A DNA stretch of 35,998 nt from an uncultured Gemmiger sp. (lineage in GTDB: Bacteria; Bacillota; Clostridia; Oscillospirales; Ruminococcaceae). This document shows positions 1 through 35,998 of this stretch, in pieces. Within the stretch, counting starts at the first letter, position 1. Every line of letters begins with the position of its first letter. Both the position numbers and the translations under genes were made by a program. Under the pieces are notes generated by a model that was not told the origin of the DNA, searched no databases, and saw nothing but the letters and a program-made list of their open reading frames with translations. The stretch covers positions 1 through 35,998 of the forward strand of contig CALXHP010000014.1 in assembly GCA_944388135.1 (NCBI GenBank). Direction: 5' to 3'.

Positions 1-17
1 CCGCGTGTCGCGGGGGG

Positions 18-977
18 TTAGTTTTCGTCGTCCTTGGTCAGAGAGAAACCAAGGCTGTCCAGCTTGGCCATGACTTCCTCCAGGCTCTTGCGGCCCAGAT
101 TGCGAACCTTCATCATCTCGTCTTCGCTCTTGTTGATGAGGTCGCCCACCGTGTTGATGCCGGCGCGCTTCAGGCAGTTGAAGGAACGGACGCTCAGGTC
201 CAGCTCTTCAATCGTCATTTCCAGCGCCTTCTCACGGCCCTGATCGTCATTGTCGACCATGATCTCCGTCTCGCCGGTCTCGTCGCAGAGGTTCACGAAC
301 AGGTTCAGATGCTCGGTCAGCACACGGGCCGCCAGGCTCAGGGCTTCCTGCGCGTTGCAGGTGCCGTCGGTCCAGACCTCGATAATGAGCTTGTCATAGT
401 CGGTGATCTGGCCTACACGGGTGTGATCCACGGTGTAGTTGGCTTTGAGCACAGGGGTATAAATGCTGTCCACGGGCAGAGTGCTGATGTCGTTTTTCTC
501 GATCAGCGCCAGTTTGTTACGCTCGGCGGGGACATAACCGCGGCCCTTGTCGAAGGTCAGTTCCATGACCAGCTTGGCACCCTCGCCCAGGGTGGCGATA
601 TGCCACTCGGGATTGAGGATCTCCAAGTCATCACCGCCCTTGATGGAGCCGGCGATGAGTTCACAGGGGCCCACGGCCTCTACACGGACGGTCTTGGGGC
701 TTTCGCCGTAGATCTTGGCGGCGACGCCCTTCAGGTTCAGGACGATCTCGGTCACGTCCTCACGTACACCCTCAATGGTGGAAAACTCGTGCACCACGCC
801 GTCGATCTTGACGCTGGTGACAGCCACACCGGGCAGAGAGGACAGAAGCACACGACGCAAGCTGTTGCCCAAGGTCGTGCCGAAACCGCGCTCCAGCGGC
901 TCGACCACGAACTTACCGTAACGACCATCCGGGGAAAGGCTGGCCGTTTCGATCTTGGGGCGTTCGATCTCCATCAT
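18..977 (-). CDS. rpoA: DNA-directed RNA polymerase subunit alpha
   Basis: 319-residue alpha subunit of RNA polymerase, the usual bacterial length. The N-terminal domain (about 1-230) dimerises and carries beta/beta'; it shows the family stretch [19 protein letters not shown] near residue 32. The C-terminal domain (about 250-315) binds UP elements and activators and contains the helix-hairpin-helix stretch [12 protein letters not shown]. It is the last gene of the superoperon in view, 75 nt after rpsD. An AAGGAGG site precedes two consecutive ATG codons (977 and 974); either could be the start. rplQ normally follows and would lie beyond position 1. Confidence 0.98.
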
Positions 978-1052
978 AAAAACCCTCCTTGTTTCGCTGG
1001 CACACAGAAGTGCCAGTCAGGTTGGAAAAATCGTAGAATAAAGCTAAGAGGA

Positions 1053-1655
1053 TTACTTGGAGTACAACTCGACGATGAGGTGCTCAGCGATGGGCACATC
1101 GATGTCCTCGCGCACGGGCATCTTGACAACAGTGCCCTTCAGAGCGTTCTTATCGCGCTCCAGCCAGGAGGGTAGCAGCACGACGGGAGCGTCCTCGCCC
1201 AGCAGCTTGCTGAACTTGACGGAGGAACGGCTGGACTCGATGACTTCGATCACATCGCCCGGCTTAACCAGGTAAGAGGGGATGTTGACACGCTTGCCAT
1301 TGACAGTGAAATGGTTGTGGGAAACCAGCTGACGAGCGTCGCGGCGGGTCTTGGCAAAGCCCAGACGGTAGACGACGTTGTCGAGACGGCGCTCGACCAG
1401 GACCAGCAGGTTGACACCGGTCTGACCGGGCATACGGGTAGCGGTCTCGTAGTAGGTATGGAACTGCTTTTCCAGGATACCGTAGACGAACTTCACCTTC
1501 TGCTTCTCGTTGAGCTGGGTGGCGTACTCGCTCTTCTTCTTTCTCATCTGGCCGCCGGGGTTACGATTGGTGGTCTTTTTGCCGTAACCCATAACAGCAG
1601 GAGAAATGCCGAGAGCACGGCAACGCTTGGCGATCGGTTGGGTATTTTTAGCCAT
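1053..1655 (-). CDS. rpsD: 30S ribosomal protein S4
   Basis: 200-residue S4, a primary 16S rRNA binder that nucleates 30S assembly and in many bacteria acts as a translational repressor. The N-terminal region lacks the CxxC zinc motif of some S4 proteins (C- type). The S4 RNA-binding domain is around residues 90-155 (RRLDNVVYRLGFAKTRRDAR, then LVSHNHFTVNGKRVNIPSY). The gene lies 20 nt after rpsK with an AAAGGAGAA ribosome site. In B. subtilis rpsD is a separate gene; here it is inside the alpha cluster between rpsK and rpoA. Confidence 0.98.
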   Translation of the reverse strand: MAKNTQPIAKRCRALGISPAVMGYGKKTTNRNPGGQMRKKKSEYATQLNEKQKVKFVYGILEKQFHTYYETATRMPGQTGVNLLVLVERRLDNVVYRLGFAKTRRDARQLVSHNHFTVNGKRVNIPSYLVKPGDVIEVIESSRSSVKFSKLLGEDAPVVLLPSWLERDKNALKGTVVKMPVREDIDVPIAEHLIVELYSK

Positions 1656-1675
1656 AACTCAAATTCTCCTTTCAA

Positions 1676-2080
1676 TCAAACGCGGCGGCGTTTGGGCGGG
1701 CGGCAGCCATTGTGGGGAATGGGAGTCACGTCACGGATCATGGTGACTTCCAGACCGGTTGCCTGCAGGGCGCGGATGGCGCTTTCACGGCCGGAACCGG
1801 GGCCCTTGACGTAGACCTCAACGGTCTTCATGCCATGCTCGATGGCGGCCTTGGCGGCGACTTCAGCAGCGCTCTGGGCGGCGTAAGGGGTGCTCTTACG
1901 AGAACCGCGGAAGTTCAGCGCACCAGTGCTGCACCAGGAAACGGTGTTGCCCTGGGTATCGGTGATGGTCACGATGGTGTTGTTGAACGTGCTCTGAATG
2001 TGAGCAGCACCGGCGCTGATGTTCTTGCGCTCTCTTTTCTTAGTGCGGGTTTTTGCCGCAGTAGCTTTGTTAGCAGCCAT
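1676..2080 (-). CDS. rpsK: 30S ribosomal protein S11
   Basis: 134-residue S11 of the 30S platform, where it helps form the mRNA exit site with S7 and S18. The family core [17 protein letters not shown] is at about 25-41, [20 protein letters not shown] follows, and the end is [10 protein letters not shown]. It sits 14 nt after rpsM and 20 nt before rpsD, with a GGAGG site before the ATG. Length and motifs are ordinary. Confidence 0.98.
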
Positions 2081-2094
2081 GTCTCAGTTCCTCC

Positions 2095-2466
2095 TTACTT
2101 CTTTTTGTTCGCGACAGTGCGCTTGGGACCTTTGCAGGTACGCGCATTGGTCTTGGTGCGCTGGCCGCGGCAGGGAAGGCCCTTGCGATGGCGCACACCA
2201 CGGTAGCACTGGATCTCGGTCAGACGCTTGATGTCAAGCGCGACGTTGCGGCGCAGGTCGCCCTCTACCATGATGTTGTTTTTGTCGATGTAGTCACGAA
2301 TCTTGGCTTCCTCGTCGGAAGTCAGGTCCTTGACGCGGGTATCAGGGTTAATTCCGGTTCCGGCGAGAATCTCGTCGGCAGTGGACTGACCAATACCGTA
2401 AACATAAGTCAGACCAACCTGGATCCGCTTCTCGCGAGGCAGATCAACACCAGCAATACGTGCCAT
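2095..2466 (-). CDS. rpsM: 30S ribosomal protein S13
   Basis: 123-residue S13, which contacts the P-site tRNA and the 50S subunit in the 30S head. The start at 2466 gives the family N-terminus [14 protein letters not shown] and has GGAGGTG 6 nt upstream; an in-frame upstream start at 2493 adds nine unconserved residues and lacks a site. The helix-two-turn-helix region ([16 protein letters not shown]) and the basic tail ([17 protein letters not shown]) are clear. The preceding 113-nt spacer after rpmJ carries two hairpins (separate entry). Confidence 0.97.
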
Positions 2467-2579
2467 AAAGCACCTCCATAAATAACATCCCATGTCCTAG
2501 TCGGGGCCTGCGCCGGGAATCTACGCACTTGGCCCCCAAGCGTTTTGGGTACGGTTTCCGCGGAATGCTCCGCGGACCT
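2467..2579 (-). promoter_or_regulatory. Hairpin-rich spacer rpmJ-rpsM
   Basis: The 113-nt spacer before rpsM is much longer than its neighbours. It contains a strong hairpin at 2553-2578 (two copies of TCCGCGGA separated by four bases, flanked by GG/CC) and a second at 2524-2542 (CTTGG/CCAAG closed by CGC/GCG). Neither is followed by a U tract, so neither is a standard terminator. In E. coli the rpsM leader is the S4-binding control site of the alpha operon; a similar role here is only a positional inference. Confidence 0.5.
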
Positions 2580-2693
2580 TTAGCCCTGACGCTGCTTATG
2601 CTTCGGATTGGCGCAGATGACCATCACGCGACCTTTGCGCTTGATGACCTTGCACTTCTCGCAAATGGGTTTCACGGAAGGTTTTACCTTCAT
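2580..2693 (-). CDS. rpmJ: 50S ribosomal protein L36
   Basis: 37-residue L36, the smallest 50S protein, bound to 23S rRNA. The translation begins [14 protein letters not shown] and has the zinc-binding set C11, C14, C27 and H32 (the C+ paralogue). It is preceded by a GGAGG site and follows infA by 39 nt, its usual place in Firmicutes. It is a real gene despite its small size. Confidence 0.97.
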
Positions 2694-2732
2694 GATGTTA
2701 ACCTCCTTTTCAAAACACAAGGCGATTCAATT

Positions 2733-2969
2733 TTACTTGGAACGCCAGGTGATCCGGGCCTTGGTCAGGTCGTAGGGTGACATTTCCATCGTGACTTTGT
2801 CGCCGGGCAAAATACGGATGAAGTTGGTCCGCAGCTTACCGGAAATGTGAGCCAGCACGGTGTGGCCGTTGGGCTTGCCCTCTTTGTTGAGCAGCTCGAC
2901 CTTGAACACAGTGTTGGGCATGGCCTCCCGTACGATACCTTCTACTTCAATGACATCTTCTTTAGACAA
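2733..2969 (-). CDS. infA: Translation initiation factor IF-1
   Basis: IF-1, an OB-fold protein that binds the 30S A site during initiation. The best start is a TTG at 2969 giving (M)[12 protein letters not shown], with AAGGAGG 8 nt upstream; an in-frame GTG at 3008 would add 13 unconserved residues and overlap the preceding KOW gene. The product is 78 residues against the usual 72. The extra six are in the loop NKEGKPNGH between two beta strands; the rest ([19 protein letters not shown]) is standard. Confidence 0.95.
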
Positions 2970-2995
2970 GCTGATTGCCTCCTTGAAGGGTTCCG

Positions 2996-3247
2996 TCAGT
3001 CTGCACACGCCGCATCGTAGGCGGCAATGGCATCACTGAGTGATTGATCGCTTTTCAGAAGCTCGTTCGCAAGAACAGTGGTCGTGGGGGCCACATGCTT
3101 GGCTTTTTTCCGCTTCGGGTCCCCTACTTTGCGCAGGTTTCCGTCGGCAAGCCAGAGCATCGGCCCGTCCACGGCCAAAACAGCCAGCGTGCGGGTCTTG
3201 TCCCGCCCGGCCTTGGAGCGTACCAGCTGACCTCTTACAAAGTCCAT
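2996..3247 (-). CDS. KOW-domain RNA-binding protein (YbzG/L14e-like)
   Basis: 83-residue small basic protein in the map-infA slot, where Firmicutes such as B. subtilis carry ybzG. It begins [17 protein letters not shown], a KOW-type beta-strand/glycine pattern resembling archaeal/eukaryotic L14e, followed by a basic patch (DPKRKKAKH, around 43-51). The ATG at 3247 overlaps the 3' end of map by 13 nt and has a GGGAGG site inside map, suggesting translational coupling. Function in bacteria is not established; ribosome or RNA association is inferred from domain and location. Confidence 0.88.
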
Positions 3248-4008
3248 CCGGGTTCCTCCCAGCCGTGGGTCAGGACTTCCGCACCGGCCGCTGTGATGGC
3301 GAGGGTATGCTCAAAATGAGCTGCCAGACCACCGTCACAGGTTTTGACCGTCCAGCCGTCCTTTAACGTCTTTACCGCGTACTTGTACTGGCACACCATG
3401 GGTTCCACGGCGATGCACATGCCCGGCACCAGCCGCGGGCCACGACCGGCCGTACCGTAGTTGGGGACTTCGGGGTCCTCGTGCAGTTCCTTGCCGACAC
3501 CGTGGCCGACAAAGCTGCGCACGACCGAGAAGCCGTTTTCCTCCACATACGTCTGTACGGCATGGGCGATATCCCCGATCCGGTTGCCGCCACGCGCCAT
3601 CTCAATGCCGCGATGGAGGCTTTCCTTGGTCACATCCAGCAGCCGCTGGGCTTCCAGGTCGAGCTTGCCGCATCCGTAGGTGCAGGCGTTGTCGCCGTTG
3701 AAGCCGTCGATCTTGCAGCCGGTATCGATGGAAACAATGTCGCCGGGGCGGATCTGCTGCTGACGGTTGGGGATACCGTGAATGACCGTGTCATTCACAC
3801 TGATGCACGCCGTAGCCGGGAAGCCATACAGGTGCAGGAAGTTGGGCCTTGCACCGTGGCGCACGATAAAGTCGTAGATGATTTTGTCGATCTCTGCCGT
3901 GGTGATTCCCGGCTCGATCGCTTCGCCGCCAGCCTTCAATGCAGCCGCGCTGATGGCGCAGGCTTTCCGCATTTTTTCCAGTTCAGCGGCATTCTTGATT
4001 TGGATCAT
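3235..4008 (-). CDS. map: Type I methionine aminopeptidase
   Basis: 257-residue metalloprotease that removes the initiator Met from nascent proteins after deformylation. The five metal ligands of the pita-bread fold are visible as D95, D106, H169, E202 and E233, and the substrate histidine is H76 in VIHGIP. There is no N-terminal zinc-finger extension, as in class Ia enzymes. It starts 7 nt after adk and overlaps the KOW gene by 13 nt. Confidence 0.97.
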   Translation of the reverse strand: MIQIKNAAELEKMRKACAISAAALKAGGEAIEPGITTAEIDKIIYDFIVRHGARPNFLHLYGFPATACISVNDTVIHGIPNRQQQIRPGDIVSIDTGCKIDGFNGDNACTYGCGKLDLEAQRLLDVTKESLHRGIEMARGGNRIGDIAHAVQTYVEENGFSVVRSFVGHGVGKELHEDPEVPNYGTAGRGPRLVPGMCIAVEPMVCQYKYAVKTLKDGWTVKTCDGGLAAHFEHTLAITAAGAEVLTHGWEEPGWTL

Positions 4009-4015
4009 GGATGAA

Positions 4016-4648
4016 TTAAGCCTCCAAAAGCTTGAGAAGGAACGCGGTGGTGGCCTCGATGGAACCCTGGTCGGGAACCTCGACGAGCTTGCCGCGCTGC
4101 CGGTAGAATTCCACCAGCGGCTCGGTCTGCTCGTGATAGGCTTTCAGCCGGTCCAGCACGGTGGCGGGCTCATCGTCCTTGCGGATGACCAGCTCACCGC
4201 CGCAGCGGTCACACACGCCCTCTTTGGCGCTGGGTTTGTTGATGATATGATAGCTTGCACCGCAGTTGGCACAGACGCGGCGGCCGGACATACGCTGGAT
4301 GATGGCCTCATCGGCAACCACCAAGTTGATGACCTTGTCGATCTCCACGCCCATCTGCTCCAGGGCTTCGCCCTGTGCAATGGTGCGCGGCATGCCGTCC
4401 AGGATAAATCCCTTTGCGCAGTCGGGCTGCGCCAGGCGCTCCTTGACGATGCCGACGATGACGTCGTCGGGCACCAGAGCACCCGCGTCCATAAAGCTCT
4501 TCGCCTTTTGGCCCATAGGCGTGCCCTCTTTGACAGCAGCACGCAGGATGTTACCGGTCGAGATGGTGGGGATACCCAACTTATCGCAGAGGATCTCTGC
4601 CTGGGTACCCTTCCCGGCGCCAGGGGCGCCCAAAAGGATCATTTTCAT
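4016..4648 (-). CDS. adk: Adenylate kinase
   Basis: 210-residue enzyme for ATP + AMP = 2 ADP. The P-loop GAPGAGKGT is at 8-16 and the NMP-binding region includes TGNILRAA. The LID (about 122-160) carries a structural zinc site C126-x2-C129 and C146-x2-C149, the Gram-positive type. It lies 15 nt after secY, the standard Firmicutes position between secY and map. Confidence 0.98.
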   Translation of the reverse strand: MKMILLGAPGAGKGTQAEILCDKLGIPTISTGNILRAAVKEGTPMGQKAKSFMDAGALVPDDVIVGIVKERLAQPDCAKGFILDGMPRTIAQGEALEQMGVEIDKVINLVVADEAIIQRMSGRRVCANCGASYHIINKPSAKEGVCDRCGGELVIRKDDEPATVLDRLKAYHEQTEPLVEFYRQRGKLVEVPDQGSIEATTAFLLKLLEA

Positions 4649-4663
4649 CGCACATTCCCTTTC

Positions 4664-5968
4664 TTATTCCAGGAACCCTTTGTGGTAACGAGCGGTCATA
4701 TAACCTTCCAGCGCACGGCCGGTCTCCAGCGCAACGCCCACGACGATCAGCAGGCTGGTACCACCCAACTGGATGGAGGTGCCGGTGATGTTGCCGAGGA
4801 TGATGGGCAGGCCCGCGACGATGGCCAGGAAGATGGCACCGATCAGGGTGATCTTGGACAGGGTCTTGGTGATGAAATCACTGGTGGGCTTGCCGGGACG
4901 GATACCGGGAATCGTACCGTTGTTTTTACGGAGCTGGTTGGCGATATCTACGGGATTGTACTGAATCGCAACATAGAAGTAGTTGAATGCTACGATCAGC
5001 AGAACATAAACGATGAGGTAGAGCGCACTGTTGTAGTTGAACGCGCTGAAGAAGGCGTACAAATACGGATGTGCCGCAGCGTCCAGGTTGATGAACCGGA
5101 AGACAAGGCCCGGCAGGCTGCACAACGTCGAGGCGAAGATGATCGGCATAACACCGGTCATGTTGACCTTGATGGGAATGTAGCTGGCCTGGCCGCCATA
5201 CATCTTGCGGCCCACCACGCGCTTGGCGTACTGCACCGGGATGCGGCGCTCTGCGTTGGTCAGGACGACTACGAAGATCACCGCCACCAGGGCGAGCACC
5301 AGCAGAGCGGGCAGGAACAGATAGAACTGGGGTTCACCGTTCTGCGCACGACCCACAATGTTGGTCACCGCACTGTAGACGGAGGACCAGCGGGCCACGA
5401 TGCCGGCGAAGATCAGCAGCGAAAGACCGTTGCCGATGCCCTTGGAATCGATCTGGTTGCCTAGCCAGGTGCAGAGCTGCGAACCGGCGGTGAAAGCCAG
5501 AATGATAACCACGGCAGAGAAGATACCGGCAAAGCCGTCGGTATACTTCAGGGCGCTCATGTTGCGGATGATGAAGTAGTAGCCGATGGACAGCATCAGA
5601 CCGATGGCCGCGCCAACATAGTTGGTGATGCGGCGCATCTTGCGCTGCCCCTCCTCCCCTTCTTTGGTGAGGTTTTCCAGATACGGAATGGCTACCGCCA
5701 GCAGCTGCATGATAATGGAGGCGTTGATGGCGGGCTGCACGCCCAGAGCGAAGATGGTACATTCACTCAGAGCGCCGCCGGACATCATGTTCAGGTACTC
5801 CAGCATATCACCGGTACCGCCGGCAAACATGGAGGACAGCGCGCTGGCCGTGATGTACGGCACAGGGATCGCGCAGCCCAGACGGAACAGAACGAGGATC
5901 AGGAAGGTGAACAGGAGCCGTTTACGGAGATCGTCGATCTTCCAGGCATTCCGGAAGGTTTCAAACAC
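4664..5968 (-). CDS. secY: Preprotein translocase subunit SecY
   Basis: 434-residue polytopic membrane protein forming the Sec channel for secreted and membrane proteins. About ten hydrophobic segments fit the family; LGCAIPVPYI in the first helix region and the cytoplasmic loop AERRIPVQYAKR (C4) are diagnostic. The start is a GTG at 5968 just one base after the rplO TAA, with the GAGGTG ribosome site inside the end of rplO, so translation is likely coupled. Confidence 0.97.
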   Translation of the reverse strand: MFETFRNAWKIDDLRKRLLFTFLILVLFRLGCAIPVPYITASALSSMFAGGTGDMLEYLNMMSGGALSECTIFALGVQPAINASIIMQLLAVAIPYLENLTKEGEEGQRKMRRITNYVGAAIGLMLSIGYYFIIRNMSALKYTDGFAGIFSAVVIILAFTAGSQLCTWLGNQIDSKGIGNGLSLLIFAGIVARWSSVYSAVTNIVGRAQNGEPQFYLFLPALLVLALVAVIFVVVLTNAERRIPVQYAKRVVGRKMYGGQASYIPIKVNMTGVMPIIFASTLCSLPGLVFRFINLDAAAHPYLYAFFSAFNYNSALYLIVYVLLIVAFNYFYVAIQYNPVDIANQLRKNNGTIPGIRPGKPTSDFITKTLSKITLIGAIFLAIVAGLPIILGNITGTSIQLGGTSLLIVVGVALETGRALEGYMTARYHKGFLE

Positions 5969-5969
5969 C

Positions 5970-6407
5970 TTACATCACCTCAGCCTTCCCGCCTGCTTTC
6001 TCGATTTTTTCTTTGGCAGAGGCAGTGTAGGCAGCGACCTTGACGTTGACAGCCTTGGTCAGCTCGCCATTGCCCAGCACCTTGACGCCATCCAGCGTCT
6101 TGGAGATGATGCCGGCCTTCAGCAGGGCCTCGGCATCAACAGTCGCGCCAGCCTCGAACTTCTCGAGGTCAGATACCTTGATGGTAACATACTTGGTCGC
6201 GAAAATGTTGTTGAAACCGCGCTTCGGCAGACGACGCTGCAGAGGCATCTGGCCGCCTTCGAAACCGGCCTTCTTGACGCCGGAACGGGCTTTCTGACCC
6301 TTGTGGCCGTAGCCGGCGGTCTTGCCGTTGCCGGAACCGGCACCGCGGCCCTTGCGGGTCACGGCCTTGCGGGCGCCAGCGGACGCTTTCAGTTCATGAA
6401 GTTTCAT
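5970..6407 (-). CDS. rplO: 50S ribosomal protein L15
   Basis: 145-residue L15, a late 50S assembly protein. The ATG at 6407 gives MKLHELKASAGARKAV and has AGGAGGTG upstream; an upstream in-frame start at 6425 would overlap rpmD and adds unconserved residues. The glycine-rich N-terminal extension (KGRGAGSGNGKTAGYGHKGQ, about 19-38) that penetrates the 23S rRNA is typical. One base separates its stop from secY. Confidence 0.97.
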   Translation of the reverse strand: MKLHELKASAGARKAVTRKGRGAGSGNGKTAGYGHKGQKARSGVKKAGFEGGQMPLQRRLPKRGFNNIFATKYVTIKVSDLEKFEAGATVDAEALLKAGIISKTLDGVKVLGNGELTKAVNVKVAAYTASAKEKIEKAGGKAEVM

Positions 6408-6424
6408 GCTTGCACCTCCTTGCA

Positions 6425-6604
6425 TTACGCCTTGGTCACGACGACCAGGTGGGCGATCTTGGCGATCTTGCCCTGGGTTGCCGCGTTGTCAGGCTGCTCG
6501 GTAACCTCACCGGGACGGTTCAGGCCCAGAGAGTGCGCAACGGCGATCTGCTCTTTGCCGCGGCCGATCAGGCTCTTGGCGAGACGAATGGTAACTTTTT
6601 CCAT
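6425..6604 (-). CDS. rpmD: 50S ribosomal protein L30
   Basis: 59-residue L30, the bacterial short form. The start at 6604 gives MEKVTIRLAKSLIGRGKEQ, with a GGAGGGT site upstream; the longer in-frame ORF from 6637 overlaps rpsE and is not expected. The family region HSLGLNRPGEV and the end HLVVV are clear. It sits 13 nt after rpsE and 17 nt before rplO. Confidence 0.96.
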   Translation of the reverse strand: MEKVTIRLAKSLIGRGKEQIAVAHSLGLNRPGEVTEQPDNAATQGKIAKIAHLVVVTKA

Positions 6605-6617
6605 TGTGGTACCCTCC

Positions 6618-7121
6618 TTAACCCAGGATCTCGGCAACAGTCTTGCCGCGCTTGGCCGCGACGCTCTCGGCGTCGGTCAGGCCGCACAGACCTGCGAAGG
6701 TGGCAGCAGTGACGTTGATGGGGTTGTTGGAGCGCAGGCTCTTGGCACGAATGTCCTTGATGCCGGCGCACTCGAGCACCGCACGGACGGGACCGCCGGC
6801 CAGAACGCCGGTACCGGGAGCGGCGGGACGCATCAGAACGCGACCGGCGCCGAACTCGCCAACGATCTCGTGGGGAATGGTGCTGCCCTTCATGCAAACC
6901 TTGCGCATGTTCTTCTTGGCAGCGCCCTCGCCCTTGCGGATGGCCTCGGGAACTTCGCCGGACTTGCCGACGCCGTAACCGATATTGCCCTTGCCGTCGC
7001 CGACGACGATCAGCGCGGCAAACTTCATGACGCGGCCACCCTTGACGGTCTTGGAAACGCGGTTGATGGAGACGACCTTGGTGATCATGCCGTCATCTTG
7101 TTCTCTTCTCTGCATGGCCAT
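6618..7121 (-). CDS. rpsE: 30S ribosomal protein S5
   Basis: 167-residue S5, which with S4 controls decoding accuracy and lines the mRNA entry path. The N-terminal dsRNA-binding-like domain contains [22 protein letters not shown], the site of spectinomycin-type substitutions, and the C-terminal domain contains [15 protein letters not shown] and RSNNPINV. It follows rplR by 18 nt with a GGAGG site. Length and order are ordinary. Confidence 0.98.
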
Positions 7122-7139
7122 TGTATCTTCTCCCTCCTC

Positions 7140-7499
7140 TTACAGTTTCAGGCCGGCTTCGCGGGCGCCCTCAGCAAGCGCCTGAACGCGGCCCTGGTAG
7201 ACGAAACCGCCGCGGTCGTAGACCACTTCGGTAATGCCCTTCTCGAGGCACTTCTTGGCGATGGCCTCGCCAACCTTCTTGGCGGCCTCAATGTTGCCGC
7301 CGTAAGCGTTGAAATCTTTGTCCATGCTGGACGCGCTGGCCAGGGTAACACCCTTGGTATCATCGATAACCTGGGCGTAGATGTGCTTGGCAGAGCGGAA
7401 AACATCCAGACGGGGACGCTCGGCGGTGCCGCTGATCTTGCCGCGGACGCGGCGGTGACGGCGAAGACGAGCTTCGTTCTTATCAGCCTTATTGACCAT
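7140..7499 (-). CDS. rplR: 50S ribosomal protein L18
   Basis: 119-residue L18, which with L5 and 5S rRNA forms the central protuberance. The basic N-terminus ([20 protein letters not shown]) and the core [20 protein letters not shown] are family signatures, as is the ending [15 protein letters not shown]. It lies 18 nt after rplF. Confidence 0.98.
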
Positions 7500-7517
7500 A
7501 ATGTTTCTCCTCTCCTA

Positions 7518-8066
7518 TTATTTACCCTTGCCGGCTTTGCCTTCCTTGCGGATGACATACTCGCCAACATAGCGGATACCCTTGCCCTTGTACGGCTCGG
7601 GCGGGCGCTTGCCGCGGACTTCGGCGGCAAACTGACCGACTTCCTGCTTGTCGATACCGACGATGCTAAAATGCAGAGCATCCTTCAGTTCGATCTTGAT
7701 GGTGTCGGTCTCCTCCACCTCAACGGGGTGAGAGAAGCCCAGCGTCAGGACCAGCTTGTTGCCCTGCTTGGCAGCACGGTAGCCAACGCCCTGGATCTCC
7801 AGGTCTTTCTTGAAGCCTTCGGTAACACCCACCACCATGTTGTGGATGATGGTGCGGGTCAGGCCGTGGAGGCTGCGGGCCTCCTTCTCGTCATTGGGGC
7901 GGGTAACCAAAATCTCATTGCCCTCGACGTTGACGTTCATGAGGGGATGGTATTTGGAATGCAGGGTACCCTTGGGGCCCTTCACGGTGATGGCGTGCTC
8001 GGCCGCGTCGACCTTGACTTCCACACCCGCGGGAATGACGATGGGTTTTCTTCCAATTCTCGACAT
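7518..8066 (-). CDS. rplF: 50S ribosomal protein L6
   Basis: 182-residue L6, two tandem alpha/beta domains near the GTPase-associated centre of the 50S. It begins MSRIGRKPIVIPAGVEV and carries the second-domain signature RGKRPPEPYKGKGIRY near residue 150. It starts 17 nt after rpsH. Nothing unusual. Confidence 0.98.
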   Translation of the reverse strand: MSRIGRKPIVIPAGVEVKVDAAEHAITVKGPKGTLHSKYHPLMNVNVEGNEILVTRPNDEKEARSLHGLTRTIIHNMVVGVTEGFKKDLEIQGVGYRAAKQGNKLVLTLGFSHPVEVEETDTIKIELKDALHFSIVGIDKQEVGQFAAEVRGKRPPEPYKGKGIRYVGEYVIRKEGKAGKGK

Positions 8067-8083
8067 TGTCTATTGCCCCTTTC

Positions 8084-8482
8084 TTACCACACAAAGGCGA
8101 GGACTTCACCGCCGACATGAGCAGCACGGGCAGCCTTGTCGGTCATGACGCCTTTAGAGGTGGAGATGATCGCGGTGCCCAGGCCCTTCATGACCTTAGG
8201 CATATCTTCGCAGTTGGTGTAAATACGCAGGCCCGGCTTGGAAACGCGCTTCAGGCCGGCGATAACCGGCGTACCATTGTCCTGGTACTTGAGGGTCAGG
8301 GTGATGGTCCCCTGCTTGTTGTCCTCGGTCACTTTCATACCCTTGATGTAACCCTCGTCAACCAGGATCTGGCAGATCGCCTTCTTCAGGTTGGAAGCAG
8401 GGATATCCACGGAAGGGTGTTTGGCAGTGCTCGCGTTGCGGATGCGGGTAAGCAGGTCCGCGATGGGATCGGTGATTTGCAT
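8084..8482 (-). CDS. rpsH: 30S ribosomal protein S8
   Basis: 132-residue S8, a primary 16S rRNA binder and, in E. coli, the translational repressor of the spc operon. It begins [17 protein letters not shown] and ends with the family block [21 protein letters not shown]. The gap to rpsN is 68 nt, somewhat longer than its neighbours, with a clear AGGAGG site. No clear S8-type regulatory stem was made out upstream of rplE. Confidence 0.98.
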
Positions 8483-8550
8483 GCCACTAACCTCCTTAGG
8501 TTGTGTTTCTCAAAGTGTTGATTTTCGTTCAGACAGAAGCAATCAAGGGC

Positions 8551-8736
8551 TTACCAGGAAGCCTTCTTGACGCCGGGGATCTCGCCCTTGTAGGCCAGCT
8601 CACGGAAGCAGATACGGCAGATACCGTACTTGCGCAGGTAAGCATGGGGACGGCCGCAGATCTTGCAGCGGTTGTAAGCGCGGGTCGAGAACTTGGCAGG
8701 ACGCTGCTGCTTGAGCTTCATAGAAGTTTTTGCCAT
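8551..8736 (-). CDS. rpsN: 30S ribosomal protein S14, zinc type
   Basis: 61-residue type Z S14. Zinc ligands C24-x2-C27 and C40-x2-C43 are intact (RCKICGR and ICRICFREL). It is the zinc-dependent paralogue, not the longer zinc-free form used under zinc limitation in some Firmicutes. It lies 14 nt after rplE in the usual spc order. Confidence 0.98.
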
Positions 8737-8750
8737 TGTGGTTCCCTCCC

Positions 8751-9290
8751 TTAGTTAGCGAACGGAGCGCCCAGAGCTTTCAGCAGCTCCTTGGCTTCCT
8801 CGTCGGTCTTGGCGGTGGTGACGAAGCAGATATCCATGCCGCGGATGGCGTCGACCTTGTCGAAGTCAATCTCGGGGAAGATGATCTGTTCCTTCAGGCC
8901 GAAGGCGTAGTTGCCGCGGCCGTCGAAGGAGTTGCCGTTAATGCCGCGGAAGTCACGAACACGGGGCAGAGCCACGTTGAACAGACGATCCACGAACTCG
9001 TACATACGCTCACCACGCAGGGTGACCTTGGCGCCGATGGGCATGCCCTGGCGCAGCTTGAAGTTTGCAACGCTCTTCTTGGCCTTGCAGACAACAGCCT
9101 TCTGGCCGGTGATCTGGCCCAGGTCGGAGATGATGGCATCGATGACCTTGGCGTTCTCTTTGGCTTCGCCGGCGGCAACATTGATGATGACCTTATCCAG
9201 CTTGGGGATCTGCATAACGCTCTTGTAGCCGAACTTCTTGTTCAGGGCCGGAGCGATCTCGTTGACATACTGTTCTTTCAAACGTGCCAT
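8751..9290 (-). CDS. rplE: 50S ribosomal protein L5
   Basis: 179-residue L5, which binds 5S rRNA and contacts the P-site tRNA from the central protuberance. Family blocks include [36 protein letters not shown] and the C-terminal [22 protein letters not shown]. It follows rplX by 14 nt with a GGAGG site. Ordinary length. Confidence 0.98.
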
Positions 9291-9304
9291 TGTGTACTCC
9301 TCCC

Positions 9305-9619
9305 TTACAGTTCAGCGCCGCACTTGCGGCAGATGCGGACGTTCTTGCCGTCCTTGATGGAATGGGCAACGCGGGTGGGCTTGCCGCACTTGGGGCAGAC
9401 AGGCTGCACCTTGCAGGCGTAGATAGCGCCCTCGGCCTTGACAATGCCGCCCTGCTCACCCTGACGGCGAGGCTTGACGTGCTTGGTGACCATGTTCAGG
9501 CCCTCGACGATGACCTTGCCCTCTTTCGGGGAAGTCTGCAGGACCTTGCCGGTCTTGCCCTTGTCCTTGCCGGAGATGATCATGACGTTGTCGCCGGTTT
9601 TAACATGAAGATTGTTCAT
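9305..9619 (-). CDS. rplX: 50S ribosomal protein L24 with zinc ribbon
   Basis: 104-residue L24, a 50S assembly initiator at the exit tunnel. The KOW motif region is [18 protein letters not shown] (9-26). The C-terminal part carries two CxxC pairs, C75/C78 (VCPKCGKPT) and C97/C100 (ICRKCGAEL), forming a likely zinc ribbon that many L24 proteins have lost. It follows rplN by 16 nt. Confidence 0.97.
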
Positions 9620-9635
9620 TCTTATTAAAACCTCC

Positions 9636-10004
9636 TTACAGCGATTCGGGAGCCAGGCTCAGGATCTTGGTGAAGCCGGCGTCGCGCAGCTCACGCGCCA
9701 CAGGTCCAAAGATACGAGTGCCCTTGGGGCTCTTGTCGGCCATGACGATGACGGCAGCGTTCTCATCGAAACGGATGTAGGAACCGTCGTCACGGCGCAG
9801 GCCATGCTTGCTACGGACGATGACGGCCTTGACCACGTCGCCCTTCTTCACGGTACCACCGGGAGCAGCCTTCTTGACGCTGCAAACCACGATGTCACCG
9901 ATGTTTGCGTATCTCTTGCGGGTACCGCCCAGTACACGGAAGCACATTAACTCCTTGGCACCGGTATTGTCGGCCACTTTGAGATAAGTTTGCATCTGAA
10001 CCAT
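9636..10004 (-). CDS. rplN: 50S ribosomal protein L14
   Basis: 122-residue L14 at the subunit interface, a contact for ribosome-silencing factors. It begins [20 protein letters not shown], matching the family, and ends [19 protein letters not shown]. The spacer to rpsQ is 33 nt with an AGGAGG site. Ordinary. Confidence 0.98.
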
Positions 10005-10037
10005 CTTTCAGGTCCTCCTTTCAAAGTACCAGGCTGA

Positions 10038-10292
10038 TTATTTCGCTTTCTCGATGATCTTGACCAGGCGCCAGTTGACGTCCTTGGAGAGTTTGCGGGT
10101 CTCCATGATCTCGACGCGGTCGCCGATGCCGGCTTCGTTGTTCTCGTCATGGGCCTTGAACTTCTTGGTGCGCTTCAAGATCTTCTTGTACAGAGGGTGC
10201 TGGACGCTGTCCTTGACGGCGACGACGATGGTCTTGTCCATCTTGTCGGAGACAACAGTGCCCACACGGGTCTTTCTCAGATTACGTTCCAT
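10038..10292 (-). CDS. rpsQ: 30S ribosomal protein S17
   Basis: 84-residue OB-fold S17, a primary 16S rRNA binder in the 30S body. It begins [20 protein letters not shown] and contains [19 protein letters not shown] and [14 protein letters not shown]. It lies 15 nt after rpmC. Ordinary. Confidence 0.98.
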
Positions 10293-10307
10293 GTTTTACC
10301 CTCCCTC

Positions 10308-10505
10308 TTACGCGTTTTTGGCATTCTTCTCGGCCAGGACGGTCATCACGCGGGCGATGTCCTTCTTCACGGTCTCGATCCGAATGGGGTTGTCCAACTG
10401 GTTGATGGCGTGCTGAAAGCGCAGGTTGAAGAGTTCGGCCTTCAGGTCCTTGAGCTGCTTGTTCAGCTCGACATCGGTCATTTCGCGCAGTTCAGTGGCT
10501 TTCAT
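10308..10505 (-). CDS. rpmC: 50S ribosomal protein L29
   Basis: 65-residue helical L29 near the tunnel exit, part of the docking site for trigger factor and SRP. Motifs: [18 protein letters not shown] and [16 protein letters not shown]. The ATG overlaps the rplP TGA as ATGA (10502-10505), indicating translational coupling. Confidence 0.97.
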
Positions 10506-10942
10506 TCAGCGTCACCCTCCTTTACAGTGTCAAGGCCTTCGCGCTTGACGAATTTGCAGCGGACCGGCAGCTTGTGGCTGGCCAGACGCAGGGCCTCGCG
10601 GGCAGTCTCCTCGCTGACGTCAGCCAGCTCGAAGAGCACGCGGCCCGGCTTCACAACGGCTACCCAGTACTCCGGGCTGCCTTTACCGGAACCCATTCGA
10701 GTGCCGGCGGGCTTTTCAGTAACAGGCTTGTCGGGGAAGATCTTGATCCAGACCTTGCCGCCACGCTTGATATAACGGGTCATGGCAACACGGGCCGCCT
10801 CGATCTGGTTGGAGGTGATCCAGGCCGGCTCCAGTGCGATCAGGCCGTAATCGCCCTGATTCACCTTGTTGCCGCGCATGGCCTTGCCGGTCATGCGGCC
10901 GCGCTGGACGCGGCGGTACTTAACACGTTTCGGCAGTAACAT
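10502..10942 (-). CDS. rplP: 50S ribosomal protein L16
   Basis: 146-residue L16 that stabilises A-site tRNA on the 50S. The correct start at 10942 gives [17 protein letters not shown]; the longer reading to 11011 lies inside rpsC. The ATG overlaps the rpsC TAA by one base (TAATG). Core motif: [20 protein letters not shown] and [18 protein letters not shown]. Its stop overlaps rpmC by 4 nt. Confidence 0.98.
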
Positions 10943-11646
10943 TACTGTTTGCCTCCTTCCTTCTTGGCGGGGGCTTTGGCGCCCTTCAGGATCTCGCCTT
11001 TGTAGATCCAAACCTTGACGCCAACCTTACCATAGGTGGTGTTGGCCTCGGCGAAGCCGTAATCGATGTCGGCGCGCAGAGTCTGCAGGGGGATGGTGCC
11101 CTCATGGTAGCTCTCGGTGCGGGCGATATCGGCACCGGCCAGACGGCCGGAGCAGGTCACCTTGATACCCTTGGCCGGCGTAGCGCTGCGGTCACGGGGC
11201 TGCATGGCGTTGCGGATGGCCTGCTTCATAGCGCGGCGGAACGCGATGCGGCGCTCCAGCTGGGAAGCAACATCCTCAGCAACCAGCTGAGCATTGGTGG
11301 TGGTGCCCTTGACTTCGATGATGTTCAGGTTCACAGCCTTGCCGGTGAGCTTGGCAAGCTGCTTTTCCAGCTTGGCGCTCTCAGCGCCGCCCTTGCCGAT
11401 AACGATGCCCGGCTTCGCGCAGAAGACGTTGACCTTCACGCGGGGAGCACCGGTCTGGCTGTCGACGGTACGCTCGATTTCGATCTTGGGAACGCCGGCA
11501 GCGTAGAGCTGCTTCTTCAGGGTCTTGCGGATCTTGTGATCCTCGACCAGGGTGTCGCCGAATGCCTGCTTAGAGGTAAACCAGCGGCTGTCCCAATCTT
11601 TAATGACACCCACGCGCATGCCGTGGGGATTGACTTTCTGGCCCAT
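10942..11646 (-). CDS. rpsC: 30S ribosomal protein S3
   Basis: 234-residue S3 at the mRNA entry channel. The KH domain contains the GxxG-type loop in [20 protein letters not shown] (about residues 78-97). The C-terminal domain includes [16 protein letters not shown] and the tail is basic and lysine-rich. It follows rplV by 12 nt. Ordinary. Confidence 0.98.
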
Positions 11647-11658
11647 TTGTTTACCTCC

Positions 11659-11994
11659 TTACTCTTTCTCTTTCAGCACGACCGTCATGTGGCTGGTGCG
11701 CTTGAGGATGCGGTACGCACGGCCATGGTCGCGCGGCATGATGCGCTTGAGCGTGGGGCCGGGGCAGACATAGCATTCTGCGACGTACAGGTTGTTGCGG
11801 TCCATTTGGAAATTGTTTTCCGCGTTCGCGGCGGCAGAGTTCACCAGTTTGAGAAGGGGCTCGCAGGCGGCCTTCGGGGTGTACTGCAGGATAGCCAGCG
11901 CTTCGTCCAGGGGTTTGTTACGGATGAGGTCCATCACGATCGAAACCTTGCGGGGACTAATGCGGGCGTAACGGAGAATTGCCCGTGCTTCCAT
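11659..11994 (-). CDS. rplV: 50S ribosomal protein L22
   Basis: 111-residue L22, whose hairpin lines the peptide exit tunnel and is a site of macrolide-resistance mutations. Motifs: [30 protein letters not shown] and the tunnel hairpin near [18 protein letters not shown] (about 80-97). It follows rpsS by 17 nt. Confidence 0.98.
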
Positions 11995-12011
11995 TCGATG
12001 TTCCTCCTCTC

Positions 12012-12287
12012 TTATTTGCCAGCGGTCTTGCCGCCGCCGTGGCCGGTGAACTTGCGGGTGGGAGCAAACTCACCCAGCTTGTGACCGACCATGTCCTCGG
12101 TAACGTATACGGGCACATGCTTGCGGCCGTCATGAACGGCGAAGGTGTGACCGACGAACTCGGGGAAGATGGTGGAGGAACGGCTCCAGGTCTTCACGAC
12201 GCTCTTCTTGCCGCTCTCGTTCATGGCCTCGACCTTTTTCATCAGGGAAGGCAGAACGTAAGGGCCCTTCTTGGTGCTTCTAGACAT
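12012..12287 (-). CDS. rpsS: 30S ribosomal protein S19
   Basis: 91-residue S19 of the 30S head, partner of S13. Motifs: [19 protein letters not shown] and [32 protein letters not shown]. It follows rplB by 16 nt with a GGGAGG site. Ordinary. Confidence 0.98.
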
Positions 12288-12303
12288 TGTTCAATTACCT
12301 CCC

Positions 12304-13134
12304 TTAGCCATTGGCGCGCTTGACGATGAACTTGTCGCTGCGTGCCTTGTGTTTGCGGGTCTTCAGGCCCAGAGCGGGCTTGCCCCACGGAGTACGCGGG
12401 CTGGAATGACCAACCGGGGCGCGGCCCTCGCCGCCGCCGTGCGGGTGATCGCAGGGGTTCATGACGGAACCACGGCTGCCGGGACGGACGCCCATGTGGC
12501 GCTTGCGGCCGGCCTTGCCCAGGTTGACGTTCTCATGGTCCAGGTTGGAAACCACACCGATGGTGGCGATGCAGTTCAGACGAACGTTGCGCATCTCACC
12601 GGAGGGCAGACGAACCAGAGCGTAGCCATTCTCCTTGGCCATCAGCTGAGCCATAACGCCAGCGGAACGGACCAGCTGGCCGCCCTTGCCGGGGTAGAGC
12701 TCGATGTTGTGGATCATGGTACCGACGGGGATGTTCTCGAAGGGCAGAGCGTTGCCGGGCTTGATGTCGGCGTTGGGGCCGGCCATGATCTTGTCGCCGA
12801 CCTTCAGGCCATCGGGAGCCAGGATGTAGCTCTTGACGCCGTCCTCGTACTCCACCAGAGCGATGAAGGCGGAACGGTTGGGATCGTATTCCAGCGTCTT
12901 GACGGTGGCGGGGACATCAAACTTGTTGCGCTTGAAGTCGATGACACGGTACTTGACACGGTTGCCGCCGCCGTGATGACGGACGGTGATCTTGCCGGTG
13001 TTGTTGCGGCCGGCATGCTTTTTCTTGGACTCGAGCAGGCTGCGCTCCGGCTCAACCTTGGACAGCACGCTGTAGTCGGTAACAGTCATGCCACGGCGGC
13101 CGGGGGTAGTCGGCTTGTACTTTTTAATAGCCAT
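12304..13134 (-). CDS. rplB: 50S ribosomal protein L2
   Basis: 276-residue L2 required for subunit joining and peptidyl-transferase activity. Family blocks: [30 protein letters not shown], and the C-terminal [19 protein letters not shown] with its essential histidine. The gene is preceded by a 101-nt spacer after rplW containing three tandem hairpins, unusual in an otherwise tightly packed operon. Confidence 0.98.
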
Positions 13135-13235
13135 GATGTTCTCCTTATTGTTATCTTATGAATTTTTATCGGGGTCATATCCCCATAAGCGAACCCCTCG
13201 GCGGGGTTCTTAACGGCAGGAGACCTGCCGGGTCA
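13135..13235 (-). promoter_or_regulatory. Triple-hairpin spacer rplW-rplB
   Basis: Three hairpins follow each other between the rplW stop and the rplB start. First in transcription order is 13214-13230 (7-bp stem CGGCAGG/CCTGCCG, loop of 3). Second is 13191-13209 (7-bp stem GAACCCC/GGGGTTC, loop of 5). Third is 13166-13188 (TTAT-GGGG paired with CCCC-ATAA with one bulged base). None is followed by a U tract. An mRNA processing, stability or translational-control role is inferred; no known family was recognised. Confidence 0.5.
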
Positions 13236-13529
13236 TCAGACCATGCTGTTGAAGAACTCGATCTCCTTGGAGTCGGGAGTCAGGGTCACGATGGCCTTCT
13301 TGCTCTTGGCAGTGTAGCCGGCGTGCATGCCCTGGCGGCGATAGCGGCCGCGCACGGAGATGGTGTTGACCTTGGCGACCTTGACGCCGAACAGCTCTTC
13401 CACTGCCTTGGCGATGTCGATCTTGGTGGCGTCGGTGGCAACCTTGAAGGTGTACTTCTTATCGGCCAGACCAGCCATGGAGTTCTCGGTGATGACGGGG
13501 GCGAGAACGATGTCCTGTGCGAATTTCAT
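13236..13529 (-). CDS. rplW: 50S ribosomal protein L23
   Basis: 97-residue L23 at the tunnel exit, the docking point for trigger factor and SRP. Motifs: MKFAQDIVLAPVITENSM and VNTISVRGRYRRQGMHAGY. The ATG at 13529 overlaps the rplD stop as TGATG; a GTG one codon upstream (13532) is equally well placed behind GAGGAGG and cannot be excluded. Either way it is coupled to rplD. Confidence 0.97.
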   Translation of the reverse strand: MKFAQDIVLAPVITENSMAGLADKKYTFKVATDATKIDIAKAVEELFGVKVAKVNTISVRGRYRRQGMHAGYTAKSKKAIVTLTPDSKEIEFFNSMV

Positions 13530-14149
13530 CACGCATATACCTCCTCAAGTTTCTTGGCGGCGTCCAGGCTGAGGATCAGCTTGTCGGCGTTGACCACGTC
13601 GTAGGTGTTGACGCCGGTCGCGGCGGTCTTGACACCGGGGATGTTGGCGGCGCTCTTGACGAACTTGGCGTCCAGAGCATCGTTGACGATCAGGTTCTTC
13701 TTGCCGGCGCCCACAGCAGCCAGGAAAGCAACCACGGTCTTGGTCTTGTACTCGTCAGCGGCGATCTTGTCCACGATGATCAGGTTGCCGTTGGCAGCCT
13801 TGTCAGACAGGGCGCTGAGCAGAGCCAGGCGCTTGACCTTCTTGTTGATGGTGTAGTAGTAGCTGCGGGGCTTGGGGCCGAGGGCAACACCACCGTGAGT
13901 CCACTGGGGAGCGCGGATAGAACCCTGGCGAGCATGGCCGGTGCCCTTCTGGCGCCAAGGCTTCTTGCCGCCGCCGCGGACTTCCTTGCGGATCTTGGTG
14001 TTCTGGGTGCCCTGGCGCTGGTTGGCCAGGAAGTTGACGACTGCCTCGTGGACAGCCTTCTCGTTCGGGGTGATACCGAACACGGCGTCGGAAAGCTCAA
14101 CGGTGGAAACCTTCTTGCCGTTCATATCGACGACATCAAACTGTGCCAT
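13529..14149 (-). CDS. rplD: 50S ribosomal protein L4
   Basis: 206-residue L4, which lines the exit tunnel and in E. coli represses the S10 operon. The extended loop with RGGGKKPWRQKGTGHARQGS (about 61-80) and the following SIRAPQWTHGGVALGPKPR are typical. It follows rplC by 14 nt and overlaps rplW. It is the obvious candidate autoregulator for the structured leaders upstream, though that is not shown here. Confidence 0.98.
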   Translation of the reverse strand: MAQFDVVDMNGKKVSTVELSDAVFGITPNEKAVHEAVVNFLANQRQGTQNTKIRKEVRGGGKKPWRQKGTGHARQGSIRAPQWTHGGVALGPKPRSYYYTINKKVKRLALLSALSDKAANGNLIIVDKIAADEYKTKTVVAFLAAVGAGKKNLIVNDALDAKFVKSAANIPGVKTAATGVNTYDVVNADKLILSLDAAKKLEEVYA

Positions 14150-14163
14150 TGTGTTTTCCTCCT

Positions 14164-14796
<633 letters not shown>

Positions 14797-14961
14797 TGTT
14801 TTGTCCTCCTGTAAAGGTTATTGGTTGGTGGTTTCCCATCAACATGACCTCTCCGCTGTAGGGTTCACAGCGAGATTGGCGTTTTCGATTCTCACATCGG
14901 GTGCCGGCGGTTCGCAGATCACGGCTGCGCGTACCGGCGTATTATAATGTAAGAGATTCGA
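14797..14961 (-). promoter_or_regulatory. Structured intercistronic RNA rpsJ-rplC
   Basis: 165 nt between rpsJ and rplC folds well by eye. Immediately after the rpsJ stop, a composite helix closes 14885-14961 (TCGA/TCGA, TCTC/GAGA and ACAT/ATGT with small defects). It encloses GCCGG/CCGGC (14934-14938 with 14903-14907) and CGCAG/CTGCG (14925-14929 with 14913-14917). Next comes a CGCTGT/ACAGCG hairpin (14854-14872). Last is a GNRA-capped hairpin, TGG-GAAA-CCA with GTTG/CAAC (14824-14843), just before the rplC ribosome site. A TATAAT at 14941-14946 has no good -35 at 16-18 nt. Probably an r-protein control element; no known family recognised. Confidence 0.6.
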
Positions 14962-15273
14962 TCACAGCTTGATCTCGATGTCAACGCCCGCGGGGAGCTG
15001 CAGGCTCATGAGAGCCTCAACCGTCTTGTTGGACGGCTTCAGAATGTCGATCAGACGCTTGTGGGTGCGGGTCTCGAACTGCTCACGGCTGTCCTTGTAC
15101 TTGTGGACAGCGCGCAGGATCGTGACGATCTCCTTGTCGGTGGGCAGGGGGATCGGGCCGGACACGCGGGCGCCAGTGCGCTTTGCGGTCTCCACGATCT
15201 TCTGTGCTGCAGCATCGATCAGGGATGCATCATAGCTCTTCAACCGAATTCTGATTTTCTCTTTGACTGCCAT
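14962..15273 (-). CDS. rpsJ: 30S ribosomal protein S10
   Basis: 103-residue S10 (NusE), part of the 30S head and of antitermination complexes with NusB. Motifs: [20 protein letters not shown] and the loop [27 protein letters not shown]. It is the first gene of the superoperon with AGGAGGCG upstream of its ATG and a long structured leader. Confidence 0.98.
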
Positions 15274-15611
15274 TGCTTTCGCCTCCTAATAAAATTTGTG
15301 CCTTAGGCGAGCCGATAAACCACACACGTTTCCGGGCGTTCAACTTTCTCGCATGACAAAATCCGGTGAACCGTTTTGCACAGTTCTCCCGGAAAGAATC
15401 ATCACAAAGTCAGTCGAACATTGGTCCGTACCGCAGAATGCAGCGACGTACATATCCCTTTGTTTCCGTAATTCTTTCGCCCGGTTCTAAGATCGGACAT
15501 ACTCCGCGGAAAAACCCGTCTGCCTATTGGCGGACGGCAACCTCCCGCATCAACGCATATCGCGGCTTGCGCAGAACGCTTGTAGCATTCCGCCCAAGCC
15601 TTTCGCAGCCG
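15274..15611 (-). promoter_or_regulatory. S10 operon 5' leader
   Basis: About 340 nt of untranslated leader between the predicted transcription start and rpsJ, covering most of a gene-free stretch. It contains a long hairpin at 15564-15600 (GGCTTG/CAAGCC plus a 9-bp inner stem with a five-base loop), a terminator-like hairpin at 15510-15537 (separate entry), and a hairpin at 15363-15392 (CCGG/CCGG with GAACTG/CGGTTC). A 75-codon reading frame across it starts upstream of the transcription start and is not a gene. Control by an r-protein is inferred from position only. Confidence 0.55.
15510..15537 (-). terminator. Attenuator-like hairpin in S10 leader
   Basis: In the transcript, CCGTC-C-GCC pairs with GGC-A-GACGG around an AATA loop, and the stem is followed by GTTTTT. 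That is the shape of a weak intrinsic terminator (five U residues) about 75 nt into the leader. It may be an attenuation point for the superoperon rather than a full terminator. Confidence 0.45.
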
Positions 15612-15617
15612 AGAATG

Positions 15618-15646
15618 ATTATAGCACACGTTTCCCGGCGTTGCAA
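15618..15646 (-). promoter_or_regulatory. Promoter of the S10-spc-alpha superoperon
   Basis: Housekeeping-sigma promoter on the minus strand: -35 TTGCAA (15641-15646), exactly 17 nt, -10 TATAAT (15618-15623). The ~45 bases upstream are A/T-tract rich (runs of A and T around 15650-15690), resembling an UP element. Transcription would begin near 15611. Confidence 0.85.
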
Positions 15647-15718
15647 GTGTTTTTTGGGCGATTTTCTAAATTTTTTTGAAAAAATTCTGCGTTTTGCCGA
15701 AAGAAGATCTTCCCTGAC

Positions 15719-16699
15719 TCAGAAGGGCGGATTGGTGGTTCCCACCCGCCAACCGTCCTCTGTTTCCACCACCACGGTGGGCGCATAGTAGAGTCTTCCC
15801 TCTCCTTCCGGCAGCGGTTCTCCCAGATCATCGGTGACGATCACACAGACCCCCCCAAACTGCAGGCTGCCGTCCGGCAGGACCTGGGGTTCGGTGTAGG
15901 TATACCCGGACTGGGGGATGATGCTGTCATAGGGATACCCCGCGATGAGCAGCGTGCCCCCTGTGCCTTCCCGATAGTATGCGGTGCCCTCCCCTGCCCC
16001 TTCATCGGACAGCGGCTGGAGCAGTTCCGACAGCGCCGCCGGTGTATAGATGGTTTCAAAATACGCCTCGGCTTCCGAGAAAGTCGTAAAGCGTTGGCTG
16101 GCCATCACTTGCCGGTAGTCGTCCGACTCAGAGGATTCGCAGGTAAAGCCCTGGCCTTCGGCCTCGGCATTATAATAGGAAAGAGCCAACGCCTCGGCTG
16201 CTTCCCGGGGCAGTGCAGCGGGCAGCGGATACTGCCGTTCCTGATAAGGCTCCGGCATGCCCGGCACCGTGACCGTCGCCAGGATTTCCTCCGTCTGCGG
16301 GATGGCATAGTCCTCCGAGAGCAACAGCTCGCTGGTGTCAGATTGCAGGGTCCCATCCGCCGCTTCGGTGACCTGGGGGTTCAGCGCTCGCAGTTCCGCC
16401 TCGGCAAAGCCGGTCTCCTCTGCCAGGGCCGCCCACGTCTTGCCCCACCAGTTTCCTTTATAATAAAGGGGCAATGTCGCCTGTGGGATGGGACTGCCGT
16501 CCCGCAGGCTGGCTGTGTAGGTATCGTCGAAGGAGACTTGCTCCTGCCAGGCGGTGCCGGCCTGCTCCGGCGTGGCGTCGGGAGCCCCTGTGGCGGCCGG
16601 CGTCTCTGTGGGCAAAGCCTCCGAGGCCGTTGATTGCGCCGGAGCACAGGCTGTCAACAGCAAAAGCGCCAACGGGGCTGCATACCATTTTTTCTGCAT
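15719..16699 (-). CDS. Lipoprotein with LysM-like and IseA-like regions
   Basis: 326-residue predicted lipoprotein. A signal peptide ends in the lipobox LLTAC (cysteine 18), followed by a Thr/Pro/Ala-rich linker to about 50. Residues ~79-135 (WWGKTWAALAEETGFAEAEL, then RALNP and later YAIP) resemble a degenerate LysM module. Residues ~200-326 (FSEAEAYFETIYTPAALSEL and the beta-rich remainder ending DGWRVGTTNPPF) resemble the IseA family of DL-endopeptidase inhibitors. It probably acts at the cell wall, perhaps tempering peptidoglycan hydrolases; this is inferred from pattern similarity without a search. Ribosome site GGAGG precedes the ATG. Confidence 0.7.
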   Translation of the reverse strand: MQKKWYAAPLALLLLTACAPAQSTASEALPTETPAATGAPDATPEQAGTAWQEQVSFDDTYTASLRDGSPIPQATLPLYYKGNWWGKTWAALAEETGFAEAELRALNPQVTEAADGTLQSDTSELLLSEDYAIPQTEEILATVTVPGMPEPYQERQYPLPAALPREAAEALALSYYNAEAEGQGFTCESSESDDYRQVMASQRFTTFSEAEAYFETIYTPAALSELLQPLSDEGAGEGTAYYREGTGGTLLIAGYPYDSIIPQSGYTYTEPQVLPDGSLQFGGVCVIVTDDLGEPLPEGEGRLYYAPTVVVETEDGWRVGTTNPPF

Positions 16700-16761
16700 T
16701 ACAACACCTCCTGTACGATGTTCCGTTGCTTTTTAAATACAAATCGTATTTTTGTTTGTAT

Positions 16762-16767
16762 ATTATA
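16762..16767 (-). promoter_or_regulatory. Possible -10 box upstream of the IseA-like gene
   Basis: TATAAT on the minus strand, about 63 nt upstream of the ATG at 16699, in an A/T-rich stretch. No convincing -35 lies 16-18 nt further upstream, so this is a tentative promoter element. Confidence 0.3.
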
Positions 16768-16802
16768 CGTTTTGTTCTTCATCTAGTGAGGCTTTGTAGG
16801 TT

Positions 16803-17879
16803 TCAGGCAGGCAGCTCGGTGTGATACCACTCGTCACCTTCCTTGACCAGAAGGGTCGTTCCCTCCCAGGCCACGCCGTCCTTCTCGCAGGGGATGACCT
16901 CCACACCATTTTCATCCAGCAGTCCCCAGCCATTGCCCCGACGCACTACGGCATAGCCATTTTGCAGAGGAGCACCGCTGACAGGCTCTTCGTCCGCCTT
17001 TGCAAAAGCGGTGGTGCAGATGGGGTCGTAGATGGCTTCGGTAGCCAGTTCGCCGCTGCGGTTCAGGTAGGCCCAGTTGCCGCCGGTTTCCACCGGAGCC
17101 AGGGCTTCGTCAAAGAACCACCCGGCCTTGTCCAGGTCTGCCGGATAAAGCGCCGTACCATCCCGGCAGATATACCACCACTTGACGGTCTGTCCGTCGT
17201 CGCGGGTTTCTTCCACCATCGGACCGGGCCAGCCCATTTCCGGACCGCCTTCCGGGTCCTCATGGGCAGAGTAAACCGGCAGGATATCCCCGAAGTAGTC
17301 CCAGCAGCCTTCTTCCATGGGCACCGCCCAGGCCGGCGTGCCACCCTGCAGATACCGCAGAGCCGACAGGTCTACCGATGTTGTATCCCGGCCCGGGGAA
17401 TCCAAATCGTAATAGAAGCTGTGCACAGACCCGCCGTGTGCCGCGCAAAGTGCTCCATCCCCGGCCGCCGTCATTTTTGCAGACAAGGCATCCAGTTCGT
17501 CCCAATTCCTGTATACATCCCAATGCCACTTCCGCATGGCACCGCAGACTGCCACCGGGCGCAGCGCTTCACAGGGAAGAACCTCGGTGCCATCCGCCCG
17601 CATCAGTCCCCAGAGGCCATCCCGGGACATGGTATAGTATCCCTCGCGCAATTCAGCCGCCTCGCTGCCCTCGCACACGATCATCCGGATCTCGTCGTAG
17701 TCCAGGCCCGGTTCCTCCGGCACAGGCGTTGCCGTCGGCGCAGGTTCCGGTGTTGGGGTGGTGACGACTTCCGATGCAGGTTCCGTTCCCGATTCCATGG
17801 CAGAATCCGGCGTTGCCGTGGGCACGGTGCAGCCTGCCAACAGAAGAGCGGCAGTCAATACAGGCATCATACGTTTCAT
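16803..17879 (-). CDS. WG-repeat lipoprotein
   Basis: 358-residue predicted lipoprotein with lipobox LLLAGC (cysteine 17) and a Thr/Pro/Glu linker to about 58. At least three WG-type beta repeats are visible: DGLWGLMRADGTEVLPCE (~87-104), GNWAYLNRSGELATEAIYDP in the C-terminal third, and NGWGLLDENGVEVIPCEK near the end. WG-repeat proteins are typically exported and of unknown binding partner. The gene has GGAGG upstream and follows the rqcH terminator, so it is probably transcribed from its own promoter. The next gene downstream is another lipoprotein. Confidence 0.78.
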   Translation of the reverse strand: MKRMMPVLTAALLLAGCTVPTATPDSAMESGTEPASEVVTTPTPEPAPTATPVPEEPGLDYDEIRMIVCEGSEAAELREGYYTMSRDGLWGLMRADGTEVLPCEALRPVAVCGAMRKWHWDVYRNWDELDALSAKMTAAGDGALCAAHGGSVHSFYYDLDSPGRDTTSVDLSALRYLQGGTPAWAVPMEEGCWDYFGDILPVYSAHEDPEGGPEMGWPGPMVEETRDDGQTVKWWYICRDGTALYPADLDKAGWFFDEALAPVETGGNWAYLNRSGELATEAIYDPICTTAFAKADEEPVSGAPLQNGYAVVRRGNGWGLLDENGVEVIPCEKDGVAWEGTTLLVKEGDEWYHTELPA

Positions 17880-17920
17880 GGATGTTCGCCTCCTTGCGAG
17901 AAATATTCGGTTTTTTCTTC

Positions 17921-17926
17921 AGTATA
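17921..17926 (-). promoter_or_regulatory. Possible -10 box for the WG-repeat lipoprotein
   Basis: TATACT on the minus strand, 42 nt upstream of the ATG. The -35 position falls within the rqcH terminator hairpin and matches the consensus poorly. Tentative. Confidence 0.3.
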
Positions 17927-17931
17927 CCACA

Positions 17932-17965
17932 AAAGCCACACACCGCACAGACGGCATGTGGCTTT
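17932..17965 (-). terminator. Terminator after rqcH
   Basis: Inverted repeat AAAGCCACA/TGTGGCTTT (9 bp, arms 17932-17940 and 17957-17965) with further pairing inside the loop, 17 nt after the rqcH stop. The following T tract is short (TTTTGT), so termination may be imperfect. Confidence 0.6.
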
Positions 17966-17982
17966 GTAATAAAATTTACAAC

Positions 17983-19737
17983 TCAGTGTTTTTTCAGCTG
18001 TTCTTCCAGCCCCGGACGGGGGGTGACGTAAACCGTGGTGTAGACATTGTAGAGTACCATACCGGGTTTGGCCCCGTTGGCTTTCCAGATGTTTTTCACC
18101 TCGGTGGTATCCACCGCCACCTTGGCCCCGCCGTTCTGGCTGGAGTGGAGCACCGCCAGCTCGGCGGCCTCCTGTTTGGTGGTGTCGGGGATATCCTCTC
18201 CCCGGCTCATCACCACGCAGTGGCTGCCCGGCGCCTTCTGGACATGGAACCACAGGTCCTTACCCCGGGCGGTGTGCAGGGTCAGCTTGTCGTTTTGCAG
18301 GTTGTTGCGGCCCACCAGGATCTCAAACCCATCGCTGGAGGTGTAGCGCAGGAAATCCGCCGGTTTCTGCTTGCGGTCCCGCTGCTTGTAATATTTCAGG
18401 TAGCCCTGGCTTTTGAGTTCGGCCCGGATCTCGTTGAGGGCCGCCTCCCCGGGAGCGGATTCCACTTCATAGAGAACGGTGCCCAGATACTCGATCTCCG
18501 CTTCCCCTTCCACCAGCAGCTTCTGCAGCATGGAGTGTGCAGTCTGCTTCTTTTTATAATCCTTGAAATACTTCTGGGCATTTTCGTTGGGTCCCAGGCG
18601 GGGGTCCAGCCGGATGGTCACATCCTCCCCGGTATAATAGTTCTGCACCGCCACCTGGCGGTCACCCTTGTGGATGGCCCAGAGGTTGGCCTGGAGCAGC
18701 TCGCCATACAAACGCAGGGTATCTGCCTTGGCCGACTGGGCCAGTTCCTCCCGACGGGCAGCCTGTTTACGCACGGCACGTTCATGCATATTGTGCACCG
18801 CTTTGTAAAGTTCCCGGCTCTTCTGCCGCAGACGCTCTGCCCGGTCCTTGGTGGCATAGTAGTCTTCCAGCATCTCGCTGTAGGTGGGATACTGGGTCAG
18901 GATGGCCTGTGTGCCATACTGCCGGGGCGCAAAAAAGCTGAACTCCACCGGTTTGGGGGCGCCGTCTGCCTGGGGCAGCCGTACCGCCGTGGGGCTGCCA
19001 CCCGCCGCATGCTCTGCCTTCAGTTCATCCAGTGCCTCCGCCAGTTTCTTGCGTTCCTCGCTGTTCAGGTCACAAGCCAATGCCGGGGTCTCCCCCAAGG
19101 CACGGCAAACAGCTTCCCGTGTGACCACAGGCCCTACGCCCGCCACCACTTTGCTCAACGCCGAGGCAACGGGCAGGTCTTTTTCGCAGGCAGCCGCTAC
19201 AAGAGCCGCCGAACTGACCGCCAGAAAATCCGGGCGGTTGGGCTTAGGCGGCAACGTGTAGGGCAAGCCGGGCAGTAGCTGGCGCACCTCGCTGTCCTCA
19301 AAATCCACCCGTTTCAGGGCATCAATGATCCGGCCGTTCTGTACCAGGACCAGGTTGGAATACCGGCCCATCAGTTCCGCTGCCAATGTATTGGTGACCA
19401 GGTCCCCCATCTCGTTGGTGCACCGGAAATCAAAATAGACGATCCGGTCCCCCGGTTCCCGGCGCAGGTCGATGAGACGTCCACCGGTCAGATGCTTGCG
19501 CAGCAGCATGCAGAACCCCGGCGGCGTCATGGGGTTTTCAAAGGATTCCTTCGTCAGGCAGACCCGTGCCGAACCGCTGCGGGCCGAAAGCAGCAACCGA
19601 TGGGTATCGGTACGGGTGCGCAGCGTCACCAGCACCTCATCACGGGTGGGCTCAAAGATCTTGTCGATCTTGGCATCCAGCAGCGTCGCCTTCAGTTCGT
19701 CAGAGACCAGTGCCAGCGTTGCGGCATCCAAAGACAT
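17983..19737 (-). CDS. rqcH: Ribosome quality control protein RqcH (NFACT family)
   Basis: 584-residue NFACT protein, bacterial homologue of Rqc2/NEMF, older name FbpA-type fibronectin-binding protein (YloA in B. subtilis). It binds stalled 50S-peptidyl-tRNA and adds C-terminal alanine tails that mark the peptide for degradation. NFACT-N contains TPPGFCMLLRKHL (71-83) and the D97-R98 pair in PGDRI, at the positions reported as essential in B. subtilis RqcH. MGRYSNLVLVQNG follows. A helical coiled-coil middle runs about 290-420. The NFACT-R domain at the C-terminus contains GRNNLQNDKLT and HVQKAPGSHCVVMSR. It follows the nif3-like gene by 30 nt. Confidence 0.95.
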   Translation of the reverse strand: MSLDAATLALVSDELKATLLDAKIDKIFEPTRDEVLVTLRTRTDTHRLLLSARSGSARVCLTKESFENPMTPPGFCMLLRKHLTGGRLIDLRREPGDRIVYFDFRCTNEMGDLVTNTLAAELMGRYSNLVLVQNGRIIDALKRVDFEDSEVRQLLPGLPYTLPPKPNRPDFLAVSSAALVAAACEKDLPVASALSKVVAGVGPVVTREAVCRALGETPALACDLNSEERKKLAEALDELKAEHAAGGSPTAVRLPQADGAPKPVEFSFFAPRQYGTQAILTQYPTYSEMLEDYYATKDRAERLRQKSRELYKAVHNMHERAVRKQAARREELAQSAKADTLRLYGELLQANLWAIHKGDRQVAVQNYYTGEDVTIRLDPRLGPNENAQKYFKDYKKKQTAHSMLQKLLVEGEAEIEYLGTVLYEVESAPGEAALNEIRAELKSQGYLKYYKQRDRKQKPADFLRYTSSDGFEILVGRNNLQNDKLTLHTARGKDLWFHVQKAPGSHCVVMSRGEDIPDTTKQEAAELAVLHSSQNGGAKVAVDTTEVKNIWKANGAKPGMVLYNVYTTVYVTPRPGLEEQLKKH

Positions 19738-19767
19738 AGTTTCACTCCTTCCGGCCCTGGGCCGGGA

Positions 19768-20526
19768 TCAAAGATTCAGATAGGTATAGGGATCGGTGTC
19801 GGCCGTTGCGTGGCGGACGTCCAGCTGGGGGAACCCCCCGCGCAGCCGTGCGGCCAGCACATCGGCGATTCCCTGCTCGGTGCCCCAGTGGCCTGCCACC
19901 ACCAGGCCGACGCCCTTTTGTTTGGCCAGCAAGGCAATATGATGGGCTGCCTCCCCGGTGACCAGGCAGTCGGCGCCCTCGTCGATGGCCTCTTGCAGGT
20001 AGCTGCCGCCGCCACCGCTGACTTCCGCCAGATGCGTCACCGGCTTGCCGCTGTCCACAAACTTGACGCCGCTGTGCAGCGTTTCAGCACAAAACTTTGC
20101 AATATCTGCCACCGTGGTGGTTTTCACCGTACCGATGCGGCCGCAGTTTTCCGCAAAGTTGCGCCGGTCCTCCCGGGACATTCCCAGCAGGTCCGCCAGG
20201 GTATCATTGACGCCGCCCGGGGCAGCGTCCAGATTGGTGTGCATGCAGATGCCGGAAATGCCCTTTTGCAGCAGCATGGCCGGTACATCTTCCGCCGTGA
20301 TGCGCTTTATGGGGTCAAAAATCACCGGATGGTGGCTGACGATCAGCTGGCAGCCGGCGGCCGCAGCCTCCCGTACCACGTCAGCGGTGATATCCAGGGC
20401 AGTAAGTACCTTTTCCACAGGGCGGCCCGCATCCACCAGCAGACCCACGTTGTCCCAGCTGCAGGCCAGCTCCGGCGGAGCAAAAGCTTTCAGTTCCTGC
20501 AAAATTTCTTGTACAGTCACAGACAT
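19768..20526 (-). CDS. Nif3-like dinuclear metal centre protein
   Basis: 252-residue Nif3/YqfO-type protein, GTP cyclohydrolase 1 type 2 family in some databases. The dinuclear metal site is marked by the histidine pair in VSHHPVIFD (65-66), MHTNLDAAPGGVND (~105) and the C-terminal GHWGTEQGI. It is the compact form, without the PII-like insertion of longer members. The ATG at 20526 overlaps the end of trmK by 10 nt; longer in-frame readings lie wholly inside trmK. The trmK-nif3 pair is conserved in Firmicutes (yqfN-yqfO). Molecular function is not established. Confidence 0.93.
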   Translation of the reverse strand: MSVTVQEILQELKAFAPPELACSWDNVGLLVDAGRPVEKVLTALDITADVVREAAAAGCQLIVSHHPVIFDPIKRITAEDVPAMLLQKGISGICMHTNLDAAPGGVNDTLADLLGMSREDRRNFAENCGRIGTVKTTTVADIAKFCAETLHSGVKFVDSGKPVTHLAEVSGGGGSYLQEAIDEGADCLVTGEAAHHIALLAKQKGVGLVVAGHWGTEQGIADVLAARLRGGFPQLDVRHATADTDPYTYLNL

Positions 20527-21191
20527 GAGCGTTTCTCCAATTCTTGTATCAGGGCATCCACCGCGTCGGCCTCCGGCCCGGGGGCCAGACCAAGGCGGTA
20601 CTTTTTCAATTTGACATTCTGTTGGGCACAATATGCCCCAAAACCAGGTTGTCCCTCGGTTTTGCCGCACAGACATTCCAGGCCGTCCGGTTCGTATTCG
20701 GTTCCGGCATAGCGGGCATTCATGACCGCATACCACCGCCCGGCCGCCTGGCAGAGAGTTTCCCCCACCAGGGCAAACCCGCGGCGGGCCAGCCACCGGC
20801 GCAGGATGCTGTGCTTGGTGGCCGGCACCAGCACCAGATTGTACCGGGCGTCAAACACCCAGGGGGCCGCTTCCAGAATTTCCATGATGGTTTCGGCACC
20901 CATTCCCGCGATGATGATGTCATCCACTTCCCCGGGCCACACCACCGAAAGTCCGCTGCCCAGCCGGCATTGCACCCGGTCCCCGTAGGGAGCGCAGCGG
21001 CGGCGGGCTTTATCCAGCGGGTCGGGACGGAGGTCACAAGCCAAAACAAGCGGGCAGCGACCGCTGCCCGCCAGTGCGGCGCTTAATTTTCCGTGGTCGC
21101 AGCCGATATCCGCTGCGGCATGCCCCGGACGCACAAAGTCAAAGGCCGCCGACAGACGGGCATCCAGCTGCGGAAAATTACTGGTGCGCAA
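20517..21191 (-). CDS. trmK: tRNA (adenine22-N1)-methyltransferase TrmK
   Basis: 224-residue Rossmann-fold SAM-dependent methyltransferase making m1A22 in tRNA. SAM motif I is AAADIGCDHGKLSAALA (~25-41), and ACDLRPDPLDKARRR plus DDIIIAGMGAETI are typical of TrmK. The reading frame begins at a TTG (21191), overlapping the DUF1858 gene by 14 nt. No better ATG exists in frame, and the ribosome site is poor, so translation may depend on coupling. It overlaps nif3 downstream. Confidence 0.92.
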   Translation of the reverse strand: MRTSNFPQLDARLSAAFDFVRPGHAAADIGCDHGKLSAALAGSGRCPLVLACDLRPDPLDKARRRCAPYGDRVQCRLGSGLSVVWPGEVDDIIIAGMGAETIMEILEAAPWVFDARYNLVLVPATKHSILRRWLARRGFALVGETLCQAAGRWYAVMNARYAGTEYEPDGLECLCGKTEGQPGFGAYCAQQNVKLKKYRLGLAPGPEADAVDALIQELEKRSCL

Positions 21192-21384
21192 AGTAATCGT
21201 TCAGCTGTGCCACCAGGGCATCGGCGTCCACGCCGTGAACGGCACAAGCCTGCTCCACCGTCTCACCGTGGGCAGCCATGCAGCCCAGGCAGTGCATACC
21301 GGTGGCCAGGAAGATGGGCACGCAGCCCTGAGCGGGGTCGTTGTTGAGGATTTCGGCAATGATGGTATCTTTCGTAACAGTCAT
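21178..21384 (-). CDS. DUF1858 domain protein with CxxC motif
   Basis: 68-residue protein matching the DUF1858 pattern. The N-terminal part (TKDTIIAEILNNDP) leads into a conserved GMHCLGC (CxxC), then AAHGETVEQACAVHGVDA. The family occurs alone or as the N-terminal domain of ScdA/RIC-like iron-repair proteins; a redox or metal role is inferred. It has an AAGGA site, lies 33 nt after the DUF2142 gene and overlaps trmK. Confidence 0.85.
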   Translation of the reverse strand: MTVTKDTIIAEILNNDPAQGCVPIFLATGMHCLGCMAAHGETVEQACAVHGVDADALVAQLNDYFAHQ

Positions 21385-21417
21385 GGGAGATGTTCCTTTC
21401 AGATGAAAATTTTGATT

Positions 21418-23685
21418 TTATGAAACCAGCTGCCAGGAGGCATAAAGGCCAAAGCCCTGCAGCTGGGTCAACAAGGTGAAGAAGGCAACAGCCAATGCAG
21501 CCCCGTGGGCGGTGCTGCGGCGAAGTGTGATCAGGCGGTTGTTCTGCACAAGCAGCAGTGCCGCAGGCAGGACCGGCAGCAGGTAACGCCCCTGCATACC
21601 GAAAAGCGTCTGGTAGTTGATGGGGGTCCAGTTCAGGGCCGCCGCAAAAACCGCCAGGATCACGCAGGCCAGGATGGCCACCGTCCCCCACAGGGAGCGG
21701 CGGGAAAGCAAGGGCTTCCGCCCCTGCACCGGCAAGGATGCGATCAGCAATGCCAGCACCAGGCCCACACCCAACAGCCAGCTCACATCGATGCGGTAGA
21801 CGATGGGTTCGCCCAGTGTCGTGCCCAGCAGTCCCTGCAACCAGAGCCCTCCCTGTTCAGGCAGGGTACGCAGCAGCAGTTTGAGGGTAGCCGGCAGATT
21901 GCGGCAGATATACCCAAAAGAGAAAGTCCAGACGGAATCCCCGTTGGGGTTCACCAGCAGCAGTTGGTCGGGGGTCAGGCCGCCGCCCATATGGGACAAC
22001 GCATAGACACCGCCTGCCACAACCATCACAGCCAGCATGACCGTGCCGCGGAAAAACCACCGGCGCCCGGCAGCTGTTTTCCGCAGCCGCAGATAGAGCC
22101 AGCCCGCCAGCACCGCCAGTGCCAGACAGGCGATGCCGCCTGCCAGAAGCAGCGCCATATTCATATCCCGGGCCGCATAGGCCAACGCCGAAAGATTGGT
22201 GATGGTCCACAGAACAGCCGCGGCCAGCAATACCCCCACCTGTACCAGACGGCCGGGCTTTACCGATAGTTTTCCCAACAAAACGGTGGAAGAAGCCGCC
22301 GTTTTGCGCAGGTCCAGATGCTCCGGAGGAATGGCCAGGCAGAGCAGGATCACCGGCAGATAGATTGCCTTGGCCGGCGCGACCGCCGCGGCCAGCAATA
22401 CCAGCAGCACCAGCTGCCAGGGGGAAGCGCGGCGGCAGCGGAGTTTCATACAGAGCGCCGTAAACAGGAATACCGTTCCCAACACCCCGGCATCCGGCGA
22501 GAGGCTTCCCGCCAGCTGCAGCGACATGGGCAGCAGCGATACGCAGGCAAGCAGCCCCCGCAGGGCTTGCGGCGCCAAAGCCACCGCAGCGGTGACCAGC
22601 ACCAGATAGACTACCAGATTGGCCAGGCGGCCGTAATCCAGCATGGTGTAGAAATTTTTGTTCTGCATACGGGCCAGCCAGATGCCAAACGCCTGAGCCC
22701 AGTAGTTTCCGCTCCCCTGCCCGGCCTGGACTTCACTGGTCCGGGTCAGCTCGTTGGGGCTGCCCGGGTCGCCGGTCCGTGCCCGGGCCTGGGCCTTGTA
22801 GGCAAAAATTCCGATTTCTCCGGTTTTGGTGGAGAAATAGGGCGCATCGCATTCCCGTACCAGCAGGTTGCCGTTTTCATCAGCGGTCTGCTGCCCGCTC
22901 CAGACGCCGGCCAGTTCATAGGCGGCTGCCAGGTGGGTATATTCGTCCGGTGCCACCAAAGCGGGGGTCACCCGGGTGAACCCGACCCCCAGCGCAAGGC
23001 CCACCACCGCCACCAGCAAAGCCAACGGTGCATGAAGCATGGTCAGCAGAACGGCGGCAAATGCAGCAGCCGCCAGCGGCAGAGCCAGTTGCTCTGCCAG
23101 CAAAGCGGGCCACCGGCCGGAGTAATCAGCCACCAGCTGGACAGCCAGCGTGGCATCCAGAGGGTCCTGCTGGCCGCTGCCGCCGTAAAGGGGCATGCCA
23201 TCCACTTCGCCCTCACTGGCCCAGAGGCCAAGGGGACCGTCCCAGGGGACGGCATTATAGATATGCACCGTCAGGGTTTCATCCTCTGCCGGAACATACG
23301 GATTCTCCACCGTAAACTCGGTAAAGGTATCATCGAATATATTCAGGAAATTACCGGCTGCCTGCGCCAGCTGCGTACCATCCTCGGCAAAAACATCCAC
23401 CATCAGCATGCCGGATTTGTATAACTGACCGTGGGTGCTGAATTTGAGACGGACCCCGTAAAATGCCTGCCCCGCCCGCAAGGGGATCTTTTGGGTAAGG
23501 CCTTCTTCGGACAGATCAATGATCTGGCTGTAATCATCGTTCAGGATCTCATAAACCGGCTGATTGCCAAGGCGTTCCTGCAAATCGTACCCCACCCAAC
23601 GGCAGAGCAGCCAAACCGCCGCTGCCGCCAGCAAAGCCGCCAGCAGCGCCAAAATTCCCCGGCGGACGCGGTGAGAGTTGTGCAT
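21418..23685 (-). CDS. DUF2142 family polytopic membrane protein
   Basis: 755-residue membrane protein. The start at 23685 (MHNSHRVRRGILALL) follows an AAAGGCGG site; a longer reading to 24033 lies inside the upstream gene and is rejected. One N-terminal helix (~9-27) is followed by an extracytoplasmic beta-rich domain (~35-180), then about ten to twelve helices. The motif VAPDEYTHLAAAYELAG (~245-260) is diagnostic of DUF2142, a GT-C-like family associated with surface polysaccharide or teichoic acid modification. The adjacent glycosyltransferase supports a cell-envelope glycan role, as inference. Confidence 0.82.
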   Translation of the reverse strand: MHNSHRVRRGILALLAALLAAAAVWLLCRWVGYDLQERLGNQPVYEILNDDYSQIIDLSEEGLTQKIPLRAGQAFYGVRLKFSTHGQLYKSGMLMVDVFAEDGTQLAQAAGNFLNIFDDTFTEFTVENPYVPAEDETLTVHIYNAVPWDGPLGLWASEGEVDGMPLYGGSGQQDPLDATLAVQLVADYSGRWPALLAEQLALPLAAAAFAAVLLTMLHAPLALLVAVVGLALGVGFTRVTPALVAPDEYTHLAAAYELAGVWSGQQTADENGNLLVRECDAPYFSTKTGEIGIFAYKAQARARTGDPGSPNELTRTSEVQAGQGSGNYWAQAFGIWLARMQNKNFYTMLDYGRLANLVVYLVLVTAAVALAPQALRGLLACVSLLPMSLQLAGSLSPDAGVLGTVFLFTALCMKLRCRRASPWQLVLLVLLAAAVAPAKAIYLPVILLCLAIPPEHLDLRKTAASSTVLLGKLSVKPGRLVQVGVLLAAAVLWTITNLSALAYAARDMNMALLLAGGIACLALAVLAGWLYLRLRKTAAGRRWFFRGTVMLAVMVVAGGVYALSHMGGGLTPDQLLLVNPNGDSVWTFSFGYICRNLPATLKLLLRTLPEQGGLWLQGLLGTTLGEPIVYRIDVSWLLGVGLVLALLIASLPVQGRKPLLSRRSLWGTVAILACVILAVFAAALNWTPINYQTLFGMQGRYLLPVLPAALLLVQNNRLITLRRSTAHGAALAVAFFTLLTQLQGFGLYASWQLVS

Positions 23686-23728
23686 CAGGTTCGCCGCCTT
23701 TCTTACAGGATTTGCATAAGCCGTTGTT

Positions 23729-23757
23729 ATTATACCGCAACCGGGGCAAAAGCGCAA
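23729..23757 (-). promoter_or_regulatory. Promoter for the DUF2142-to-rqcH gene run
   Basis: -35 TTGCGC (23752-23757), 17 nt, -10 TATAAT (23729-23734) on the minus strand, just after the stop of the glycosyltransferase gene. The promoter lies inside an 8-bp inverted repeat (GGATTTGC/GCAAATCC at 23708-23715 and 23754-23761) that overlaps the -35, a possible operator. Confidence 0.7.
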
Positions 23758-23761
23758 ATCC

Positions 23762-25204
23762 TTATTGGCGCTGATACAGATACCAGGTAACCGGGCCTTC
23801 CCCGCCGTCATAGCTCCACTGATCAACACAGGTATACCGGGGGAACCGCTGTTCCAGATCGTCCACCAGGGCCACTGCATAGGCAACCGAACCCTTTTCC
23901 AGCAGGGCATTCTGTTCGGCCCATTGGTCCTCCAACGGCATATTGGTGACGCAGAAGTACTGGCAGGGCGGCAGCAATCCCGTGGCAGTATAAAAACCGC
24001 CGTCCAGTGTTCCGTAATTGAGCAGGCTGGCATCGGGATCTTTCAGGATCTCCTGGGCAAAACGCCACTGGGGCAGCGTTTCTTTTCCCCGGCCCCGCAG
24101 TGCTTTGTTGGGGCTGCAGAACCAGCAGAACAGACAGGCCGCCGCCACACCCACCCAAGGGGCTGTTCTGCGCAGCCAGGGGGAAAGAGGCCGTCCCGGC
24201 AAAGACAGCAGCGGCACAAGGCCCAGGGGAGCAAACACCGCAAGTACCAATCCATAGTAGACCAGATAGCCCCCCATCAGGCTGGTAAGGGCAAGGCCGC
24301 CGGTCAGGCAGCACACGGCCCCGGCCGTGTGCCGATGGCGGAAGGCCAGTGCCCAGAGCAGGAAGAGCGCCAGCAGCGCTGCAGCCGGCAGATCATCCTT
24401 CACCGCCCACCACAGATGGCGGGCCAGGGCCGTCACGCCCCCACCGGTTCCGGAATAAAGGAACAGATTATCGTAGAAATAGGCCGTGATCCAATCCGCC
24501 AGGGCACCGTGCACGCCGAAATAGAGCACCCAGGGCAGCGTAGCCAGGGCCATGCCCCCCAGATATGCACCGCAGCTTTGTGCCAGTTGCCGGAACCAGC
24601 CCCTGCGCCCGTAATACACCGCAAGCACCGCCACCCAGACCAGGTAGAAGCCCAGTACCGTGTATTTGAGCCAAAGGGCACATCCCGCCAAAAAGCCCTG
24701 TGCCAGCACCACGGGCAGCGGCATGGCACGTTTTTGCGTCATCGTTTTCAGCAGGCCGTACAGGGCCGCCGCCAGCAGCGGCAGCAGAAATTCCTCCGCG
24801 CTGCCGCCATGGGCGAAGGCACGACTGGCCGCGATGACCGCCGCCGGCAGGGCTGCCCAGCCGGGGTGCACCGGTCTTTGGACAAACAGTGCCGCAGTGT
24901 GCAGGCTGATGCCCAAAAAGGCTGCCAAAGAAAGGATCTCCAGCAGCAAAATGCCGGCAAACCCGGTATGATCCCACAACCAGCCGATTCCGTACAGGAA
25001 ATACAGCACAGGCCCCTTGTGGTCAAAAGCGTCCCGGTACAGGACTTTGCCGTTGAACATGGACTTGCCCATCGTAAAAAAGATATTGGCATCCATCCAG
25101 TCGTTGAAAGCAAAAAGAGGAAATGATTTGCTGCACAACAACAGGACAACGGCGGCGACGCCCACGCACCACAGCGCGTTTTTTCCTTTGGTTAGCCGGG
25201 CCAC
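23762..25204 (-). CDS. GT-C glycosyltransferase (ArnT/PMT-like, GT39 type)
   Basis: 480-residue polytopic protein with about ten hydrophobic helices. The N-terminal loop after the first helix, NDWMDANIFFTMGKSMFNGK followed by VLYRDAFDHKGPVLYFLYGIG, matches GT-C transferases that use polyprenyl-phosphate sugars. The acidic residues D/D in this loop are the probable catalytic region. A C-terminal periplasmic segment (~380-480) follows the last helix. The chosen GTG at 25204 has GGGAGG 7 nt upstream; the longer frame to 25270 would run through a terminator-like hairpin. Neighbouring DUF2142 suggests joint work on a surface glycan. Confidence 0.78.
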   Translation of the reverse strand: MARLTKGKNALWCVGVAAVVLLLCSKSFPLFAFNDWMDANIFFTMGKSMFNGKVLYRDAFDHKGPVLYFLYGIGWLWDHTGFAGILLLEILSLAAFLGISLHTAALFVQRPVHPGWAALPAAVIAASRAFAHGGSAEEFLLPLLAAALYGLLKTMTQKRAMPLPVVLAQGFLAGCALWLKYTVLGFYLVWVAVLAVYYGRRGWFRQLAQSCGAYLGGMALATLPWVLYFGVHGALADWITAYFYDNLFLYSGTGGGVTALARHLWWAVKDDLPAAALLALFLLWALAFRHRHTAGAVCCLTGGLALTSLMGGYLVYYGLVLAVFAPLGLVPLLSLPGRPLSPWLRRTAPWVGVAAACLFCWFCSPNKALRGRGKETLPQWRFAQEILKDPDASLLNYGTLDGGFYTATGLLPPCQYFCVTNMPLEDQWAEQNALLEKGSVAYAVALVDDLEQRFPRYTCVDQWSYDGGEGPVTWYLYQRQ

Positions 25205-25216
25205 AGAGACACCTCC

Positions 25217-25257
25217 CAAAACAAACCGCGCCCCAGTCGAAACCGACCGGGGCGCGG
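25217..25257 (-). terminator. Strong terminator hairpin before the GT-C gene
   Basis: In the transcript CCGCGCCCC pairs with GGGGCGCGG (arms 25249-25257 and 25226-25234) around a 14-nt loop with further pairing, followed by TTTGTTTTG. It ends the zinc-ribbon gene. Only 12 nt separate the end of the T tract from the GT-C start codon, so the GT-C ribosome site directly abuts the terminator. Confidence 0.85.
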
Positions 25258-25299
25258 AGTGGAAATTCAAACTCGTGTTACACGTTTATAACGCGCAAA

Positions 25300-25578
25300 T
25301 CAGCCGTTCTCTTTCATCTTCGCAAAGCACTCGCTGCAGTAGACCGGACGGTCCTCACGCGGCTGGAAGGGAACCTTGCAGGCTTTGCCGCAGCTGGCGC
25401 AAACAGCGTCGAACATCTGGCGCTCACCGCGGGTAGCGTTCTTGCGGGCATCGCGGCAGGGCTTGCAGCGCTGGGGCTGGTTCTCGAAACCACGGCTGGC
25501 GTAGAACTCCTGCTCGCCGGCGGTCCAGGCGAACTCCTTGCCGCAATCCTTGCATACCAAAGTCTTGTCTTCGAACAT
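25300..25578 (-). CDS. Double zinc-ribbon protein
   Basis: 92-residue protein with two tandem four-cysteine sites: C9/C12 with C38/C41 (LVCKDCGKEF and RCKPCRDAR), and C60/C63 with C81/C84 (VCASCGKACKVPF and YCSECF). It resembles the zf-trcl / CxxC-x17-CxxC zinc-ribbon family, thought to bind nucleic acid; function unknown. The ATG at 25578 has GAGGAG upstream; longer in-frame readings lack support. Its own terminator follows, so it is probably monocistronic. Confidence 0.82.
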   Translation of the reverse strand: MFEDKTLVCKDCGKEFAWTAGEQEFYASRGFENQPQRCKPCRDARKNATRGERQMFDAVCASCGKACKVPFQPREDRPVYCSECFAKMKENG

Positions 25579-25719
25579 AATGGGTATCTCCTCTGTTTGT
25601 ATTTGCCCGCGGAAGAATCTAAACCAACGCATATGGAATGGACCAACGAACTGATTTTAGGCGCTACTGGGGGCAGGTTGATATATGACCAGGCGTGTAT
25701 CACCTGAATCCGAATAAAG

Positions 25720-26265
25720 TCACTCGCCACGCAGTTTGCGGCGAGCACGGGCCAATGCATTGGCCACCGCTTTGGGGGTGGTGCCCAGGCTCTGTGCCGT
25801 CTGGGCTACCGGTTGTCCGTGCAAGCTGGCTACCAGGGCCCGGCGCTCCAGCACCGAAAGCTCTGTCTGCATCCGCTGCAGCGTATCGGCATAGCGCTCC
25901 CCCGCAATGGCCAGTTCTTCCGGCCCCGGCTGGGGGATATTCTCCGCATCGGGCAGCGGCACGCTGAAATTCAGCGGTGCATGTTTTTTGCGCAGTGCAC
26001 CACGCTGGGCATCCTGCTGGGCATGATGGATACAGGCCGCCGCATAGGATGCAAACGGTGTGCCGGCCGCAGATTTGTACCCGCGCACCGCCTGAAAGAG
26101 GCCGATCAGCCCTTCCTGCACGGCATCCTCAAAATCGAGGCCGGGTGCCCGATATACCGCCGCACCCTTACGGATGGCCGGCATCATACGGGCAATCAAC
26201 GCGGCCAAAGCCGCCTCATCCCCCTGCTGCGCACGGGCAAGCAGGTCATCGTCAATTTTTTGCAT
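25720..26265 (-). CDS. Small sigma-70 family sigma factor
   Basis: 181-residue sigma factor resembling the SigH/Sigma-30 group. Region 2 spans about 10-90, with a typical DFEDAVQEGLIGLFQAVRGY (45-64) and FASYAAACIHHAQQDAQR. Region 4 is at the C-terminus, with a helix-turn-helix around QPVAQTAQSLGTTPKAVANA (~153-172). No region 1.1 or 3 is present. A near-consensus promoter precedes it. No anti-sigma gene is next to it; targets cannot be read from the sequence. Confidence 0.85.
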   Translation of the reverse strand: MQKIDDDLLARAQQGDEAALAALIARMMPAIRKGAAVYRAPGLDFEDAVQEGLIGLFQAVRGYKSAAGTPFASYAAACIHHAQQDAQRGALRKKHAPLNFSVPLPDAENIPQPGPEELAIAGERYADTLQRMQTELSVLERRALVASLHGQPVAQTAQSLGTTPKAVANALARARRKLRGE

Positions 26266-26300
26266 GCAAAAGACTCCACCTGGCAGATGCGAACACCTTT

Positions 26301-26329
26301 ATAATACCCGCAATGGCAGCGTTTGTCAA
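26301..26329 (-). promoter_or_regulatory. Promoter of the sigma factor gene
   Basis: -35 TTGACA (26324-26329), 17 nt, -10 TATTAT (26301-26306) on the minus strand, 36 nt before the start codon. This is almost the full housekeeping consensus, implying transcription by the main sigma factor. Confidence 0.85.
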
Positions 26330-26384
26330 CATTTTTATGCAGCTTGCCGAAAGCAACACCCCCGGTTTTGTGCATTGCGGGGGG

Positions 26385-26413
26385 TTGTAATTCGGGGGGC
26401 AAACTGCTATACT
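26385..26413 (+). promoter_or_regulatory. Promoter of the riboswitch/decarboxylase operon
   Basis: -35 TTGTAA (26385-26390), 17 nt, -10 TATACT (26408-26413). An inverted repeat (CAAC-A-CCCCC at 26354-26363 with GGGGGGTTG at 26379-26387) overlaps the -35. Transcription would begin near 26420, just before the riboswitch. Confidence 0.8.
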
Positions 26414-26420
26414 CTCTAAT

Positions 26421-26568
26421 AAGGTAAAAGGGAGTAAGCGGCACGGTCTTGCCAGCCAGACCGTGCGTTGGATCTCGTCATCACGGGTGTTGTATGCACC
26501 CCGGGGTCCTGCCCAAGCACTGAGACTTTTGCCGCAAAGGGATTTCTTTTGCGGCAGAGGTCTTTTTT
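26421..26568 (+). promoter_or_regulatory. yybP-ykoY-type (Mn2+) riboswitch
   Basis: P1 is GGTAAAAG (26423-26430) with CTTTTGCC (26526-26533). The first arm starts with the conserved GGGAGTAAGC and has a 9-bp stem (26441-26449 with 26458-26466). The second arm has GGATC/GGTCC (26470-26474 with 26504-26508), the conserved CGTCA (26476-26480), GGGTG/CACCC and CCGGGG. The 3' strand reads AAGCACTGAGACTTTT. These elements match the metal-sensing yybP-ykoY aptamer. The 3' strand of P1 is also the 5' arm of the terminator, so ligand binding should turn expression on. An alternative is another ion aptamer such as the class-I Na+ riboswitch; no covariance search was possible. Confidence 0.8.
26524..26568 (+). 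terminator. Riboswitch expression-platform terminator
   Basis: A stem of about 17 bp (26524-26540 with 26546-26562, including several G-U pairs) with a 5-nt loop, followed by six T residues. It shares CTTTTGCC with riboswitch P1, so the two structures exclude one another. Confidence 0.88.
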
Positions 26569-26606
26569 ATTGTTTCCCGCTACGGGATAAAGGAGGAATT
26601 TCCTGT

Positions 26607-27740
26607 ATGAACGTTGCACAAACTTTTGCCGGTCTGTTTGCCAACTTCGGCAATCTGACCTGGCAGATGGTGGTCATGTGGGTCATCGGTGGGCTGCTGA
26701 TCTACCTGGGCATCGTCAAAAAAATGGAGCCCAGTCTGCTGCTGCCCATGGGCTTCGGTGCCATTCTGGTGAACCTGCCCCTGTCCGGTGCCATCACCCA
26801 GGGAGACACCGAAGGCCCCATCACCGCTTTGTTTGAGGCCGGGATGTCCAACGAATTGTTTCCGCTGTTGCTCTTCATCGGCATCGGCGCCATGATCGAC
26901 TTTGGCCCCCTGTTGGAGAAGCCCTGGCTGATGCTCTTCGGTGCGGCAGCCCAGTTCGGCATCTTTTTCACCCTGGCCGTGGCCGGACTGTTCTTTGAAC
27001 TGCCCGACGCCGCCTCCATCGCGGTGATCGGTGCCGCCGACGGTCCCACGGCCATCTTCGTGGCCAACACGCTGGGCAGCAAATACCTGGGGGCCATCAT
27101 GGTGGCGGCCTACAGCTATATGGCTTTGGTGCCCATCGTACAGCCGCCGGTGATCCGCCTCTGCACCACGAAAAAAGAGCGTCTGATCCGTATGCCCTAC
27201 CGCAAGGGCAGCGTGACCAAGACCACCAAGATCCTCTTCCCCATCGTGGTGACCATCCTGGCCGGTCTGGTGGCCCCCGCCAGTGTGGCCTTGGTGGGCT
27301 TTTTGATGTTCGGCAATCTGATCCGTGAGTGCGGCGTGCTCAATTCTCTGTCCGAGACGGCCCAGAATGTGCTGGCCAATCTCATCACCATCGTGTTGGG
27401 CCTGACGGTGGCCGGACAGATGACCGCCGACAAATTCGTCAAACCCGACACCCTGCTGATCCTGGCCCTGGGCCTGGTGGCCTTCATTTTTGACACCGCA
27501 GGCGGCGTTTTCTTTGCCAAATTGCTGAACCTTTTCCTGCCCGCAGACAAGAAAATCAACCCCATGATCGGCGCGGCGGGTATTTCGGCCTTCCCCATGA
27601 GCGGCCGTGTGGTCAACCAGATGGGCCTGGCGGAGGACAACCAGAATTTCCTGCTGATGTATTCCATCAGCGTCAACGTTTCGGGCCAGATCGCGTCGGT
27701 CATCGCCGGCGGTCTGATCCTGACCCTGATGGGTATGTAA
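26607..27740 (+). CDS. Na+-translocating decarboxylase, beta subunit
   Basis: 377-residue polytopic membrane subunit of the OadB/GcdB/MmdB family, which couples decarboxylation of carboxybiotin to Na+ export. Diagnostic motifs: VIGAADGPTAIFVANTLGS with D145 at the essential aspartate position, GVFFAKLLN, and GISAFPMSGRVVNQMG near the C-terminus. The start at 26607 has AGGAGGAA upstream; the longer frame runs through the riboswitch. No carboxyltransferase alpha or biotin carrier gene is in the window, so partners must lie elsewhere. A tiny gamma-like gene follows 13 nt later. Confidence 0.93.
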   Translation: MNVAQTFAGLFANFGNLTWQMVVMWVIGGLLIYLGIVKKMEPSLLLPMGFGAILVNLPLSGAITQGDTEGPITALFEAGMSNELFPLLLFIGIGAMIDFGPLLEKPWLMLFGAAAQFGIFFTLAVAGLFFELPDAASIAVIGAADGPTAIFVANTLGSKYLGAIMVAAYSYMALVPIVQPPVIRLCTTKKERLIRMPYRKGSVTKTTKILFPIVVTILAGLVAPASVALVGFLMFGNLIRECGVLNSLSETAQNVLANLITIVLGLTVAGQMTADKFVKPDTLLILALGLVAFIFDTAGGVFFAKLLNLFLPADKKINPMIGAAGISAFPMSGRVVNQMGLAEDNQNFLLMYSISVNVSGQIASVIAGGLILTLMGM

Positions 27741-27753
27741 GGAGGATTTCACT

Positions 27754-27888
27754 ATGAACATTGCTTCCCTTGACACCACGCTGCCCATGATGCTGGTGGG
27801 AATGTTGGGCATCTTTCTTGTGATCGGCGTCATTATTCTGGCGGTCTACCTTTTAAATAAAGTGACCCACCACAGCGACGAATCGTAA
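27754..27888 (+). CDS. OadG-related small membrane subunit
   Basis: 44-residue protein with one central transmembrane helix (residues ~10-34, MMLVGMLGIFLVIGVIILAV) and a short charged tail (NKVTHHSDES). It follows the beta subunit by 13 nt with GGAGG upstream. Size, topology and position match the short gamma-like (OadG-related) subunits that stabilise the decarboxylase membrane complex. It lacks the long C-terminal zinc-binding region of classical OadG. Confidence 0.85.
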   Translation: MNIASLDTTLPMMLVGMLGIFLVIGVIILAVYLLNKVTHHSDES

Positions 27889-27896
27889 CACACAAA

Positions 27897-27933
27897 ACCG
27901 GCCCCGCAGCCATCTGCTGCGGGGCCGGTTTTT
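27897..27933. terminator. Bidirectional terminator between decarboxylase genes and degV
   Basis: Perfect 13-bp stem ACCGGCCCCGCAG/CTGCGGGGCCGGT with a 7-nt loop. It is flanked by TTTTT on the plus side and TTTTGTG on the minus side, between two converging genes. It should stop transcription from both directions. Confidence 0.93.
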
Positions 27934-27950
27934 ATGGGTAAGAGCAGAAA

Positions 27951-28799
27951 TCAAAGGGATTCTTTTGTCACAAAAACGATGCCTGCAGCCCGGGGCCCCA
28001 CGTGGGTGCCGATGGTGGCGCCGATCTGGCAGGTGCGCACGCCGGTCAGCTTCAGGTTCTGGGTCAGATAATGATGCACCGGGCCGGCCATCTGCTTTTC
28101 ATCACTGTAGAGCACAACGCAGGGATAGTTGGTGTCGATGCCGCCCATCTCGTCCAGCTGCTTGAACATGGCCACCAGCGCGCCGGGACGGCCGCGGCCT
28201 TTGCCTGCCAGCTTGACGGTACTCTCGTACAGAGAGATGACCGGCTTGATGCCCAGGGCGCCGCCCACAATGGCCACCGCAGCCGAAATGCGGCCGCCTT
28301 TTTGCAGATGTTTCAGGCTGTCCACCACGGCCACAATGCGCACCCGCTTTTTGAACCGTTCCAGCACATCCACGATCTGCTGGGCGGTCAGGCCCATATC
28401 CCGCAGACGGAGCGCCTCCCGCAGGATGACGGCCTCGCCCTGGGTGGCGGTCTCGGAATCCACCACATAAACGGGGGTATCCACATCGTTGGCGGCCATC
28501 ACGGCGCACTGGTAGGTGCCGGACAGCTTCTGGCCCACCGTGATGACGATTGCCTCATCACCGGCCAGCTCGGCGTCGGTGTAGGCTTCGATAAAAGCCG
28601 CCGGGCTGGGCTGGCTGGTACGGGGCAGCTTATTGTCGGAAGCCAGACGCTGGAAAAACTCATCTTTGGTCATCCGGCCGTCATCTTCCACAGAGGAGCC
28701 GTCCTCAAAGGTGATGGACATGGGTACGACACAGACGCCCGGTTGGGCCAGTTCCTGGGGAGTCAGGTCGGCTGCGGAGTCGGTAATGATACGGATCAT
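27951..28799 (-). CDS. DegV family fatty-acid-binding protein
   Basis: 282-residue DegV (FakB-like) protein. Family members bind a fatty acid between two domains, and FakB proteins present it to the kinase FakA. Motifs: MIRIITDSAADLTPQE, LPRTSQPSPAAF, VDSLKHLQKGGRISA and the C-terminal GTHVGPRAAGIVF. The ATG at 28799 is chosen by the family start and a GAGG site; upstream in-frame codons are unconserved. It lies 50 nt after rmuC. No FakA is visible nearby. Confidence 0.93.
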   Translation of the reverse strand: MIRIITDSAADLTPQELAQPGVCVVPMSITFEDGSSVEDDGRMTKDEFFQRLASDNKLPRTSQPSPAAFIEAYTDAELAGDEAIVITVGQKLSGTYQCAVMAANDVDTPVYVVDSETATQGEAVILREALRLRDMGLTAQQIVDVLERFKKRVRIVAVVDSLKHLQKGGRISAAVAIVGGALGIKPVISLYESTVKLAGKGRGRPGALVAMFKQLDEMGGIDTNYPCVVLYSDEKQMAGPVHHYLTQNLKLTGVRTCQIGATIGTHVGPRAAGIVFVTKESL

Positions 28800-28849
28800 A
28801 GCTGTTTCCCTCACTTTTGTATGTATGGGGTGGTGCGGCAAATGCCGCT

Positions 28850-30214
28850 TTACGGGTCGCTTTTCTGTTGCAGCCCCAGCAGACCGGCGGCGGTATCGGG
28901 GTCCAGCTGCTGGACCGCCTCCAGCTTGCGGGTAATGGCCCGGCTGCGGGGGCCGATCAGTTCTTCCAGGTCGGAACCAGTCTGATTCAGATGCCGCTGC
29001 ATCTGCTGCAATCCGGCGCCGAACTTTTCAAATTCGGTTTTTACCGCCCCCAGCACCGTCCAGACTTCCCCGGAACGTTTCTGGATGGCCAGTGTGCGGA
29101 AGCCCATCTGCAGGGCGTTGAGCAGGGCCGCCATGGTGGAAGGCCCCGCCACTGTGATCTGATATTCCCGCTGCAGGGTTTCGGTCACACCGCTGGAGAC
29201 CACCTCGGCATACAGTCCCTCAAAGGGCAGGAAGAGGATGCCGAAGCTGGTGGTATAGGGCACCTCAATGTATTTGTCGTGGATGTCTTTGGCTTCCTGG
29301 CGCAGCACATTGTACAGTGCCTTGCGCATGGCGTTGGTGGCGGCGGCATCTCCCCGCTGTTGGGCGGCCTGGAGATGCGCGTAGGTATCGCCGGGGAATT
29401 TGGCGTCGATGGGCAGCCAGACGGTGCCGCTCTGCCCCGGAAGTTTGACGGCAAACTCTACCCGGTTGTTGCTGCCCGGCACGGTGGCCACGTTGGTGGC
29501 ATATTGCCCGGGTGCCAGGATCTGCTCCAGAATGGCCCCCAGCTGTACCTCGCCCAGAATGCCCCGGGTCTTGACCCCCGACAGCACCTGCTTCAGGCTG
29601 CCCACGTCGGCAGCCAGATTCTGCATCTCGCCCAGGCCCTTGTAGACCTGTTCCAGCTGGGCGCTGACGGTGCGGAAAGAATCGTTGATCCGTTTTTGCA
29701 GGGTATCCTGGAGTTTTTCTTCCACGGTGCCGCGGATCTCATCCAGCTTTTTGTTGTTGTCGGCACGGATGACGTTGAGCCCCTGCACCAGCGCCCCCCG
29801 CACGCCATCCAGCCGGGTAGCGTTGGAATCTTCCAGGTTTTTCAGCCGGTGTTCCAGCATGGTCAGCTGTGCCAACAAAGCATCGTTGGCCGCTTTCTGG
29901 CGGGCAGCGCCGGCCCGGTCGATGGAATCCAGCCGGGCGGTGCTGGCGGCGGCATTCTGACGTTGACTTTCCGCCAGCACGGCAGAAAAATCCCGCAGGG
30001 TAGCCGAAGTGGTACGGGCCGATTCCCCCTGCATGGCACGGAGCTGCTCGGCCAAAAGGTCGGTCTCCCCTTGCAGCACAGGGGTCATGGCACGCACAAA
30101 ATCATCGGCGGTATCGCCCCGGGGGGCCTTGCGGTTACTGCGAACCAAAAGGATTGCCAGCAGCACATCCCCGATCAGGGCCAGCGCCAGCAGCAGGTAC
30201 AAAATCCAGTCCAT
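28850..30214 (-). CDS. rmuC: DNA recombination protein RmuC
   Basis: 454-residue RmuC. An N-terminal transmembrane helix (WILYLLLALALIGDVLLAIL, residues 3-22) is followed by a long coiled coil (~60-190) and the conserved RmuC domain (~200-410). The domain includes VEFAVKLPGQSGTVWLPIDA followed by KFPGDTY, and TSFGILFLPFEGLYAEV. RmuC limits recombination at inverted repeats in E. coli; its nuclease-like fold is membrane-anchored. Likely cotranscribed with degV downstream. Confidence 0.93.
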   Translation of the reverse strand: MDWILYLLLALALIGDVLLAILLVRSNRKAPRGDTADDFVRAMTPVLQGETDLLAEQLRAMQGESARTTSATLRDFSAVLAESQRQNAAASTARLDSIDRAGAARQKAANDALLAQLTMLEHRLKNLEDSNATRLDGVRGALVQGLNVIRADNNKKLDEIRGTVEEKLQDTLQKRINDSFRTVSAQLEQVYKGLGEMQNLAADVGSLKQVLSGVKTRGILGEVQLGAILEQILAPGQYATNVATVPGSNNRVEFAVKLPGQSGTVWLPIDAKFPGDTYAHLQAAQQRGDAAATNAMRKALYNVLRQEAKDIHDKYIEVPYTTSFGILFLPFEGLYAEVVSSGVTETLQREYQITVAGPSTMAALLNALQMGFRTLAIQKRSGEVWTVLGAVKTEFEKFGAGLQQMQRHLNQTGSDLEELIGPRSRAITRKLEAVQQLDPDTAAGLLGLQQKSDP

Positions 30215-30246
30215 CTTCTATAAATCCTTCCGGCTGCCTTGCATTC

Positions 30247-30276
30247 AGTATACCATATCCGGCAGCCTTATACCAA
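30247..30276 (-). promoter_or_regulatory. Candidate promoter of rmuC
   Basis: TATACT (30247-30252) with TTGGTA 18 nt upstream (30271-30276) on the minus strand, 32 nt before the rmuC start. A reasonable housekeeping promoter with a weak -35. Confidence 0.55.
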
Positions 30277-30327
30277 GTACAGTTGTTCAATTCTTTGGTC
30301 GTTCACTCGACATTTTTGGCGTCCGGT

Positions 30328-30723
30328 TCAATGGATCACCAGCAGCCCCACGGCAATGGCTGCCATGGCAAGCGCCAGCAGCTCTGTGCCGATGCTTTTC
30401 CGTTCCAGTACGGGGCGGTCCGGATTGTACCACACCAGAACACTTTTGTTCTTTTGCCTGTCATGGTTGAACCAGAAAGAGTCATTGGTCTCCAGCTCCA
30501 GCCGTTGACTGTTTACGTGGATCTCCACCAGATAGCGGTAACCCCCCGCTCCGTTGCGTGGGTTGGTCCGGTCCGCCTTGCGGCATGTCAGAATCCGCCC
30601 CGGCAGCAGGGTCGCCCCCCGCACGGTCCGGTACTTTTCCACGAGGGCCAGAACCGCCAGCACCAGAAACAGAATACCCAGCACCCGGTAAACGACGATC
30701 AGTTGTATCGGCATGATTTCCAT
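30328..30723 (-). CDS. DUF3592-like two-helix membrane protein
   Basis: 131-residue protein with a hydrophobic helix at each end (about 8-27 and 112-129) and a polar beta-rich middle (LPGRILTCRKADR, YRYLVEIHVNSQRLEL, VWYNPDRP). The layout, including V.YNP.DP-type wording before the second helix, fits the DUF3592 group of unknown function. A second ATG three codons in (MPIQL) has equally good spacing from AAAGGA. Single gene with its own promoter. Confidence 0.65.
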   Translation of the reverse strand: MEIMPIQLIVVYRVLGILFLVLAVLALVEKYRTVRGATLLPGRILTCRKADRTNPRNGAGGYRYLVEIHVNSQRLELETNDSFWFNHDRQKNKSVLVWYNPDRPVLERKSIGTELLALAMAAIAVGLLVIH

Positions 30724-30749
30724 TCCTTTCCCTTCTCTATATATGGTAT

Positions 30750-30778
30750 ATCATACCCTGCTTTGCCAAAAGGTGCAA
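30750..30778 (-). promoter_or_regulatory. Promoter of the DUF3592-like gene
   Basis: -35 TTGCAC (30773-30778), 17 nt, -10 TATGAT (30750-30755), 27 nt before the start codon, divergent from the yerC promoter. Confidence 0.75.
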
Positions 30779-30848
30779 GAGGCCCGCCGGCAATTATCCC
30801 ATAGACGGGACTGTCTCCGTCGGGGCATCGCTTTTCCCGTTTAAAGTA

Positions 30849-30877
30849 TTGACTAAGTTGGACCCATTTGCTAGAAT
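30849..30877 (+). promoter_or_regulatory. Promoter of yerC-galM
   Basis: -35 TTGACT (30849-30854), 17 nt, -10 TAGAAT (30872-30877), 57 nt before the yerC start. The intervening leader shows no strong structure. Confidence 0.78.
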
Positions 30878-30933
30878 AAGTTTAACAACACTCCAAACCG
30901 GGAGCAATTCTGACAAAACAAAAGGAGGCGCCT

Positions 30934-31233
30934 ATGCGCCCGCAAACTCCGAAAGAAAATGAACGTGATACCGCCCTGTATGAGGCAATTTTACGGCTGA
31001 ACAGTCTGGATGAATGCATCCGTTTTTTTGATGATCTGTGCGCCGTGACCGAGCTTCGCACCCTGGAACAGCGCTATGCCGTAGCCGGCTGCCTGCTGCA
31101 GGGCAAGGTATACAGCGAGATCCGGCGGGAGACCGGCGCCTCCAGCGCCACAGTCAGCCGGGTCAACCGTATGCTCAACTATGGCACCGGCAGTGTGGCG
31201 GCCAGCGTCCGGGAAGACCTGGCCCGCAAGTAG
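30934..31233 (+). CDS. YerC/YecD family TrpR-like regulator
   Basis: 99-residue DNA-binding protein of the TrpR-like YerC/YecD family. LNSLDECIRFFDDLCAVTEL is the typical N-terminal helix pair. TELRTLEQRYAVAGCLLQGK leads into the helix-turn-helix YSEIRRETGASSATVSRVNRML (~68-89). GGAGG precedes the ATG. It lies 35 nt before galM, so it may belong to the same transcript. The family's effector and targets are mostly undefined. Confidence 0.92.
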   Translation: MRPQTPKENERDTALYEAILRLNSLDECIRFFDDLCAVTELRTLEQRYAVAGCLLQGKVYSEIRRETGASSATVSRVNRMLNYGTGSVAASVREDLARK

Positions 31234-31268
31234 CCGAAGGACGTCGACGCATAAAAGGAGGTAGTTCC

Positions 31269-32318
31269 ATGTCTGTTTCCATCACCCCATTCGGCAAAAC
31301 CGCCGGCGGAGAGAACGTCCGGCTCGTGGTGCTGAAAAACGATCAGCTGGAAGTCCATCTGCTGACCTACGCAGCACTGATTCACAAAATCCTGGTGCCT
31401 GACCGCAACGGCAACCCCGTGGACGTGGTGCTGGGCTACCCCACCGTACCCGACTATGAGCGCAATACCGACTACATGGGCCGGGCCATCGGCCGTTTTG
31501 CCAACCGCATCGGCGGGGCGCAGTTCCCGCTGTATGAGGAGACCGTCCATGTGACCGCCAACGAGAACGGCAACTGTCTGCACAGCGGCCTGCACGGCTT
31601 CGGCGCCACCCTGTTCGATGTGGAGCCCACCCCCGGCGAGAACGACAGCGTCACCATGACGGCCACCAGCCCTGATGGCACCGATGGTTTTCCCGGCAAT
31701 GTGGAGCTGGAAATTCAGTACAAGCTGGTCAAGAGCGGGCTGATGATCCACTACACCGCCACCACCGATGCCCCCACCGTCTGCAGCCTGACCAACCACA
31801 GCTACTTCAACCTCAACGGGCACGCCAGCGGCACCGTGCTGGGTCACCGTGTCAGCGTGGATGCCGACGCCTACCTGGAGACCGACGACGGCAGCATTCC
31901 CACCGGCCGGCGTATTCCGGTGGCCGGCACGCCCATGGACTTCACCGAGGAGAAAACGCTGGGCCTGGATATTGAAGCGGACTACCCCGCCTTGAAGCAG
32001 GGCGGCGGCTATGACCACTGCTATATCATCCGGGACACCGGCCTGCGCCATGCAGCCTGGTGCACCGGTCCCCAAACCGGCATCCGGATGGAAGTACTGA
32101 CCACCCTGCCAGGTATGCATCTGTATACGGCCAACTCCCTGGACCCGGTCACCGCCGGAAAGGAATCCGCCCATTACCAGAAACGGGATGCTGTCTGCTT
32201 TGAAACGGAAGAGTTCCCCGACGCGCCCAACCATCCGGATTTTCCCGACACTACGGTGCTTCCGGATACTCCTTACAGCTCCACCACCATCTATCGTTTC
32301 GATCTGGCACCGCAATAA
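31269..32318 (+). CDS. galM: Aldose 1-epimerase (galactose mutarotase)
   Basis: 349-residue beta-sandwich enzyme interconverting alpha and beta anomers of galactose and glucose. Catalytic and substrate residues: H105 (CLHSGLHG), general acid H177 (TNHSYFNL), D249 (GGGYDHCY) and general base E312 (FETEEFPDAPNH). The ATG at 31269 follows AAAGGAGG; longer readings overlap yerC in another frame. No other Leloir gene is in the window. Confidence 0.95.
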   Translation: MSVSITPFGKTAGGENVRLVVLKNDQLEVHLLTYAALIHKILVPDRNGNPVDVVLGYPTVPDYERNTDYMGRAIGRFANRIGGAQFPLYEETVHVTANENGNCLHSGLHGFGATLFDVEPTPGENDSVTMTATSPDGTDGFPGNVELEIQYKLVKSGLMIHYTATTDAPTVCSLTNHSYFNLNGHASGTVLGHRVSVDADAYLETDDGSIPTGRRIPVAGTPMDFTEEKTLGLDIEADYPALKQGGGYDHCYIIRDTGLRHAAWCTGPQTGIRMEVLTTLPGMHLYTANSLDPVTAGKESAHYQKRDAVCFETEEFPDAPNHPDFPDTTVLPDTPYSSTTIYRFDLAPQ

Positions 32319-32326
32319 CCAAACAA

Positions 32327-32360
32327 ACCGCCTGCCCGGCAAATCGGGCAGGCGGTTTTT
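32327..32360. terminator. Terminator between galM and glgB
   Basis: Perfect 12-bp stem ACCGCCTGCCCG/CGGGCAGGCGGT with a 6-nt loop, followed by TTTTTG on the plus strand. On the minus strand the flank is TTTGTTTGG. It lies between converging genes and probably serves both. Confidence 0.92.
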
Positions 32361-32366
32361 GTTTCT

Positions 32367-34142
32367 TCAGCAGTCCAGGCGGTACAGCTTTCCGCTGTAG
32401 GGCGGCAGATCCACCCGGAAAGGCGCACCCTCCCGGACATTCCTGGAACAGGGAGCCGGTCCCCTCTCGGTGGTACCGCCCCAGCACTGCCAGTCGGTGT
32501 CCAGCAGCAAGGTCAGTCTGCCGGCAGGCAGTTTCAGTTCGTAGCCGGGATGGGGGTCCGCCCCAAAATTAAACACCGCCAGGACAGCGCTTTCCCGGCC
32601 CTGCCGCAGAATAGCGCAGACATTTTCAGCCCCATGGTCGCAATCCGCCCAGCGGAAGGCCGCCGGGTCATACTCCCGGGACCAGAAGGCTTCATTTTGC
32701 AGGTAGGCTTCGTTGAGGGCGGCCCGGAAATGGCGGAATGCGTCGTGGTTGGGGTAGGACAAGATCATCCAGTCCTGTTCCCGGCCTTCGTCCCATTCCC
32801 GCAGCTGGGCGAACTCATTGCCCATGAAATCCAGCTTTTTGCCGGGATGCACCGCCATATAAAGGTACAGCGCCCGGGCCTGGGGGAACTTTCCCTCATA
32901 ATCGCCGTACATCTTCTGGACGATGGTAGCCTTGCCGTGAACATTTTCATCATGGCTGAAGGGCAGGATATAATGCTCGTTCCAGGCGTATACCATGGAG
33001 AAGGTCAGCCGCCCCAGGTTTTCTTTCCGCTCCTCGCTGGACTTTTTGAAATAGTCCAGCGTGTCGTTCATCCATCCCAGGTCCCATTTGTAGTCAAACC
33101 CCAGGCCGCCGTATTCCACCGGTGCGGTTACCTTGGGATAGTTGCTGGAATCCTCGGCGATGAGCAGCGCGGTGGGATGCCGCTGCTGCAGGCCCCGGTT
33201 CATGCCCTTCAAAAATTCCAACGTGGAACCGTTGACACCCCGGGCAGGTTCCCCCTGCCAATAGATCAGCCGCGAGACCGCATCCATCCGCAGGCCGTCG
33301 GCATGAAATATCCGCAGCCAGTAATCAGCGCAGGACTGCAGGAAGCAGCGGATCTCCCCCCGGGAGTGCATGAAGTTGCAGCTGCCCCACTCGCTCTGCC
33401 CCACCGCGGCCGCCGGGTATTCGTACAAGGGGGTACCGTCAAATTCCTTGAGGCCGTAGTCATCCACCGCAAAGTGGACCGGTACAAAATCCAGGATCAC
33501 CCCGATGCCCTGTCTGTGGCAGGTGTTGATGAACTGTGCCAGCTCCGCGGGGGTGCCGTACCGGCTTGTGGGTGCATAGAACCCGGTGACCTGGTAGCCC
33601 CAGCTGCCGTCAAAAGGATGTTCCGCCAGCGGCATGAGTTCAATGTGGGTGAACCCGTTTTCCCGGCAGTAGGCGGGCAGCTGTTCCGCCAGCTCGGCAT
33701 AGCTATACCAACTGCCGTCGGGCTTGCGCTTCCAGCTTCCGGCGTGGACCTCATAGATGTTCAGCGGGCGGTCAAAGCATTTGCTGCGGGATGCCATCCA
33801 TGCCTCGTCGGTAAAGTTTCCCGGCAGCTCGGCAATGATACTGCGGCCATCGGGACGCAGCGTCATGGCAAAACTGTAGGGGTCGCAATGGGCCACCGTT
33901 CGGCCGTTGGCACCGGTCACCAGATACCGGTATGCCATACCGGGAACCGCACCGGGAACATCCCCCTCCCAGACAGCGGACCGGGTCTGGGTCAGGTCCG
34001 CTGTGCCGAAAGCACCTTCCACCTGGATACGCCGGGCAGCCGGCGCCCACACGGCAAAGTGGGTACCGCCGTCAAAGGGATGGGCCCCGAAAAATTCATA
34101 GGCATCAAAGGCATGGCCGGTATAAAAATCCTGCAGTTCCAT
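32367..34142 (-). CDS. glgB: 1,4-alpha-glucan branching enzyme
   Basis: 591-residue GH13 branching enzyme that makes alpha-1,6 branches in glycogen. A CBM48-type N-terminal module (~15-105) precedes the TIM barrel. Catalytic residues are nucleophile D287 (ADGLRMDAVSRL), acid E330 (LLIAEDSSNYP) and D398 (LPFSHDENVHGK); FDGTPLYEY at ~235 is also family-typical. The start at 34142 gives MELQDFYTGHAFDAYEFFGAH with AGGAG upstream. It stands alone, without glgA, glgC or glgP nearby. Confidence 0.95.
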   Translation of the reverse strand: MELQDFYTGHAFDAYEFFGAHPFDGGTHFAVWAPAARRIQVEGAFGTADLTQTRSAVWEGDVPGAVPGMAYRYLVTGANGRTVAHCDPYSFAMTLRPDGRSIIAELPGNFTDEAWMASRSKCFDRPLNIYEVHAGSWKRKPDGSWYSYAELAEQLPAYCRENGFTHIELMPLAEHPFDGSWGYQVTGFYAPTSRYGTPAELAQFINTCHRQGIGVILDFVPVHFAVDDYGLKEFDGTPLYEYPAAAVGQSEWGSCNFMHSRGEIRCFLQSCADYWLRIFHADGLRMDAVSRLIYWQGEPARGVNGSTLEFLKGMNRGLQQRHPTALLIAEDSSNYPKVTAPVEYGGLGFDYKWDLGWMNDTLDYFKKSSEERKENLGRLTFSMVYAWNEHYILPFSHDENVHGKATIVQKMYGDYEGKFPQARALYLYMAVHPGKKLDFMGNEFAQLREWDEGREQDWMILSYPNHDAFRHFRAALNEAYLQNEAFWSREYDPAAFRWADCDHGAENVCAILRQGRESAVLAVFNFGADPHPGYELKLPAGRLTLLLDTDWQCWGGTTERGPAPCSRNVREGAPFRVDLPPYSGKLYRLDC

Positions 34143-34174
34143 GGCAAAAACTCCTGTTATTTCATCATGAAAAA

Positions 34175-34186
34175 GACACGTGTCAA
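34175..34186 (-). promoter_or_regulatory. Candidate glgB -35 within a palindrome
   Basis: TTGACA (34181-34186) overlaps the perfect palindrome GACACGTGTC (34175-34184), about 40 nt before the glgB start. No good -10 is seen at 17 nt; AATAAC at 19 nt is the best match. The site could be a promoter under repressor control. Confidence 0.35.
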
Positions 34187-34190
34187 ATAT

Positions 34191-34224
34191 AAAAAATTGT
34201 ACCATACCCGCAGGTATGGTACAA
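34191..34224 (-). terminator. Terminator after mgtE
   Basis: Perfect 12-bp stem TTGTACCATACC/GGTATGGTACAA with a 4-nt loop, followed by a T tract (TTTTTTATATT) on the minus strand. It ends mgtE transcription 30 nt after its stop. Confidence 0.88.
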
Positions 34225-34232
34225 GCACAAAT

Positions 34233-34249
34233 TTGAACACTGTGTTCAA
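34233..34249. repeat. 17-bp palindrome after mgtE
   Basis: TTGAACACTGTGTTCAA is a perfect 8-bp dyad about one central base, six bases past the mgtE stop. It is not followed by a T tract, so it is either a protein-binding site or an accessory mRNA stem. Confidence 0.6.
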
Positions 34250-34254
34250 TATTT

Positions 34255-35616
34255 TCAGATTTTCAGGATGCCCTTGGCTATATTGAAATAGATCAGCAGC
34301 GTGGTGGTATCCACAATGGTGGTGATCAACGGCGATGCCATGACCGCCGGGTCGATCTTGAGCTTTTCCGCCACCACCGGCAAAAGACCGCCGATCAGCT
34401 GGGACAGCAGCACCGTACAGGTCAGGGTCAGGCAGACCACCAGGGCCACCGGCGCTGTGACCCGGTCAAAGATCAGCAGCTTGGCAAAGTTGCACACCGA
34501 AAGGGTCAGACCGCAGAGCAATGCCACCCGGCATTCCCGCCAGAGGATACGGGGCAGATCGTGAGGGGCGATGTTCCCCACCGCCATGCCGCGGATAATG
34601 GTGGAGGTACTCTGGCTGCCTGCATTGCCGCCTGCATCGGTCAGCATGGGAATATAGGCGGTAAGCACCGTGACAGCGGCCAGGGCACTTTCGTATCCGC
34701 GGATGACCAAGCTGGAGAAGGTGGCGCTGATCATCAGGAACACCAGCCAGGGGGCGCGGCTCTTATACAGGTCCCACATGGACTGTTTGAAGTAAGGCTT
34801 GTCGGAGGGGCCGATGGCGTTCATCTTGGCGAAGTCCTCGCTGGCCTCGTCCTGCAGGATTGAGATGGCATCGTCGATGGTTACGATCCCCACCAGGCGC
34901 TTTTCCGCGTCCACCACAGGAATAGCCAGAAAGCCGTACTTTTCAAACAGTTGGGAAACATCTTCCTGGTCGGTGGTCGTGGATACGCTGACTACATTGG
35001 TATCCATCATATCCCGGATCAGGCGTTCCGGCTTTTTTTCCAGCACCAGCGCCCGCAGGGATACCACACCGATCAGTGTACGGTCCTTGTCGGTCACATA
35101 GCAGTTGTTGATGGTCTCCTTATCAATACCGTTGGCACGGATGGAATCCATGGCCTGGGTCACCGTCATATCGGGACGCAGCTCCATGAACTCGGTGGTC
35201 ATTACACCGCCGGCGGAATCCTCGGGATACTGGAGCAGTTCGTTGATCATGCGGCGGGTCGCAGGGTCGGCCTGGGCCAGGATTCGTTTCACCACGCTGG
35301 CAGGCATCTCCTCCACCAGATCCGTCGCATCGTCGACGAACAGCTCATCCACAACGGCTTTCAGTTCCTTATCAGTCAGGCCGTCGATGAGGTTCTGTTG
35401 GGTTTCGGGGGTGAGTTCGGCAAAAATTTCCGCGGCCAGATCCTTGGGGCACAGGCGGAAAAGCACCGGCAGTTTCTCCGGCGGCAGATCCTCAAATACA
35501 GCGGCAAGGTCAGGGGCGGGCAGGGTCTCCATAACATCACGCAGGCTCTGGTACTTCTTCGCGTCGTCCAGGTTGGCCAGCATGGTTTTCAACGTCATGA
35601 TTGCAGTATCAGACAT
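34255..35616 (-). CDS. mgtE: Magnesium transporter MgtE
   Basis: 453-residue MgtE-type Mg2+ channel. The N-terminal superhelical domain (~20-130) is rich in acidic repeats such as FEDLPPEKLPVLFRL and VDDATDLVEEMPA. Two CBS domains follow (~137-255; VSLRALVLEKKPERLIRDMM and IPVVDAEKRLVGIVTIDDAI), which sense Mg2+. Five transmembrane helices make up ~285-453, with the pore motif PMLTDAGGNAGSQS. Its ribosome site is buried in a terminator-like hairpin and preceded by a leader ORF, so expression is probably controlled after transcription starts. Confidence 0.96.
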   Translation of the reverse strand: MSDTAIMTLKTMLANLDDAKKYQSLRDVMETLPAPDLAAVFEDLPPEKLPVLFRLCPKDLAAEIFAELTPETQQNLIDGLTDKELKAVVDELFVDDATDLVEEMPASVVKRILAQADPATRRMINELLQYPEDSAGGVMTTEFMELRPDMTVTQAMDSIRANGIDKETINNCYVTDKDRTLIGVVSLRALVLEKKPERLIRDMMDTNVVSVSTTTDQEDVSQLFEKYGFLAIPVVDAEKRLVGIVTIDDAISILQDEASEDFAKMNAIGPSDKPYFKQSMWDLYKSRAPWLVFLMISATFSSLVIRGYESALAAVTVLTAYIPMLTDAGGNAGSQSTSTIIRGMAVGNIAPHDLPRILWRECRVALLCGLTLSVCNFAKLLIFDRVTAPVALVVCLTLTCTVLLSQLIGGLLPVVAEKLKIDPAVMASPLITTIVDTTTLLIYFNIAKGILKI

Positions 35617-35647
35617 AAAAAAGCTGCCTCCTTTTCGGGCGGCAGCT
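35617..35647 (-). promoter_or_regulatory. Terminator-like hairpin covering the mgtE ribosome site
   Basis: AGCTGCC (35641-35647) pairs with GGCAGCT (35622-35628), with an inner CC/GG, and is followed by TTTTTT directly before the mgtE ATG. The GGAGG ribosome site (35627-35631) lies in the loop and 3' arm. The stem could therefore stop transcription, block translation, or both. A second GGCAGC in the leader (35742-35747, codons 17-18 of the leader ORF) can pair with the 5' arm as an alternative. Confidence 0.75.
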
Positions 35648-35678
35648 CACTCCATTTTTATGCAGGGCAATGCAAAGC

Positions 35679-35795
35679 TCAGCCCAGCTCTGCGCAGACA
35701 TAGCGCAAAGTAAGGCTTGCCCCAATATAAAAAACGGGATGGCTGCCAATATTGATACATCGGTACACGGGACTGGGACTACTGGGCGTATCCAT
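35679..35795 (-). CDS. Proline-rich leader peptide of mgtE
   Basis: 38-codon ORF beginning MDTPSSPSPVYRCINIGSHP and ending in TGA 63 nt before mgtE. AGAGAGGTGG lies 5 nt before its ATG, a good ribosome site. It lies wholly within the mgtE leader. The start (Met-Asp then three prolines within nine residues) recalls enterobacterial mgtL, where an acidic, proline-rich nascent chain destabilises ribosomes at low Mg2+. Its codons 17-18 contain the GGCAGC that competes with the mgtE hairpin. Coding status is inferred from ribosome site, position and residue pattern. Confidence 0.6.
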   Translation of the reverse strand: MDTPSSPSPVYRCINIGSHPVFYIGASLTLRYVCAELG

Positions 35796-35850
35796 GACAA
35801 CCACCTCTCTTTTTGTTACATTCTCATTTCGGGTCTCCATACCCGCCCTT

Positions 35851-35880
35851 ACTTTACCACCCCGGGCCCCCTTTCGTCAA
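35851..35880 (-). promoter_or_regulatory. Promoter of the mgtE leader
   Basis: -35 TTGACG (35875-35880), 18 nt, -10 TAAAGT (35851-35856) on the minus strand. Transcription near 35844 would give a leader of about 230 nt. The spacer is extremely G-rich. A CGGGT/ACCCG hairpin lies at the start of the transcript. Confidence 0.65.
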
Positions 35881-35925
35881 CCCCCAAAAAACACATTTTT
35901 ACACAGAAAATCCCCCGCCGGGTTC

Positions 35926-35998
35926 TGAAGTGACCCCAAAAAGTTAGACAATAATTTCAAATAAAAATTGTTCAAGCAACCGAAAGGGCTTGTTGTCT
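35926..35998 (+). mobile_element. Probable end of an IS3/IS150-type element (partial)
   Basis: From 35926 the sequence begins TGAAGTGACCCCAAAAAGTT and continues AGACAA, which I recognise as resembling the terminal inverted repeat of IS3-family (IS150 group) elements, including the 5'-TG end. The rest, including any transposase, would lie beyond the window. The boundary is 46 nt from the mgtE -35. Recognition is from memory of the pattern only. Confidence 0.45.

Follow-up and report, generated by a model that had tools for sequence, protein, structure and literature searches.

Translation-based sensing of Mg2+ has been worked out in enterobacteria, and the locus considered here raises the question of whether a short open reading frame (ORF) in the leader of a clostridial mgtE gene serves a comparable role. 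The window, that is, the whole 35,998-nt stretch of DNA analysed, derives from an uncultured Gemmiger sp. (contig CALXHP010000014.1), and mgtE occupies positions 34255..35616 of its minus strand, encoding a Mg2+ transporter of 453 amino acids with the Pfam MgtE_N, CBS and MgtE domains. All leader features given below lie on the same strand. A consensus scan places a promoter-like TTGACG-N18-TAAAGT at 35851..35880, before a leader ORF of 38 codons plus stop (MDTPSSPSPVYRCINIGSHPVFYIGASLTLRYVCAELG; 35679..35795) recognised from the ORF list and by comparison. Its ATG lies at 35795 and its stop at 35679, and the 38-residue product begins MDTPSSPSPVYRC, with a single acidic residue (D2) and three prolines among the first nine residues. 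The ribosome-binding region GAGAGGTGGTTGTC (35796..35809) contains AGGTGG at 35806-35801 as the ribosome site of the ORF. A preliminary description of this DNA had proposed a leader ORF with this start and a good ribosome site, and both are present. The end of the window (35903-35998) matches 13 other sites within its own genome (93-100% identity), many of them at contig ends; it has the look of the end of a mobile element situated where the assembly breaks. Elsewhere in the window, an S10-Clostridia ribosomal protein leader (RF03136) is found at 15477-15561 (minus strand, 49 bits).

Four segments of the leader are able to enter alternative pairings. Segment 1 (GGTGGTTGTC, 35805-35796) can pair with segment 2 (GGCAGCCATC, 35738..35747), as judged from the sequence and RNAalifold. 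Segment 2 starts at codon 17 of the ORF, beyond AGT (Ser) codons 5, 6 and 8 (AGT AGT CCC AGT, 35772..35783) and a CGA (Arg) at codon 12 (35760..35762) that is conserved on comparison, and it is the alternative partner of both segments 1 and 3. Its GGCAGC (codons 17-18, 35747-35742) is complementary to GCTGCC at 35646-35641, a match already pointed out in the preliminary description. Segment 3 (AGCTGCC, 35641..35647) is the 5' arm of the mgtE hairpin, and segment 4 (AGGAGGCAGC, 35623..35632) comprises the mgtE Shine-Dalgarno sequence AGGAGG (35632-35627) and the 3' arm GGCAGC (35628-35623), both segments being assigned from sequence and folding. Between the leader element and the hairpin, RNAalifold on 13 genus leaders predicts a middle folded domain (35664..35723). 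The hairpin AGCUGCC...GGCAGC spans 35647-35623 and encloses the mgtE AGGAGG, and a U6 run (35617..35622) adjoins the mgtE ATG (35616) as a terminator-like end. The 51-nt hairpin is predicted at -18.5 kcal/mol (z -3.0 relative to shuffles), in keeping with the earlier claim that the ribosome site of mgtE is masked by a hairpin running into U6 just before the ATG; the whole 331-nt leader is no more stable than its shuffles (z -0.33). The predicted G+C-rich hairpin followed by a U run has the form of an intrinsic terminator, and a consensus terminator scan with a loop limit of 8 did not have it among its output.

The arrangement is conserved throughout the genus. Searching named genomes yielded 34 mgtE loci, labelled Gemmiger, Faecalibacterium, Subdoligranulum or Pseudoflavonifractor, and with the window added and L040 dropped for want of an mgtE start, the genus set comprises 34 leaders. 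From 32 of these (all but L033 and L034) a leader-start model was built; it has a single match in each of 33 genomes among the 35 that represent the window's genus, and every match directly precedes mgtE (31 retrieved as loci and the other two). No mgtE was found in the two genomes lacking a match, which are 84% and 93% complete. The pairing of leader and mgtE is not due to chance, and the ORF-start conservation for which the preliminary description had asked is present. Among 297 genomes of the family the model has 14 matches; the five strong ones all fall within the genus, and the loci of the nine weak ones contain no mgtE. In 33/33 genus leaders scanned (all but L033), the leader ATG is preceded at 69-96 nt by a TTGAC...TANNNT site, accompanied by TGGTA in 32. 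A GGCAGC-like element follows a CGA codon by 13-27 nt in 31/34 genus leaders, the exceptions being L033, L034 and L037, the last of which has GGCAGC and lacks CGA. Segment 2 starts on average 17 nt after CGA, which is roughly where the leading edge of a ribosome pausing at that codon would lie, given the footprint size; its position is only slightly tighter relative to CGA (sd 2.7 nt) than to the ATG (sd 3.1 nt). The reading frame of GGCAGC is not fixed (20, 11 and 2 of 33 across the three frames), which points to a role as RNA.

Beyond the genus, 188 mgtE leaders were compared (34 genus set, 65 family, 89 order). Early upstream ORFs (uORFs) were picked by eye or by an Asp/Glu-codon-2 pattern, and the counts reported are those of a later rule-based scan; thus, the presence of Asp or Glu at codon 2 in all 34 genus leaders is biased, since the initial pattern required it, and the scan supplies the fair count. 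Among starts led by a ribosome site in the 188 leaders, codon 2 is GAN in 132/306 on the forward strand vs 3/166 on the reverse strand. A ribosome-site-led Met-Asp/Glu ORF occurs in 128 leaders (33/34 genus, 45/65 family and 50/89 order), and under the filter used none was found in the other 60; L033 falls outside the 128 because its ORF, though the start is present, runs into mgtE. The frame is kept and the start and ribosome site are conserved, as is characteristic of a protein-coding small ORF. The uORFs range from 14 to 60 amino acids (23-60 in the genus), and no conservation of their C-terminal ends is apparent by eye. MD[ATSV]G (43/95) is the start most readily recognised in uORFs from outside the genus. 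The proline-rich start put forward in the preliminary description holds within the genus, where 32/33 leader ORFs have at least two prolines; elsewhere, 37/95 uORFs have none in residues 2-14, and proline was accordingly rejected as a universal feature. Residues 2-8 include one acidic residue in 112 of the 128 uORFs, two in 15 and three in one.

The strongest shared features of these ORFs are in-frame AGT (Ser) and CGA (Arg) codons. CGA, which was not a selection criterion for the 128 uORFs, occurs in frame within codons 4-18 in 112 of them, with counts of 18 and 22 for the remaining two frames, and in-frame CGA persists after removal of near-duplicates (81/96) and outside the genus (80/95). 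It is the first Arg codon in 109 of 124 Arg-containing uORFs, compared with 2.8% of 1796 Arg codons in mgtE; the figure of 93% CGA among Arg codons of the 112 uORFs was set aside, as these were chosen for CGA. AGT supplies 75% of Ser codons in the 112 CGA-bearing uORFs vs 6% in mgtE; no other codons are as frame-specific as AGT and CGA in the set of 96 non-redundant leaders. Across the order, A(G) frequently comes after AGT in the uORFs, as seen in an enrichment of GTA in frame +1 and of TAG in frame +2; this bias would appear to be an RNA-level constraint beyond codon choice. A further 88 class-level mgtE leaders, counted separately from the 188, include 47 with a ribosome-site-led Met-Asp/Glu ORF (55/190 such starts forward vs 3/70 reverse). 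By eye, PLP occurs close to the uORF start in 14 of these 88 leaders, with CGA in codons 4-18 in 2 of the 14, so CGA belongs to the order-level type and not to every such ORF. In five class-level leaders (L278, L283, L285, L288 and L293), uORFs about 106-107 nt before mgtE have an early proline and end in ..ITTNRVVWL-like sequences; these perhaps represent a second uORF type.

The connection to Mg2+ made in the preliminary description extends to a second kind of transporter gene, as similar ORFs precede some MgtA-type ATPases. An exact MDAGS-type start pattern has 15 matches in 295 genomes of the order (its reverse has none), of which 14 precede mgtE. The remaining match precedes, at a distance of 570 nt, an ORF truncated by the end of the locus; the best family matches of this ORF are Mg2+ P-type ATPases, with scores below whole-protein cut-offs, as is to be expected of a fragment. 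At L249:1501-2071, two Met-Asp/Glu uORFs (MDAGSRRK.. and MESGSKRSPEPDGRHR..) lie upstream of an MgtA-like Mg2+ ATPase ORF. In a small set of 16 Mg2+ ATPase loci above the family cut-off, one per genome, a ribosome-site-led Met-Asp/Glu ORF is found within 600 nt in nine; on visual inspection, four of these (L349, L353, L355 and L356) resemble those before mgtE, and one of the four has an early CGA. The corresponding count for 14 loci of other P-type ATPases is two, neither of them mgtE-like by eye. The leader ORF before Mg2+ transporter genes is real and widely conserved. As to known Mg2+-sensing RNAs, the M-box is detected in three of the 60 related mgtE loci scanned, a subset of those fetched. 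In two of the three, L088 and L090, an M-box and a uORF share one mgtE leader, with the uORF downstream, a possible two-stage control by Mg2+.

The leader may adopt mutually exclusive structures, with three helices predicted to compete. Computed on chosen short segments of 31 genus leaders, mean energies are -15.5 kcal/mol for 1:2 (leader ribosome site with GGCAGCC), -16.3 kcal/mol for 2:3 (GGCAGCC with GCUGCC) and -15.1 kcal/mol for 3:4 (the mgtE hairpin). In the window the corresponding values are -16.0, -13.5 and -16.7 kcal/mol, 2:3 being the weakest. The two-pairing switch first envisaged needs amending: the 2:3 pairing is possible, and a third exists between the leader ribosome site and GGCAGCC. 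Likewise, the U run claimed for the hairpin end, at a length of at least five before the mgtE ATG, is present in 22/31 genus leaders measured, absent in eight and interrupted in one; in the eight leaders without it, 2:3 is the strongest of the three helices. The covariation sought between GGCAGC and GCTGCC did not emerge, as that of the 2:3 flanks is not significant within the genus (p 0.26). RNAalifold on the 13 genus leaders gave no 1:2 pair changed on both sides, and all eight pairs with both-side changes lie in the middle domain.

Across 116 leaders, pairing of the mgtE ribosome site exceeds that in shuffles (p 5e-10), a modest effect in that 32 exceed 90% of their own shuffles; this and the other p values are optimistic, since the sequences are related. 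Pairing of each leader with its own partner was assessed between the 40 nt after CGA and the last 60 nt before mgtE, with 91 of the 112 CGA leaders having sufficient length. In 59 non-genus leaders, own-partner pairing scores -19.4 vs -17.3 for cross-species pairs (0/2000 permutations), and the longest exact complement between leader and pre-mgtE region is 6.84 for own vs 5.85 for cross-species pairs (79 leaders, p 1e-8). The segment from leader ribosome site to CGA pairs better with its own pre-mgtE region in the order set, and no better in the genus (p 0.98) or family (p 0.195). The best leader helix falls on the anti-ribosome-site arm less than random placement would give in 52 leaders from outside the genus (0.475 vs 0.54), and also in the 31 of the genus (0.035 vs 0.167), where the best-helix rule may select other helices. 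As the best helix lies off this arm, simple competition is unproven, and it is not claimed outside the genus.

Taken together, these data partly support the regulatory interpretation of the preliminary description. We consider it probable, at roughly 60%, that the translated leader ORF controls mgtE by attenuation in the manner of MgtL, a reading based on sequence comparison. We infer the sensing of Mg2+, the translation step that senses it and the exact ON/OFF order as follows. When Mg2+ is ample, ribosomes would traverse the leader and cover segment 2, upon which 3:4 would form and mgtE would be terminated, its ribosome site masked, or both (OFF). When Mg2+ is low, ribosomes would slow, stall or drop off early in the ORF near CGA, a position that in the window's genus immediately precedes segment 2; left free, segment 2 would capture segment 3 and expose the mgtE ribosome site (ON). 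In a leader free of ribosomes, again in the window's genus, 1:2 would fold and 3:4 would stay formed. CGA is decoded via an inosine-adenosine wobble pair and AGU by G-U wobble. In an assay with a Salmonella leader, CGA is reported to be decoded at a slower rate than CGU and CGC (PMC4046918). It is conceivable, if doubtful, that the codons themselves are the sensor, early CGA and AGU slowing or ejecting the young ribosome at low Mg2+ in this Clostridia order and perhaps in E. coli mgtL.

Other explanations would assign the ORF a different role or none. Were the leader a structured RNA aptamer, that is, a Mg2+ riboswitch with an incidental ORF, some RNA-level constraint would be accounted for, AGT being often followed by A, as would the middle domain with its eight both-side-changed pairs in 13 genus leaders. 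Yet RNAalifold on 32 genus leader starts returns no consensus pair, on which ground a conserved aptamer at the leader start was rejected, and the distance from ATG to CGA steps through 27, 30, 33 or 36 nt in 31/34 genus leaders. The third base of the genus proline codons also varies, CGA and AGT are mostly in frame, and no Rfam riboswitch was found in the window leader. The M-box model (RF00380) in particular finds nothing in the window at its gathering score and nothing at E<=10 within 35500-35998, in agreement with the preliminary description. An aptamer is thus quite unlikely. Only slightly less so is a uORF that senses nothing and, by being translated, merely holds mgtE at a constant level. 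In its favour, no signal is directly in evidence; against it, the alternative helices are balanced in energy, the leader pairs better with its own pre-mgtE partner than with those of other species and the device is used before two kinds of Mg2+ transporter gene.

The fixed Arg CGA and Ser AGT codons could instead belong to an attenuator that responds to amino-acid supply through charged tRNA-Arg or tRNA-Ser. There is, however, typically a single early Arg codon by eye and no run, the constraint falls on one synonymous codon and not on the amino acid alone, and the downstream genes seen are Mg2+ transporters, all of which makes this reading improbable. More improbable still is a functional micropeptide acting on MgtE: its start is conserved and adjoins the transporter gene, but a product of 14-60 amino acids (23-60 in the genus), with ends that look unconserved and a fixed choice of synonymous codons, speaks against it.

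If control of mgtE by translation of the leader ORF is borne out, leader peptides of the same logic, with two codons held contrary to gene usage, would be found across Clostridia, on mgtE and some mgtA genes, and would represent a widespread strategy. They would also offer a clean test of which translation step feels Mg2+, be it the nascent chain, codon decoding or ribosome stability. Should the codon reading hold in addition, a codon-level Mg2+ sensor would stand before Mg2+ transporter genes across this Clostridia order.

Several known systems invite comparison. The M-box (ykoK) riboswitch, which senses by RNA and not by translation, differs in having no match in the window. The mgtE riboswitch is known from B. 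subtilis. Mention of an mgtE riboswitch is made in PMC12288461. The Thioalkalivibrio mgtE motif (SRC-65-1) is, by its description, likewise a pre-mgtE leader element that includes the ribosome site, but is a proposed riboswitch candidate confined to Thioalkalivibrio (PMC11109978). The mycobacterial M-box uORF2 (Rv1805A) is a conserved small ORF with a conserved proline in a Mg2+-responsive leader, yet is described as mycobacteria-specific and under M-box control (PMC12810186). MgtQ, of Salmonella mgtB, is described as a translation-aborting ORF that needs its acidic residues and promotes translation of a Mg2+ transporter; the likeness is one of description, and MgtQ sits between mgtC and mgtB in the operon (PMC8092293). 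Among the matches listed from titles and abstract openings of the open-licence literature, no leader ORF of the present type is described in Clostridia.

The closest counterpart is MgtL, which precedes mgtA in E. coli and Salmonella and is likewise a short ORF with an acidic codon 2 before a Mg2+ transporter gene. Alternative RNA pairings are a feature of MgtL and are predicted for the present leader. According to published passages, mgtL is translated inefficiently at low Mg2+ on account of its prolines and acidic residues, and ribosomes drop off at EPDP; changing both acidic residues in a strain lacking EttA raises mgtL expression and leaves the expression of an mgtA fusion undetectable, and efficient mgtL translation represses mgtA through Rho-dependent termination (PMC11552253, PMC11282234). 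The in-frame short ORF upstream of a Mg2+ transporter gene is shared here. The EPDP motif, with two acidic residues and prolines, is not, as the window ORF has D2 only, and it is therefore not assigned to the MgtL family; with one acidic residue in most such ORFs, the window's included, the sensing chemistry of MgtL cannot be assumed. The phylum also differs, the Clostridia ORF mostly precedes mgtE, and where MgtL acts by Rho-dependent termination, the Clostridia leader has a predicted hairpin with a U run and a ribosome site that would be masked. In the one genome considered, the E. coli K-12 mgtL (L154:2432-2485; GAA CCT GAT CCC ACG CCT CTC CCT CGA CGG AGA) also contains CGA, directly after Pro-Leu-Pro and within an Arg run (CGA CGG AGA). 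The strong constraint on AGT and CGA codons is a further difference between the Clostridia-type leader and MgtL.
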